DNA of 64,000 bases from Alphaproteobacteria bacterium. GTDB taxonomy: Bacteria; Pseudomonadota; Alphaproteobacteria; Sphingomonadales; Emcibacteraceae. This document shows, in pieces, positions 1-64,000 of this stretch. Position 1 is the first letter of the stretch. Each line of letters begins with the position of its first letter. Where the stretch lies: positions 1-64,000 of the forward strand of contig NVTE01000004.1 of the NCBI GenBank assembly GCA_002401455.1, read 5' to 3'. Position numbers and translations under genes: made by a program. The notes under the pieces were generated by a model. It worked only from the letters and a program-made list of their open reading frames with translations. It was not told where the DNA came from and ran no database searches.

Positions 1-156
1 CGCCGCCCCCGCCGCCGCCACCAGGCCCGCCGGACCCGCGCCGATCACCACCAGGTTATAGCGTTTCTTAGGGATCGGGTTCTGCCAGTCTGCCGGGGCC
101 AGAAGGCGCACCAGTTCCTGATTATATTTATCCTCTGGATATACGACAACGGTCAT
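1..156 (-). CDS. NAD(P)/FAD-dependent disulfide oxidoreductase (mercuric reductase / dihydrolipoamide dehydrogenase-like), N-terminal part only, runs off the window
   Basis: Reverse-strand translation MTVVVYPEDKYNQELVRLLAPADWQNPIPKKRYNLVVIGAGPAGLVAAAGAA; GxGxxG Rossmann motif; ATGA overlap with the upstream gene's stop. Confidence 0.75.
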   Translation of the reverse strand, partial: MTVVVYPEDKYNQELVRLLAPADWQNPIPKKRYNLVVIGAGPAGLVAAAGAA

Positions 157-866
157 GTTTTTTCCCCCGGTACTGTTTCTGGCTCATCGGACACCGCATC
201 ACGCAGAGCCCGGCGGGCAAGGGTGGTGACATAGGCAGTGACAACCACTGTCACCAGAAAGCCGATCCACATGAAGATACTCTGGGCATCCTCGGCCCCT
301 TGTTTTGGGGCATTGGCCAGTTCGGTGACACTGGTGACCAGCGACCCCAGATAGGTATAGAGAAAGGTTGCCGGCAACATGCCGATGAAGGACGCCAATA
401 CATAACTGCGGCCATTGACCCGGGTCAGACCCAGGGCATAATTCAGAAAACTAAAAGGAAACAGCGGCGACAGGCGCAGCAGCATGACAATCTTAAAACC
501 CTGGTCCCCGACCGCCTTGTCAACCACGGCAAACTGCCGGTTACTGCCGACCTTTCTCATGACCCAGGGCCTGAGCCGCCCCCGCGCCAGGCTAAAGGCA
601 ATAAACGCCCCAAGCACACTGACCGGCGAGACCAGCAACGTCCCCCACAGGGGGCCATAAACAAACCCGGCACCGAGCGTTAAAATCGACCCCGGCAGGA
701 ACATGACCACGGCGGCAATATAAATCACCGCAAAGGCCAAAACACCCCAGGCCCCACTGGCCTTGACCCAGGCGATCAGTCCTTGCATGATTTCATGGAC
801 CGGATAGAAAATGCTGACCGCGATCAGCACCGCCACGATCAGGGCTATTTTAAGTATACCGTTCAT
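153..866 (-). CDS. TVP38/TMEM64 (VTT domain) family membrane protein
   Basis: 237 aa multi-TM protein with VTT-like segment FLPGSILTLGAGFVYGPLWGTLLVSPVSVLGAFIAFSLARG. Confidence 0.85.
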   Translation of the reverse strand: MNGILKIALIVAVLIAVSIFYPVHEIMQGLIAWVKASGAWGVLAFAVIYIAAVVMFLPGSILTLGAGFVYGPLWGTLLVSPVSVLGAFIAFSLARGRLRPWVMRKVGSNRQFAVVDKAVGDQGFKIVMLLRLSPLFPFSFLNYALGLTRVNGRSYVLASFIGMLPATFLYTYLGSLVTSVTELANAPKQGAEDAQSIFMWIGFLVTVVVTAYVTTLARRALRDAVSDEPETVPGEKT

Positions 867-897
867 AAATTTATACTCTCTAAGACAGTTATAGCCG

Positions 898-2028
898 TTA
901 CGCCTGAATAAACTTTCCTATCCCGTACAGCATGATGCCGAAGGCCGCCGCGCCAGGCAGGGTGATGACCCAGGCCGCGAGCATGGTTCTCACCGCGCCC
1001 CAATGAAGGTTTCCCCGGGTCCCGGACACACCAACCCCGATCAGGGCCGAGGCCGAGACATGGGTGGTCGACATGGGCAGGCCAAAGATAGCCCCTGAAC
1101 TCACTAGCATACTTGTCACGATATTAGCGGTAAAACCTTCGTGATGATTCATCACCGTGACCTTTTCCGCCAGCATTTTTGTCACCCGCAGGCCAGCCAT
1201 AAGCCCGCCCGCCGTCATGGCGAGGGCGACGACGATAAAAGCCGTCTGATTAGCAAGCTCCGCCGTGCCCGACAACAGGGCCGCGCCGATCATCAGCCCA
1301 GCAAGTTTGGGGGCATCATTCATGCCCCGGGCAAAACTGGTTAGACCCGCACTGATCCAATGCAGCTTATCAACGGTGATCAGGGCGTGGGTCTGATCAA
1401 GGGTAGCGGTTTGAGTGTCGCAACTGCTGAGGGTCAGCGTTGTTTGATGAGGTCCCGCTATCAAGGCATTCTGGACCAGAGCAACCTGCGGTTCCACCGT
1501 CAGACAGAGACAATCATCTGCCGCCTTTCGGGAGGTCTGCCACCGATCCCAAGCCCCGCGCAGCAGCATGGTTGCCGCCAGTGCCGCCAAAGGGCTGAGC
1601 AGGAGCGGCAGGGCAACTTTCCAGATCAATATGGACCAGGCGACACCTGCCGTACCAAAAGCCATGAGCGCCACGCCCAGCAGGGACCCGACGATGGCAT
1701 GGGTGGTCGACACCGGCAGTCCGGTCCGTGTCGCCAGCAGAACCCAGCCCGCGGCCCCGCCGATGATCGCCAGAGCCGCGCCCAAATCCGGGCTGGCCGC
1801 AGAGGTCAGCAACTTGCCGCCAAAGGTCGCCACCATGGCATGGGCCAGAAACGCGCCGGTCAGGGCACCAAGGGCGGTGAAAAATGTCCCCCACTGAATG
1901 GCGGTACGGTAATTTGTCACCCCGGCCCCAACCAGTGTCGCGATGCCTTTCGAGACATCATTTGACCCATTGGCCCAGGCAATGGCAAGCCCCGCACCCA
2001 GGATAATCATCATCTCAAAGCTCATCAA
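898..2028 (-). CDS. PiT-family inorganic phosphate transporter
   Basis: 376 aa; duplicated PiT signatures [19 protein letters not shown] and [11 protein letters not shown], plus [12 protein letters not shown] / [14 protein letters not shown]. Confidence 0.9.
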
Positions 2029-2534
2029 TTTTCTCCAAGGGCCTGCATCAGGGATCTGATACCCGCCCGGTCCATTTTAGGGGTTATCTCATGGATCAGG
2101 TGAGTGATCCGGAATTGCAGGGTCGCGAAACAGATGGCAAAGGCCCGGCGTTTGTCGTCATCGCTCCCCGTGACCGCCGCCGGGTCCGGCAGACCCCAAT
2201 GAATTTTCAGCGGCGATATCCCCTGGGGGCCACCCGGGAAAACCGGACAGCTTTCCGCCGCCGCATTGTCACAGACCGTCACGACAAAATCGAGCGTCGG
2301 GGCATCCGCACCGACAAACTCATCCCAGCTTTTACTGCGGGGCGCCAAGTCCAGACCATGGCGCTTTATCTGTTCGACGGCAAAAGGGTTGGGCTGTCCG
2401 GTCGGCTGGCTACCGGCACTATAGGCCCTAAACGGTGAACCCGGAGCCCCCCCGAACAGGGCCTCAGCCATAATGCTGCGAGCGGAATTTCCCGTGCATA
2501 GCACCAGGATGTTATAACGATCGGGACTGGTCAT
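2025..2534 (-). CDS. arsC: Arsenate reductase, low-molecular-weight phosphatase fold
   Basis: N-terminal [17 protein letters not shown]-loop (CxGNSARS), [20 protein letters not shown] motif. Confidence 0.88.
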
Positions 2535-2537
2535 GGC

Positions 2538-3596
2538 TTAACAACAGCCGCCTGAGGTGGGGGTCTCGGATGCTTCATCAAAGGGCATGGCCGCCGCACT
2601 GCCGGTGAAAATCCCCCGGTGATGGGAGAAGTCACCTTCGAACGTGAAATGATCTTTAAAGCGGGTCTCCTGTAGCATACGCCATGTGTTTCCGCAGACC
2701 CGGACAGCTTCACCGGTCGCCAGGGTCTGGTCTTTATCCAGCAGGAACTGACAACCATTATCCGGGATACCGCCCTGATAGGTCACCGTCTGGCCGTAGT
2801 CTTCCCGGCCCGCTTCCAAGCCATCCAGTTTAAACAGGCGATAGGTGGCCGAAAAGAAGTTCAGGTCGCCGACTCGGGCCGACAATTCCGGATCAGTAAC
2901 CTCCAGCGGCCGGTCCTCCACCAAGCGGGGATCGGCAAAACCGGCCTGTTTGCTGATGGTGACAAAATCATGCCAATAGAGCGCCCCGCCCAGACATTCT
3001 CCGTACAGGACCGGATCATTACGTACCGCGTCGGGCACCCGCCGATCAGCATAAACGTCCGAGAAGAAAAACTCGCCGCCGGGCTTCAGCAACCGCCGGA
3101 CCCCGTTGAGCACAGCTGCCTTGTCCGGCGACAGGTTAATCACACAATTTGACACAATGACGTCAAAACTTTCCGGCTCCAGGTCAAGCTCATCCAGCTT
3201 TTCGATATAGCCCTTCAGGAACCGTACATTATCATAACCAAAGGCCTCAATATGAAACCCGCGGGTTTCTTCGGCCACGGCCAGCTGTTCGTCAGTCATA
3301 TCGACACCAACCACCGAGCCTGTGGGACCGACCAGTTGTGCCAGAGCATAGACATCCCGGCCCGAGCCACTGCCCAGATCCAGCACCCGACAGCCTTCCA
3401 GCAGCGGCGGACAGACCAGCCCACAGCCGTAATAACGGGACAAGACCTCAGGGTGGATGTTCTTCAGCAGGCGTTTCAGCCAGTCGGGTACGCTGGAGGC
3501 GTCACAACAGGCATCCGTTTTCAGGTCGCTGGTGCCTTGCAACTCACGGCCATAATAGTCTTGTACCGTTTCATGCGTATCGGGGGTCTTGGTCAT
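2538..3596 (-). CDS. arsM: Arsenite S-adenosylmethionine methyltransferase
   Basis: 352 aa; VLDLGSGSGRDVYALAQLVG SAM motif, YYGCGLVCPPLLEGC cysteines, NCVINLSPDK motif, C-terminal GGCC. Confidence 0.9.
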   Translation of the reverse strand: MTKTPDTHETVQDYYGRELQGTSDLKTDACCDASSVPDWLKRLLKNIHPEVLSRYYGCGLVCPPLLEGCRVLDLGSGSGRDVYALAQLVGPTGSVVGVDMTDEQLAVAEETRGFHIEAFGYDNVRFLKGYIEKLDELDLEPESFDVIVSNCVINLSPDKAAVLNGVRRLLKPGGEFFFSDVYADRRVPDAVRNDPVLYGECLGGALYWHDFVTISKQAGFADPRLVEDRPLEVTDPELSARVGDLNFFSATYRLFKLDGLEAGREDYGQTVTYQGGIPDNGCQFLLDKDQTLATGEAVRVCGNTWRMLQETRFKDHFTFEGDFSHHRGIFTGSAAAMPFDEASETPTSGGCC

Positions 3597-3697
3597 AAAC
3601 TCTACTCTCTCTCATTCTGCGCTGAACCAATGACGGGCCAGCACAGAATATGTTACAAACAAATATAATTCTTTTACGTTTTGGGGATAATACCGCC

Positions 3698-5431
3698 TCA
3701 GCCAGTGACCTTCCGGGTCAGGGCGCGGCCAATGAAGCGAACTTTGGTGCCAAAATCAAACCGGTCCAGATTGGCCTTCAGCGCGCCTTCGGTAAAGCGG
3801 GTTTTTTTGCTATAATCAATCTTGACCTCGACAATCACCGGCTGGCCTTGTGCCGCCAGGTCCAGCGCCTGCTTCAGGCCGCTTTCAACCTCTGAATTTC
3901 CGGATATATTGACATAAGCCGCACCAACGGACTGGGCAAAGGGCTCATATTTCAGGGTCGGCAGAATGGTGCATATCTTGCGATTATAAGGAATTTGCTG
4001 AGCCTGAGCAATCTGGCTCAACTCGCCATCGGCAAAGACAAAATAGACCACCCCGAGGCCATCCGAGGTCGCGGTCAGGATTTCCATGGCCGTCATCAGG
4101 AACGCGCCGTCACCGACAATGCCGACCACCTGCTTGTCGCGGTTCTCAAGCTTTGTGGCGATCGCCGCCGGCACACAATAACCCATGCAGTTAAAATCTG
4201 TCGGTGAGATAAAATGACGCTCGGCCCGGATCGGCATCAGTTCCGCGCTGAGGAAGGTGTGATTGCCGTCATCGGTCAGCACAATGGCGTCCGGGGCCAG
4301 CAGCCGGTCCAGACCGGAAAAGAACACCCCGGGATTAACCCGGTCGCCGGACGAATGGTCCAACCACTCGGTCAGATAACTTTTTTTGCGGGCGGCAATA
4401 AGATCCGCCATAACGGCATGGTCCACAGAAGGTCCGGCCTGCTCCAGGTGATCGGCCAGGGCCACCATGGCCACGGCGGCATCGGCCTCGATACAGATTT
4501 CGGCCGGATAATTGGCCCCGAGCGCGTCCGGGTTAATGTCGATATGGATGATCTTGTGATTGGTGGGCAGGGAAAAGCTGCCGGTGGCAATCTCGCCAAA
4601 GCGCACCCCAACTGCCAAAATCACATCACATTTTTCAAAAGCATCCCGGGCCGCCGGCACCGCCGCCAACCCATAGCCCATGCCCGTATGCAGCGGATGG
4701 TCATGGGGAAAGACCGCCAGCCCCTGCAGGCTGGTCGATACCGGTGCCCCAAGATTATCCGCGATCCTGATGGCGTCGGCACGCGCCTTCAGCGCCCCCC
4801 AGCCGAGATAGAGTCCGACCTGTTTTGCGGAACGCAGCATATCTACCGCCGCCGCGATATCCGTGGTTGGTAACGGCTTTGTGCACAGCACCGGGGGTTT
4901 TGGCTCGGGCAGGTCAGTGACCTTGCCTTTGGTGAACTGGATATTGACCGGAATTTCGATATAGACCGGCCCCGGTTCGCCAGTAACCGCGCACTCATAA
5001 GCCTCAAACAATATCGGCATCACCTGATCATGGCTACCCACCTTAAAGGTCTTTTTAGTCAGCGGTGCCATCAGAGCCTGCATATCCATTTCATGCAGCT
5101 GGTATTTATGGGCGGAATCAGTGCGGACCCCGCCAGAGATCACCAGCAGGGGAATGCCATCAAGAAAGGCTTCGCCGATGCCACTCATGGCATGGGTCAG
5201 GCCAGCGGCTGGCACAACAACCAGCACCCCGATCTGATCCGATGTGCGGCTGACCGCATCGGCCATGAAAGACGCGCCGCCCTCATGGGTGACCAGCATG
5301 GGCCGGATCTGATTTGATTTATTCAGCTCGTCATAAATTTCCGTGGTATGGACCCCGGGAATGCCAAAGGTATGGCGCACCCCCAAGTCTTCCAAAGCTT
5401 TGGTCAATAACCAGGCACCCGTCTTCTGCAT
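3698..5431 (-). CDS. Thiamine pyrophosphate-dependent enzyme (acetolactate synthase-like)
   Basis: TPP-enzyme fold; THEGGASFMADAVSR and GDGAFLMTAMEILTA motifs; ORF extends to 5491 but MQKTGAWLLTKALEDLGV is the likely start. Confidence 0.85.
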   Translation of the reverse strand: MQKTGAWLLTKALEDLGVRHTFGIPGVHTTEIYDELNKSNQIRPMLVTHEGGASFMADAVSRTSDQIGVLVVVPAAGLTHAMSGIGEAFLDGIPLLVISGGVRTDSAHKYQLHEMDMQALMAPLTKKTFKVGSHDQVMPILFEAYECAVTGEPGPVYIEIPVNIQFTKGKVTDLPEPKPPVLCTKPLPTTDIAAAVDMLRSAKQVGLYLGWGALKARADAIRIADNLGAPVSTSLQGLAVFPHDHPLHTGMGYGLAAVPAARDAFEKCDVILAVGVRFGEIATGSFSLPTNHKIIHIDINPDALGANYPAEICIEADAAVAMVALADHLEQAGPSVDHAVMADLIAARKKSYLTEWLDHSSGDRVNPGVFFSGLDRLLAPDAIVLTDDGNHTFLSAELMPIRAERHFISPTDFNCMGYCVPAAIATKLENRDKQVVGIVGDGAFLMTAMEILTATSDGLGVVYFVFADGELSQIAQAQQIPYNRKICTILPTLKYEPFAQSVGAAYVNISGNSEVESGLKQALDLAAQGQPVIVEVKIDYSKKTRFTEGALKANLDRFDFGTKVRFIGRALTRKVTG

Positions 5432-5550
5432 ATCCACTCCCCTTATTTGATTTACTACGCTCATAGCACACCATTGAGAGGGGATTGACAACCTGTTTTT
5501 TTGGTGAGGGGAGAATTTCCCCCCTCATCCGAGGCTTATAGGACCGGGAC

Positions 5551-8139
5551 TTATGTCGATAGTTCCAGGCCATCGGGACCGGCGGTGACGGTGATCCTGT
5601 CACCGTCATGAACGTCCCCGGCCAGGATCAGGTTGGCCAGGCTATCCTGCAAGCTGCGCTGGATCACCCGTTTCAGGGGCCGGGCACCATAAACCGGATC
5701 ATAACCGGCATGAGCCAGCCAATCCTTGGCGCTTCTGTCCAGATCGAGGGTCAGTTTGCGCTCCTCCAGCAGATTTTCCAGACGGCGCAACTGAATATCC
5801 ACGATGCCATGCATGTCTGTGCGCGCCAGGCGGTGGAACAGGGTCACTTCATCCAGACGGTTGAGGAATTCAGGCCGGAAGGACGCCCGCACCCGGTCCA
5901 TAACCAGACCGCGGACCTCTTCCACATCATGGCCGTCTTCCAGGCCCGCCAACACATCACTGCCCAGATTACTGGTCAGGATGATCAGGGTATTGGTGAA
6001 ATCGACGGTCCGGCCCTGACCATCGGTCAGGCGGCCATCGTCCAGAACCTGCAGCAAGACATTGAACACATCCGGATGGGCTTTTTCCACTTCGTCAAAC
6101 AACACAATCTGATACGGCCGGCGGCGGACGGCTTCGGTCAGCACCCCGCCTTCCTCGTAGCCCACATAACCGGGCGGCGCACCGATCAGCCGGGCCACCG
6201 CATGTTTTTCCATATATTCGGACATGTCGATCCGGACCATGGCAGTGTCATCATCAAACAGAAATTCAGCCAGCGCCTTGGTCAGTTCAGTCTTCCCAAC
6301 CCCCGTGGGGCCAAGAAACAGGAACGATCCAATCGGGCGACCCGGGTCCTGCAGTCCGGCACGCGCCCGGCGGACGGCGGCGGAAACAGCCGTGACCGCT
6401 TCCGACTGGCCGATCACCCGTTGGCCCAGATGCTCTTCCATATGCACCAGCTTGTCCCGCTCACCTTCGAGCATCTTGTCAACGGGAATCCCGGTCCAGC
6501 GGCTGACCACGGCGGCAATATCGGCGGCCCGGACTTCTTCTTTCAGCAGCTGATTTTCCGCGCCACTGTCCTCATCTGGCTTAGAGGCAACCTCAAGGGC
6601 GGCTTCCAGTTTCGGAATGATACCGTAGGCCAGTTCACCGGCTTTGGCCAGATTGCCAGCCCGTTCGGCCTGTTCCAGTTCGATCCGCGCCTGGTCCAGC
6701 TGTTCCTTGATCTTAACGTCACCGGCGATGCGGTCTTTTTCCAAGTTCCACTGAGCGGTCAGGCTGGCCGACTTCTGTTCCAGGTCAACCAGTTCCTTGT
6801 CCAGCTTCTGTAGTCTTTCTTTCGACGCTTTGTCTTTTTCCTTCAGCAGGGCCTCGCGCTCAATCTTGAGCCGGATGATCCGCCGGTCCAGTTCGTCGAG
6901 AGCCACCGGTTTGCTGTCCACTTCCATCTTGATCCGGGCCGCGGCCTCATCCATCAAGTCGATGGCCTTGTCAGGCAGGAACCGGTCATTGATATAGCGG
7001 TTGGACAGGGTGGCGGCGGCGACGGTGGCCCCGTCAGTGATCCGGATGCCGTGATGAAGTTCATATTTTTCCTTCAGGCCGCGCAGGATCGAGATCGTGT
7101 CTTCCACCGTTGGCTCCAGCACCATCACTGGCTGGAAACGCCGCTCAAGAGCAGCATCTTTTTCGACATATTTACGGTATTCATTGAGGGTCGTCGCCCC
7201 GATGCAATGCAGCTCTCCCCGGGCCAGAGCCGGTTTCAATAAATTGGAGGCATCCATGGAGCCTTCGCTGGCCCCGGCCCCGACAATGGTGTGCATTTCG
7301 TCAATGAACAGAATGATCTGACCATCAGACGCCGATACCTCCTGCAGCACCGCCTTCAACCGTTCCTCGAACTCACCGCGGTATTTGGCCCCGGCAATCA
7401 TCGCGCCCATATCAAGCGCCATGATCCGCTTATGGGTCAGGCTGCTGGGCACATCGCCGCTGATAATCCGGAGCGCCAGTCCCTCGACAATGGCGGTTTT
7501 GCCGACCCCGGGTTCACCGATCAACACCGGATTGTTTTTCCGGCGGCGGCTGAGCACCTGGATGGTCCGGCGGATTTCCTCGTCCCGGCCAATCACGGGA
7601 TCAAGCTTGCCATCCCGGGCGGCCTGGGTCAGGTCCTGGGAATATTTTTTCAGGGCATCATAGCTGTCTTCGGCCGAGGCGCTGGACGCGGTCCGGCCTT
7701 TGCGGATCTCATTGATGGCGGCGTTAAGGTTTTGCGCACTCAGACCAGCAGATTTCAGAATCTCCGCCGATTTGGTGTCGGTGGCCAGCACCAGAGCCAA
7801 CAGCATCCGCTCCACGGTGACATAATCATCACCGGCTTTTTTGGCTATCTCTTCGGCACTTTCAAGCAGGCGGGCGGTGTCGGCAGCCAGATACAGCTGT
7901 CCAGCACCCTGGCCTTCAACTTTTGGATAGCCCAGCACCTCGGTGACAACGGCTTTGATCGCCATCTTGGCATCGGCCCCGGCGGCAGTCATCAGGTTAG
8001 CCGCCAGGCCCTCTTCGTCTTCGAGAATAACTTTCAGGATATGTTCAGGCGTAAACCGCTGATGACCTTCGCGGATGGCATAGCCCTGGGCCGATTGAAT
8101 AAAACCCTTGGTCCGGTCGGTGTATTTTTCAAAATCCAT
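5551..8139 (-). CDS. clpB: ATP-dependent chaperone ClpB
   Basis: About 862 aa, two Walker A motifs ([18 protein letters not shown]), middle coiled-coil; start [13 protein letters not shown] inside the ORF 5551..8148. Confidence 0.97.
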
Positions 8140-8179
8140 ATTCCTCAAACTCCTTTAATAAATCAATATCCTCTATATA

Positions 8180-8199
8180 GTGTGATATTTTTATCACAC
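8180..8199. promoter_or_regulatory. Perfect inverted repeat GTGTGATA-TTTT-TATCACAC in the clpB promoter region
   Basis: 8-bp arms, 4-nt centre. On the minus strand it covers the spacer of TTGTGT-N16-TATATA (-35 at 8196..8201, -10 at 8174..8179). Confidence 0.55.
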
Positions 8200-8243
8200 A
8201 AGAGGTGACCCAGGAATTTTATGGATTTTATGGATTTTTAAGG

Positions 8244-8960
8244 TCAGGAAGCCTCAGCGTCGGCTTTCTTTTCCTCAGTGGCCTCAGGTTTTGCCACCAC
8301 TTTGCGGCGCGGTTTGCGCACAACCTTCTTGACCGGCTTTTCGGCTTTTTCTGAGGGTTCAGCTTTTACCTTTTTTGCCGGCTTTTCAGTCTCTTCCGGC
8401 TTATCGACCTTAGGGGTCAGGTCAAGTTGTTCTGATTTTTCCGGTTGCTCAGCCTTTGCCTCTACAACAACAGGCTTTTCTTCAACGACAACAGGGTTTT
8501 TTGCTTCGGCCACAGCCGGGGCCTGGTCCACAGACTTCTCCGCAGACTGCTCACGGGCTTTGGCTTGTTCCGCCAGCGCCCGACGCTCGTCGGCTTCGGC
8601 TTTTCTGGCCTGTTCTTCGTCCCGGGATTTTTCCCGCGCCAGCAGACTGGCGGCTTCGACAGCGGCAAATTCGGCATAGATCCGGTAATAATGATCGGCA
8701 TACTGCAGCAAAGATTCGACTTCATGACGGTCGCCGCCACGCTTTTCCTGAGCCAGCAATTTATATTTATCATAAAGCTGTTTGGCAGTACCGCGTTGAC
8801 CGCCAGCCTGGCCACGGCTGTCAAATTGCCGGTTCGGCGAATTGGGCTGCTGTTGCGGCCGGTTGTGGTTATGGCGGCCTTTACCGGCACGTTTTTGATT
8901 ATTATTATGCTGACCGGGGCGACCCTGCCTGTTCTGACGGGAATTTTGGTTTTGTTTCAT
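8244..8960 (-). CDS. DUF4167 domain-containing protein with long Ala/Lys/Glu-rich low-complexity tail
   Basis: Gln/Asn/Arg-rich N-terminus then GTAKQLYDKYKLLAQEKRGGDRHEVESLLQYADHYYRI, followed by low-complexity repeats. Confidence 0.8.
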   Translation of the reverse strand: MKQNQNSRQNRQGRPGQHNNNQKRAGKGRHNHNRPQQQPNSPNRQFDSRGQAGGQRGTAKQLYDKYKLLAQEKRGGDRHEVESLLQYADHYYRIYAEFAAVEAASLLAREKSRDEEQARKAEADERRALAEQAKAREQSAEKSVDQAPAVAEAKNPVVVEEKPVVVEAKAEQPEKSEQLDLTPKVDKPEETEKPAKKVKAEPSEKAEKPVKKVVRKPRRKVVAKPEATEEKKADAEAS

Positions 8961-9190
8961 GAAAACTACGCTAACAGTGTGGCTGAACTAAACAGGACAT
9001 GTTTACAGTATCAGGCGTAAACCATCCTGTCAGACAGCGGTTACTTTTTCAAATATATAAATATCTGGGGTTATGTTGCCGAGGTATTAATTAATAATCC
9101 ACCCGGACCCTTACTCTCTCTAGAGTGTCTCCACAGTACCCTCATAGCGGACAAATGCCAACATTATTTTTACAAATGAGGCAATTTTTT

Positions 9191-10060
9191 TTAATACTTA
9201 AAGGCCACACACCGGTCCCGACCGGCTAAATCCTGAAATATCCGAATATTCTTTGCCCCGGTTTTAGTGAAGATTTTAGTCACCCGCGCCGCCTGGGTAT
9301 GACCAATTTCCATAAAAATATGACCACCGGGGGTGGATAATTCCGGAATGATCCCGCTCAGGGTTTGATAGTCCTGATAGCCGTCATCATCGGCAAACAG
9401 CGCCATATGGGGTTCGTAATCCCGCACATCCGGGGCCAGGCCGGCCTTTTCAGCCTCGGCGATATAGGGCGGATTGCACAATATAATATCAAATTTCTCA
9501 GCCCGATTTTGGCTCTGGTCTGCGGCAAAATCCACCCAGTCACTGACCCTGAAATCACATCTGTCCAGAAATCCCAGTCGCCGAGCATTGTCTTTAGCGC
9601 AGGTTAAAGCTGCCGCCGACATGTCTATGCCCACCCCGCGACTGTTGGGCAATTCGGACATCAGCGACAACAGCAGGCATCCGCTGCCGGTGCCCAGGTC
9701 AAGAATTTTTAACGGGGCGGTGGCATCTGGTACCGCCTTCAGCGCCGCCTCGATCAAGGTTTCACTGTCGGGCCGGGGGGTCAGGCAGTCCCGGCTGACC
9801 CTGAAGGTCAAGCTCCAGAAATCTCTCCGGCCCACTATCTGCGAGACCGGCTCCCGGGTCAGCCGCCGGTCGATCAGGGCCTGAAAGGCGGCGGCGTCCG
9901 GGTCGGCAACCTGGTGCCCAGGCTCCAGAATGAAGTCGAGGGTGCTCAGGCCGAGTCCTTGTTCCAGAAGCAGGTCCACATCCATCTGCGGGCTGTCGAA
10001 GCCCACTGCCTCAAGCCGCTGAATAGCCTTTATTCTCAAGTCCCTTACCGTCGTCATCAC
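9191..10060 (-). CDS. prmC: Peptide chain release factor N(5)-glutamine methyltransferase
   Basis: ILDLGTGSGCLLLSL and CNPPYI (NPPY) motifs; linked to prfA. Confidence 0.93.
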   Translation of the reverse strand: MMTTVRDLRIKAIQRLEAVGFDSPQMDVDLLLEQGLGLSTLDFILEPGHQVADPDAAAFQALIDRRLTREPVSQIVGRRDFWSLTFRVSRDCLTPRPDSETLIEAALKAVPDATAPLKILDLGTGSGCLLLSLMSELPNSRGVGIDMSAAALTCAKDNARRLGFLDRCDFRVSDWVDFAADQSQNRAEKFDIILCNPPYIAEAEKAGLAPDVRDYEPHMALFADDDGYQDYQTLSGIIPELSTPGGHIFMEIGHTQAARVTKIFTKTGAKNIRIFQDLAGRDRCVAFKY

Positions 10061-10125
10061 ATTTATTTCATTTCCGTTTATGATCCAGAGTGTTATGCTC
10101 CCCTCATATCATAATGAGAAGAACG

Positions 10126-11004
10126 ATGAAAACGCACAAATTTATTTTTACCTCTTTTCCAAAAGCACCCACCCTCAGCCTGATCTCTCTTTTAACCCTG
10201 ATCAGCCTGACACCCCCGGCCCTGTCACAGGAGCCTGGCCCGGAAATAACGGAAAAGGTGGCCTTCCTTCAGGACATCCAGAACCAACTGCAGCAGGTCA
10301 GCGGTATCAAGAACCGTCCGGTCACGGTTTTTGTCACGCCGGAGAGCAAACGGAATATCACCCTGACCCCGACCTCGGTTAGTTTTTCCTATGGCTTCCT
10401 GAAACAGATGCAGGACATCACCCAACTGGTGGCGACCATGGCCCATATGACGGCCCACATCAGCCTTGATTTTATCGAAACACCGCCCCTTGATGATCGC
10501 GACAGCAACAGGCCAGAAAAAACCTCTGTCACAGACTATATTAAAAACACCCTGACCCAGAAATTCCCCGACGAGGGCTATATACCGCAGGCGACGGGGT
10601 CGTTTCATGGCAATCAGCAAAATAGCACAAGCGGCATCATAGAGAAACCCAGCTACCAGAATAAAGACTATGACTATGCCGTGAATCGGGTCAAATACAT
10701 CAAGGCCGAGCATGAACTAGAGGTCGACAAGGTCACCCATAAGATTATGCGTCACGCGGGCTACTGTGCCCAGGATTACACCCGTCTTCTGCAATATTTC
10801 TATGAAAATCCACACCTGCTGCTGGGCAATGAGCATTTTGCCCTGGATACCGATCAATGGCAGCGCATTGATGAGGCTGAGCGGCGAGTGACCGAAACCT
10901 GCGATGCCGACCAGAGGACCCAGGCGTCAACCCATGCCGCCGCCTTTGACCAGATGAAAGTCCGGATCCTGCAAAGCCTGAGAAACACCAAAAAATCCGA
11001 CTAG
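10126..11004 (+). CDS. Secreted M48-like metallopeptidase homologue with degenerate catalytic motif
   Basis: Signal-peptide-like N-terminus (MKTHKFIFTSFPKAPTLSLISLLTLISLTPPALSQ); LVATMAHMTAHISL at the HExxH position and HELEVDKVTHKIMRHAGY resembling the M48 ExEAD helix. Confidence 0.6.
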   Translation: MKTHKFIFTSFPKAPTLSLISLLTLISLTPPALSQEPGPEITEKVAFLQDIQNQLQQVSGIKNRPVTVFVTPESKRNITLTPTSVSFSYGFLKQMQDITQLVATMAHMTAHISLDFIETPPLDDRDSNRPEKTSVTDYIKNTLTQKFPDEGYIPQATGSFHGNQQNSTSGIIEKPSYQNKDYDYAVNRVKYIKAEHELEVDKVTHKIMRHAGYCAQDYTRLLQYFYENPHLLLGNEHFALDTDQWQRIDEAERRVTETCDADQRTQASTHAAAFDQMKVRILQSLRNTKKSD

Positions 11005-11026
11005 GTCTGAAGAGGTCTGTCGGGGT

Positions 11027-12106
11027 TTAACTGTTCATTTCGGCCAGCATCGTCGCCTGGTCTTCGGTGATCAGCGCGGTAACAACTTCGCCCAGGGCAT
11101 CACCGGCTATGATCTGATCCAGTTTATAGAGGGTCAGGTTGATCCGATGGTCGGTGACCCGGCCCTGGGGGAAATTATACGTCCGAATCCGGCCCGACCG
11201 ATCGCCACTGCCGACCTGTTCCTTGCGTTCTGCCGCCCGGACCGCGTCACGGCGGGCGCGCTCGGCATCATAAACCCGGGCCATCAGGACCTTCATGGCC
11301 TTAATGCGGTTTTTCAGTTGGGACTTTTCATCCTGCTGCTGGACCGTGATACCGGTGGGCAGATGGGTCAGGCGCACCGCACTGTCGGTGGTATTGACGC
11401 TCTGGCCGCCAGGGCCACTGGCCCGGAAAATATCGATGCGGATGTCTTTGTCGTCGAGCTTGATATCAACCTCTTCCACTTCGGGCATCACCGCAACCGT
11501 CGCAGCGGAGGTATGAATGCGGCCCTGGGTTTCGGTGTTGGGCACCCTTTGCACCCGGTGACCCCCGGATTCATATTTCAGCTTGGCAAACACGCCCTTG
11601 CCGGCGACAGAGACAATCACTTCCTTGAAGCCGCCCACATCACTGGACGACGAACTGACCACGTCAAATTTCCAGCCTTCGAGCAGGGCAAACCGCTGAT
11701 ACATGCGGAACAGATCACCGGCAAACAACGCCGCCTCATCGCCACCGGTGCCGGCGCGGATTTCCAGCAGGGCGTTTTTGTCATCATCCACGTCCTTGGG
11801 CAGCAGCATGATTTCCATGGCTCGCTCATGATCGGGCAGGCTTTTTTTCAGGTCTGGCAGTTCCATTTCTGCCAGTTCCTTCATTTCAGGGTCACCGTCA
11901 ACATCGTCGATCATCTCGGCCAGTTCGGCCATTTCGCGCACCAGGGACAAATAGTCATTGGCCGCTTTGACGATCGGGGTCAGCTCGGCATATTCCTTGG
12001 CGGTGGATACGATTTGCTCCGAGGTCATCTCCGCCGCCTGGGACATCATATGTTCCAGTTCCTCGTGACGGGTGATCAATTGTTCAAGGCGTTCTTTAGG
12101 TATCAT
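11027..12106 (-). CDS. prfA: Peptide chain release factor 1
   Basis: [20 protein letters not shown] (GGQ motif), RF1 length 359 aa. Confidence 0.97.
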
Positions 12107-12231
12107 GGTATTTTTCTTTATTATGAGGCCTCAATCGCCGGCGCTTGCGCTTAGGCTCTCCTCGTATTAACTCGGGCGGCCGCTTGGCCTTGCCTCAGCC
12201 CCTCGGGGCATCGGGTGTCATAACCTGATCA

Positions 12232-13500
12232 CTAACGCTCAGGGCTTAAATGATCCATCAGCTGATCTAGGGCAACTTCTGTCTGGCTGCCGTCATCGAA
12301 ATTCTTGACCGTCACCGCGCCGCGGGCCAGTTCATCCTCGCCGATCAGGATCGCCATGACCGCGTTGGCCTTATTGGCCCGCTTCATGCGTTTGCCCATA
12401 TTGCCCCGGTAGGACATATCCACCCCATGACCGGCGCTGCGCAACTGCTGAGCCAGTTTCAGGGCCGCCATCTGGCAAGCCGCACCCACCGGTACAATGG
12501 CGATGGGCCGGATTTCCGCTGGCACTAATTCCGGGGACACCAGTTCCGCCAGCCGTTCCATGCCCGCGGCCCAGCCGATACCCGCCGTCGCCGGACCACC
12601 CATTTTCTCAATCAGGCCGTCATAGCGCCCGCCGGCCAGGACCGTGCCCTGGGCGCCAAGCTTGGCGGTGATGAACTCAAAAGCGGTATGGCTGTAATAA
12701 TCCAGGCCGCGCACCAGACGCTCATTGATGACATATTTAATGCCCAGAGCCTCAAGACCCGCCAGAACGTCGTCAAAGAAGGCCCGGGTCGGCTCATTAT
12801 AATAGTCGGAAATGCGGGGCGCGTCTGCGACCAGAACCCGGTCACCGTCATCCTTGCTGTCGAGGATGCGCATGGGGTTCTTCTCCAGCCGGGCAAGACT
12901 GTCTTCGCTCAACCGGTCCTTATGGCCGGTGAAATATTCCACCAGTGCGTCGCGGTAGGCATTACGGCTTTCCTGATCACCCAGGCTGTTAATCTCCAGC
13001 GTCACATCATCCATCAGGCCCAATTCTGTCAGCAGGGTGGCGGCAATGGCCAGGACTTCGATATCGGCCTGGGGCTCGGGCACACCAAGGATTTCAACGT
13101 CCATCTGATGAAATTGGCGCATGCGACCCTTCTGGGGCCGCTCGTAACGGAACATGGGGCCAAAGGCAAAAAACTTGCACGGCAAAGACTGCTGCAACCC
13201 ATTTGAGATGAAAGCCCGGGAGATACCGGCAGTATATTCCGGCCGCAGGGTCAGGGATTCCCCGCCCCGATCCTCAAAGGTATACATTTCTTTCGACACC
13301 ACATCGGAAGTTTCACCAAGGGTCCGGTTAAAGACCTCGGTAAATTCAAATATGGGCGTGCTGATTTCCCGGTGGCCAAAGCGGCGGGCGATATCCTGAA
13401 AGGTCTGGTTGATAAACCGGAAAGTCCGGGCCTGGTCCCCCATAATATCATGGGTGCCCCTTACCGTCTGTAATTTACGGCCTGTTTGTGATTTTGCCAC
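12232..13500 (-). CDS. hisS: Histidyl-tRNA synthetase
   Basis: RGTHDIMG start, [23 protein letters not shown] motif 2, [14 protein letters not shown]. Confidence 0.97.
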
Positions 13501-13503
13501 TGG

Positions 13504-14619
13504 TTACTCCTCAGTTTTTTTCTTTTCAGCCTCTAATTCAGCTGCTTTTTTCTCTACAAGCTCGACAATATGCTCGACCAATCGCTCGTCATCGATCTTG
13601 TGATCAGACATGCCGTTCAGGTAAATCATGTGATTGCCATTGCCGCCCCCGGTCAACCCAATGTCGGTTTCCCGCGCTTCGCCCGGTCCATTGACCACAC
13701 AGCCAATGATGCTCAGGCTCAAGGGGGTGGAGATATGTTCCAGTCGACGTTCCAATGTCTCGACGGTCTTGATCACCGGATAAGCCTGGCGGGCACAGGA
13801 CGGGCAGGAGACAATCCGGACCCCCCGGTGACGTATATCCAGACTTTTCAGCATGTCAAAACCGACCTTAACCTCTTCTACCGGGTCAGCCGACAGCGAC
13901 ACCCGGATACTGTCGCCGATACCGGACCACAGCAGCATGCCCATGCCGATGGAGGATTTCACCGTACCGGCGCGCAGGGCTCCGGCCTCAGTAATACCCA
14001 GATGCAGTGGATAATCGCAGGCGTCAGCCAGGCCCTGATAGGCGGCGACCGCCAAAAAGACATCAGACGCCTTGACGCTGATCTTGAAATTGAAGAAGTC
14101 GTTGTCTTCCAGGATTTTGGCATGATCCAGTGCGCTCTGGACCATGGCATCGGGACAGGGTTCGCCAAATTGTTCCAGCAGGTGTTTTTCCAGCGACCCG
14201 GCATTGACGCCAATGCGCATGGAGCAGCCATGATCCTTGGCCGCGCTGACCACCTCGCGCACCCGGTCAGCCGAACCGATATTACCCGGGTTGATGCGCA
14301 GACAGGCGGCACCGGCTTTTGCGGCCTCAATGGCGCGCTTGTAGTGAAAATGAATATCGGCGACAATCGGCACGTTGACCCCGGCGACGATATCTTTCAG
14401 CGCCGCGGTTGACTCTTCATCAGGACAGGACACCCGGACGATATCGACCCCCGCCTCTTCCGCCTGACGGATCTGGCGAATGGTGCCCTGGACATCAGTG
14501 GTCAGGGTGTTGGTCATGGTCTGTACGGAAATCGGCGCATCGCCGCCCACGGCAACATTGCCGACCATGATCTGCCGGCTTTTGCGGCGTATAATATCGC
14601 GATAAGGTCGAATACTCAT
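13504..14619 (-). CDS. ispG: 4-hydroxy-3-methylbut-2-en-1-yl diphosphate synthase (flavodoxin)
   Basis: [47 protein letters not shown]. Confidence 0.97.
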
Positions 14620-14814
14620 AGCTCGTCACTGTCCAAATTATAATCAGGTCGCCAACATGCGAAATGTTTCCCCCAAGATCAAGGGGAATCGCCATCAGAG
14701 GCCCTTTATTTTAGGCCTTTATACCCTAAAAGTCGCCCAGAAACGGCCCAGAAACGGCACAGGAATAATTTAGCCATGAATTCGATAGGGTTTTGAATTG
14801 AATTTAGACGACCG

Positions 14815-15819
14815 TTAACTGGTTGTCAGGAGCAGGTCATTTTTGTCCAGGCTGATATTATCCCGGATTTCGCCCAGTTTCCCCAGGTAGGGAATTGCCA
14901 CATCGCCAATGAAAACCGACACCGCCCCGGCATTGCTGGTCATCAGGGTCATGCCCTTGTGCCCGGCCAGATAAAACTCTTCCCCGGCCAGCAAAACACG
15001 GTCCACCAATATTGTGTTATCCGCACCGACAATGCGAATCCAGGCATCCTGGCGCACGGACAGGCGAACCTGATCAGCCAGAAGAGGCGCTGCCATGGTC
15101 CGGGTCTCTCCCGGGGTGGCATTAGCCTGCTCGACCAGGGTAAAGCCCTGAACCTGCTCTTTGGCCACCTGTTGCCCAAACGTTTTTTCTAATGGTGCTT
15201 TTTCCATTGTTGCCTTTTCTGTCAACCCAGATGGCTTTACGACAGCAGCAGCCACCGTTTGCACCTTAGGAGTTAACTCCGCTCCATCGGCAAAGGCCAG
15301 AATTTTTGAGGTTACCTCAGACACATCAGGCAGAGCGGACAGGGAGAAACGAGGCTTGTCACTGGAAGAATACCAGACACCATAAAGCACAAGGGCACTC
15401 AGGATAATAAGGGAAACCATCATCGGCTGGTGATGGCTATGGTTCTTCTCTCCCTCGAGAAATACCAGGTTGACCTTTTCCATGCTGCCGTGAAATTCTT
15501 TTTGATACTGGGCGGTGATCTGGCTCACATTCAGCCCAAGGTAGGTGGCATAATTTTTCAGGAAACCCGCCGCATAGCAGGCCGACGGAAATTTATTAAA
15601 ATCATCCTGCTCCAGAGCCAGGAGCAAATGGGGGCGAATACAGAGTTCACTGGATATGACGGCCATATCCGTTTCCTGTGCCGCGCACCGAGCCGCAGAG
15701 AGTTTCTGGCCAACCGTCATCACATCGCTCATGGAGTTAACCACGGCGTCACGTTTTAGGGGCGATACACCGGACATGCCGAAATCGCTATTTTCTTTCA
15801 AGAGAAGACTCTGAGTCAC
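14815..15819 (-). CDS. RodZ-like helix-turn-helix membrane protein with C-terminal DUF4115-like domain
   Basis: HTH region followed by FPSACYAAGFLKNYATYLGLN; single TM (MMVSLIILSALVLYGVWY); C-terminal WIRIVGADNTILVDRVLLAGE. Confidence 0.8.
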   Translation of the reverse strand: MTQSLLLKENSDFGMSGVSPLKRDAVVNSMSDVMTVGQKLSAARCAAQETDMAVISSELCIRPHLLLALEQDDFNKFPSACYAAGFLKNYATYLGLNVSQITAQYQKEFHGSMEKVNLVFLEGEKNHSHHQPMMVSLIILSALVLYGVWYSSSDKPRFSLSALPDVSEVTSKILAFADGAELTPKVQTVAAAVVKPSGLTEKATMEKAPLEKTFGQQVAKEQVQGFTLVEQANATPGETRTMAAPLLADQVRLSVRQDAWIRIVGADNTILVDRVLLAGEEFYLAGHKGMTLMTSNAGAVSVFIGDVAIPYLGKLGEIRDNISLDKNDLLLTTS

Positions 15820-16084
15820 TGCCTTTTATCCCAAACTGCCCATTGCTAAATTTTTTGCCTTAAACCACCACTCTGGATACATCTGTCGGTTAGATGCATT
15901 ATACCCTCATATGCTTGCAATATTATTAACCGCCGGATTCAATATGACGAAAAGTTAATCTTTTATTCATACTTGCCTGATCGGCCTTTAGCATTTCATG
16001 ATTAACAGTGAACAGTATCCTTATTTAAAGAGTCAATAAAAAACTGCAAACTAGCCTAATTTAAGGGGAAAATAGCCCTAAAGA

Positions 16085-18349
16085 TCATATTTTTACGCCA
16101 TGGTCCTTTGCAAATGCTGTCAGAAGGCCCCGTAGGCTGTGGTCAGAACGACTCAGTAATTCGGCCATATAGGCCTCAACACCGGCCAGATCCAGACTGC
16201 GAATCATCATTTTTACCGGGCCCACAGCAGCCGGGGCAATGGACAAACGCCGAAAGCCGATGGCCAGAAGAGCCAGGGCGGTGACCGGCTTGCCGCCTAT
16301 TTCCCCGCACAGGGTTATCGGCACGTCATACTCATTGCATTTATCAACAATTGATTTCAGCATCATCAGAGCCGGGGGAGAGATCGGATCATAGCGGCCG
16401 GCCAGTTTCGGATTTTCCCGATCACAGGCAAAGAAAAACTGCATCAGATCATTGCTGCCGATGGAAATAAAGTCCAGCAGCGGCAGCAGATTATCCAATT
16501 GCCAAATCAGGGCGGGCACCTCCAGCATGGTGCCGACCCGAATGTTTTCCGGCAGCGGGCTCTTCCGTTTTTTATGCCGGTTAATTTCCTTATTAAGGAT
16601 ATCCCGGGCCATCTTGAATTCGGACACGTCGGTGATCATCGGGAACATAATGCTGAGTTCCCGGCCTGCCGCCGCATTAAGCAGGGCGCGCACCTGATAG
16701 CGCAACAGGGCCGGACGGTCAAAGGCAATGCGGATCGCCCGCCAGCCCAGGGCTGGATTAGCCTCATCATCCCGTTTCAGAAAAGACACCGGCTTGTCGC
16801 CGCCAATATCCAGGGTCCGGAACACCACCGGCTTGCCGTCGGCCGCATCCAGAATATCCCGGTAAAAGTCAGACTGGGGCCCGACCCGCGGCAGAGAGGC
16901 GCTGACCATAAATTGAAATTCTGTGCGAAACAACCCGACACCACTGGCCCCGGTCCGGGCCAGACCCTCCATATCGATGCTCAGGCCCGCATTGACCAAA
17001 AGCTCGACCTCGACCCCGTCCAGGGTTTTGGCCGGCAGATCCCGCAGGGCGTCATACTCCGCCAACAGGACATCACGGGAATCAATATTTTCCTGATAGC
17101 TCTGTAAAATCTCCTGGGGCGGTGAAAAATACACGATGCCATCAACGCCGTTGACGATCACCTGTTCGCCTTCGGCCACATCGAGCAGGGCTTCGCCCAT
17201 CTGCCCGACCATGGGAATGCCTAGGGCCCGGGCCACGATCGACACATGGGCGGTCGGCGAGCCATCCTGAAGAATGACACCCCCAAGCTTTTCCCGGTCA
17301 TAGTCCAGCAGATCAGCCGGCCCCATATTTTGGGCCACCAGGATAAATTTGTCGGGTAGATTTGCCGAGGCCGCAGACCCCACCCGGCCCATGAGGTGCC
17401 GGTTCAGCCGATTCGCCAGATCATCCATATCACTCAGGCGTTCCCGCAGATAGGGATCGGTCATCTTCTGCATCCGCGCCCGGTTATTGAGCTGGACCTT
17501 CTCCACCGCCGCTTCCGCCGTCAGGCCGGTATCAATGATGGCTTCTATCTTGGCGTTCCAGCCTTTGTCCTTGGCAAACAGCATATAGACATCAAGAATT
17601 TCCTTATGCTCGCCCTGATGACCGACATCCTCCGCCGACATCATATCTTCAATCTGATCCTGTAAGGATTTCAATGCGGTGGCGAGACGGTTTTTTTCCA
17701 GCGGAATATTATCGGTCAGATGCTTGACGACCTCGATTTTCGGCTCGTGAAAAACCGCAACTCCCTCCGCCATGCCCTCGGCCAGAACTACCCCTTCAAA
17801 GCGGGCGGTGGCCGCCCGTTCCAGGGTTGCTTCCTGCTGCTCCAGCGGGTCAAACAAATCACCGCTGGCCACCAGTTCCGCCAAAACCATTGCTACGGTC
17901 TGCAAGGATTCTTTTTCTTCCTGCATATAATGGCGGCGGGTAATATTCTGAATCACCAGAACCCCGACCACTTTGCTGGACCGCAGGATCGGAACCCCCA
18001 TCAGGGAGTGATAGATTTCCTCGCCAGTTTCCTCGCGGTAGACAAATTTAGGATGTTTCTGGGCGTTGGACAAATTCAGCGGCAGGGCGGTGGCGGCAAT
18101 ATGGCCGACAAGGCCTTCGCCGACCCGCAGCCGGGTTTTATGGACCGCGGTCGCTTTCAGGCCTTCGGTGGCAAAAAGCTCCAGTATTTCGCCGCCGCGC
18201 ATGAAATAGACCGAGCACACCTCGGCAATCATATTGTTGGCCACCAGGCGCACGACTTCGGTCAGGCGTTGCTCGGCATTGCCAACACCCGCCATAATTC
18301 CATGTAACCGTCTTAATAATTGACGGGGCGCATTGCTTACCAAAGTCAA
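16085..18349 (-). CDS. ptsP: Phosphoenolpyruvate-protein phosphotransferase, GAF-containing EI-Ntr
   Basis: N-terminal GAF domain, GGVILQDGSPTAHVSIVARALGIP phospho-His region, EIGGKPVTALALLAIGFRRLS. Confidence 0.95.
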   Translation of the reverse strand: MTLVSNAPRQLLRRLHGIMAGVGNAEQRLTEVVRLVANNMIAEVCSVYFMRGGEILELFATEGLKATAVHKTRLRVGEGLVGHIAATALPLNLSNAQKHPKFVYREETGEEIYHSLMGVPILRSSKVVGVLVIQNITRRHYMQEEKESLQTVAMVLAELVASGDLFDPLEQQEATLERAATARFEGVVLAEGMAEGVAVFHEPKIEVVKHLTDNIPLEKNRLATALKSLQDQIEDMMSAEDVGHQGEHKEILDVYMLFAKDKGWNAKIEAIIDTGLTAEAAVEKVQLNNRARMQKMTDPYLRERLSDMDDLANRLNRHLMGRVGSAASANLPDKFILVAQNMGPADLLDYDREKLGGVILQDGSPTAHVSIVARALGIPMVGQMGEALLDVAEGEQVIVNGVDGIVYFSPPQEILQSYQENIDSRDVLLAEYDALRDLPAKTLDGVEVELLVNAGLSIDMEGLARTGASGVGLFRTEFQFMVSASLPRVGPQSDFYRDILDAADGKPVVFRTLDIGGDKPVSFLKRDDEANPALGWRAIRIAFDRPALLRYQVRALLNAAAGRELSIMFPMITDVSEFKMARDILNKEINRHKKRKSPLPENIRVGTMLEVPALIWQLDNLLPLLDFISIGSNDLMQFFFACDRENPKLAGRYDPISPPALMMLKSIVDKCNEYDVPITLCGEIGGKPVTALALLAIGFRRLSIAPAAVGPVKMMIRSLDLAGVEAYMAELLSRSDHSLRGLLTAFAKDHGVKI

Positions 18350-18408
18350 TTTTCCCCTCCTCCAGGGTCTGTGAATACCCCCAAAAGCTCACTATATCTT
18401 ATTTCAAA

Positions 18409-19434
18409 TCATTTGGCCGATAAATAATCAACCGCCTGCGTCACCAATCCATCGATAATTTCCTGAGTTGGCATCTCTTTTTTGATGGTACCGACAATCT
18501 GTCCCGCCATGAGGGAGCCTGATTCCACATCCCCGTCAATGACAGCTTTACGTAGAGCCCCGGCCCAATAATGTTCGATTTCAAGCTGGGCGGCTTTCAT
18601 GTCCAATTCACCGGACTGATGGCGGTCAATAACATCACGTTGGGCCTGCATGAAGGATTCTGAGGCCTTGTTTTTCAGGGCCCGCACCGGAATAACCGGA
18701 AAACGCGGGTCAAGCTGCACCGAGATGATGGCATCCCGGCTGTTGCCGCGCATGAAGGCTTTTTTGAATTTTTCATGGGCAATGGATTCAGTAGCACAGA
18801 CAAACAGGCTGCCGAGCTGAACCCCAGCCGCGCCCATTTCCAGGTAAGAGACCATGGTTTCGCCGCGGCCAATGCCGCCAGCGACAAACACCGGCACATC
18901 CTTAATATGAGGCAGAATTTCCTGGGCCAGGACCGACGTCGAGACCGGACCAATATGACCACCGGCTTCCGAGCCTTCGATGACGATCGCATCGGCACCG
19001 GAACGGATCATCTTCTTGGCCAGAATCAAGGCCGGCGCAAAACAAATCACCTTGGCCCCGCCGTCTTTCAGACGTTTGATATCAACCGCCGCCGGAATAC
19101 CACCGGCCAGAACCACATGAGGCATTTCATGCTTCAGGCAGACATCGATCAGATCGCTGATATCAGGGTGCATGGTAATCAGATTGACCGCAAACGGCTT
19201 ATCCGTCATCGCCTTAGTCGCGGTGATTTCAGCGTCCAGCAGATCCGGGGTCATGCTGCCACAGGCAATCACGCCAAAGCCGCCGGCATTAGAGATGGCC
19301 GCCACCAGATTTCTTTCAGAGACCCAACTCATGGCCCCACCGAGAATGGCATGCTCAACACCAAGGAAGTCTTTGCCCCGCTGCCACAGGTCAGTTAACC
19401 GTTTCTGAGCGAATTCAGAATCTGATGTCGTCAT
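18409..19434 (-). CDS. Nitronate monooxygenase / FabK-like flavoprotein
   Basis: GGAMSWVSERNLVAAISNAGGFGVIA, EGSEAGGHIG, VFVAGGIGRGETMVSYLEMGAAGVQLGSLFV. Confidence 0.88.
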   Translation of the reverse strand: MTTSDSEFAQKRLTDLWQRGKDFLGVEHAILGGAMSWVSERNLVAAISNAGGFGVIACGSMTPDLLDAEITATKAMTDKPFAVNLITMHPDISDLIDVCLKHEMPHVVLAGGIPAAVDIKRLKDGGAKVICFAPALILAKKMIRSGADAIVIEGSEAGGHIGPVSTSVLAQEILPHIKDVPVFVAGGIGRGETMVSYLEMGAAGVQLGSLFVCATESIAHEKFKKAFMRGNSRDAIISVQLDPRFPVIPVRALKNKASESFMQAQRDVIDRHQSGELDMKAAQLEIEHYWAGALRKAVIDGDVESGSLMAGQIVGTIKKEMPTQEIIDGLVTQAVDYLSAK

Positions 19435-19460
19435 AGTTTTATCCCTTTGCCGTCTTGTTG

Positions 19461-20690
19461 TTATTCTGCGTGCTGATCAGAATCAAGGCCAAACACCGTG
19501 TGCAATGCCCGGACGGCCAATTCATAATATTCGGCCCTGATCAGGACACTGATTTTAATTTCCGAGGTTGAAATTACCTGGATATTGATGCCTTTTGCCG
19601 CCAGCGTCTCAAACATGCGGGCGGCAACCCCGGCGTGGGACCTCATACCGACACCGATCACCGAAATCTTGACCACTTCGGTATCAGACATCAGCTTGGC
19701 ATATTTCACATGGCCGGTTGCTTTGAGAATTTCCGTGGCTTTATCCACATCATTTTCCGGCACGGTAAAGGTCAGGTCGGTCTTCTTACCGTCTTCGGAT
19801 ATATTCTGAATGATCATATCCACATTGACATGGCCATCGGCCAGTGGGCCGAAGATTTCACCGGCGATACCCGGGGTATTTTCCACACCAACCAGGGTGA
19901 TCTTGGCTTCATTTTTGGCATAGGCAATGCCACTGACTACTTGTTTTTCCACAATTTCATCCTCATCAACAACCAGAGTTCCCGGCTTGTCTGTAAAACT
20001 TGATAACACTTGAAGGCGAACCCCGTGGTTCATGGCCATGGCCACCGACCGGGTTTCCAGCACTTTGGCCCCCAGTGACGCCATTTCAAGCATTTCCTCA
20101 TAGGTAATTTTATCCAGCTTACGCGCCGCCGGTACAATACGAGGGTCGGTGGTATAGACCCCTTCCACATCGGTATAGATATCACAGCGGTCCGCGTTCA
20201 GGGCCGCCGCCAGTGCCACGGCTGTGGTATCCGAGCCGCCCCGGCCCAGGGTGGTGATCCGGTTATCGTCGGAAATACCCTGAAAGCCTGCCAGCACGCA
20301 GACGATGTTGTCTTCCAGCCGTTCAATCATCTGGCTCGGGTCAATCGTTTCTATCCGGGCAGAGCCGTGAACATTGTTGGTTTTGATCGGCACCTGCCAG
20401 CCCAGCCAGGACCGGGCAGAAATACCCATATTCTGTAACACAAGCGCCAGCAGGCCAGCCGTGACCTGCTCACCGGAGGAGAGGACGGAATCATATTCCC
20501 GCGCATCATGGAGGGGGGAGGCTTCCTTGACCCATTTAACCAACTGATCCGTAGTGCCGGCCATGGCCGAAACCACGACCGCGACCTGGTTGCCCGCATC
20601 TGTTTCTTTTTTAATACGTTTGGCAACTGCCCGTATCCGGTCTAGATTGGCGACAGAAGTTCCGCCAAATTTCATTACTATTCGTGACAT
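19461..20690 (-). CDS. lysC: Aspartate kinase
   Basis: [15 protein letters not shown] start, [20 protein letters not shown], two C-terminal ACT domains. Confidence 0.96.
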
Positions 20691-20861
20691 AATTAACTCT
20701 TTTTTGCCTTATCTGAAGCGTCTGGACAGACTGAATGCGCGCTATACATATACGTTCAAGGGGGCCTCACGCAAGTGGCCAATGAAATATAATATGGTTT
20801 TTGCTGGAATATGATGAAACTTTGACTAAATTAAGGTCATAATGAAGGGTAAAGAAGACAA

Positions 20862-21659
20862 ATGACCAAAACACAAGACAAACCCGCCAGCGAAAAAATT
20901 TCCGCCTCTGTTGATCCGGCTGAGGTCGCGCATTTTTCCGCCATGGCCGCCACCTGGTGGGACCCGAACGGCCCCTTCAAGCCTCTGCATAAACTCAACC
21001 CGACCCGCATTGGCTATGCCCGGGACAGCCTGTGTCGCTATTTTGACCGTGACCCCAAAGAAGCCCTGCCCCTAAAGGGCCTGCGCCTCCTTGACATTGG
21101 CTGTGGCGGCGGCCTGCTGTCCGAACCCCTGGCCCGGCTTGGGGCGACCATGATCGGGGCCGACGCGGCAGAAAAAAACATCCGCACCGCCCAGGCCCAC
21201 GCCGATGAGATGGGCTTGACCATAGACTATCGTCACATCACCGCCGAGGAACTGGCCGCAGCTGGCGAAAAATTTGACGCCATCCTCAATATGGAGGTGA
21301 TCGAGCATGTGGCCGATATCCCGTCATTCCTCAACGCCTGTCATAGTCTGCTGAAAGAAGAAGGCTGTATGGTGGTCTCGACCCTGAACCGGACCGCCAA
21401 ATCCTGGGCCATGGCCATTGCCGGGGCCGAATATATCATGCGCTGGCTGCCCCACGGCACCCATGACTGGCATAAATTCCTTAAACCCTCGGAACTGACC
21501 CGGTCCTTAAGCAACAGCGGCTTTGAGACCATCGACCTAAAGGGCATGGTTTATCACCTGCTGTCCGGGGCCTGGTCGCTGGATGACAAGGATTTTTCTG
21601 TCAATTATCTGGTGCTGGCCCAAAAAATGCCCCCAACGGGTAAGACAGATCATGGTTAA
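20862..21659 (+). CDS. ubiG: Ubiquinone biosynthesis O-methyltransferase
   Basis: FSAMAATWWDPNGPFKPLHKLNPTRIGY, LLDIGCGGGLLSEPLARLGA. Confidence 0.95.
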   Translation: MTKTQDKPASEKISASVDPAEVAHFSAMAATWWDPNGPFKPLHKLNPTRIGYARDSLCRYFDRDPKEALPLKGLRLLDIGCGGGLLSEPLARLGATMIGADAAEKNIRTAQAHADEMGLTIDYRHITAEELAAAGEKFDAILNMEVIEHVADIPSFLNACHSLLKEEGCMVVSTLNRTAKSWAMAIAGAEYIMRWLPHGTHDWHKFLKPSELTRSLSNSGFETIDLKGMVYHLLSGAWSLDDKDFSVNYLVLAQKMPPTGKTDHG

Positions 21660-22455
21660 GGGCACCGGGACCTATCGCCCGCGCATCTGGCGACCCGATA
21701 AGTCGTGGGTTGAAGAGCGCACTGTCGCCAGTGAAATCCCCCTCGCCCTGGAATATAACTGTATCAGCCATGCCGTGATGATGGTCTCGCCGATGAATCT
21801 CACCGATTTCGCCCGGGGCTTCAGCCTGACCGAAGGCATCATTGATACCCTGGATGATATCCTGGATATCACGATAACACCCGCCGACAAGGGCCTGATT
21901 GCCGCCCTGGAAATATCGCCTGACTGCTTCAGTCGCCTGGACCAGTTCAAACGAACCCTGGCTGGACGCACCGGCTGTGGGCTCTGTGGAATCGACCGGC
22001 TGGACCATGCCATCCGACCATTGCATCCGGTTATAAGCCAACTTACCGTAAATGCAGAAGTTGTCTATAACAGCATGCAGGCCCTGACCGACCTTCAGGT
22101 ACAAAATAAAAAAACCGGGGCTCTCCATGCCGCCGCCTTTGTCCGCAAAGACGGTGAAATTCTATGCCTGCGAGAAGATATTGGCCGCCATAATGCCCTG
22201 GACAAGCTGATCGGTCATATGATGACGGAAAAGATTGACCCGGCCAGCGGCTTTGCCTTGATCACCAGCCGGTGCAGTTTTGAGATGGTCCATAAATGTG
22301 CGACCTTTGGCATTCCGCTGCTGGCGGCGGTCTCCGCGACCACGGACCTGGCCCTGAAACTAGCGGAAGATGCCGACTTAACCCTGATCGCCTTCACCCG
22401 GCGCGAAGGCATGAATATCTATTGTGACCCCCGGAACAGGCTGCGCTATGACTGA
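21652..22455 (+). CDS. fdhD: Formate dehydrogenase accessory sulfurtransferase FdhD
   Basis: TGCGLCGI (CGxCG), SRCSFEMVHKCATFGIPLLAAVSATT; start MVKGTGTYRPR inside ORF 21583..22455; overlaps the ubiG end by 8 nt. Confidence 0.92.
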   Translation: MVKGTGTYRPRIWRPDKSWVEERTVASEIPLALEYNCISHAVMMVSPMNLTDFARGFSLTEGIIDTLDDILDITITPADKGLIAALEISPDCFSRLDQFKRTLAGRTGCGLCGIDRLDHAIRPLHPVISQLTVNAEVVYNSMQALTDLQVQNKKTGALHAAAFVRKDGEILCLREDIGRHNALDKLIGHMMTEKIDPASGFALITSRCSFEMVHKCATFGIPLLAAVSATTDLALKLAEDADLTLIAFTRREGMNIYCDPRNRLRYD

Positions 22456-22594
22456 AGACTTCACCCATCGCCTGACCATCCTGGCCGGGCAACCGCTGTC
22501 TAAAGCGGCGGGTTACGCGCCGATAGAGTCCTTCACCGTGAAAACCTCAGACAATATTGAGGTTCCCCTGATCAGAATGGGTAAGTCTATTTAA
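22448..22594 (+). CDS. Small ORF (48 aa) translationally coupled to fdhD, function unknown
   Basis: ATGACTGA overlap with the fdhD stop; translation MTEDFTHRLTILAGQPLSKAAGYAPIESFTVKTSDNIEVPLIRMGKSI; below the ORF-track size cutoff. Confidence 0.35.
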   Translation: MTEDFTHRLTILAGQPLSKAAGYAPIESFTVKTSDNIEVPLIRMGKSI

Positions 22595-23210
22595 AGTCAG
22601 AACTCAGATACTGCTCCGCCGCTTCCAGGTCTTCGATCCGGTTGATATTAAAGAACGGGTCGGGGTTCTTGTTGTCCCAGACAACTTCCTTATGAGAGTG
22701 ACGCGCAATCCAGCCCCTGACCCTCCGGTCGCCCTGTTCCAGATAAGCCGCGAGATCTTGCCGTAAGGATACCGCAAACAGGCCCATCACCGGATGAATT
22801 TTATCCCCGGAACGGGCGATCGCAATGGGCATATTCTGAACTGCCCTTAACTGGGCGACATAATCACCCGGAAAGAAGGGGCTGTCACTGGAAAAGGTGA
22901 TAATATGAGCGTATCCCTGGGCCTCAGCTGACGTCATGGTCGCAAGTATTCCGCCGAGTGGTCCGGCATCCGGCACCTCATCTCCGATAATATCCAGGCC
23001 ATAAGCGGCGACCCGCGCCGGATCACCGTTAACATTGAGCATCAGGTCGGGCAGTTGTTTCCGCGCCCGGTGAATGATATGGCCGAGTAAGGTTGTCCCG
23101 CCAAAAGGGGCGAGAAATTTATCAATAGGATAAGAGTGGCTTGAAGGGGAGTCCTGGAATCTGCGCGACTGGCCGCCGGCAATAATGACCCCGAGAGGCC
23201 CCGGGCGCAT
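22587..23210 (-). CDS. mobA: Molybdenum cofactor guanylyltransferase
   Basis: GVIIAGGQSRRF start, DAGPLGGILATM, FSSDSPFFP. Confidence 0.9.
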   Translation of the reverse strand: MRPGPLGVIIAGGQSRRFQDSPSSHSYPIDKFLAPFGGTTLLGHIIHRARKQLPDLMLNVNGDPARVAAYGLDIIGDEVPDAGPLGGILATMTSAEAQGYAHIITFSSDSPFFPGDYVAQLRAVQNMPIAIARSGDKIHPVMGLFAVSLRQDLAAYLEQGDRRVRGWIARHSHKEVVWDNKNPDPFFNINRIEDLEAAEQYLSSDFK

Positions 23211-23212
23211 GA

Positions 23213-23719
23213 TCAGCTGTCCAGCTTGCCAAGGCCCGGCACGGGAAGAATATCAACCCCGTCATTGAGCAGTTCTTCGGTTTCTTCCAAAGTAGCTTCG
23301 CCGTAAATACCGCGGGTTTCGGCATCACCATCATGAATGGCCCGGGCTTCTTTCGCGAAATTCTCGCCCACATATTCACATTCTTTTTTCACATGATTGC
23401 GGTATTTTTTCATGGTGTTATGCATATGCTCCAGGGCGCGTTTCACGTCCTCGGCACTGGCTTCCATGGAATCCGGCACATTGGCACTGGCCGCGACCAT
23501 ATGATCCGCCTTGATAAAATCAGGCCCTGGCCTTGGTCTTCTGTTGCTCTTGGCCGGAATGTTAGGCGACATCAGGGATTTTGAGACGCTGGTGCTGCCA
23601 CAGAAAGGACATTCCACCTGATCGGACATGGCCTGATCCTCATAGGCCTCGCTATTTCGAAACCATGCTTCAAACACGTGATTTTCTTCACACCTGAGAT
23701 CAAAAACGATCATAGTCAA
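23213..23719 (-). CDS. DUF1178 family protein
   Basis: MIVFDLRCEENHVFEAWFRNSEAYEDQ...VECPFCGSTSVSKSLMSPNIP. Confidence 0.88.
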   Translation of the reverse strand: MTMIVFDLRCEENHVFEAWFRNSEAYEDQAMSDQVECPFCGSTSVSKSLMSPNIPAKSNRRPRPGPDFIKADHMVAASANVPDSMEASAEDVKRALEHMHNTMKKYRNHVKKECEYVGENFAKEARAIHDGDAETRGIYGEATLEETEELLNDGVDILPVPGLGKLDS

Positions 23720-23752
23720 CTTCCATTCATCACGTCTGTAACCTTGTTGCGG

Positions 23753-24598
23753 TTACGGTATAATTTTCCGGTCGTGGCTCAGAGACGGAATCCGCGATCT
23801 GGCTTTATCCACCAGGGCCGGATCAATTTCCGCAACAATGACACCCACATCCGTGCCGCCATCATCTATTATATCGCCCCATGGGTCAACTAAAAGTGAC
23901 CGGCCGTAAGTATCACGTCCCTCACCCCGGGCATTGAAATGGCGTCCCGTCTGAGCCGGGGCAAAGACAAAGCTGCCATTTTCAATGGCCCGCGCCCGGA
24001 GCAGAATATGCCAATGGGCCTGGCCGGTGACTTTGGTAAAGGCGGCCGGAACCGCGATCATGCCCGCGCCCCCCTGAGCCAGCCGTCGATACAGATGGGG
24101 AAAGCGCAGATCATAACAGATGCTCAGACCCAGTGCGCCCCAGGGGGTCGCCACGGTCACCGCCCGGTCACCGGCTTGGTACGACCGGGATTCCCGGTAA
24201 CTTTCCCCGCCGGGAAGATCCACATCAAACATGTGAATTTTATCATATTGGTCCGCCACATGACCGTCCGGGGAAAGGACAAAACAGCGGTTGGCGATCT
24301 TGTCCCCCACCTGAATAGCCATAGAGCCGATCACCAGCCAGATGTTGAGCTCTTTCGCCAGTGCCTGAAAGACCGGCAGGCTCGGGTCTTCATCCTGGCC
24401 ATATATTTTGCCGAGCAAGGCTGTGCGGTCCAGTTCCAGCAGCGTCGTCATCTCCGGGGTCAGCACAAGGGTTGCCCCCCGGGCCGCTGCCTCACGGATC
24501 AGACGTTCGGCTGCCGCCATATTTTCCGCCACCTGATTGGTCGAGGACATCTGGACCAGACCAACGGCGAATTTATCCTGCTTGCTTATATCCGCCAT
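23753..24598 (-). CDS. Carbon-nitrogen hydrolase (nitrilase superfamily, Nit-like)
   Basis: LTPEMTTLLEL (Glu), YDKIHMFDVDLPGG (Lys), LGLSICYDLRFPHLYR (Cys) catalytic triad. Confidence 0.92.
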   Translation of the reverse strand: MADISKQDKFAVGLVQMSSTNQVAENMAAAERLIREAAARGATLVLTPEMTTLLELDRTALLGKIYGQDEDPSLPVFQALAKELNIWLVIGSMAIQVGDKIANRCFVLSPDGHVADQYDKIHMFDVDLPGGESYRESRSYQAGDRAVTVATPWGALGLSICYDLRFPHLYRRLAQGGAGMIAVPAAFTKVTGQAHWHILLRARAIENGSFVFAPAQTGRHFNARGEGRDTYGRSLLVDPWGDIIDDGGTDVGVIVAEIDPALVDKARSRIPSLSHDRKIIP

Positions 24599-24852
24599 CA
24601 GCCGAGCAGAGCGTCCAGCTTGCCAGACCTCTCCAGGGCAAAAAGTTCATCACAGCCGCCCACATGTTTGTCGCCGATAAAAATCTGCGGCACGGTCAGG
24701 CCGCCGCGTGACCGGTCAATCATGATCGGGCGCTGGTCCGGGTTTTTACCAATATCAATTTCATCAAATTTCTGGCCTTTTTCCTTCAATAAGGATTTTG
24801 CGCCCACACAATAGGGGCAGAGCAATTTGGTATAAATCGTAATTTTTGTCAT
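24598..24852 (-). CDS. grxC: Glutaredoxin 3
   Basis: MTKITIYTKLLCPYCVGAKSLL (CPYC), TVPQIFIGDKHVGGCDEL; start corrected from ORF 24598..24915. Confidence 0.93.
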   Translation of the reverse strand: MTKITIYTKLLCPYCVGAKSLLKEKGQKFDEIDIGKNPDQRPIMIDRSRGGLTVPQIFIGDKHVGGCDELFALERSGKLDALLG

Positions 24853-24970
24853 AATCGCCACTTCAATATCTAATACAGTCGGCCTTATACTTAGGGTGAC
24901 AGCAAATATTTTCAATAGCCCCCCGCCTTTTCGAGAGCTGTCCTTTTCTCTGGCCCTGATTTTGGCCCCC

Positions 24971-25777
24971 TCAACAGACCCGGGCCAGGGTCACGACCTC
25001 GACCCTTCCGGCCCCGGCCCGTTTGAGAATTTTAGCACAGCCGCCAACGGTCGCCCCGGTGGTATACACATCATCAATCAGAAGGATGGTCCGGTCCCGG
25101 ATTATCTGATCATAGCCCGCGCGCAACCGGAACGCTCCGGCCACATTGCGTTTGCGGCGACCAAAATTGCCATTCTGAGGCGGGGTATGTTTCGCCCGGG
25201 CCAACAGGTCGGGACAATAGTCATAGTTTTTTTTAGCGGCAAAAGCCTGCGCCAGGAGCGCCGCCTGATTATAGCGCCGCTTGCCCAGACGTTTTTTATG
25301 CAGCGGCACCGGCACCACGATAACGCCAGATTTGACCTGCTCCAGAGACAGGGACTGAGCCGCCTGGACCAACAACTGACCGAAAAAATCCACATAGTCA
25401 GTGCGGTCGCCATGCTTGAAAGAAATGATCATCCGCCGCGAGCCGTCATCATAGCGCAGCGCCGCCCGCGCCCGGTCATAGGGCGGGGACTGGACCTGAC
25501 ATTTACCGCAAAGGCTGGCCGCAACCTGAAAATCAAACGGATAGCCACAACAGAGGCAGGCTGGTCCCTGGAGAAAATCCAGTTTCTGCCAGCAATCAGC
25601 ACAGATTCGCCCCTTATTCTGCCCCCCAGCCTGAACGCCGGTGCCGCAGGACAGGCAGCGCGGTGGCAGCAACTGGTCCAACAGGCGGTGGCTCCAGTAT
25701 GTCAGATGGTGGGCCACTTGCTGGCCCATATTCAGGATCAGGCCTTGGCGCAGGTTAGTTTTTTGAGGTACGGTCAT
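24971..25777 (-). CDS. ComF family phosphoribosyltransferase-like protein
   Basis: Paired CxxC cysteines at N-terminus, KRRYNQAALLAQAF, ILLIDDVYTTGATVGGCAKIL PRPP motif. Confidence 0.92.
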   Translation of the reverse strand: MTVPQKTNLRQGLILNMGQQVAHHLTYWSHRLLDQLLPPRCLSCGTGVQAGGQNKGRICADCWQKLDFLQGPACLCCGYPFDFQVAASLCGKCQVQSPPYDRARAALRYDDGSRRMIISFKHGDRTDYVDFFGQLLVQAAQSLSLEQVKSGVIVVPVPLHKKRLGKRRYNQAALLAQAFAAKKNYDYCPDLLARAKHTPPQNGNFGRRKRNVAGAFRLRAGYDQIIRDRTILLIDDVYTTGATVGGCAKILKRAGAGRVEVVTLARVC

Positions 25778-25821
25778 ATTGTAGCTTTTCCCCCGGCGGC
25801 AAAAATGCCATATAAGCAAGT

Positions 25822-26706
25822 ATGACAAAAAAACTGCTTTCTGACAATCCGGCATTTATCTTTGACCGGCAGGCCCTGCGCCGCAACCGGGACCGGGCCG
25901 CGAAAACTTTCGCCGACCATGACTTTTTGCTGTGCGAGGTTGCCGACCGGCTGTATGATAAATATCTCGACATCAATCGGGATTTCACCACGATCCTCGA
26001 TCTGGGCTGTCATGACGGACCGCTGGCCGACCTGCTGAAAGATAAATTTGTCATCCGCCAGGACCTGTCCCGGAAATTCCTCGACCGGACCACCGGCCCC
26101 CGGGTCCAGGCCGATGAAGAATACCTGCCTTACCGGCCGGGCTCGCTCGATCTGGTACTGAGCAATCTCAGCCTGCACTGGGTCAATGACCTGCCGGGCT
26201 GCCTCGCCCAGATCAAGACGAGCCTGAAACCCGATGGCCTGTTTCTCTCGGCCCTGTTTGGCGGCGAGACCCTAAAAGAATTGCGCGCCTGCCTGATGGA
26301 GGCTGAAATGACTGTCCGCGGCGGTGCCAGCCCGCGGATTTCGCCCTTTGTCGGTGTCCGCGATGCCGGCAGCCTGCTCCAGCGCGCCGGGTTTGCCCTG
26401 CCGGTGGTTGATACCGACCGGATCACGGTGACCTATGAGAATGCGTTCAAATTGCTGGCGGAACTGAAGGGCATGGGCGAGGCAAATATCCTGCGTAAAC
26501 GCAGCCGCAGCCTGACGACGGCCCGGATCATGATGGAATGCGCCAGGCTCTATCAGGAAAAATTCGCCGATGACCGGGGCCGGATCACGGTGACCTTTGA
26601 CATCGTCTACCTGATGGGCTGGTCGCCCCACGAAAGCCAGCAAAAACCCCTAAAGCCCGGCCAAGACAAAGTCAGCATGACCGATTTCCTTGGCAAAGAG
26701 AACTAA
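25822..26706 (+). CDS. SAM-dependent methyltransferase (BioC / NDUFAF5-like)
   Basis: ILDLGCHDGPLADLLK, DLVLSNLSLHWVNDLPGCLAQIKTSLKPDGLFLSALFGGETL. Confidence 0.88.
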   Translation: MTKKLLSDNPAFIFDRQALRRNRDRAAKTFADHDFLLCEVADRLYDKYLDINRDFTTILDLGCHDGPLADLLKDKFVIRQDLSRKFLDRTTGPRVQADEEYLPYRPGSLDLVLSNLSLHWVNDLPGCLAQIKTSLKPDGLFLSALFGGETLKELRACLMEAEMTVRGGASPRISPFVGVRDAGSLLQRAGFALPVVDTDRITVTYENAFKLLAELKGMGEANILRKRSRSLTTARIMMECARLYQEKFADDRGRITVTFDIVYLMGWSPHESQQKPLKPGQDKVSMTDFLGKEN

Positions 26707-26736
26707 GGAATAAAGAGTAGCGGCTAAGCCCTCGGC

Positions 26737-27180
26737 CTACAGAAAATCCCTAATCATGGCGATCAGGGGTTCGTCGGCGGGGGGCATGGGGTATTTACTT
26801 AGGTCCTGAATCTTGACCCATTTCAGGCTCTGGCCTTCCTGGGCAGTCAGGATGCCGTCCCAGCGCCGACAGAGGAACATCGGCATCAACAGATGAAAGT
26901 CCTCATACATATGTGAGGCGAAGACAAAGGGCGCCAGGCAAGCCTCGGTCACATCAATATTCAGCTCTTCATTGAGCTCGCGGATCAGGGCGCGTTCCGG
27001 GGTTTCGCCAGCTTCGACCTTGCCGCCGGGAAATTCCCACAGGCCAGCCATGCTTTTGCCTTCGGGCCGCTGAGCCAGCAAAATCCGGCCATCAATATCA
27101 ATCATGATCACCGCCGCCACCAGCAGCAGATTTACCGGACCGGTCGGGCGGCCGGGGACATCGGGACAAAGTTGGCTCAT
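26737..27180 (-). CDS. Nudix hydrolase, MutT-like
   Basis: GLWEFPGGKVEAGETPERALIRELNEELNI Nudix box. Confidence 0.93.
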   Translation of the reverse strand: MSQLCPDVPGRPTGPVNLLLVAAVIMIDIDGRILLAQRPEGKSMAGLWEFPGGKVEAGETPERALIRELNEELNIDVTEACLAPFVFASHMYEDFHLLMPMFLCRRWDGILTAQEGQSLKWVKIQDLSKYPMPPADEPLIAMIRDFL

Positions 27181-27743
27181 ACATCTTTCCTTCTAAGGTC
27201 TTGGGACCAGTCTGCAATCGGCAGCCGGTAATATTCTGAGCAGCCCTCGTTATGGCCACAGCGGGCATAGGCTGGGGGCGGGGTTCCTGCATGTTTAAAG
27301 CCAACTTTTTCCAATATACGCCGGGAGCCGGCATTCTTGGTCGCTGTCTGGGCAACGAAGCGGGTGATGATGCCGCCGTCAAAGCCTGCGCCAATCACAG
27401 ATTTCAGGATTTCCGTGCCCAGGCCCCGGCCCCAGAAATCAGGATGCAGCCAATAGCCAACTTCGGTTTCTGGCGTCTCGGAAAACACCCGGATGCCACC
27501 CACATGACGGCCACTTTCTTTGTCGGTCAGGGCATAGCGGATCGAACTACCGTCCGCAAACTGACGGATCGCCTCGGCAATGGTTTTTTCACCGTCAGCC
27601 CGGGTGAAGGGAAAAGGCACATTGGTCGACAGCCACTGGGTCACGTCCCAGTTGGACAGTATCTCCACATGACCGTCCAGGTCCTGCCAACCATAAGGCC
27701 GCAGGATCAGTCGTTCTGTCTCAATTAAATCGGGGAAACTCAT
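27177..27743 (-). CDS. GNAT-family N-acetyltransferase (RimJ/RimL-like)
   Basis: ETERLILRPYGWQDLDGHVEIL, VGYWLHPDFWGRGLGTEIL. Confidence 0.88.
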   Translation of the reverse strand: MSFPDLIETERLILRPYGWQDLDGHVEILSNWDVTQWLSTNVPFPFTRADGEKTIAEAIRQFADGSSIRYALTDKESGRHVGGIRVFSETPETEVGYWLHPDFWGRGLGTEILKSVIGAGFDGGIITRFVAQTATKNAGSRRILEKVGFKHAGTPPPAYARCGHNEGCSEYYRLPIADWSQDLRRKDV

Positions 27744-27747
27744 TCAG

Positions 27748-28989
27748 TTAACTCCGGTAATCCGCGTTGATGTCAATATAACCGTGGGTCAGATCACAGG
27801 TCCAGACCGTCGCCCGGCCCTCTGCAATGCCCACATCGACGCTGAGCTCAATATCCTGGCCCTTGAAATGACGGGTACAGGCATCTTCGTCATAGCCCGG
27901 CACCGCCATGCCGTCTTCGGTCACTTTTTGGCCGCCAATGATGATCTCGATCTTATCCCGGTCAGCGGCTTCCCCGGCCTTGCCGACCGCCATCACGATC
28001 CGGCCCCAGTTGGCGTCTTCGCCAGCAATGGCGGTCTTGACCAGCGGTGAATTGGCGATGCTGAAGGAAATGACCTTCGCCGCCCGGTCATCCTCGGCCC
28101 CGGTGACAGTGACCGAGATAAACTTTGTCGCCCCCTCGCCGTCTTTGACCACCAGATGGGCCAGCTCCAGTGCAAGGTCGGCAAAGGCGGCGCGGAAATC
28201 CGCCAGCGCCGGATCGTCCAGACTTGTGATCTTGCCGGTTGCGGCCTTGGCCGTGGCAAAGGCCAGCAGCGTGTCCGAGGTCGAGGTATCGCTGTCGACG
28301 GTGATGGCATTAAAGGATCTATCGGCGGTCTCCTTAAGCAGGGCCTGCAGAATATCCTGGGGCAGGTCAGCGTCGGTAAAAATATAAGCCAGCATGGTCG
28401 CCATATCAGGCGCAATCATGCCCGAGCCCTTGGCAAAACCATTGATTTTCACCGGCACGCCGTTGATGGTGGCCGTACGGACCGCGCCCTTGATGAAGGT
28501 ATCCGTGGTCAGGATTGCCCCGGCCGCCGCCGTCCAGTTAGCCGGGGTGAGATTACCAACAACATCCGCCATATGGGCGGTGATTTTTTTATCGTCCAGA
28601 ACTTCGCCGATAACACCGGTGGATGACACATAGACCTGATTAGTATCGCAGCCAAGTTCAGCGGCAAGGACGGTGACAGTGGCCATCATGGCGTCCTCGC
28701 CGGCTTTACCGGTGAAGGCATTGGCATTGCCCGCATTGACCAGCAGACCGCGGGCTTTTTTACCAAGGCTCAGGTTTTGGCGGCACAGACCCACCGGAGC
28801 CGACGCGGTGCGGGAGGTAGTCAGCACGCCAGCGGCGGTCGCCCCGTCCGGAAAAGCAACACACAGCAGGTCATCCCGGTCCTGATATTTCATCTTGGTC
28901 GCCGCCGTGGCCAGCAGCACACCGTCGATTTCCGGAAAATCGGCAAATTCAGTCGGTGCCAGGGGGGAGATTTTTTCTATTTTAGCCAT
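27748..28989 (-). CDS. argJ: Bifunctional glutamate N-acetyltransferase / amino-acid acetyltransferase
   Basis: GMIAPDMATMLAYIFTDADL with autoprocessing Ala-Thr-Met-Leu, ANSPLVKTAIAGEDANWGRI. Confidence 0.96.
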   Translation of the reverse strand: MAKIEKISPLAPTEFADFPEIDGVLLATAATKMKYQDRDDLLCVAFPDGATAAGVLTTSRTASAPVGLCRQNLSLGKKARGLLVNAGNANAFTGKAGEDAMMATVTVLAAELGCDTNQVYVSSTGVIGEVLDDKKITAHMADVVGNLTPANWTAAAGAILTTDTFIKGAVRTATINGVPVKINGFAKGSGMIAPDMATMLAYIFTDADLPQDILQALLKETADRSFNAITVDSDTSTSDTLLAFATAKAATGKITSLDDPALADFRAAFADLALELAHLVVKDGEGATKFISVTVTGAEDDRAAKVISFSIANSPLVKTAIAGEDANWGRIVMAVGKAGEAADRDKIEIIIGGQKVTEDGMAVPGYDEDACTRHFKGQDIELSVDVGIAEGRATVWTCDLTHGYIDINADYRS

Positions 28990-29258
28990 TTAACCATCAA
29001 TTCCATTGGGGGATAGGGGTCCATTTTTGAGCCCCTATACATATTCAAAATCAGAGACCGCAACAACCATATTGTCCATTATTTCCCCGTGAACTCGGGA
29101 AAACATATAATAAGTGTTAATTTATACAGCTTTATAGTGATCTGTCATTGACAGAATGGCAGGACGCTCTTATCTGTTCTAGGTAATTTTTGTAGGTTTG
29201 GGGCAAATGATAAACAATATCAGACGATGACCTCACAACCCTTGATTAAGGAAATGAA

Positions 29259-32009
29259 ATGTTGGGATTGGGCAAACTTGCCAAAAAGATTTTTGGGACC
29301 GCCAATGACCGGTATATTAAAACCCTGCGGCCACAGGTCGACGCCATCAATGCGCTGGAAGACGAGATCAAGAAACTGTCCGATGACGAGCTTCGGGCCA
29401 AAACCGCAGATTTCCGCGCCCGCCTGAAAGACGGGGCCAGCCTGGACAGTCTGCTGGTCGAGGCCTTTGCCACCGTCCGGGAAGCGGCGATCAGAACCCT
29501 GGGCCAGCGTCATTATGATGTCCAGCTGATCGGCGGCATGGTCCTGCATCAGGGCAAGATTTCCGAAATGAAAACCGGCGAGGGCAAGACCCTGGTCTCG
29601 ACCCTGGCAGGCTACCTCAATGCCCTGCCCGAAGGCGGCGTTCACATCGTCACCGTCAATGATTATCTGGCCAACCGGGATTCCGCCTGGATGGGACAGG
29701 TGTTCACCTTCCTCGGCATGACCACGGGATGCATCGTGCCCAACATGGGTGACGAGGACCGCAAGGCTGCCTATGCCGCCGATATCACCTATGCCACCAA
29801 TAATGAGCTCGGCTTTGATTATCTGCGCGATAACATGAAATTCCATCCCGATGCCATGGTCCAGAGACCCCCGGCCTTTGCCATCGTTGATGAGGTCGAC
29901 AGTATCCTGATCGATGAAGCCCGGACCCCGCTGGTCATCTCCGGCCCGACCGAGGATAAATCAGACCTCTATACCGCCATCAATGAGCTCATTCCCGAGC
30001 TCAATGACGAAGATTACGAGATCGATGAGAAGTCCAAATCCGTCTCCCTGACCGAAGAAGGCATGGAGCATCTGGAACAGATCCTGATCAGCCACGACCT
30101 GATCACGGGCGACAACATGTATGACTTTGGCAATGTGGCCGTGGTCCATCATGTGAATCAGGCCATGAAGGCCCATAAGCTGTTCACCAAAGAAAAAGAT
30201 TATATCGTCAAGGGCAGTGAAGTGATCATCATCGATGAATTCACCGGCCGGATGATGGAAGGCCGCCGCTATTCCGATGGCCTGCATCAGGCACTGGAAG
30301 CCAAAGAAGGCGCAGAAATTCAGACCGAAAACCAGACCCTGGCCTCGGTCACCTTCCAGAATTATTTCCGCCTCTATCCCAAATTGTCCGGCATGACCGG
30401 GACCGCCGCCACCGAAGCCGCCGAATTTGGCGAGATTTATGGCCTGGACGTGATCGAAATTCCGACCCATGTTGCCGTCAGCCGGGCCGACGATGATGAT
30501 GAGATCTACCGGACGACAACGGAAAAATTTGAAGCCATCGTCGAACAGATCATCATCTGCCAGAAGGCCGGTCAGCCGATCCTGGTCGGCACGGTCAGCA
30601 TCGAGCGGTCAGAATATCTGGCCGACATGCTGAAAGATCGCAACATCACCCATAATGTTCTGAACGCCAAATTCCATGAGCAGGAAGCCTTTATCATCGG
30701 CCAGGCCGGACGCTATAACGCGGTGACCATCGCCACCAACATGGCCGGTCGCGGTACCGACATTCAGCTCGGTGGTAACCTGGACATGCGCATCGAAGCC
30801 GAGGTTGACGACATCGATGAAACATCCCGCAAGGCGTCAGCCGAGAAAATAACCGCCGAAGTCGCCGCCGAAAAACAAAAAGTTCTTGAGGCTGGCGGGC
30901 TCTATGTTCTCGGCACCGAACGTCATGAAAGCCGCCGGATAGATAACCAGCTGCGTGGCCGGTCCGGACGTCAGGGCGACCCAGGTCATTCCAAATTCTT
31001 CCTGAGCATGGAAGATGACCTGATGCGCATCTTTGGCGGCGAACGCATGGACAGCCTGATGCAGAAATTCGGATTTGAAGAGGGCGAAAGCCTGATCCAT
31101 CCCTGGCTCAACCGGGCGGTGGAAAAATCTCAGGAAAAAGTCGAAGCCCGCAACTATGAAATCCGCAAAAACCTGCTGAAATTCGACAATGTGATGAATG
31201 ACCAGCGCAAAGCCATTTATGACCAGCGCCGGGATGTGATGATCACTGACGACCTGTCCGACACCCTGGGTGATATGCGGGCCCAGGTCGCCGAAGACCT
31301 GGCCACCAATCATATCCCCGCCCGGGCCTATCCCCAGGATTGGGATACAGAAGCCATGAGCGAAGAAGCCATCCGTATCTTTGGCCGGGATTTCGACCTC
31401 AAGGAATGGGTCAAGGAAGAAGGCATCGACGCCGAGGGCTTTGCAGACCGCCTGATTGATGAGGCCGACCGCTTCATGGCCAAGCGCGCCGCCGACATCG
31501 GACCAGAGATCATGCGCCAGGTCGAACGCAGTCTGCTGCTGCAGGCCATTGACCGCTACTGGAAGGAACATCTGGCTCAGCTCGACCATCTGCGTCAGGT
31601 CATTCAGCTGCGCGCCTACGGTCAGCGGGACCCGCTCAATGAATATAAGACCGAAGCCTTTGCCATGTTTGAAAAGATGCTCGATGAGACCCGCGACAAT
31701 GTGGTGACCCTGCTGTCCCATATTGAAATCCAGCCGGCAGAACCCCTGCCCGAACTGGAAGAACCGGACATGAGCGGCTTCGACATCACCCATATTGACG
31801 CGACCACCGGCCATAATGACGCCAACAGCGGCATTGACCTCCATAATCCCAAGACCTGGAAGAACATGCCGCGCAACAGCCCCTGCCCTTGTGGGAGCGG
31901 CAAGAAATACAAACATTGCCACGGCATGGTCCTGCCCAAGGTTGGCCGTAATGACCTCTGCCCGTGCGGCAGCGGCAAGAAATACAAACATTGCCACGGG
32001 GTGCTGTAA
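29259..32009 (+). CDS. secA: Preprotein translocase ATPase SecA with two tandem SEC-C zinc motifs
   Basis: 916 aa; [62 protein letters not shown]-terminus [41 protein letters not shown]. Confidence 0.98.
31896..31999 (+). repeat. Direct repeat of 29 nt (AGCGGCAAGAAATACAAACATTGCCACGG), copies at 31896..31924 and 31971..31999, encoding the duplicated SEC-C motif
   Basis: Exact match read from the sequence, offset 75 nt (25 codons). Confidence 0.95.
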
Positions 32010-32030
32010 ACCCCTGCAACAGCAAGACAC

Positions 32031-32068
32031 AAAAAAAGCGCTGAGGAGTATCCTTCAGCGCTTTTTTT
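32031..32068. terminator. Bidirectional Rho-independent terminator between convergent secA and accA
   Basis: AAAAAAAGCGCTGAGGA-gta-TCCTTCAGCGCTTTTTTT stem-loop flanked by A and T tracts. Confidence 0.85.
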
Positions 32069-32099
32069 ATTCTTTGGTGTCAGGTGTCAGACTAAAATC

Positions 32100-33053
32100 T
32101 TAAAGCCCGACCTTGCCCATGGACAGGAATTTTTCCCGGCGTAGCTGTTTCAGCTTGTCACCGCTGAGGACGGAGAGTTCGCTAAGAGATGTTTCCAGTA
32201 CCTTGCGGATCGTGTCCATAGTCAGGCCATGGTCCCGGTGAGCGCCACCAACGGGCTCCGGAATGATCTCATCAATGACGTGTAGTTTGAGCAGGTCCTG
32301 GGCCGTAATTTTCAGGGCATTGGCCGCATCCTCGGCTTTGTCAGAGGTCCGCCACAGGATCGAGGCACAGCCTTCCGGTGAAATCACCGAATAGACCGCA
32401 TGTTCCAGCATCATCACCCGGTTGCCGGCCGCCAGCGCCACCGCACCACCGGACCCGCCCTCGCCGACAATGATCGACACTAACGGTACTTTCAGGCCGA
32501 GACAGGCTTCGGTTGAGCGGGCGATGGCTTCGGCCTGGCCGCGCTCCTCAGCGCCGACCCCAGGGTAAGCACCTGTGGTATCGACCAGGGTGATCACCGG
32601 AATGTCGAACTGTTCGGCCATTTTTAACAGGCGAATGGTTTTACGGTAGCCTTCCGGCCGCGCCATGCCAAAATTATGTTTGATCCGGCTTTGCGTGTCA
32701 TCACCCTTTTCATGGCCGATGATCATCACCGACTGGCCCTTGAACCGGCCAAGGCCACCCATGATCGCCACATCGTCAGAAAAAGCCCGGTCGCCGGCCA
32801 GCGGCATAAAATCGGTGATCAAATTCTTGACATAATCCTTGAAGTGGGGCCGCTGGGGATGGCGGGCCACCTTGATCTTCTGCCAGGGAGTCAGTCGGCC
32901 GTAGGTATCCCGCAGCAGCTTATCCCGCTTGGTTTCCAGGCGCGTAACCTCTTCGGAAATATTGATCTCTTCTCCGCTTTCCAGGTTATTCATATCCCGG
33001 ATACGGCTTTCCAGCTCGGCAATTGGTTTTTCAAAATCAAGATAAGTCAGCAT
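32100..33053 (-). CDS. accA: Acetyl-CoA carboxylase carboxyltransferase subunit alpha
   Basis: FEKPIAELESRI, VDTTGAYPGVGAEERGQAEAIA, GEGGSGGAVALAAGN. Confidence 0.97.
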   Translation of the reverse strand: MLTYLDFEKPIAELESRIRDMNNLESGEEINISEEVTRLETKRDKLLRDTYGRLTPWQKIKVARHPQRPHFKDYVKNLITDFMPLAGDRAFSDDVAIMGGLGRFKGQSVMIIGHEKGDDTQSRIKHNFGMARPEGYRKTIRLLKMAEQFDIPVITLVDTTGAYPGVGAEERGQAEAIARSTEACLGLKVPLVSIIVGEGGSGGAVALAAGNRVMMLEHAVYSVISPEGCASILWRTSDKAEDAANALKITAQDLLKLHVIDEIIPEPVGGAHRDHGLTMDTIRKVLETSLSELSVLSGDKLKQLRREKFLSMGKVGL

Positions 33054-33121
33054 ATATATTTCTCAAAAAATCACAGATATATGGGTTGAAACAAGTACAA
33101 GCAGCCCTTATAGCCCTCATT

Positions 33122-34054
33122 TCACGCCTTGGAAAGAGGGTGTTTCTGCTGAACCAAAATTTTCAGCCTTTCGGTCAGCACATGAGTGTAAATCTGGGTG
33201 GTGCTGATGTCAGAATGACCGAGCATTTTCTGCACCGCCCGCAGGTCGGCCCCGTGGGACAACAGATGGGTGGCAAAGGCATGACGCAGCACATGGGGCG
33301 ACAGTTGGCTGGGCAGAATTCCGGCATCGGCCCCCAGTTGTTTCAACAGTTGGGCAAAGCGGTGACGGGTCAGATGACCCTTGGCCCCGCGTGAGGGAAA
33401 TAGCCATTTATTTTGGCTTTTTGATCCGGTTTTATCCCCCGGGGCATCCTCCCCATGATCTAAAGCCTCCATATAAGTGTTCAGGGCGCGGATCGCCCGA
33501 CCGTTCATGGGCACCAGCCGTTCCTTATCGCCCTTGCCACGTACATATATATAGGGCTGGCCCGACTGGACGGCGACCCGGGGCAGGCTAACCAGTTCCG
33601 TCACCCGCAGGCCAGTGGCATAGAGCAGCTCAATCAGGGCATGGAGGCGGAAAGGTTTCAGACTACCCTTTTTCTCTGCCTGACGTTCCGCCACCTCCAG
33701 CAGCCGGCTGACCTGATCTTCACTAAGCAGTTTGGGCAGGGTCTTGCCCAGGCGCGGGCTGTCAAGGCCAAGCACCGGATTATCGTCCCGAATACCTTCC
33801 GCATAGAGGAATTTATAGAACTGCCGCAGAGTCGACAGTTTGCGGGCCTGGGTCCGGGCGGCCAGACCGCTGGCCTGGAGCCCTGCCAAATAGGCCCTCA
33901 GATGATCCCGGTTCAGATCTTTCAGGGGGACAGTATTATGGTCTGACAGACGGTCCAGGTCCCGCTCATAGGACTCAAGGGTATTTTGCGCCGCCCCTCG
34001 TTCTGCACCGAGCATCTCCAGAAACTGGCTGATAAGGGTGCGATCAGAAACCAT
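33122..34054 (-). CDS. xerD: Tyrosine site-specific recombinase (XerD-like)
   Basis: 310 aa; [14 protein letters not shown] (Arg), [41 protein letters not shown] (HxxR, H, Y). Confidence 0.93.
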
Positions 34055-36149
34055 TGTTGGCCAATATTTCCAGGGCCAGTTGACGGGCTTCCGCCTCCAG
34101 ACCCACCGACCTGAGCGCCCGGATCACCGCACTAGCCCCGGTCGGATCAAGAGCTGAACCACCGTCCTCATCAGCCAGCAGGCACAGCAGCACAGTTTCG
34201 CCGAGCTTATCGCCGGCCACCGCGCTGATCAGATTGCGCCAGACCGCCACCGGGATCGGATGGTTGTTATCCTGAACCAGGGGGCCGATCAGCTCCTGCC
34301 ACATGGATTCCGGCACCTTAAAGCCCAGGGCCTCGGTCACGGAATAAAACAGGGCGGCTTTTTCTTTGCGGCGTTCCGGCGACAGAACCATCTGGCCGTT
34401 CCACCACAGGTCGAGAATGCCCCTTGACCAAGGGATGTCCTTGGTCTGGTCCGAGACGATCATCAGGGGCCAGATATCGACCAGCGCCCGGGTCGCGTCC
34501 ACATGACCGTTAAAGGCCGCCGTCCGGACAAAGCCATACCACTCTCGGGCCTTGCGGTCATTGCCGGCCAGCATCAGGGCGCGGGTGAGGTGATGGGCAT
34601 GAAACAACAGGTCCTCCCCGGGCTCGAGCGAGCGCACAGCGCGGGCATTAAGCAGGGCGGCGCGGGGTAGGTCCCGCTGGGGCAGAGCCCGGTCCCAGAT
34701 GGCTTTCAGGGTTTCGGCCTTGTGCAGGTCATCAATTTGTTTGGCCGCAGATTGATATAGCAAAACATCGCCCATGATGGTGTCATCCACCCGGGCAATG
34801 ACAATGGCATTGTCATATTCACTTTCGGTGAAACTTAAATTACCATAGAGCGGGATGATTTTTTTCACCGGATAGGTCGCCGAGCGGTAGCTTTGCGCCG
34901 CCGCCATCAGACGGCCTTCCTTCTGCACATTGGCGTTGCCGGACAGGGCATAGAGAACCAGCGCCGGGGCATCGCCAAACATCTGGGCCGCCAGGGGCTG
35001 CTCCAATGTCGACAACAGGCTGTAAGTCATGGGGTCCAGCTGGCCAAAGCCCGACGAGAAACTCTGTTGGGTCTCGCCATTTTCCCCCTCCATCGATAAT
35101 TTATTGATCAGGTCATAAAAAATGAAATCTGTATTTCCCTGCTCCATGAGCAATTCCATGGTCAGGGCGGCCCCCTCACCATTGCCCTCCATGGCCTGGC
35201 AATAGGCCAGAAGCTTCAGCCAGTAATGATCGGTTAAGGCCTCTTCGTCTGCCCCGTCCACATCCGCATCCACGGCTTGTCTGGCGATGGTGCAGGCCGC
35301 AGAGATATCCCCGGCCATCAACATCAGATCACTGATTTCCTGCGATCCGTCACCGGACTCCCGGGGCAGAAGTTTCAGAAAGGAGACCAGCATGGCCAGG
35401 TCACCGGTTTCGCCGATTTTCTTGATTCTGAGGGACAGGAACCGGGACAGGTCGGCCGCGCTGGGGTTTTGAGGGACTAAAATTTCCGGGATTTTAATGA
35501 CGTCTATGCCAATAGAGGCTGTCTCTGAGGAGCCAGGGCCTGAAGCGACCGGTACAGTCTGACCGCCGGGGAGATCAGGTAAAATTTTCTCAACCGGGAC
35601 GGTCGCCGCCGACAGCAGAAGTTTTCTGGTCAAGGCCGCCATGACCGGCGATCTGGTCGGCACGGGCAGGATGGATAACAACTGTTCAATGCGCGCCCGT
35701 TCGGACCCCCGCCACAGGGTCAGGGGAAACCCCCCGTCCTTTTCACCGATCAGTCCCTGTTCCGCCGGGATTGTGGCAATGAGTTCCAGGGTCTCAACCT
35801 CAAGACCGTCTGGATCAAGGCCGGTATCAGCCTCCGCATCGGCACCGATTCCCTCATCTTTGTCCTGCAAAACAATCGGGGCGACTTGTTTTGTCGGCGG
35901 GATATAGGGGCCGGGCTCGCCTTTGGGAAACAAAATAGACCGGGGCAATTCTGTTGCCGGTTTTTTAGACGGGTGATCCTGTTCCGCCTTCAGTTTGATC
36001 TGTTGGAGTTTGACCTCTTGGGGCATGATCTCCAAAGGCCGGATTTGCGTCCCCTCCTCCTGCTGCATCGCCAGAAGAACCGCCGAATCCACCAGAACAA
36101 GCCCGGTAGTGGCAAGGATAAGAATGCGTATGAACGGTAAACGGATCAT
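34044..36149 (-). CDS. Uncharacterised 701 aa protein with N-terminal signal/anchor segment and predicted alpha-helical repeat-rich body
   Basis: Single long ORF overlapping the xerD start; hydrophobic N-terminus [21 protein letters not shown]; no family motif recognised. Confidence 0.7.
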
Positions 36150-36229
36150 ATTATTTCCTGGTCAGCACCCCTTAACCTCTATGTGGTTAACCATTGAGGG
36201 GGTGATATTAAGACTTTTCAACGTTATAA

Positions 36230-36370
36230 CTATTGGGGGAACCGATCATCGGACAGGGTTTTTTCCACCTTCTGTTTCGGGGGGGCGATATCGACGGTCA
36301 TCAGATAAACCGCCCCTGCACCAATTCCCACCAATATAAGGATGATCATCATTAACCAAAATTTGCCCAT
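36230..36370 (-). CDS. Small (46 aa) single-TM protein upstream of aroK
   Basis: MGKFWLMMIILILVGIGAGAVYLMTVDIAPPKQKVEKTLSDDRFPQ: TM helix followed by DIAPPKQKVEK...DDRFP tail; likely internal start in ORF 36230..36457. Confidence 0.65.
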   Translation of the reverse strand: MGKFWLMMIILILVGIGAGAVYLMTVDIAPPKQKVEKTLSDDRFPQ

Positions 36371-36560
36371 TTTTCGTCTTATTCCCTCGATCGTAAATAT
36401 ATAATTTCCTGTAAGAGGGCATAGTAACCATCTCTGGCCCAATGGTAAAGTGCCCACTGATATTCCTCATTCCCACCCTCCCGTGAATAAAAAAGAAATA
36501 TGGTTATTTAATGACTTTCTGTATGTCAAACGCAACTAGCCATGCTAAGAGTAAGCCATA

Positions 36561-37184
36561 ATGAAACGTTATAAAAAAGCCAAAAAAAAATCACCCTCCG
36601 CCCGTCTAAGGTATCCTTTAACCAAAAGCATCTCTTTAATTGGTCTGATGGGGTCAGGAAAAACCACGGTCGGAACCCGCCTGGCCCGTAAGCTGGGTAT
36701 ATCTTTTGTCGATTCTGATGCCGAAATTGAAATCGCCGCCGATCATACCGTCAGTGAAATTTTTGAAAAATTTGGCGAGGAAGATTTCCGCAACGGCGAA
36801 CGCAAAGTTATTAAACGTCTGATTTCCGAAAAACCCAATGTTCTGGGCACCGGCGGCGGTGCTTTCATGGACCGGGTCACCCGCCGGCGGCTGAAAGAAA
36901 AAACCATCACCATCTGGCTGAAGGCCGACATTGATCATCTGGTGGAGAGGACCTCCAGGCGGAATACCAGACCCCTGCTCCGGGCAGGCAACCCAGAAGA
37001 AATATTGCGAAACCTGGCCAAAAAGCGCTATCCTGTCTATGGTCAGGCGGTCATCACCGTAGAAACCGGCGCCGGCCCCCATGAAAAAGTGGTCAACGAT
37101 ATCATCTGGAAACTCAATCAGTATCTGGCAAAAGAGAAAAAGAAACAAGACAATGTCGAGCCAACACATAACCGTCAGCCTTAA
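36561..37184 (+). CDS. aroK: Shikimate kinase
   Basis: SISLIGLMGSGKTTVGTRLARKLGISFVDSDAEIE, GTGGGAFMD. Confidence 0.95.
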   Translation: MKRYKKAKKKSPSARLRYPLTKSISLIGLMGSGKTTVGTRLARKLGISFVDSDAEIEIAADHTVSEIFEKFGEEDFRNGERKVIKRLISEKPNVLGTGGGAFMDRVTRRRLKEKTITIWLKADIDHLVERTSRRNTRPLLRAGNPEEILRNLAKKRYPVYGQAVITVETGAGPHEKVVNDIIWKLNQYLAKEKKKQDNVEPTHNRQP

Positions 37185-38274
37185 AGATCACAGCTATGAC
37201 ATTCATGTAAGCGACGGCCTTTTGGACCGGGCCGGAGTGATCATTTCCCCGCTGCTGAACCGGCCAAGAACCGTCATCATCACCGATGAAAATGTCGCCC
37301 GCCACCAGCTGCCCCGACTGGAAAAATCTTTGCAGAAGGCCAACATTGCCTTTGACACCATCGTCTTGCCCGCCGGAGAAGCCACCAAATCCTTTGCCCA
37401 GATGGAAGCACTGCTCGATCAGCTGCTCCGCCTGCGGCTTGAACGGCGGGACAAGATTATCGCCTTTGGCGGCGGGGTCATTGGTGACCTTGTCGGGTTT
37501 TGCGCCAGCATTTACCAGCGCGGCATCGGCTTCATCCAGATTCCGACCACTCTGCTATCGCAAGTCGACAGTTCGGTTGGCGGCAAAACCGGCATCAACA
37601 GCCCCCGGGGAAAAAACCTGATCGGCAGCTTTCATCAGCCCGACCTGGTCCTGACCGATGTCAGCACCCTGGACAGCCTGCCCAAAAGACAACTTCTGTC
37701 CGGCTATGCGGAGGTGGTGAAATATGGCCTGATCAACGATCCGGAGTTTTTCCACTGGCTGGAAATCAATGGCCCTGAGATCATCGCCGGAAATCATAAC
37801 GTCCAGACCGATGCCATCCTCAGCTGCTGCCGGGCCAAGGCGGCGGTTGTTGCTGAAGATGAAAAAGAACACGGCGCCCGGGCCCTCCTGAATCTCGGCC
37901 ATACCTTTGGTCATGCCCTGGAAGCGGAAGTTGGCTATTCTGATCATCTGTTCCACGGCGAAGCGGTGGCCATCGGCATGGTCATGGCCTTTGACCTGTC
38001 CGTCAAAATGGGCCTGTGCCCGGCCGAAGACGCCAACCAGGTCCGCGACCATCTGGAAAAAATATCTCTACCAACCCGCATCAGCCGGTCGGATCATCCG
38101 ATCAGTCAGGTTGACATGACCGCCGACAGGTTGCTGGACCATACCCGCCATGATAAAAAAATAGCTGATGGCCGGGTGACTTTTGTGTTAGCCTCTGGCT
38201 TAGGAAGGGCTTTCTTAAGCCCGGATGTCGACCCCGAAGACGTTAAACACATCTTTCAATTAGCCCTGGACTGA
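37153..38274 (+). CDS. aroB: 3-dehydroquinate synthase
   Basis: GGGVIGDLVGFCASIYQRGIGFIQIPTTLLSQVDSSVGGKTGIN; start MSSQHITVSLKDHSYDIHV, 32-nt overlap with aroK. Confidence 0.96.
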   Translation: MSSQHITVSLKDHSYDIHVSDGLLDRAGVIISPLLNRPRTVIITDENVARHQLPRLEKSLQKANIAFDTIVLPAGEATKSFAQMEALLDQLLRLRLERRDKIIAFGGGVIGDLVGFCASIYQRGIGFIQIPTTLLSQVDSSVGGKTGINSPRGKNLIGSFHQPDLVLTDVSTLDSLPKRQLLSGYAEVVKYGLINDPEFFHWLEINGPEIIAGNHNVQTDAILSCCRAKAAVVAEDEKEHGARALLNLGHTFGHALEAEVGYSDHLFHGEAVAIGMVMAFDLSVKMGLCPAEDANQVRDHLEKISLPTRISRSDHPISQVDMTADRLLDHTRHDKKIADGRVTFVLASGLGRAFLSPDVDPEDVKHIFQLALD

Positions 38275-38288
38275 GACCACCCCTGGAC

Positions 38289-39554
38289 ATGCTCATAGAA
38301 ATTCTCCTTTTTTCCGGTATCATTGTTTTCCTGATTTTCTTATCGGGATTTTTCTCCGGTACCGAAACCGCCCTGACCGCAACCTCGCCGTCACGCATTC
38401 ACCGCATGGCCAAAAGCGGCAATAAACGGGCCAGCCTTGTCGAACGGCTGATGGATGATTCCGAACGGCTGATCGGGGCTATTCTTCTGGGCAATAATCT
38501 GGTTAATATTCTGGCCTCTGCCCTGACAACGGCGTTTTTTATCCGCCTGTTTGGCGAGATCGGCGTGGTCTATGCCACCCTGGTCATGACCATACTGGTC
38601 CTGGTCTTTGCTGAGGTGTTACCCAAGACCTATGCCATCACCCACCCGGAACGGGTCGCCCTGAAGGTGGCCCCCTTTGCCCGATTGACGGTTGTACTGT
38701 TTTCGCCCTTTGTCGCCCTGGTTCAGGCTGTGGTCCGGCTGACCCTGCGGCTGTTCGGGGTTGATATCAACAACCAGAACACCCTCTCTGCCCATGATGA
38801 AATCCGCGGAGCTATCAGCCTTCAGGCCCATGAGGGTGGGCTGATTAAAAACAATAAAGACATGCTCGACAGCATTCTTGACCTGGAGGATATCCAGCTT
38901 GAAGATGTCATGAAGCACCGGAAAAATGTTGAAATGGTCAATATGGAGGACAGCTCGGAAGAGATTTTTGCCCAGGTTGTCTCCAGCCCCTATACTCGGT
39001 TGCCCCTGTGGCAGGATGATCCGGATAATATTATCGGCATCATTCATGCTAAGGAAGTGCTACGAGCGGTTAATGCCAATGACGGCCGCGCCGCCGGACT
39101 GGACTTTTCCCAGATCGCCAGCAAGCCCTGGTTTGTGCCTGAAACCACCAGCCTGCAGGAACAATTGGCAAAATTCCGCTCTGAAAAGGCCCATTTCGCC
39201 CTGGTCGTCGATGAATATGGCGCCTTCATGGGCGTGATTACCCTGGAAGATATCCTGGAAGAAATCGTCGGCGAAATCTATGACGAGCATGATACCCTGA
39301 CCACGGATGCCAAGGTCCTCATTGACGGATCAGTGATGGTCAGTGGTGATAATGCCATCCGTGACCTCAATCGCCAGTTCAACTGGACACTTAATGATGA
39401 TATTGCCGTCACCATTGCTGGCTATGTCATTGATATTGCCGAGACCATCCCCCTGCCCGGCCAGAAATTCACCCAGGATGGCTTTACCTTTGAAGTGCTG
39501 AAAAGACGCCGCAACCAGATCACCTCGGTCCTGATCCTGCCAAAAAAGAAATGA
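38289..39554 (+). CDS. HlyC/CorC family (CNNM/CBS domain) transporter
   Basis: SGFFSGTETALTATSPSRIHRMAKSGNKRA, CBS pair, EYGAFMGVITLEDILEEIVGEIYDEHD. Confidence 0.93.
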   Translation: MLIEILLFSGIIVFLIFLSGFFSGTETALTATSPSRIHRMAKSGNKRASLVERLMDDSERLIGAILLGNNLVNILASALTTAFFIRLFGEIGVVYATLVMTILVLVFAEVLPKTYAITHPERVALKVAPFARLTVVLFSPFVALVQAVVRLTLRLFGVDINNQNTLSAHDEIRGAISLQAHEGGLIKNNKDMLDSILDLEDIQLEDVMKHRKNVEMVNMEDSSEEIFAQVVSSPYTRLPLWQDDPDNIIGIIHAKEVLRAVNANDGRAAGLDFSQIASKPWFVPETTSLQEQLAKFRSEKAHFALVVDEYGAFMGVITLEDILEEIVGEIYDEHDTLTTDAKVLIDGSVMVSGDNAIRDLNRQFNWTLNDDIAVTIAGYVIDIAETIPLPGQKFTQDGFTFEVLKRRRNQITSVLILPKKK

Positions 39555-39559
39555 CGCTT

Positions 39560-39922
39560 TTACGTGTCTTCTTTCTGGTCCAGAACCTGTGACAGGTGAT
39601 TAATACGGGCCGGTGACAGGCTGCGGATTTTCCGCGCCAGTTGATTAACCAGACCGACAGCCTCCGCCGACAGGCCTGAGGTGTCGACGGTAATACGCGG
39701 ATCAGACAGACGGGCCAGCTGTTCGATTTCCTCCGCATCATCCCAGATCAGGTTAAAATAACCGATCACCTTTTGCACCATGGCCCAGTTCGGCTGACCC
39801 CGGTGGCCATGCTCTAGCGCCGACAGATAAGCCGGACTGACCGACAGGTCAGCCGCCATCTGTTTCTGACTGAGGCCCTTATTTTTTCTCAGGTGGCGAA
39901 TTTTTTGCCCAAAGGGGGTCAT
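39560..39922 (-). CDS. XRE-family HTH transcriptional regulator
   Basis: KIRHLRKNKGLSQKQMAADLSVSPAYLSALEHGHRG HTH. Confidence 0.9.
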   Translation of the reverse strand: MTPFGQKIRHLRKNKGLSQKQMAADLSVSPAYLSALEHGHRGQPNWAMVQKVIGYFNLIWDDAEEIEQLARLSDPRITVDTSGLSAEAVGLVNQLARKIRSLSPARINHLSQVLDQKEDT

Positions 39923-40521
39923 GCACCATGCCCCCGCTGACTTTTTAGAATCACATAGAGCGCCCCGTCGCCGCCGTGGGCGGTATTGGCGGCATAATAA
40001 GACACGATCCGGGTCGCCAGATGGCCCTGGGATAACCAGCGCGGTACATTGGTTTTCAGGATTCCCCGTTGTCTTTCATAGTCCGAATGACTGCTGGTGC
40101 CCAGATCAGATTTCAGGCCGCCCTTGCCGGTGATCACCAGGATAAACCGCTTGCCGCGCCGGTGGGCCTCCTCCACATAATGGCTGAGCGCGGCGAAGGC
40201 CCGGTCTTCCGACATGCCGTGAAGGTCAATCCGGCCCTCGGGCCTGATCTTGCCCCGGCGCAGTTTCTGCTGCCAGTGATGATCCGCGTCCCGTAAAGAT
40301 ACCGTCTGTTCGGTCAAAGGCCGGGCCGGCGCTGACGCCAAGGATGAAGACTGGCCAAAATCAAAGCCACAATCCGCCGGGGCCTGTCCCCGGTATAGGG
40401 ACCGGCGCACCAAAGGGCTTGCCACCCGGTTGCTGTCCATTTTGGCAATGGTCTGGGTCACTTTATTCCAGAGGTTTTTTTCCGCCTCGCTCAGACCATC
40501 CCGGGATTTTCTGCGGGTCAT
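39919..40521 (-). CDS. Smr/MutS C-terminal domain protein
   Basis: IDLHGMSEDRAFAALSHYVEEAHRRGKRFILVITGKG, HGGDGALYVILK. Confidence 0.9.
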   Translation of the reverse strand: MTRRKSRDGLSEAEKNLWNKVTQTIAKMDSNRVASPLVRRSLYRGQAPADCGFDFGQSSSLASAPARPLTEQTVSLRDADHHWQQKLRRGKIRPEGRIDLHGMSEDRAFAALSHYVEEAHRRGKRFILVITGKGGLKSDLGTSSHSDYERQRGILKTNVPRWLSQGHLATRIVSYYAANTAHGGDGALYVILKSQRGHGA

Positions 40522-41729
40522 TGTTCAGCCTCCTGAGCCGCCAGAACCCGCCGGGCCAGGTCGTTGGGCACCAGGAAATAATAGCGGCCCCGATCCCTCA
40601 TAGGGCCGGCCAGCAGTCCGGCCTCGGTCCCCATGCCCCAGTAAACATCAGCCCGCACCCGGCCCTTGATGGCCCCGCCGGTATCCTGGGCGATAACCAG
40701 CCGCCGGATCGGCTGCGCTGGGTTATTAGAAGTTTCGGAGTCAGACGGTTTCAGGTCCAGCCACACCGGCATGCCCAGCGGCACATAACGCCGGTCCACC
40801 GCCAGCGAACGGCCTGCCGTCAGATCCACATTCATGGTACCGACCGGAGCATCCTGGCCCATGGGACGAAAAAACACATAGGACGGATTTTTCCACATCA
40901 GCGCACCGGCCTGCAAAGGGTGGGCCGTGATCCAGGCCCTGATCGCCTGCATGGACATATCCTCAAGCGTGATGTCGCCGCTCTCGATCAGGAATTTACC
41001 GATGGCATGATAGGCCAGGCCATTTTTCCCGGCATAGCCAAAAGTGCGGCGAACGCCATCCTCATAGCGAATCACCCCAGACCCCTGAATATGGACAAAA
41101 AAAGCATCGGCCGGGTCCCGGAGCCAGACCAGTTCCAGGTTCTGGTCCTGCAACGCTCCCTGGTCGATGGTCTGCCGGTCCCGGTACGGCACAAACTCGC
41201 CGTCCGTCACCTGGCCGATAATGGATTTCCCCCGGAACTCCTGACGGAACCGACCAAGGTCCAGAACTTTCAAGTCTTCCGGCAGACCATAGAGGGGATA
41301 GGTATAGTCGGATGTCCGGATTGCACTGCCGCGATATTCCGGGACAAAATAGCCGGTAAACAGACCTTCGGTCTCGGCGGCATAGGACAGCAGCATAAAC
41401 TGCTGTTCAAAAAATTTCCGCGACCTGTCATCGGAGAGGTCGGTCAGTTTTTCAGCTACCCGACACGGGGACTGCCAGTCTGCCACCGTACCCCCGAGTG
41501 TCGTTGGTATGATTTTTTTGGTCGGGGGTTGGCGCAGGAAGACCGCACAGGATTTTTTAAAAGCGCCGAAGGCCAAGGCCTGTCTGTCCGTGGTCCAATT
41601 GCCCAGATCGCCGTAAGACACCGCCACATAGTCAGTGGACCTGGCCGACTGCGGACCAATATTTACCAGGAACGATAGCGAGAACAGGAAAATGAACCCG
41701 GCACCGCTAATGATAAAAATTTTTCCCAT
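40518..41729 (-). CDS. mltA: Membrane-bound lytic murein transglycosylase A
   Basis: LFTGYFVPEYRGS, VHIQGSGVIRYEDG, IAQDTGGAIKGRVRADVYWGMGTEAG (3D domain). Confidence 0.93.
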   Translation of the reverse strand: MGKIFIISGAGFIFLFSLSFLVNIGPQSARSTDYVAVSYGDLGNWTTDRQALAFGAFKKSCAVFLRQPPTKKIIPTTLGGTVADWQSPCRVAEKLTDLSDDRSRKFFEQQFMLLSYAAETEGLFTGYFVPEYRGSAIRTSDYTYPLYGLPEDLKVLDLGRFRQEFRGKSIIGQVTDGEFVPYRDRQTIDQGALQDQNLELVWLRDPADAFFVHIQGSGVIRYEDGVRRTFGYAGKNGLAYHAIGKFLIESGDITLEDMSMQAIRAWITAHPLQAGALMWKNPSYVFFRPMGQDAPVGTMNVDLTAGRSLAVDRRYVPLGMPVWLDLKPSDSETSNNPAQPIRRLVIAQDTGGAIKGRVRADVYWGMGTEAGLLAGPMRDRGRYYFLVPNDLARRVLAAQEAEQ

Positions 41730-41755
41730 ATTTTTATACCATGACCAGATGATAA

Positions 41756-42466
41756 TTAATCAGTTCTTGTGGCGACCAGGGTCCAATTAGGGTCGGCGCT
41801 TTTCACATCACGGCAAAAGGTCCAGATATCCGTGACCTGAATGGTCTTATCCACATTGCCCTCAATGATTTTATCGTCCGCATCCCGGGTCGCCATGATC
41901 ATATGGCTGGTAAATTCAACAGTAACTTCCGCCAGGGACCCGGTCAGACTGACCTCAACAAGGTCAATTTTTTCGATATCCATCAGTTTATTCTCACTGC
42001 GGACCTTGCGGCTAGCCATGCTGTCGATCGCGCCATCAAATTGGTCAAAGACCTGGCGGCTCAACATGCTGCGCAAAGTTTTTCGGTCCTGATCCCAGAA
42101 AGCGGATAAAATCAGACCATAGGCATATTCCGCCCCATCATAAAAGCTGCGCACATTAAAGCTGCGATCAAACTGGTTTATTTCCATGATCCGGTCATAA
42201 AAGGGTGAAGACTTGCTCAGGCCCAGGTTAACAACCGGATCTGGCTCGTCCATGTCAGGACGGAACTGAACAACATTATCCTCGTCCATCTGGGCATCTT
42301 GCCGGGACTTGCCCTCATAGGGATTGCGGTTATGATCCTCATTTTGATCATCGGCCGGATCAAAGCCGGTTTTCTTGCCCAGAGTACGGCGCAATTGAAA
42401 TAAAATAAAAACGGCAACCAGGGCCAATATTATAATCAGTTCAAAGCTTTCAGAATCTGTTTGCAT
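41756..42466 (-). CDS. Tim44-like domain protein
   Basis: N-terminal TM then Tim44/TimA-like domain; WTFCRDVKSADPNWTLVATR C-terminus; typical alphaproteobacterial position next to mltA/secB. Confidence 0.85.
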   Translation of the reverse strand: MQTDSESFELIIILALVAVFILFQLRRTLGKKTGFDPADDQNEDHNRNPYEGKSRQDAQMDEDNVVQFRPDMDEPDPVVNLGLSKSSPFYDRIMEINQFDRSFNVRSFYDGAEYAYGLILSAFWDQDRKTLRSMLSRQVFDQFDGAIDSMASRKVRSENKLMDIEKIDLVEVSLTGSLAEVTVEFTSHMIMATRDADDKIIEGNVDKTIQVTDIWTFCRDVKSADPNWTLVATRTD

Positions 42467-42608
42467 TTTTTTCCTGTTCTACATCTTGGCGAAAGATATA
42501 TGATACCCATATTAGCCTTATATATAAGACGTTTTCAGGTAAATTTAAATACACCATTTTATATTGCCCGTAAATAATGTTTAAATCATTTATAAAGAGC
42601 CCGAAATA

Positions 42609-43082
42609 ATGCCTTTACTCATATTAGTTGTCCTGCTTGGGGTGCCCTATCTTGAATTTCTGGTATTTCTGGAAGTGGGCAGTGCCATTGGCGGCCTTCA
42701 GGCCCTTCTCCTGACCATCCTGACGGCGGTGATCGGGGTTTACCTGATCCGTCAGCAGGGACTTGTTGTCATGAACCGGATGCATCACGCCATGCAGCGG
42801 GGGGAAAGCCCCGTGGAAGACATCCTGCACGGGTTCTTTTTATTGATAGCCGGCCTGTTTTTCCTGTTGCCGGGATTTATTACCGATACGGTGGCCCTGC
42901 TCTTGGCCATTGAGCCGATCCGGGCAGTGCTCGGCAAAATCATTGTAAAAAATATCAGGGCCACCTTTTACAACGCCGGTTCAGGAGCCAAAAATCAAGC
43001 CCCTTTTCAGGAGGGAATCATCATTGACGGCGAATTTGAGGATGATCCGGATGTGCCAAAAAATATTGACCATAAAGAGTAA
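42609..43082 (+). CDS. FxsA family membrane protein
   Basis: YLEFLVFLEVGSAIGGLQALLLTILTAVIGVYLIRQQG, DILHGFFLLIAGLFFLLPGFITD. Confidence 0.9.
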   Translation: MPLLILVVLLGVPYLEFLVFLEVGSAIGGLQALLLTILTAVIGVYLIRQQGLVVMNRMHHAMQRGESPVEDILHGFFLLIAGLFFLLPGFITDTVALLLAIEPIRAVLGKIIVKNIRATFYNAGSGAKNQAPFQEGIIIDGEFEDDPDVPKNIDHKE

Positions 43083-43241
43083 TCCGGAGGCACCGGTCAG
43101 GCTTCGACCCGAATATAACACTTACATGGTCAAATATGGCCGATATTTTACCGAATGAGACATGTTCAGCTTGTACAAAAACACAATCCGTGTTAGCCAA
43201 CATGTTTTTATAATAACCTTCAAAACCATTGGGATATTTAT

Positions 43242-43781
43242 ATGTCAGACGAAACTGAAAACACACCTGCTGAAAAAGCAGACGCCACCGAAGCGACGAC
43301 AGAAACTACTGCGGCCAACGAAGGCGTGCAGATCGGTATCATTGGCCAATATATCAAAGACCTGTCCTTTGAAAACCCAACTCCAGCCCAGACATTGCAG
43401 AGACTGTCCAAAGAACAACCTGCCATGGACATCAATGTCAACCTGAACGCCCGCGGCGTCGGCGAAGATGTTTATGAAGTTGATCTGAAAATCACCACAA
43501 CGGCTAAAGTCGGTGACGACACAGCATTTGTCACTGAGCTGGTTTATTCCGGTCTTTTTGCCGCCAAAAACTTGCCGGAAAATACCCTGCAGCCGTTTCT
43601 GATGATCGAAGCCCCCCGCATGTTGTTCCCTTTTGCCCGCCGGATTATTGCCGACGTGACACGGGACGGCGGTTTCCCGCCCCTGATGCTCGAGCCCATT
43701 GATTTTGGTGCCCTGTATCAGCAACAGATGCAGGCCGCTCAAGAGCAGGCTACCCCGACCGATGATGTGGTTGTCAACTAG
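43242..43781 (+). CDS. secB: Protein-export chaperone SecB
   Basis: QYIKDLSFENP, LVYSGLFAAKNLPE, MLFPFARRIIADVTRDGGFPPLMLEPIDF. Confidence 0.96.
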   Translation: MSDETENTPAEKADATEATTETTAANEGVQIGIIGQYIKDLSFENPTPAQTLQRLSKEQPAMDINVNLNARGVGEDVYEVDLKITTTAKVGDDTAFVTELVYSGLFAAKNLPENTLQPFLMIEAPRMLFPFARRIIADVTRDGGFPPLMLEPIDFGALYQQQMQAAQEQATPTDDVVVN

Positions 43782-43830
43782 ACAGCACAATATCTGGGCA
43801 ATATCTGCCCAATATTTAAAAGAATTTACA

Positions 43831-43863
43831 AACCTCCGGTTATCTGACCGGGGGTTTTTTTAT
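43831..43863 (+). terminator. Rho-independent terminator after secB
   Basis: AACCTCCGGT-TATCTG-ACCGGGGGTTTTTTTT. Confidence 0.8.
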
Positions 43864-43871
43864 GAGCTTTT

Positions 43872-44579
43872 TTAGGAGGCTGAGTCTTTTTTCACCTTGT
43901 GCCACAGGGCGTCCTCGCCCAGGCTGATGATAAATTCCCCGTGGCGGGCCAGTTCTTCGGCTGAGGCTTCATGGGGCCGGGTCGGGCGCAACAGTTTCTC
44001 CGCCATTTGGGTCCCGTCCGCATTATCCGCCGCTGCTTTGACCTCGGCCTCCAGGGCAAGGCCCCGTTGCCGGCCACCGCGCAGCTCCAGATAAACCTCG
44101 GCCAGAAGTTCCGCATCAAGCAACGCCCCATGCTTGACCCGGTTGGAATTGTCGATGGAGAATCTTTTACACAACGCGTCCAGGGTATTGGGTGAGCCGG
44201 GGAATTTCCGGCGGGCCATGTCCAGCGTATCAATCGCCCGGTCTTTGGGATATTCTGCATGTCCGACCTGGGCCAGTTCCCAATTGATAAATTTCATATC
44301 AAAGTTGGCATTATGGGCCACCAATTTAGAATCGCCAACAAAATCAATGAATTTAGTATAGACCTCGGCAAAGACCGGATAACCTTTCAGATAGTCCGCG
44401 CTCAGCCCATGAATACGAAACGCGCCTTCAGGCATATCCCGTTCAGGATTGATATATTGATGAAAGATCCGGCCGGTAGGCAGAAAATTCTCAACCTCGA
44501 CACAGCCGATTTCCACCAGTCGGTCACCGTCAAAGGGATTGAATCCCGTTGTTTCCGTATCAAAGACGATTTCCCGCAT
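43872..44579 (-). CDS. dnaQ: DNA polymerase III epsilon subunit
   Basis: EIVFDTETTGFNPFDGDRLVEIGCVE exonuclease motif I, HNANFDMKFINWEL. Confidence 0.95.
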   Translation of the reverse strand: MREIVFDTETTGFNPFDGDRLVEIGCVEVENFLPTGRIFHQYINPERDMPEGAFRIHGLSADYLKGYPVFAEVYTKFIDFVGDSKLVAHNANFDMKFINWELAQVGHAEYPKDRAIDTLDMARRKFPGSPNTLDALCKRFSIDNSNRVKHGALLDAELLAEVYLELRGGRQRGLALEAEVKAAADNADGTQMAEKLLRPTRPHEASAEELARHGEFIISLGEDALWHKVKKDSAS

Positions 44580-44585
44580 AACATA

Positions 44586-45209
44586 TTACCCTGATTTTTG
44601 TGCCTGAATATTTTCTAGTATTTTTTCAATGAGCTGATGAACCTGATCCTCAGCATACCCGATGCCCTGATCACTTTGAACAATAAAATCTGCCCGCTGA
44701 CGCTTTTCACTATCGGGCATTTGTTTGGCCAGAATCTGGTCAAATTTTTCGGCACTCATGCCGGGCCGAGCCAGAACCCGCTGACGCTGAACCTCGGGCG
44801 CGGCGGACACCACCACCGTGTAATCACATTTACCATCACCGCCGGTTTCAAACAACAAGGGCACATCCATCACTACCATATCATGGCCTTCTGTTGCCGC
44901 CTGGTCAAAAAAAGCCTGCCGCCGGTCCGAGACCATGGGATGCAGGATCGATTCCAGCTTTTTTAACGCCGCCCCATCGCCAAAAACCCGGGGGCCGAGC
45001 AATTTACGGTCAATGCCCCCCCCACCCCGCACGCCTGGAAAAGCTTGATCCACCAGGTCCACCGCCGCCCCGTCCGGGCCCATGAGCACATGGACCGCCG
45101 CATCAGAATCGAACACCGGAATATCCGCGCGCTCAAACATCTTGGCGGTTTCAGATTTTCCCATGCCGATCGAACCGGTCAGGCCGATGATAATGACCTT
45201 TTCTGTCAT
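44586..45209 (-). CDS. coaE: Dephospho-CoA kinase
   Basis: IIGLTGSIGMGKSETAKMFERADIPVFDSDAAVH. Confidence 0.95.
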   Translation of the reverse strand: MTEKVIIIGLTGSIGMGKSETAKMFERADIPVFDSDAAVHVLMGPDGAAVDLVDQAFPGVRGGGGIDRKLLGPRVFGDGAALKKLESILHPMVSDRRQAFFDQAATEGHDMVVMDVPLLFETGGDGKCDYTVVVSAAPEVQRQRVLARPGMSAEKFDQILAKQMPDSEKRQRADFIVQSDQGIGYAEDQVHQLIEKILENIQAQKSG

Positions 45210-46057
45210 CCGTTGAACCCCTCTAACACATGATCTCGCAGGATTTTATCCACCTCTGGCCGCTGACCGAACCAGGCCTCAAACGCCGGTGCCGCCTGAT
45301 ACAGAAGCATACCCAGACCATCAACAACCGGATTGCCCCGGGCCCGGGCCGCCTGCAACAAATCGGTCTCCAGAGGGTTATAGACAATATCATAAACCAC
45401 GGCCGACGGGGGCAGGGCCATCAGATCAATATCCAGCGGCGGCTGACCTTTCATGCCCAGGATCGTTGTATTAACCAGAAGAGCCGCCCCCGACAGATTG
45501 GCAGAGCGTTTTTCCCAGTCACAAACCACAAGCCGCGGATCATCAAAAACTTCCGCCAATTGATCCGCCCGGGTCCGGGTTCGGTTGATCAGGCGGATTT
45601 CAGAAACCCCCTCATCCAGCAGGCTGACAATCGCCGCCCGCGCCGCGCCGCCGGCCCCGATCACCACCACCGGACCGCTGGCCGCCGACCAAGCGGGGGC
45701 GTTATCTTTCAGGTTTGTTAAGAAACCGTAACCATCTGTGTTGGTGCCATGAAGCCGCCCATCCCGGAGGCTGACCACATTCACCGCCCCGATCCGCCGG
45801 GCGGTCTCATCGACATCATCCAGAAAGGGAAAGACAATTTCCTTATGGGGCACGGTGAGGTTAAGCCCGCTAATACCCTGTTCTGGCATTTTTTTCAGGA
45901 ACTCACCCAGGTCTTCCGGCTGGACAGCATAGGCCTGATAATCACCGGAAATCCCGTATTTCTTCAGCCAAAACCCGTGCAGGCGGGGCGAGAGCGAATG
46001 GCTGATCGGCCAGCCGACAACCCCGGTTTTGATGATTTTTTGGTTTGTATCTGTCAT
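45206..46057 (-). CDS. aroE: Shikimate dehydrogenase
   Basis: GVVGWPISHSLSPRLHGFWLKKYGI, NLTVPHKE, GAGGAARAAIVSL. Confidence 0.95.
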   Translation of the reverse strand: MTDTNQKIIKTGVVGWPISHSLSPRLHGFWLKKYGISGDYQAYAVQPEDLGEFLKKMPEQGISGLNLTVPHKEIVFPFLDDVDETARRIGAVNVVSLRDGRLHGTNTDGYGFLTNLKDNAPAWSAASGPVVVIGAGGAARAAIVSLLDEGVSEIRLINRTRTRADQLAEVFDDPRLVVCDWEKRSANLSGAALLVNTTILGMKGQPPLDIDLMALPPSAVVYDIVYNPLETDLLQAARARGNPVVDGLGMLLYQAAPAFEAWFGQRPEVDKILRDHVLEGFNG

Positions 46058-46692
46058 GATTTTAAAATATTCAGTTTTCTTAAATTGTCCATCACCCGTA
46101 ACAGGGGCAGGCCGAGAATAGAAAAATAATCACCGTTGATTTCAGAAAAAAGCTGCGGCCCCAAGTCTTCCAGCAGATAACAACCGACTGAACTGAGGAT
46201 TTTATCGCCGGATTTTTCTAAATAGTCCGCTAAAAAGTCGTCGCTGAAATCGCGCATGGTCAAAGCAGGGCGTTCGGTTTCTAAGGTTAGAATTTCTCCC
46301 TGCCGAATCAGGGCATAAGAAGTATAAAGCATGTGGCTTTTACCCCTAAAAAAGCGCAGATGATCTTCCGCCTCTGCCCGGTCCCGGGGCTTGTCAAATA
46401 TCCGGCCCTCACAAACCAGCAGCTGGTCTGCGCCCAGAATAATCGCGTCTGGATATTTTTCACTGAGGACCAAGGCTTTATCCTGGGCCAGCCTTTCAGA
46501 TATTTCCGCCGGTGTCGCGCCCCTTGCCATCAGGCTGGCTTTCACCGCCGCCTCATCAATATCCGCGGCCTCCGCCAGACAGTCGATGCCGGCATTTTTC
46601 AACATAACCCGCCGCGACGTACTGGCCGAGGCCAGAACCAGGGGGGGCTCGGTGTCATTGGTCACGGGCGGCTTTTTCCTTGTCATCGTCAT
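46054..46692 (-). CDS. maf: Maf-family nucleotide pyrophosphatase
   Basis: LVLASASTSRRVMLKNAGI, ILGADQLLVCEGRIFDKP. Confidence 0.92.
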   Translation of the reverse strand: MTMTRKKPPVTNDTEPPLVLASASTSRRVMLKNAGIDCLAEAADIDEAAVKASLMARGATPAEISERLAQDKALVLSEKYPDAIILGADQLLVCEGRIFDKPRDRAEAEDHLRFFRGKSHMLYTSYALIRQGEILTLETERPALTMRDFSDDFLADYLEKSGDKILSSVGCYLLEDLGPQLFSEINGDYFSILGLPLLRVMDNLRKLNILKS

Positions 46693-47491
46693 ATTTATAT
46701 TTCAGTTTCATAATCGCGCCGGCGGTTTCCTCGATCGATTTGCGGGTGATATTAATCACTGGCCAGCCACGCCCAGAAATCAGCCGCTGAGCCTGTTGAA
46801 CTTCTTCCTTGATCGCCTGCTCATCCACATAGGTGGTGGTTTTATTTTCCTTTAGGGACAACAGCCGACTGCGCCGAACATGAACCAGCCGGTCGACGCT
46901 GTTGATCAAGCCAACAACAAATTTATCACCAATATTATCCAGTTCCCGGGGCAGGGGCTGATTAGGGATGATCGGCACATTGGCCGTTTTCATGCCTTTA
47001 TTGGCCAGATAGATACAGGTCGGGGTTTTCGAGGTTCGGGAAATCCCTACCAGAATGATATCGGCATCTTTAAGGCCATCCAGGCATTGACCATCATCAT
47101 GCATCAAAGTGTATTGCATGGCATCGATACGTTTGAAATATTCATCATTCAATTGATGTTGAAGACCTGGCCGAGCAATACTTTTTTGTCCCAAATGATG
47201 GCCAAGCTCCCGAATAATACCATGAAGCACAGAAATATAGGGCCAGCTATGTTTCTCACAGGCCGCAATCAGGACATCCTCAATATCCTGATTAACCAGG
47301 GTAAACATGATAATCCCCGGCCGTTCATCAAATTCCGGGATCAACCTTTCCATATGGCGGGCGGTTCTGATCATAGGCCAGTAATGTTTCTGGGCATTAA
47401 TTTCGGGAAACTGGGCCAGGGCCGCCTTGGCTACCTGTTCCAGCGTATCACCCGTGGCATCAGAAACCAGATGAAGATGAATATTTTTCAT
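46655..47491 (-). CDS. Pyruvate, water dikinase regulatory protein-type kinase/pyrophosphorylase (PPSR, DUF299)
   Basis: HLHLVSDATGDTLEQVAKAALAQF, DIILVGISRTSKTPTCIYLANKG P-loop; start M5 of ORF 46655..47503. Confidence 0.93.
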   Translation of the reverse strand: MKNIHLHLVSDATGDTLEQVAKAALAQFPEINAQKHYWPMIRTARHMERLIPEFDERPGIIMFTLVNQDIEDVLIAACEKHSWPYISVLHGIIRELGHHLGQKSIARPGLQHQLNDEYFKRIDAMQYTLMHDDGQCLDGLKDADIILVGISRTSKTPTCIYLANKGMKTANVPIIPNQPLPRELDNIGDKFVVGLINSVDRLVHVRRSRLLSLKENKTTTYVDEQAIKEEVQQAQRLISGRGWPVINITRKSIEETAGAIMKLKYKYDDDKEKAARDQ

Positions 47492-47913
47492 AAAAGAAAC
47501 CAACTTTACATGTAAATTCTGTTTTTATCCAAATAGTGGATTACGGGGATAACTAGCCCTATTTTCCAAAAGCCGGATTTTCATACACCTTATTCTTTTT
47601 TTATAACTGGTTTTATCCTTATGGGGATAATTTTTATTTTTTTTATAAATAAGGTGAGTTCTTTTTTCTTAACAAAAGTTATCCCCGTTATCCCCCTTAT
47701 TATATTCCTTGATTAACACGCTTATCCATAGACTTATTCCCAAAAATCCGCTATGTGATGACGTTCTAATACTATAAACTATTCTGTATAGTGTTCTGGG
47801 GATAACTTTTAATCCCCCATATTCACAGGTATCCACTACAACAACTACTTTTTATTTATATAAAAATAATATAGTAGTTTTCTATTCAGTGTATAACTTC
47901 GGCCATAAATCAT
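47492..47913. other. Putative chromosomal replication origin (oriC)
   Basis: AT-rich gap between PPSR/DUF299 and hemE; multiple TTATCC-type 9-mers on both strands (e.g. 47525..47533 TTATCCAAA, 47679..47687 TTATCCCCG and 47688..47696 TTATCCCCC in tandem, 47722..47730 TTATCCATA, 47797..47805 TGGGGATAA); A/T-only stretch near 47850..47872; divergent flanking genes; parS/parAB nearby. Confidence 0.82.
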
Positions 47914-48954
47914 ATGACAAACGATAAACTTTTTCTTTCCGCCTTAAAAAGCAACCCTGTTAACAGAATTCCTTTCTGGTATATGCGACAAGCGGGTCGT
48001 TATTTACCCGAATATATGGAACGCCGTAAAACTGCGGGCTCTTTTCTTGATCTGTGTTATTCGCCGGATTTTGCCGTCGAAGTGACCCTTCAACCCCTTA
48101 AGCGTTATCAGATGGACGCCGCCATTCTGTTCTCAGATATTCTCGTGGTGCCCCAAGCTTTGGGCCAACACCTTGAATTCAGACAGGGTGAAGGACCGGT
48201 TCTAACGCCCGTGGATACGGCCAATAAAATAAACGGGCTTAGCATGGAAGGCTTTCATGAGCATCTGGCGCCCGTGTATGAAACGGTTAATAGACTTGGG
48301 GCGGCAATCCCGGAGACAACAACCTTAATCGGTTTTGCCGGTGCCCCCTGGACTGTAGCCACTTATATGGTACAGGGCCATGGGTCCCCCGACCAGGCCG
48401 CGGCACGGTCATTGGCTTTCCAGGAGGAAGACGTCTTTCAGGGGCTGATGGACCTTCTGGTTAAGGCCACATCGGAATATCTGATAAAACAGATTGAAAA
48501 AGGCGCTGAGGTGATCCAGCTTTTTGATACTTGGGCCGGAAATCTGCCTGATGATCAATTTCGTAAGTGGGCCATCGAGCCGGTGAAGAAGATTATCGAG
48601 AATATTCGGGTAAATCATCCAGATATTCCGATTATTGGCTTTCCCCGGGGGGCCGGTTGCCGTTATCCGGAATATATTAGGGCTACAGGCGTCACAGCAG
48701 TCTCTATTGATACCACGTTACCCTTGGACTGGGTTCGGGACCATATACAGCCTCTGTGCCCCGTACAGGGCAATCTAGATCCTCTGCTGCTGGTTGCTGG
48801 CGGCCCGCAAATGGAAAAGCGGGTTCTGGAAATCCTTGATTGTCTGAGTGGTGGACCATTTATCTTTAATCTGGGCCATGGCATTGTGCCGCAAACCCCG
48901 CCGGAACATGTGGCGCGAGTTTCTGAAATTGTCCGGGAATATCAGATAAAATAA
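47914..48954 (+). CDS. hemE: Uroporphyrinogen decarboxylase
   Basis: PFWYMRQAGRYLPEYMERRK, GFAGAPWTVATYMVQGHGS, GFPRGAG. Confidence 0.97.
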   Translation: MTNDKLFLSALKSNPVNRIPFWYMRQAGRYLPEYMERRKTAGSFLDLCYSPDFAVEVTLQPLKRYQMDAAILFSDILVVPQALGQHLEFRQGEGPVLTPVDTANKINGLSMEGFHEHLAPVYETVNRLGAAIPETTTLIGFAGAPWTVATYMVQGHGSPDQAAARSLAFQEEDVFQGLMDLLVKATSEYLIKQIEKGAEVIQLFDTWAGNLPDDQFRKWAIEPVKKIIENIRVNHPDIPIIGFPRGAGCRYPEYIRATGVTAVSIDTTLPLDWVRDHIQPLCPVQGNLDPLLLVAGGPQMEKRVLEILDCLSGGPFIFNLGHGIVPQTPPEHVARVSEIVREYQIK

Positions 48955-49931
48955 TGGCTGACCTGTCCCCCCAAAAAAAGGTCGCGGTGGTTTTGTTTAA
49001 TTTAGGCGGGCCGGATTCACTAAAAGCAGTGAAACCTTTTTTGTTTAATTTATTTTATGATCCGGCGATCATTGCCCTGGGAAATCCATTGCGCTGGCTG
49101 GCGGCTAAATATCTGTCGGGCAAGCGGGCAGCGGTGGCCCGGGAAATTTATAGCAAAATCGGCGGCAAGTCACCGTTACTGGAATTATCCCAAGACCAGG
49201 CGACCGCCCTTGAGCACAGCCTGAATGAGGGGCCGGAGACAGAGTTTAAATGTTTTGTCACCATGCGCTATTGGCATCCTTTTTCTAAGGATGTGGTCAA
49301 AAAGGTCCGGGATTTTAACCCGGACCAGATCATCTTACTACCGTTGTATCCGCATTATTCCATCACCACTGTTGGGTCTTCGCTCATTGACTGGGACCGG
49401 CGGGCCAAACAGGCCGGGTTAACGATGCCGTTTCGAGTGGTCCGGGATTATCCTGTGGCTGACGGGTTTATTGAGGCCCATGTGAGCCTGCTTCAGGATA
49501 TCCTGAAAAAAATTGATCGGCCGGAAGATTATCGTATTCTATATTCCGCTCATGGATTACCGGAAAAGATCATCGCGGCAGGGGATCCTTACCGGCAGCA
49601 GATTGAACGCAGTTGTCAGGCCATTCAGGAAAGATTATCCCATCCTGATCATGTGATCTGTTTTCAAAGCCGGGTCGGGCCGTTAAAATGGATTGAGCCT
49701 TTTACTGATGATGAAATAAACCGGGCTGGTACCGAAGGGAAATCTTTGATTGTTGTGCCGATATCTTTTGTTTCGGAACATTCAGAAACCTTGGTTGAAC
49801 TGGACATGGACTATAAGGATCTGGCCGAAGAAGCCGGGGTTAAGGACTATATCAGGGTTGCCGCCATTGGCTGTCATGACAGTTATATTTCTGCTCTGGC
49901 GAAATTGACGAGAGAAGTTTCACATGATTGA
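48954..49931 (+). CDS. hemH: Ferrochelatase
   Basis: VVLFNLGGPDSLKAVKPFLFNLFYDPAII, ILYSAHGLPEKIIAAGDPY, SEHSETLVELD. Confidence 0.97.
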   Translation: MADLSPQKKVAVVLFNLGGPDSLKAVKPFLFNLFYDPAIIALGNPLRWLAAKYLSGKRAAVAREIYSKIGGKSPLLELSQDQATALEHSLNEGPETEFKCFVTMRYWHPFSKDVVKKVRDFNPDQIILLPLYPHYSITTVGSSLIDWDRRAKQAGLTMPFRVVRDYPVADGFIEAHVSLLQDILKKIDRPEDYRILYSAHGLPEKIIAAGDPYRQQIERSCQAIQERLSHPDHVICFQSRVGPLKWIEPFTDDEINRAGTEGKSLIVVPISFVSEHSETLVELDMDYKDLAEEAGVKDYIRVAAIGCHDSYISALAKLTREVSHD

Positions 49932-50367
49932 TTTTTTTGCAGAATATTATCGTTGGTTTCTCAGTCTTCACATTATGGCCGTGATCAGCTGGATGGCAGG
50001 TATGTTTTATATGCCCCGCCTGTTTGTTTATCACACCCGGCTAGAGGTGGGGTCTGAAGCCTTTGAAATGTTTAAAGAAATGGAACGCAAGCTGATCAGG
50101 ATGATCATCAATCCGGCAATGATAGTTACCTGGATTGCCGGTTTATGTATGGCCTTTGGCCAGGACCTTTGGAGTGAGCATTGGTTTCATGTTAAATTTC
50201 TGGCGGTAATAATTATGAGTGGTTTTCACGGGTTCCTCTCGCGTTGGCGGCGGCAATTTGCCCGAGATGAAATTGTTCATAGTGAACGGTTTTATCGCCA
50301 GGTTAATGAAATTCCTACCGTATTAATGATCGGCATTGTCCTTCTGGTAATCCTGAAACCTTTTTAA
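49924..50367 (+). CDS. hemJ: Protoporphyrinogen oxidase HemJ
   Basis: RWFLSLHIMAVISWMAGMFYMPRLFVYH, NEIPTVLMIGIVLLVILKPF. Confidence 0.94.
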   Translation: MIDFFAEYYRWFLSLHIMAVISWMAGMFYMPRLFVYHTRLEVGSEAFEMFKEMERKLIRMIINPAMIVTWIAGLCMAFGQDLWSEHWFHVKFLAVIIMSGFHGFLSRWRRQFARDEIVHSERFYRQVNEIPTVLMIGIVLLVILKPF

Positions 50368-50568
50368 CACTTGACAGAGCGGTTTTTCGAAATTAGAAAA
50401 CAGCCTTTCTTTAAGCTTATTTTTACGCTATTATGTGAAAATTAGTCATATCACGATTTCTTTTCACCATTCGATTTTAAAATCACGACATAATTTTCAT
50501 TATATTATTCATATTTTTGCAGAGTCATCTGCCTCTATTCCCTTAACACTCCTGTCTGGACATACCTC

Positions 50569-51825
50569 ATGAATCTTCTGGAACTTAAAAAGAAAGCCCC
50601 GAGCGATCTGCTGTTGTTAGCAGAAGAACTCAATGTGGAAAACGCGAGTAACCTGCGCAAACAGGATACCATGTTTGCCATATTGAAGGAACTGGCGGAA
50701 AAGGGTGACGAAATTACCGGCGGAGGAACCATAGAGATTCTTCAGGATGGATTTGGGTTTTTGCGTTCTCCGGATTCGAATTACCTGCCCGGCCCCGATG
50801 ATATTTATGTCAGCCCCAGTCAGATCAGGCGCTTTGGTCTGCGCACCGGGGACACGATCGAAGGTCAGATCCGCGGTCCCAAAGAAGGCGAGCGTTATTT
50901 TGCCCTGTTGAAAGTGGCGACGATTAATTATGAGGATCCGGAAGCCAGCCGTCACAAAGTTCATTTTGACAGTCTGACACCGTTGCATCCTGATGATAAA
51001 TTCAAACTCGACCGGGAAGGGGAAGGGGTTAAAGATAACTCTGCCCGTGTGATCGATCTGGTTGCGCCGATTGGTAAAGGCCAGCGCGCGGTTATTGTGG
51101 CGCCACCCCGCACTGGTAAAACGGTTCTACTGCAGAATATTGCCCATGCGATTACTGAAAATCACCCGGATGTCTACCTGATTGTCCTGCTGATCGATGA
51201 ACGGCCGGAAGAAGTGACCGACATGCGCCGGTCAGTGAACGGTGAAGTGATCAGCTCAACCTTTGATGAGCCCGCGACCCGCCATGTCCAGGTAGCTGAA
51301 ATGGTAATCCAGAAAGCCAAACGTCTGGTGGAACATAAACGAGATGTGGTGATCCTGCTGGATAGTATCACTCGGCTGGCCCGGGCCTATAACACCGTGA
51401 TCCCAAGTTCCGGTAAGGTTTTGACCGGTGGTGTCGATGCTAACGCGCTGCAAAAACCGAAAAGATTTTTTGGTGCCGCTCGTAATATTGAAGAAGGCGG
51501 GTCCCTGACCATCATCGCCACGGCGTTGATTGATACCGGAAGCCGCATGGATGAAGTTATTTTTGAAGAATTTAAAGGCACCGGCAACTCTGAAATCGTC
51601 CTTGACCGCAAGGTTAGTGATAAACGCGTGTTCCCGGCCATTGATATCATCAAGTCCGGCACCCGTAAGGAAGAATTGCTGCTGGATAAGAAAACTCTGG
51701 CCAAAATGTATATGCTGCGCCGTATTCTGATGCCTATGGGATCTGTGGACGCCATGGAATTCCTGCTCGGCAAGATCAAGGAAACCAAGAATAACGATGA
51801 ATTCTATAATTCAATGAACAACTAA
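50569..51825 (+). CDS. rho: Transcription termination factor Rho
   Basis: [57 protein letters not shown]. Confidence 0.98.
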
Positions 51826-51842
51826 GGCTTATCTCTTAGGAC

Positions 51843-51877
51843 AACACCGCCCTGAATTGCCAGGGCGGTGTTTTTTT
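51843..51877 (+). terminator. Rho-independent terminator after rho
   Basis: AACACCGCCCTG-AATTGC-CAGGGCGGTGTT followed by T tract. Confidence 0.92.
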
Positions 51878-51969
51878 ATGTCCGTTTAAGGCACTATACT
51901 TTTGCATTAGGCATGCTTATAGTTTCTCCCATAAAAATAGAAAAAAATATAATATTGGGATCGTAAAAT

Positions 51970-53454
51970 ATGTCACAGGATCAAGGGGCACCCTCGCCAA
52001 AATCAATTCTAAAGGTCAGCTTGCTGGAATCCCTGATTCCGGTGGTTGTTCTCATATCTCTTTTAGGGTTATCGGTATATCTTTACGGTGATGATGCCCA
52101 GGGAGGGGCCACTCAGATGTCGTTACTGATCAGTGGCGGTGTGGCGTTGCTTATTGGTTGGAAAAATAACCATCAGTGGCGGGATATTGAAAAAGCTATT
52201 TCCCACGGCGTCGGCAATACGGTCAATGCCTTGCTGATCCTGCTGATGGTTGGGTCGTTGATCGGCAGCTGGATCTTGTCGGGCACGGTGCCGGCGATGA
52301 TTTATTACGGCCTGCAGGTGATTAATCCTGATTTCTTTTATGTCACGGCCTGTATTCTCTGTGCGGTGACCGCCATTAGCATCGGCAGCAGTTGGTCGAC
52401 CGCTGGCACGGTCGGTGTTGGCCTGATCGGCATATCTGCCGGGCTGGGCATGTCACCGGAAATTACCGCCGGGGCGATCATCTCCGGGGCTTATTTTGGC
52501 GATAAAATGTCGCCGCTGTCCGATACCACTAATTTGGCTCCGGCCGTTGCAGATACAGATTTATTCAGTCATATCCGGCATATGGTTTGGACCACCTTTC
52601 CGGCGATCACCCTGTCCCTGATCCTTTATCTGATTATTGGTCTGTCGGGTGAGGGTAGTGTGGCTGAGATCAACATTCAGGGACGCCTGGACCTGCTGGA
52701 TCAGAATTTTAATATCGGCCTGCATCTGTTGATTCCCATGGCTGTGGTCTTTTATATGGCGTTCAAGAAAATGCCGGCATTTCCAACCATAATGATTGGC
52801 TCTCTGGTGGGGGGAATCTTTGCTGTTATCTTCCAGCAGGAGGCAATTTTAAGGTTTATCGCGGCGGACCAGGCTACAGTGATTAATATGTTTGACGGGG
52901 TGTGGCGGGCGTTGTTTGGCGGTTTTGTCTCTGACACCGGAAATGCGGAGCTTGACGGCCTGCTGACCCGGGGCGGCATGAGCAGCATGATGAGCACTAT
53001 TTGGTTAATGATCTGTGCCATTACTTTTGGGTCTATCATTGAAAATCTGGGCATGCTTAAACGGCTAGTTGATAGCATCATTCATCTGGCCCAGTCCACC
53101 GGCTCGCTGATCCTGACCACGGCGTTGACCTGTATTGGTGTTAATATCCTGGCGGCTGATCAGTATATTTCCATCGTTTTGCCCGGACGCATGTACCGGC
53201 TGGAATTTAAGCGCCGGAACCTGGCAGCTAAAAACCTGTCTCGAGTGTTGGAAGATTCAGGCACCGTAACCTCGGTGTTGATACCGTGGAATACCTGTGG
53301 GGCCTTCATGGCAGGTACTCTGGGGGTCGCGACCTTTGCCTATATGCCCTATTGTTTTTTTAATATTCTGAGCCCGATGGTCACCGTGCTTTATGGGTAT
53401 CTGAATTTCAAGATTGAAAAGCAGGACGTTTCCGATGTCGCCATGGCCGAGTAG
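51970..53454 (+). CDS. nhaC: Na+/H+ antiporter, NhaC family
   Basis: 494 aa multi-TM; GAYFGDKMSPLSDTTNLAPAVADTDLFSHIRHM, ILAADQYISIVLPGRMY. Confidence 0.9.
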   Translation: MSQDQGAPSPKSILKVSLLESLIPVVVLISLLGLSVYLYGDDAQGGATQMSLLISGGVALLIGWKNNHQWRDIEKAISHGVGNTVNALLILLMVGSLIGSWILSGTVPAMIYYGLQVINPDFFYVTACILCAVTAISIGSSWSTAGTVGVGLIGISAGLGMSPEITAGAIISGAYFGDKMSPLSDTTNLAPAVADTDLFSHIRHMVWTTFPAITLSLILYLIIGLSGEGSVAEINIQGRLDLLDQNFNIGLHLLIPMAVVFYMAFKKMPAFPTIMIGSLVGGIFAVIFQQEAILRFIAADQATVINMFDGVWRALFGGFVSDTGNAELDGLLTRGGMSSMMSTIWLMICAITFGSIIENLGMLKRLVDSIIHLAQSTGSLILTTALTCIGVNILAADQYISIVLPGRMYRLEFKRRNLAAKNLSRVLEDSGTVTSVLIPWNTCGAFMAGTLGVATFAYMPYCFFNILSPMVTVLYGYLNFKIEKQDVSDVAMAE

Positions 53455-53494
53455 GGGGCGGAATAATCTATTTTAGAAAGTGAAGGCAATAACC

Positions 53495-53944
53495 TTATAG
53501 GGTTGCTTTCTCTAACTCGAGCAGGAATTTCTTGGTTTCGACCCCTTCGCCACCGGAATATCCGGTTAGTTTTCCGTCTTTTCCCATCACTCGGTGGCAG
53601 GGGATGATCACCGGGATCGGATTCATGCCGCATGCGGTGCCGACGGCGCGGGCGTGAGAGCCTATATTATCGGCTATTTCACCATAAGTCATTGTTTTAC
53701 CATAAGGAATTAACGTCATAGCCTGCCAGACCTTCTTCTGGAAGTCGGTACCATCGGCGTCGAGTGCCAAGTGGAAATCAGGGTTTAGGCCATCAAAATA
53801 ATCGTCAAGTTGACCCTTTGCCCGGGCTAGAAAAGGGGTTGGTTCGGAGAAGGGCGACCAGCCCCAGTCTAGGGCGACGATTTTACCGTCGGCTTCACTG
53901 AGGGTCAAGTCACCGATAGGGCTGTGAAAAGAAAGTTGGGTCAT
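53495..53944 (-). CDS. ogt: Methylated-DNA-[protein]-cysteine S-methyltransferase
   Basis: FQKKVWQAMTLIPYGKTMTYGEIA, NPIPVIIPCHRVMGKDGKLTGYSGG (PCHRV active site); start MTQLSFHSPIGDL inside ORF 53495..54052. Confidence 0.94.
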   Translation of the reverse strand: MTQLSFHSPIGDLTLSEADGKIVALDWGWSPFSEPTPFLARAKGQLDDYFDGLNPDFHLALDADGTDFQKKVWQAMTLIPYGKTMTYGEIADNIGSHARAVGTACGMNPIPVIIPCHRVMGKDGKLTGYSGGEGVETKKFLLELEKATL

Positions 53945-54021
53945 GTTATTCCTGATGTATAAGAGACACATATGATATAGGATAGGCGCAGAGGTGACAA
54001 ATTTTAATATGGGAAGACGTG

Positions 54022-54285
54022 ATGAAAATAACCGTAAATGTCGATTGTACACCCGATGAAGCTCGGGCCTTTCTCGGGTTGCTGGATATTAAGCCGTTGC
54101 GGGAGGCCTTCATGGTCAAGATGATGAAGAAAATGTCCTCCGACTTGTCGTCCGAAGATATGGAAAAGATGTTTTCTCTCTGGGTGACCCCAGGCGTTAA
54201 AACCCCGGATTTTAATCTTATGGGTAAAAATATGGAAGCCTTTCAGAATATGTTCTGGGCCGCCGCTAAATCAGGCGATAAATAA
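54022..54285 (+). CDS. Small conserved protein (DUF6489-like)
   Basis: MKITVNVDCTPDEARAFLGLLDIKPLREAFMVKMMKKM; adjacent to mnmE; alternative GTG start at 54019. Confidence 0.7.
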   Translation: MKITVNVDCTPDEARAFLGLLDIKPLREAFMVKMMKKMSSDLSSEDMEKMFSLWVTPGVKTPDFNLMGKNMEAFQNMFWAAAKSGDK

Positions 54286-54313
54286 AACACTTAAGGTAAG
54301 TCAGGGTATAGGC

Positions 54314-55672
54314 GTGGTGCAATTGGAAACTATATTTGCTTTGTCCAGCGGCAAGGGCCGGGCAGGGGTTTCGGTCATTCGTTTGTCAGGGCCGGAAACA
54401 GATGCTGCTGTCCTGAAGCTTATTGGAAAAGATACGCTGCCGACGCCGCGGGTTGCTCATCTGTGCTGGTTCAGCGATCCAGTGACTGATCAACGGCTCG
54501 ATCATGGTCTTTTGCTTCACTTTCCTGGGCCGAAAAGCTTCACTGGTGAGGATGTGGCTGAGTTTCATATCCACGGTGGCCGGGCTGTCGTCATCGGCTT
54601 TCTGGAAGCCTTGGCCAAGATTCCAGGCCTGCGCACCGCCTTACCCGGAGAATTTACCCGCCGGGCGTTTGATAATGGCAAGATGGACCTGACCGCGGCC
54701 GAGGGACTAGCCGACCTGATCAATGCCGAGACCGAGGCCCAGAGACGGCAGGCCCTCCGATTGATGGACGGTCAGTTGGCAGCGCTCTATGAGGGCTGGC
54801 GCAAAGAAATAATTACCGCCCAGGCCTACCTTGAAGCTGATATTGATTTTGCCGATGAGGAAATTCCCGATGATGTCACCGCCTCGGTGGCGCCAATCGT
54901 CGATCGTCTGCGCACGACGATCCTCCAGCATATGGGCGATGGCTTTAAGGGCGAGCGCATCCGCGACGGCCTGCAGGTGGTGATCCTCGGTGAACCCAAT
55001 ATTGGCAAGTCGACCCTGCTCAATTTTCTGTCGAAGCGGGACGTGGCGATCGTCACCGATATTGCCGGCACCACCCGGGATCTGCTGGAGGTTCATCTGG
55101 ATATTGACGGTTTTCCGGTAACCATTGTCGATACCGCTGGCCTGCGCGATAGTTCTGATGTGGTTGAGGTTGAGGGCATACGCCGGGCGGAAGTCAGGGC
55201 GCGGGCGGCCGATATTAAGATCATTTTGGTGGCGGCAGCTGACTGGCCCAATGTCCCTAGTCGTTTGGTGGATCAGATCGATGAGAATTGCATTATCCTG
55301 CTCAACAAAACAGATCTCCATAGTGTGGAGCCTGATACATTGGTGCAGCCGGATATACCTTGCCTGGCAGTATTGCCGATCTCAGCCAAGCATGAAAATG
55401 GCATGGCCGACTTTCTTAGGTGTCTTTCCCGTGAAGTTGAAAAGCGCATGGAACTGTCCGATACCCCGAACCTGACCCGCCTGCGTCACCGGGAAGCGCT
55501 CGGCGTTTGCCTGGAACATCTGGACCGGTTCAGCGATTCTCGGGACAAGGAACTGGTGTTGCTGGCCGAGGATCTACGCATGGCGGCACGAAATCTGGGT
55601 TCGATCACCGGTCTGATTGATGTTGAAGACATTCTGGATGTGATCTTTTCAGAATTCTGTATCGGCAAATAA
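54314..55672 (+). CDS. mnmE: tRNA modification GTPase MnmE (GTG start)
   Basis: TIFALSSGKGRAGVSVIRLSG, GEPNIGKSTLLNFLSKRDVAIVTDIAGTTRD, C-terminal FCIGK. Confidence 0.97.
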   Translation: MVQLETIFALSSGKGRAGVSVIRLSGPETDAAVLKLIGKDTLPTPRVAHLCWFSDPVTDQRLDHGLLLHFPGPKSFTGEDVAEFHIHGGRAVVIGFLEALAKIPGLRTALPGEFTRRAFDNGKMDLTAAEGLADLINAETEAQRRQALRLMDGQLAALYEGWRKEIITAQAYLEADIDFADEEIPDDVTASVAPIVDRLRTTILQHMGDGFKGERIRDGLQVVILGEPNIGKSTLLNFLSKRDVAIVTDIAGTTRDLLEVHLDIDGFPVTIVDTAGLRDSSDVVEVEGIRRAEVRARAADIKIILVAAADWPNVPSRLVDQIDENCIILLNKTDLHSVEPDTLVQPDIPCLAVLPISAKHENGMADFLRCLSREVEKRMELSDTPNLTRLRHREALGVCLEHLDRFSDSRDKELVLLAEDLRMAARNLGSITGLIDVEDILDVIFSEFCIGK

Positions 55673-55732
55673 CCGGCTGTAACGCCTGGTTTCTCAGGTA
55701 TATTTAACCGTTGACCCTCCGCTTCGAGCCTA

Positions 55733-55748
55733 TGTTTCACGTGAAACA
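55733..55748. promoter_or_regulatory. parS: parS centromere-like site 1, TGTTTCACGTGAAACA
   Basis: Exact 16-bp palindromic ParB-binding consensus, intergenic between mnmE and mnmG. Confidence 0.95.
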
Positions 55749-55780
55749 TGCCCGGACCGGGGCAGGGGCCAAAACAGCCT

Positions 55781-55809
55781 TTGACTTTGTTTTGCGAAAA
55801 AACTAGAGT
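55781..55809 (+). promoter_or_regulatory. Sigma70-like promoter for mnmG
   Basis: TTGACT-N17-TAGAGT immediately upstream of mnmG. Confidence 0.55.
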
Positions 55810-55862
55810 CCTCTTCTTGAGCTATGGTGCAATCAACAGGTTTTTTCAGAGTATACACTTCT

Positions 55863-57725
55863 ATGATCCATTATGATGTCATTGTAATTGGCGGCGGTCA
55901 TGCCGGATGTGAGGCCGCGGCCGCATCAGCGCGCTTTGGCGCCCGGACCCTGCTTATCAGTCATAAAATCGAAACCATCGGCGAAATGTCCTGTAATCCG
56001 GCCATCGGTGGCTTGGGCAAGGGTCATCTGGTGCGGGAAATCGACGCCCTTGATGGGGTCATGGGCCGGGTGATTGATGATGCTGGCATCCAGTTCCGCA
56101 TGCTCAATAAACGTAAAGGTCCGGCGGTACGCGGTCCCCGGGCCCAGGCTGATCGGAAACTGTACCGGGGGGCCATGCAGGACCTAATACTCAACTATCC
56201 CAACCTTGATGTTAAAGGCGCGGCTGTGGAAGACCTGATGCTGGAGCCTGATGGTGAGCGCCAGCGGGTAACCGGGGTGATCACCGCTGATGGCACAGAG
56301 GTTCAGGCTGGCCGGGTGATCCTGACTACGGGTACTTTCTTACGCGGTATGATCCACATCGGCGACAAACAAATTCCGGCCGGCCGGGTCGGCGAGGCAC
56401 CGTCTTTGGGCCTATCAGAAACCTTGATGAAGGCTGGCTTTACCCTGGACCGGCTGAAGACCGGTACCCCGGCGCGGCTCGACGGCACGACCATTGACTG
56501 GTCGGTGTGCACGGTCCAGCCCGGCGACAATCCGCCGGTGCCTTTCTCCTTTATGACCAAGCAGATAACCGTGCCGCAGATCGCCTGTCATATCACCCAT
56601 ACAACAGATAAAACCCATGACCTGATCCGGGCCAACTTGTCAAAATCCGCCATGTACAGTGGTAATATCGAGGGGGTGGGCCCGCGCTATTGCCCATCGA
56701 TTGAGGATAAGGTGGTCCGCTTTGCCGATAAATCCTCGCACCAGATATTCCTGGAGCCCGAGGGGCTGGATGATGATACGGTCTATCCCAACGGCATCTC
56801 GACTTCGTTGCCGGAAGAGGTTCAATATGACTATATCCGGACCATTCCCGGCCTGGAAAATGTCACCATCAAGCAATATGGCTATGCCATCGAATATGAT
56901 TTTGTCGATCCGCGGGAGCTGTCGGTAACCTTGGAGACCCGGCGGATTTCCGGCCTGTATTTTGCCGGTCAGATCAATGGCACCACAGGTTACGAGGAGG
57001 CCGCAGCCCAGGGCTTGATGGCCGGCTTCAATGCCGCGCGTTCGGCTGCTGGTAATACAGCCTTTATCCTTGACCGGGCCGATGCCTATATCGGGGTGAT
57101 GATTGATGATCTGGTGACCAAGGGCACGCGGGAGCCTTACCGCATGTTCACCAGCCGGGCGGAATATCGCCTGAAGCTGCGGTCGGATAATGCCGATCAG
57201 CGTCTGACTCAACTTGGCCTGAAAGCTGGTGTCGTTGGTCAGGGCCGAGAAAAGCTGTTTCAGAGCAAGATGGATGACATGATCAAATACGGCGACATGG
57301 TCGAGAATTTAAGCATTACTCCCAATAAGGCCGCGACCTTTGGCATGAAGATAAATCAGGACGGGGTCAGGCGGTCAGCTAAAACCCTATTGTCCTATGC
57401 CAACATCACCATGGTTGATGTGGTAAAAATCTGGCCTGAACTCAGTGAAATCCCGAGCGACATCGTCGAACAGATTGAGATTGATGCCACCTATAGTGCG
57501 TATCTTGAACGGCAAGATGCCGATATCCTGGCTTTTCGTAAGGATGAAAACCTGCTGTTGCCCCAGGATATTGACTATGCGGCCATCGGCGGGTTGTCTA
57601 ATGAGGTCCGGGAAAAGTTGGCTCAATCCCGTCCGGCGACCCTTGGCTCTGCGGCCCGCCTGTCCGGGGTAACCCCTGTTGCACTCAATAGTCTGCTCAG
57701 ATATGTTAAAAAGAAGGTTATTTAG
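55863..57725 (+). CDS. mnmG: tRNA uridine-5-carboxymethylaminomethyl modification enzyme MnmG (GidA)
   Basis: [54 protein letters not shown]; start at M14 of ORF 55824..57725, consistent with the promoter position. Confidence 0.97.
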
Positions 57726-57731
57726 ACAACT

Positions 57732-58373
57732 ATGCCACAGATACTTTCCGAGAAAAAGTTTTTTGATATCATCAATGTTTCACGTGAAACACAGGAAAAC
57801 ATTCGTCTTTATGCGGGGTTGCTGACAAAATGGCAGAAAAAAATCAATTTGGTCAGCGAGACGACTTTGCCTGATCTATGGTCCCGCCACTTCTATGACA
57901 GTTACCAGCTTAAAAAGTTGTTTGATGTGTCTCGGGCTGAAAATTCCGGACAAAAGCTACAAATTCTTGATATTGGCAGTGGTGCCGGCTTTCCAGGTCT
58001 GTTACTGTCGATGCTTGACCTTGGCACCTTCCACATGGTGGAAAGTAACGGCAAAAAAAGCACCTTCATGCGGCAGGTGATCCGGCAGACCAACTGCAAG
58101 GCCATTGTCCACACGGCGCGGGCGGAAGAACTTACAGCCTTCCCTGTAGACTATATTATTTCGCGAGCCTGTGCGTCTCTGAATAAGCTGTTTGATCTGG
58201 GGCGAAACTTCATTCGGGAAGACACGATTTGTCTGTTTTTAAAGGGCCAGATTGCAGATCAGGAAATTGAAGAAGCCAGAGCCAATTGGTCATTCGAAGT
58301 TGAAAAGTTCACAAGTGTCAGCGCCGAATCCGGCGTGATACTGAAACTCAGTCATATAAAGGCTTTGAGGTAG
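57732..58373 (+). CDS. rsmG: 16S rRNA (guanine(527)-N7)-methyltransferase
   Basis: FDIINVSRETQENIRLYAGLLTKWQKKINLVSETTLPDLWSRHFYDSYQL, ILDIGSGAGFPGLLLSML. Confidence 0.96.
   Translation: MPQILSEKKFFDIINVSRETQENIRLYAGLLTKWQKKINLVSETTLPDLWSRHFYDSYQLKKLFDVSRAENSGQKLQILDIGSGAGFPGLLLSMLDLGTFHMVESNGKKSTFMRQVIRQTNCKAIVHTARAEELTAFPVDYIISRACASLNKLFDLGRNFIREDTICLFLKGQIADQEIEEARANWSFEVEKFTSVSAESGVILKLSHIKALR
57776..57791. promoter_or_regulatory. parS: parS site 2, TGTTTCACGTGAAACA, inside the rsmG coding sequence
   Basis: Exact 16-bp palindrome; its in-frame core aat gtt tca cgt gaa aca encodes NVSRET. Confidence 0.95.
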
Positions 58374-58398
58374 TTTTTAAAAGGGAAGGGTACTGAAT

Positions 58399-59208
58399 AT
58401 GTCCACAAAGTTATCCACAGGCGCTAAAAAGACAGAAATCATTGCCATCGCTAACCAAAAGGGCGGTGTCGGTAAAACCACAACGACAATTAATCTTGCC
58501 ACGGCGCTAGCCGCAGCGGGACGGAAAGTCCTGCTGATCGACATGGACCCCCAAGGGAATGCCAGTACCGGGCTTGGCCTGGAACGGGACAAGCGCGACA
58601 ATAGTATTTATGAAATTATTATGGGTGAGCTCACCTTGGCAGAGGCGGTGGTCCCGTCCATGGTGCCCGGATTATCTTTGGTCCCCTCGACGGTGGATCT
58701 TGTGGGTGCGGAACTCGAACTTGTCAATGATAGCCAGCGGACCTATCGTCTGCGCAAAGCTCTGCAGGACCCGATCATTGATGAATTTGACTATGTATTG
58801 ATTGATTGTCCACCCTCTTTAAGCCTGTTGACCCTTAACTCTTTGGCGGCCGCTGGTTCGGTAATTGTCCCGTTGCAATGTGAATTCTTCGCGCTTGAGG
58901 GCCTGAGCTTACTTTTGCGGACCATAGAAACAGTGAAAGCCAACTTTAATCCATCCTTGATTATGGAAGGGGTGGTGCTGACCATGTATGATGGTCGTAA
59001 CAACCTCTCTAGCCAAGTGGCCAATGATGTGCGGAGTTATTTGGGACAAAAGGTGTTCAAGACCGTGATCCCTCGTAATGTGCGGGTGTCAGAGGCGCCG
59101 TCCCACGGTAAACCGGTTTTACTTTATGATTACAAATGCACCGGCAGTCAGGCCTATATCCGACTGGCCCAGGAATTATTGCGGCGCAAAACCACCAAAG
59201 CGGCTTAA
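58399..59208 (+). CDS. parA: Chromosome partitioning ATPase ParA
   Basis: IIAIANQKGGVGKTTTTINLATALAAAGRKVLLIDMDPQGNASTGLG. Confidence 0.97.
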   Translation: MSTKLSTGAKKTEIIAIANQKGGVGKTTTTINLATALAAAGRKVLLIDMDPQGNASTGLGLERDKRDNSIYEIIMGELTLAEAVVPSMVPGLSLVPSTVDLVGAELELVNDSQRTYRLRKALQDPIIDEFDYVLIDCPPSLSLLTLNSLAAAGSVIVPLQCEFFALEGLSLLLRTIETVKANFNPSLIMEGVVLTMYDGRNNLSSQVANDVRSYLGQKVFKTVIPRNVRVSEAPSHGKPVLLYDYKCTGSQAYIRLAQELLRRKTTKAA

Positions 59209-59255
59209 ACACTACCAGCGGCAGAGACATCAGAAAATCAAGGAATAGTCCAAAA

Positions 59256-60176
59256 ATGGCAGTTAAGACACAAGTTAAAAAGGCCCCTGCAAAACATAAG
59301 AAAACCATGGGTTTAGGTCGAGGTCTCTCCGCATTGATGAGCTCGACAGATAAGGAATATGCCAATATAGCGGGTCCTGAATCGGCCCGGGACAGGGACT
59401 TACCCATTGAATTTCTGGTACCCAACCCCTATCAGCCCCGGGTTTATTTTGATGAACAGAAGTCAGCAGACTTGATTCAGTCCATTAAAGAGCGGGGTAT
59501 CTTACAGCCCCTTCTTGTGCGGCGGCGCGGAAACCTGGATGAATATGAAATCATTGCCGGTGAGAGACGGTGGCGGGCAGCACAGGCCGCGGGCCTGCAT
59601 AATGTTCCGGTTCTGATCCGGGAAATGACCGATGCGGAAGCGCTTGAGATTGCTCTGATTGAAAATATTCAGCGCCACGACCTGAGCCCCATAGAGGAAG
59701 CCATGGGCTATAAGCGACTAATGGACGAATTTCACCATACCCAGGAACAATTGAGCCATGTGGTCGGCAAAAGCCGGAGTCATATTGCTAATATGCTGCG
59801 GCTTCTGGCCCTGCCGGAACCCGTTCGTCAATTGGTGTCTGAGGGAAAATTGAGTATGGGCCATGCCCGCGCCCTGGTGACGGTGGAGAATGCCGAAAGT
59901 CTGGCCCAGAGAATCCTCAAAGAAGGTCTCAGTGTCCGTCAGGTGGAGGCTATTGCCAAGAAAGGTAAGGCCCCCTCTCGGGTGGCCTCAAAAAGGGCCG
60001 CAAAATCATACAAGCTTGAAAAAGATGCCGATACCGTCGCGCTGGAAAATGACCTGTCTTTGGCCCTAGGCGTTACGGTGTCCATTGATTTTAACAGTGA
60101 TGAAAGCGGGGAATTGCGGTTGTGCTATAAAAGTCTGGAACAACTGGACGATATTTGCCAACGCTTGAACGGCTAA
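59256..60176 (+). CDS. parB: Chromosome partitioning protein ParB
   Basis: GLGRGLSALMS, NPYQPRVYFDE, GERRWRAAQAAGLHNVPVLIR, IENIQRHDLSPIEEA; start MAVKTQVKKAP inside ORF 59136..60176. Confidence 0.97.
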   Translation: MAVKTQVKKAPAKHKKTMGLGRGLSALMSSTDKEYANIAGPESARDRDLPIEFLVPNPYQPRVYFDEQKSADLIQSIKERGILQPLLVRRRGNLDEYEIIAGERRWRAAQAAGLHNVPVLIREMTDAEALEIALIENIQRHDLSPIEEAMGYKRLMDEFHHTQEQLSHVVGKSRSHIANMLRLLALPEPVRQLVSEGKLSMGHARALVTVENAESLAQRILKEGLSVRQVEAIAKKGKAPSRVASKRAAKSYKLEKDADTVALENDLSLALGVTVSIDFNSDESGELRLCYKSLEQLDDICQRLNG

Positions 60177-60335
60177 GGGGTTTAGGGTTCCGGCAGGGCT
60201 AAACCCTGCCCACAGATCATAATTTCCTTTGATAAAGTAAAAATATACCCGAAAACCTAGGTATTTTAAGCTTAAAACGACCATTTTACTCTGAATTATA
60301 TTGACAAGGGGTCAAATAAACCCCATTTAATATAG

Positions 60336-60348
60336 TACCATTATGGTA
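60336..60348. promoter_or_regulatory. Inverted repeat TACCAT-T-ATGGTA upstream of the rrf2-suf operon, candidate operator
   Basis: Perfect 6-bp arms just downstream of TTGACA (60301..60306) and AT-rich TTTAATATAGT. Confidence 0.5.
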
Positions 60349-60388
60349 TGGATTGCTGGCTCCGAAATTTATTCAGGAGGGAGTTGAA

Positions 60389-60856
60389 ATGATCAAGCTA
60401 TCAAATCTGGCCGATTATGCCGTTGAACTGATGTGTTGTATTGCCCTGAAACCGGCGGATGTGCATTCCTCTGTCGGGCTGGCGGATTTTACCCAAATTC
60501 ATCTGCCGACGGTCAGTAAGATTTTAGGTACGTTGGTGCGGGCGGGTCTGCTCACTTCTCACCGGGGCCTTAATGGCGGCTTTACCCTTAGGCGTCCGGC
60601 TGATGAAATAACGATCACGAATATAATCGAGGCTGTGGATGGCCCGGTTCAGCTGACCAATTGCCTGGGCGAGGGCGAGTCCGACTGTGGCCGGATCAGC
60701 AGCTGTGGCACCCGCAGCCAGTGGTACAGGATTAATGAGGCGGTGAAGGATGCTCTGGGGAGTGTTCTGTTATGTCATATGATCGAAAGCGTGCCCGACT
60801 TTATCGGTGACGGCACGGCGGACGATCTGCCTCTGATAAGTAAGTTAATTAACTAG
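60389..60856 (+). CDS. Rrf2-family Fe-S cluster-type transcriptional regulator of the SUF system
   Basis: [55 protein letters not shown], three C-terminal cysteines (C...C...C); AGGAGG RBS; directly upstream of sufB. Confidence 0.92.
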
Positions 60857-60867
60857 GTTTTAAGAAA

Positions 60868-62322
60868 ATGGTAGCAACAAAAGAAGCTCAGCAAACCGTA
60901 GAAGAGGTCAGTGGCGAATATAAATATGGTTTCGTCACCGAAATTGAGACGGAAAAAGCCCCTAAAGGCTTGAACGAAGATGTTATCCGTTTCATCTCCG
61001 CCAAAAAGAAGGAACCAGAGTGGCTGCTGGCCTGGCGTCTGAAAGCCTATGCCAAGTGGCTGACCATGGAAGAGCCGACCTGGGCGATGGTTGATTATCC
61101 AAAAATTGATTTTCAGGACATCTATTATTATGCCGCGCCCAAATCGGCGGAAGACGGGCCAAAAAGCCTGGAAGACGTTGATCCGGAACTGTTGCGCACC
61201 TATGAAAAACTAGGTATTTCCCTGAAAGAACAAGAGGTTCTGTCCGGTGTTGCGGTTGATATCGTCTTTGATAGTGTCTCTGTGGCGACCACCTTCCGCA
61301 AGAAGCTGAAGGAAGCAGGTATTATCTTCTGTTCCATATCAGAAGCGGCCCATGATTATCCGGAGATGATGAAGAAATACCTCGGCTCCGTGGTGCCGGT
61401 GGCCGATAACTATTATTCTGCTCTCAACAGCGCGGTCTTCACCGACGGCACTTTTGTTTATATCCCCAAGGGCGTGCGCTGCCCCATGGAACTCAGCACC
61501 TATTTCCGGATCAATGAGGCCAATACCGGTCAGTTTGAACGGACGATCATCATTGCCGATGAGGGGTCTTATGTCTCTTATCTTGAGGGCTGCACAGCGC
61601 CTCAGCGCGATGAGAATCAGCTTCACGCGGCGGTGGTTGAACTGGTCACCCATGACGATGCCGAAATTAAATATTCTACGGTCCAGAACTGGTATCCGGG
61701 CGATAAGGACGGCAAGGGCGGCATTTATAACTTCGTTACCAAGCGCGGGGCCTGCCGGGGCAAAAATTCAAAGATTTCCTGGACCCAGGTTGAAACCGGC
61801 TCTGCCATTACCTGGAAATACCCCAGTTGCCTGCTGATCGGGGATAATTCGGTCGGGGAATTCTATTCCGTTGCCATCACCAATAATTATCAGCAGGCCG
61901 ATACGGGCACCAAGATGATCCATATCGGGAAAAATACCTCGAGCACGATCATCTCCAAAGGCATTAGCGCCGGTAAGTCCCAGGCCACCTACCGGGGTCT
62001 GGTCAAGGTCCTGCCCGGGGCGGAAAATGCCCGCAACTTCACCCAGTGTGACAGCCTGCTGATCGGCGACCTCTGCGGTGCTCATACGGTGCCCTATATT
62101 GAAATTAAAAACCCCACCGCTCAGGTCGAGCATGAAGCCACCACCTCCAAGATCAGTGATGAGCAGTTATTTTACTGTCTGCAGCGCGGCCTTGAAGTGG
62201 AAGATGCCGTTGCCTTGATTGTCAACGGTTTCTGTAAGGACGTGATGCAGAACCTGCCCATGGAATTCGCCGTGGAAGCCCAGAAATTACTCGGCATCAG
62301 CCTCGAAGGCAGTGTTGGTTAA
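60868..62322 (+). CDS. sufB: Fe-S cluster assembly scaffold SufB
   Basis: [77 protein letters not shown]. Confidence 0.97.
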
Positions 62323-62346
62323 GACAACTTAAAGAGATTAAAAGAA

Positions 62347-63102
62347 ATGTTGGAAATTAAGAATTTACATGTATCTGTCGGCGGCAAGGAAATCCTCAAA
62401 GGGGTCAACCTGACCATGAAATCGGGTGAAGTTCACGCGATCATGGGGCCCAATGGTGCCGGTAAAAGTACCCTGTCCTATGCCATCTGTGGCAAAGACG
62501 GTTATGAGATCACAGAAGGCACTGTCACCTATAACGGTAAGGACTTACTGGATATGGAACCCGATCAGCGGGCCGGCGAAGGCTTGTTCCTGGGCTTTCA
62601 GTATCCGGTGGAAATCCCCGGTGTCTCAAACATGAATTTCCTACGTTCGGCCCTCAACAGCCAGCGCCGTTATCGGGGTGGTAAGGATATGCCGGCGGTG
62701 GAATTTTTGAAACTTGTTCGGGCCAAGGCCAAAGAACTGGATATGGATGCTGAAATGCTGAAGCGTCCGGTCAATGTTGGCTTTTCCGGCGGCGAAAAGA
62801 AACGCAACGAAATGGTTCAGATGGCGGTGCTCAACCCGAGCCTGGCGGTGCTGGATGAGACCGATTCCGGGCTCGATATTGATGCCTTGAAAGTTGTTTC
62901 CGATGGTATCAATCGCCTGCGTAGTCCGGAAAACTCCATCCTGATGATCACCCACTACCAGCGGCTTCTGGACTATGTGGTGCCGGACTTTGTTCATATC
63001 ATGGCCGATGGCAAGATCGTCAGAACCGGGGACAAGACCCTGGCGATTGACCTGGAAGAAAAGGGCTATGTCGGTCTGGGTATCACGGAAAACGCGGCGT
63101 AA
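62347..63102 (+). CDS. sufC: Fe-S cluster assembly ATPase SufC
   Basis: HAIMGPNGAGKSTLSYAICG, FSGGEKKRNEMVQMAVLNPSLAVLDETDSGLDIDALK. Confidence 0.97.
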   Translation: MLEIKNLHVSVGGKEILKGVNLTMKSGEVHAIMGPNGAGKSTLSYAICGKDGYEITEGTVTYNGKDLLDMEPDQRAGEGLFLGFQYPVEIPGVSNMNFLRSALNSQRRYRGGKDMPAVEFLKLVRAKAKELDMDAEMLKRPVNVGFSGGEKKRNEMVQMAVLNPSLAVLDETDSGLDIDALKVVSDGINRLRSPENSILMITHYQRLLDYVVPDFVHIMADGKIVRTGDKTLAIDLEEKGYVGLGITENAA

Positions 63103-63107
63103 TTGAT

Positions 63108-64000
63108 ATGGTAAAAATCTTACATTTGCATAACCCTGAGATAGGGAAACATTTTGAAGGTATTCGGTCATCACTTACCGGGGCCGACCAGGCGTGGCTG
63201 GGCGCTGTGCGAGAGGAGGCCATGACTCGCTTCACCAATACCGGTATTCCCGGCCCTAAGGTGGAAGAATGGAAATATACCAATCTGGGGTTTTTGGCCA
63301 ATGAGAATTTCGCGGTCGGAACAAAGGCTGACCAGACTTCGGAAATCAAGGCGTTTTATGACGCGGCCTATCTGGCGGACATCGCTGGTCCGGTAGTGGT
63401 CTTTGTTAATGGCCATATCTATCCGGCGCTGTCGTCTTATCCAGATGAAGAGGGGGTAGAGTTCAGTGTCTTCTCCGAAAATACATCTGCTTTCCGGGAT
63501 ACATTGGAAAGCTCAGATCAGGCTAGTTCCCTTAATGATTTGAACCGGGCGATGGTCACGGACGGTTATCGTCTGGATATTGCGGCGGGGGTTCAGGTCA
63601 GACAGCCGATTCAGATAATCCATATTGTCACCTCAGCCACGGATATGAAACTGATTCCGGTCCGTTCCCAGGTCACGGCCAGCAAAGGGGCGAAAGCCCG
63701 GATCATTGAAACCTTCATTGGCGCAGAAAATGAGCGCTATTGGGGTCATATGATCAGCGAGACAACTTTGCACGACGCGGCGGACATTTCCCTGATTCAG
63801 TTCCAGCTCCAGGGTAAGCAGGCCATCCATATGACCGAGCTCCATACCACAGTGGCGGAAAAAGCCAACTTTAGCCATATGAGTTTACAGCTCGGGGCTG
63901 AGATCAGCCGGACCGAGCTGATCAACAGCTTCACCGGTGAATATGCTCATATTGACCTGCGCGGGGCCTATCTTGGCCGGGTCAAGCAATCCCATGATAT
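63108..64000 (+). CDS. sufD: Fe-S cluster assembly protein SufD, 3' end beyond the window
   Basis: Direct translation MVKILHLHNPEIGKHFEGIRSS...VEEWKYTNLGFLA...ELINSFTGEYAHIDLRGAYLGRVKQSHD; open at right edge. Confidence 0.9.
   Translation, partial: MVKILHLHNPEIGKHFEGIRSSLTGADQAWLGAVREEAMTRFTNTGIPGPKVEEWKYTNLGFLANENFAVGTKADQTSEIKAFYDAAYLADIAGPVVVFVNGHIYPALSSYPDEEGVEFSVFSENTSAFRDTLESSDQASSLNDLNRAMVTDGYRLDIAAGVQVRQPIQIIHIVTSATDMKLIPVRSQVTASKGAKARIIETFIGAENERYWGHMISETTLHDAADISLIQFQLQGKQAIHMTELHTTVAEKANFSHMSLQLGAEISRTELINSFTGEYAHIDLRGAYLGRVKQSHD

Follow-up and report, generated by a model that had tools for sequence, protein, structure and literature searches.

A hemE-linked chromosome replication origin with imperfect DnaA boxes in an Emcibacteraceae bacterium, and a possible relaxed trinucleotide rule for its opening

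An intergenic gap in the window (the whole stretch of 64,000 nucleotides analysed here) is almost certainly the chromosome replication origin (oriC), of the hemE-linked alphaproteobacterial kind. The first-pass annotation had placed a putative origin in this gap, and the reading rests on the gene neighbourhood, the GC-skew minimum of the contig itself, the whole-chromosome skew of two complete relatives, the clustering of DnaA boxes and the conservation of these boxes at matching positions, all of which agree. The locus joins a known class, that of the hemE-linked alphaproteobacterial origins, and this kind of site is already known. Both its location and the identity of its boxes are supported by the computation presented here. 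The gap and its flanks are as follows.

46655-47491, minus strand: PPSR (kinase-pyrophosphorylase) gene (COG1806, DUF299), left flank; PF03618, 303 bits
47492-47913, no strand: origin gap, 422 bp, 30% GC
47914-48954, plus strand: hemE, uroporphyrinogen decarboxylase gene, right flank; URO-D PF01208, 379 bits

Profile matches to the kinase-PPPase family on the minus strand and to URO-D on the plus strand bear out the naming of the two flanks as PPSR and hemE, and the gap is AT-rich as described and as is characteristic of the hemE-linked class, with 30% GC compared with about 45-59% elsewhere in the window. The reported change in gene direction was also recovered, the longest-ORF picks being 31 minus and 10 plus to the left of the gap and 12 plus and 1 minus to the right. 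The order PPSR (minus), gap, hemE (plus) was found again in most of the alphaproteobacterial loci examined. At one of these loci (L070), PPSR and hemE lie about 1.6 kb apart versus the usual distance of about 0.4 kb, a layout that suggests a gene insertion or an altered origin arrangement. No known RNA family was found in the gap, and sigma-70 consensus promoters and terminators did not occur in it above the level of shuffled sequences.

GC skew was negative in each 2-kb step to the left of the gap and positive to the right, and the cumulative minimum on the 155,851-bp contig fell at 48172, 258 bp past the right edge of the gap and inside hemE. Since the assembly holding the window (2.08 Mb in 17 contigs, 69% complete) is too fragmented for a full-circle skew, we turned to a congener with a complete genome (G010, 4.19 Mb) and took forty 20-kb stretches from it. 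The skew was positive in each stretch on the arm that runs from 4.10 Mb across 0 to 1.80 Mb, and negative in each one between 1.89 and 4.10 Mb, so that the sign changes at hemE and near 1.87 Mb and not at dnaA; the local minimum, at 4,099,335, lies 240 bp inside hemE. G017, a second complete genome and from a different genus, behaves alike, its minimum falling about 220 bp into hemE. A skew minimum elsewhere on the chromosome had been named beforehand as the result that would speak against an origin in this gap; on the contig itself and in both complete relatives, the minimum stays at hemE.

These data bear on the rival view that the origin lies beside dnaA and that the gap is merely a regulatory region of hemE or PPSR. 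This view can point to the dnaA gene of the same contig, only 78 kb from the gap, and to the promoters of two divergent genes, PPSR and hemE, which the gap must also hold. Against it, the skew does not change sign at dnaA on the contig or in G010, where dnaA stands at coordinate 1 of the record within the positive-skew arm, which places the origin away from dnaA. Neither TTATCCACA nor TTATCCCC (see below) forms a cluster near dnaA in the lists of their occurrences in the organism's own genome. An origin adjacent to dnaA is thus refuted in silico by the skew and the absence of a box cluster, and we regard it as extremely improbable.

Two copies of TGTTTCACGTGAAACA, which we take to be the usual parS sequence, flank mnmG at 8 and 10 kb from the origin; parS sites are expected close to an origin.

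55733-55748, no strand: parS-type site TGTTTCACGTGAAACA, perfect palindrome
57776-57791, no strand: parS-type site TGTTTCACGTGAAACA, perfect palindrome

Many TTATCC-type 9-mers had been listed in the gap, and every one of them is present at the coordinate given. The hexamer TTATCC occurs eight times in the gap, versus a mean of 0.6 and a maximum of 4 in 5000 first-order Markov sequences built from the gap. Against the same null, TTATCCCC occurs five times where 0.06 are expected, and none of the 5000 sequences reaches five. Genome-wide (2.08-Mb assembly), TTATCCCC occurs 89 times, and the gap holds its sole cluster (five in 261 bp) as well as the genome's single copy of the double site TTATCCCCNTTATCCCC. 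No perfect TTATCCACA was found in the gap, while 26 are present elsewhere in the genome, unclustered. The gap therefore has the DnaA-box cluster of the hemE-linked class without containing a perfect box. We aligned the gap with those of 14 relatives and scored column conservation within the genus, with the following results for the sites outside the unwinding module described below.

47525-47533, plus strand: TTATCCAAA, single-mismatch 9-mer; column conservation 0.53, not kept in the genus
47544-47552, minus strand: DnaA box TTATCCCCG; TTATCCACA in the sister genus; conservation 0.95
47613-47621, plus strand: TTATCCTTA, inverted pair with the box at 47622; conservation 0.79
47622-47630, minus strand: DnaA box TTATCCCCA, W-type core TCCCCA; conservation 0.88
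47679-47687, plus strand: DnaA box TTATCCCCG, first of a head-to-tail pair; TTATCCACA in the sister genus; conservation 0.85
47688-47696, plus strand: DnaA box TTATCCCCC, second of the head-to-tail pair; TTATCCACA in the sister genus; conservation 0.74
47721-47760, plus strand: genus-conserved block opening with the box TTATCCATA (47722-47730); conservation 0.89, box 0.98
47797-47805, minus strand: DnaA box TTATCCCCA, beside the unwinding module; TTATCCACA in the sister genus; conservation 0.91

Most sites are held at matching positions across the 14 relatives, and within the genus most boxes score 0.85-0.98 versus 0.65 outside the features. Of the listed 9-mers, the genus has not kept the one at 47525 and has kept the one at 47613 only in part. 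In the sister genus (L118), the positions 47544, 47679, 47688 and 47797 are all occupied by TTATCCACA and 47622 by TTATCCAGA, so that four of the five TTATCCCC positions are perfect boxes there; the genus of the window itself has few of them, a single one in L111 and another in L115. From these perfect counterparts in L118 and the conservation at matching positions, the 9-mers of the gap are best read as probable DnaA boxes in which position 7 has changed from A to C, a drift in the direction of the weak W-type. The core TCCCCA is found in the boxes at 47622 and 47797, and the three other boxes carry TCCCCG or TCCCCC. TCCCCA is the six-base consensus core given for the weak W-boxes of Caulobacter in a review (PMC4285127, citing Taylor 2011). 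The earlier guess that these are lineage-specific or weak DnaA sites is therefore supported by both the sister-genus boxes and the W-box core, and the all-imperfect box set is a lineage trait.

It could be argued that, although the gap is the origin, the TTATCCCC repeats are bound by some protein other than DnaA: perfect DnaA boxes are missing from the gap, and the organism's own DnaA (L211) has an ordinary base-reading motif, GRDHTT. However, the same positions carry TTATCCACA in the sister genus, and the review describes weak binding of TCCCCA sites by Caulobacter DnaA (PMC4285127), which makes this explanation very unlikely. An altered DnaA specificity as the cause of the TTATCCCC boxes is not supported either, because GRDHTT is unchanged in the own DnaA and in all relatives read; lower affinity, not new specificity, would be the simpler reading of these boxes.

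In the own DnaA and in those of same-genus relatives such as L203, L205, L208, L209 and L212, the linker between domains III and IV starts with RANVRR. At this place, RAN(D/N)R stands in the remaining relatives that were read, so the change from D to V is confined to the genus; it has no evident link to the boxes.

Within the genus, few parts of the gap are as well conserved as the 40-bp block at 47721-47760 (CTTATCCATAGACTTATTC...CCGCTATGTGAT), which the sister genus lacks. This block may hold the hemE promoter or the site of a genus-specific regulator.

In Caulobacter crescentus, the origin Cori has the same flanks (hemE and COG1806), a similar length (404 bp) and an A/T-rich opening site, according to PMC1914354 and PMC4285127, and its DnaA boxes likewise include weak TCCCCA sites (PMC4285127). 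Different from Cori, the gap has box cores of TTATCCCC and lacks a G-box (TGATCCACA), and a search of it for CtrA (TTAA-N7-TTAA), IHF and GANTC consensus sites found none, so that the CtrA and IHF sites known from Caulobacter are missing. These absences, like that of a perfect DnaA box, count against the origin reading. We treat CtrA sites as a variable and not a defining trait, since they are also missing from several other hemE-linked origins (PMC1914354). The hemE-linked origins of Rickettsia and Wolbachia resemble the gap in having hemE at one edge, in being A/T-rich and in their length of about 380-460 bp; unlike the gap, they were identified by TTATNCACA boxes and usually have IHF and CtrA sites (PMC1914354).

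The best-conserved segment of the gap, 47819-47873, scores about 0.9 in the genus versus 0.65 outside the features, and consists of the following parts.

47819-47827, plus strand: DnaA box ATATTCACA of the module; TTATCCACA in the sister genus (L118)
47828-47832, plus strand: 5-bp spacer GGTAT
47833-47847, plus strand: five trinucleotides CCA CTA CAA CAA CTA; lower strand 3'-GGT GAT GTT GTT GAT-5', DnaA-trio-like
47849-47873, no strand: pure A/T block of 25 bp, expected duplex-opening site; conservation about 0.90

A nearly pure A/T block had been noted at about 47850-47872; the pure run spans 47849-47873, and a single C separates it from the trinucleotide array. Within this segment, 47823-47842 is the 20-bp stretch of the gap that the genus has conserved best. 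In the basal unwinding system of Bacillus, a box and a short spacer are followed by lower-strand DnaA-trios, 3'-GAT-5' (PMC8287927). The module is like that of Bacillus subtilis in layout, with a box, a short spacer containing G, a period-3 array and an A/T block in the same order and on the same strand (PMC8287927), and its 5-bp spacer keeps the array well within 16 bp of a DnaA box. Unlike in B. subtilis, the trinucleotides are 3'-GNT-5' and not 3'-GAT-5', and the alphaproteobacterial DnaA has Tyr or Phe for Asn187 and Lys for Arg202. The central bases of the lower strand read G, A, T, T, A, and a run of at least three consecutive 3'-NAN-5' trios is absent from the array; a search of the gap by the published rule (three or more trios with central adenine) gave a match in another register at chance level (34 of 200 shuffles). 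As the central-adenine rule does not hold here, we claim a likeness to the basal unwinding system and not membership in it.

Similar arrays recur across the class. Runs of at least four C-N-A triplets were found on the hemE strand in 36 of 107 alphaproteobacterial hemE gaps, compared with 1 of 107 on the other strand and 0.2% of shuffles. These runs adjoin the A/T block, typically precede hemE by 60-120 bp, and read on the lower strand as 3'-GNT-5', without the central adenine needed in Bacillus. When 32 de-duplicated loci were anchored by the box alone, disregarding triplets, C made up 64% of first places and A 64% of third places, while the second place was A 28%, C 43% and T 28% with almost no G. 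Of 21 de-duplicated loci, 16 have their longest run in one and the same register relative to the box (binomial 7e-5, which is overstated because the loci are related). The pattern is not present in every locus, and many Rhizobiales gaps were wrongly anchored by the simple box rule. As a control, no CNA array in an origin-like setting was found near dnaA in 27 non-alphaproteobacterial loci, a weak comparison because their origins may lie outside the stretches examined. Some origins of the class have, beside the expected opening site, arrays whose trio strand is devoid of central adenines, for example six consecutive CAA in L049 and CAA CCA CCA CAA CCA in L053.

The array could also be sequence of no special kind that merely separates the last box from the A/T block and plays no part in opening. 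Bacillus needs the central adenine (PMC10721633), which three of the five trinucleotides here lack, and the published rule matches the gap only at chance level. The strand bias of the C-N-A runs, their fixed register to the box and the conservation of 47823-47842 argue the other way, and we consider a role-free array unlikely.

In the Bacillus DnaA structure, Asn187 holds the central adenine, and changing this adenine to thymine or guanine impairs opening and replication, whereas cytosine is tolerated (PMC10721633). At the equivalent position, the 59 alphaproteobacterial DnaA proteins examined have an aromatic residue without exception (Tyr in 51, Phe in 8), compared with Asn, Ala, Gln or Thr in 21 other Pseudomonadota. 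Arg202, which holds the guanine in Bacillus, is Lys in 59 of 59, and Glu228 is kept. The reader of the variable base would thus differ, while the residues near the constant G are similar, and the strand-opening repeats of the class seem to break the Bacillus-derived rule. We tentatively propose, as a possibility that falls somewhat short of even, that Alphaproteobacteria open hemE-linked origins by a divergent module in which 3'-G-N-T-5' trinucleotides, set at a constant register from the box, are read by a DnaA with Tyr or Phe at the place of the adenine-reading Asn187; the central base would no longer be selected, whereas the outer G and T would be. The link between the Tyr/Phe residue and the GNT arrays appears as a correlation only, a single clade-level coincidence and not proof, since both could stem from a single change on the tree. 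No paper describing this link was found in the literature searched, from which most subscription-journal papers are absent, and the part concerning the trinucleotides and the DnaA residue may be new.

In our main reading of the gap as oriC, DnaA would gather on the mostly weak array of TTATCCCC-type boxes in both orientations, including the head-to-tail pair, and a filament would grow from the last box, ATATTCACA (47819), over the five lower-strand trinucleotides. The filament would open the adjoining 25-bp A/T block, where helicase would be loaded and from which forks would depart in both directions. We infer these steps of filament assembly, opening and helicase loading from work on Bacillus and Caulobacter.

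Together, our analysis places the origin with good support in a lineage represented here mostly by metagenome assemblies, and offers a positional comparison in which one genus has perfect DnaA boxes where another has weak W-type boxes. The class-wide pattern makes it testable whether the Bacillus base-capture rule holds when the adenine-reading residue differs, and it is this relaxed trinucleotide rule that merits experimental work.
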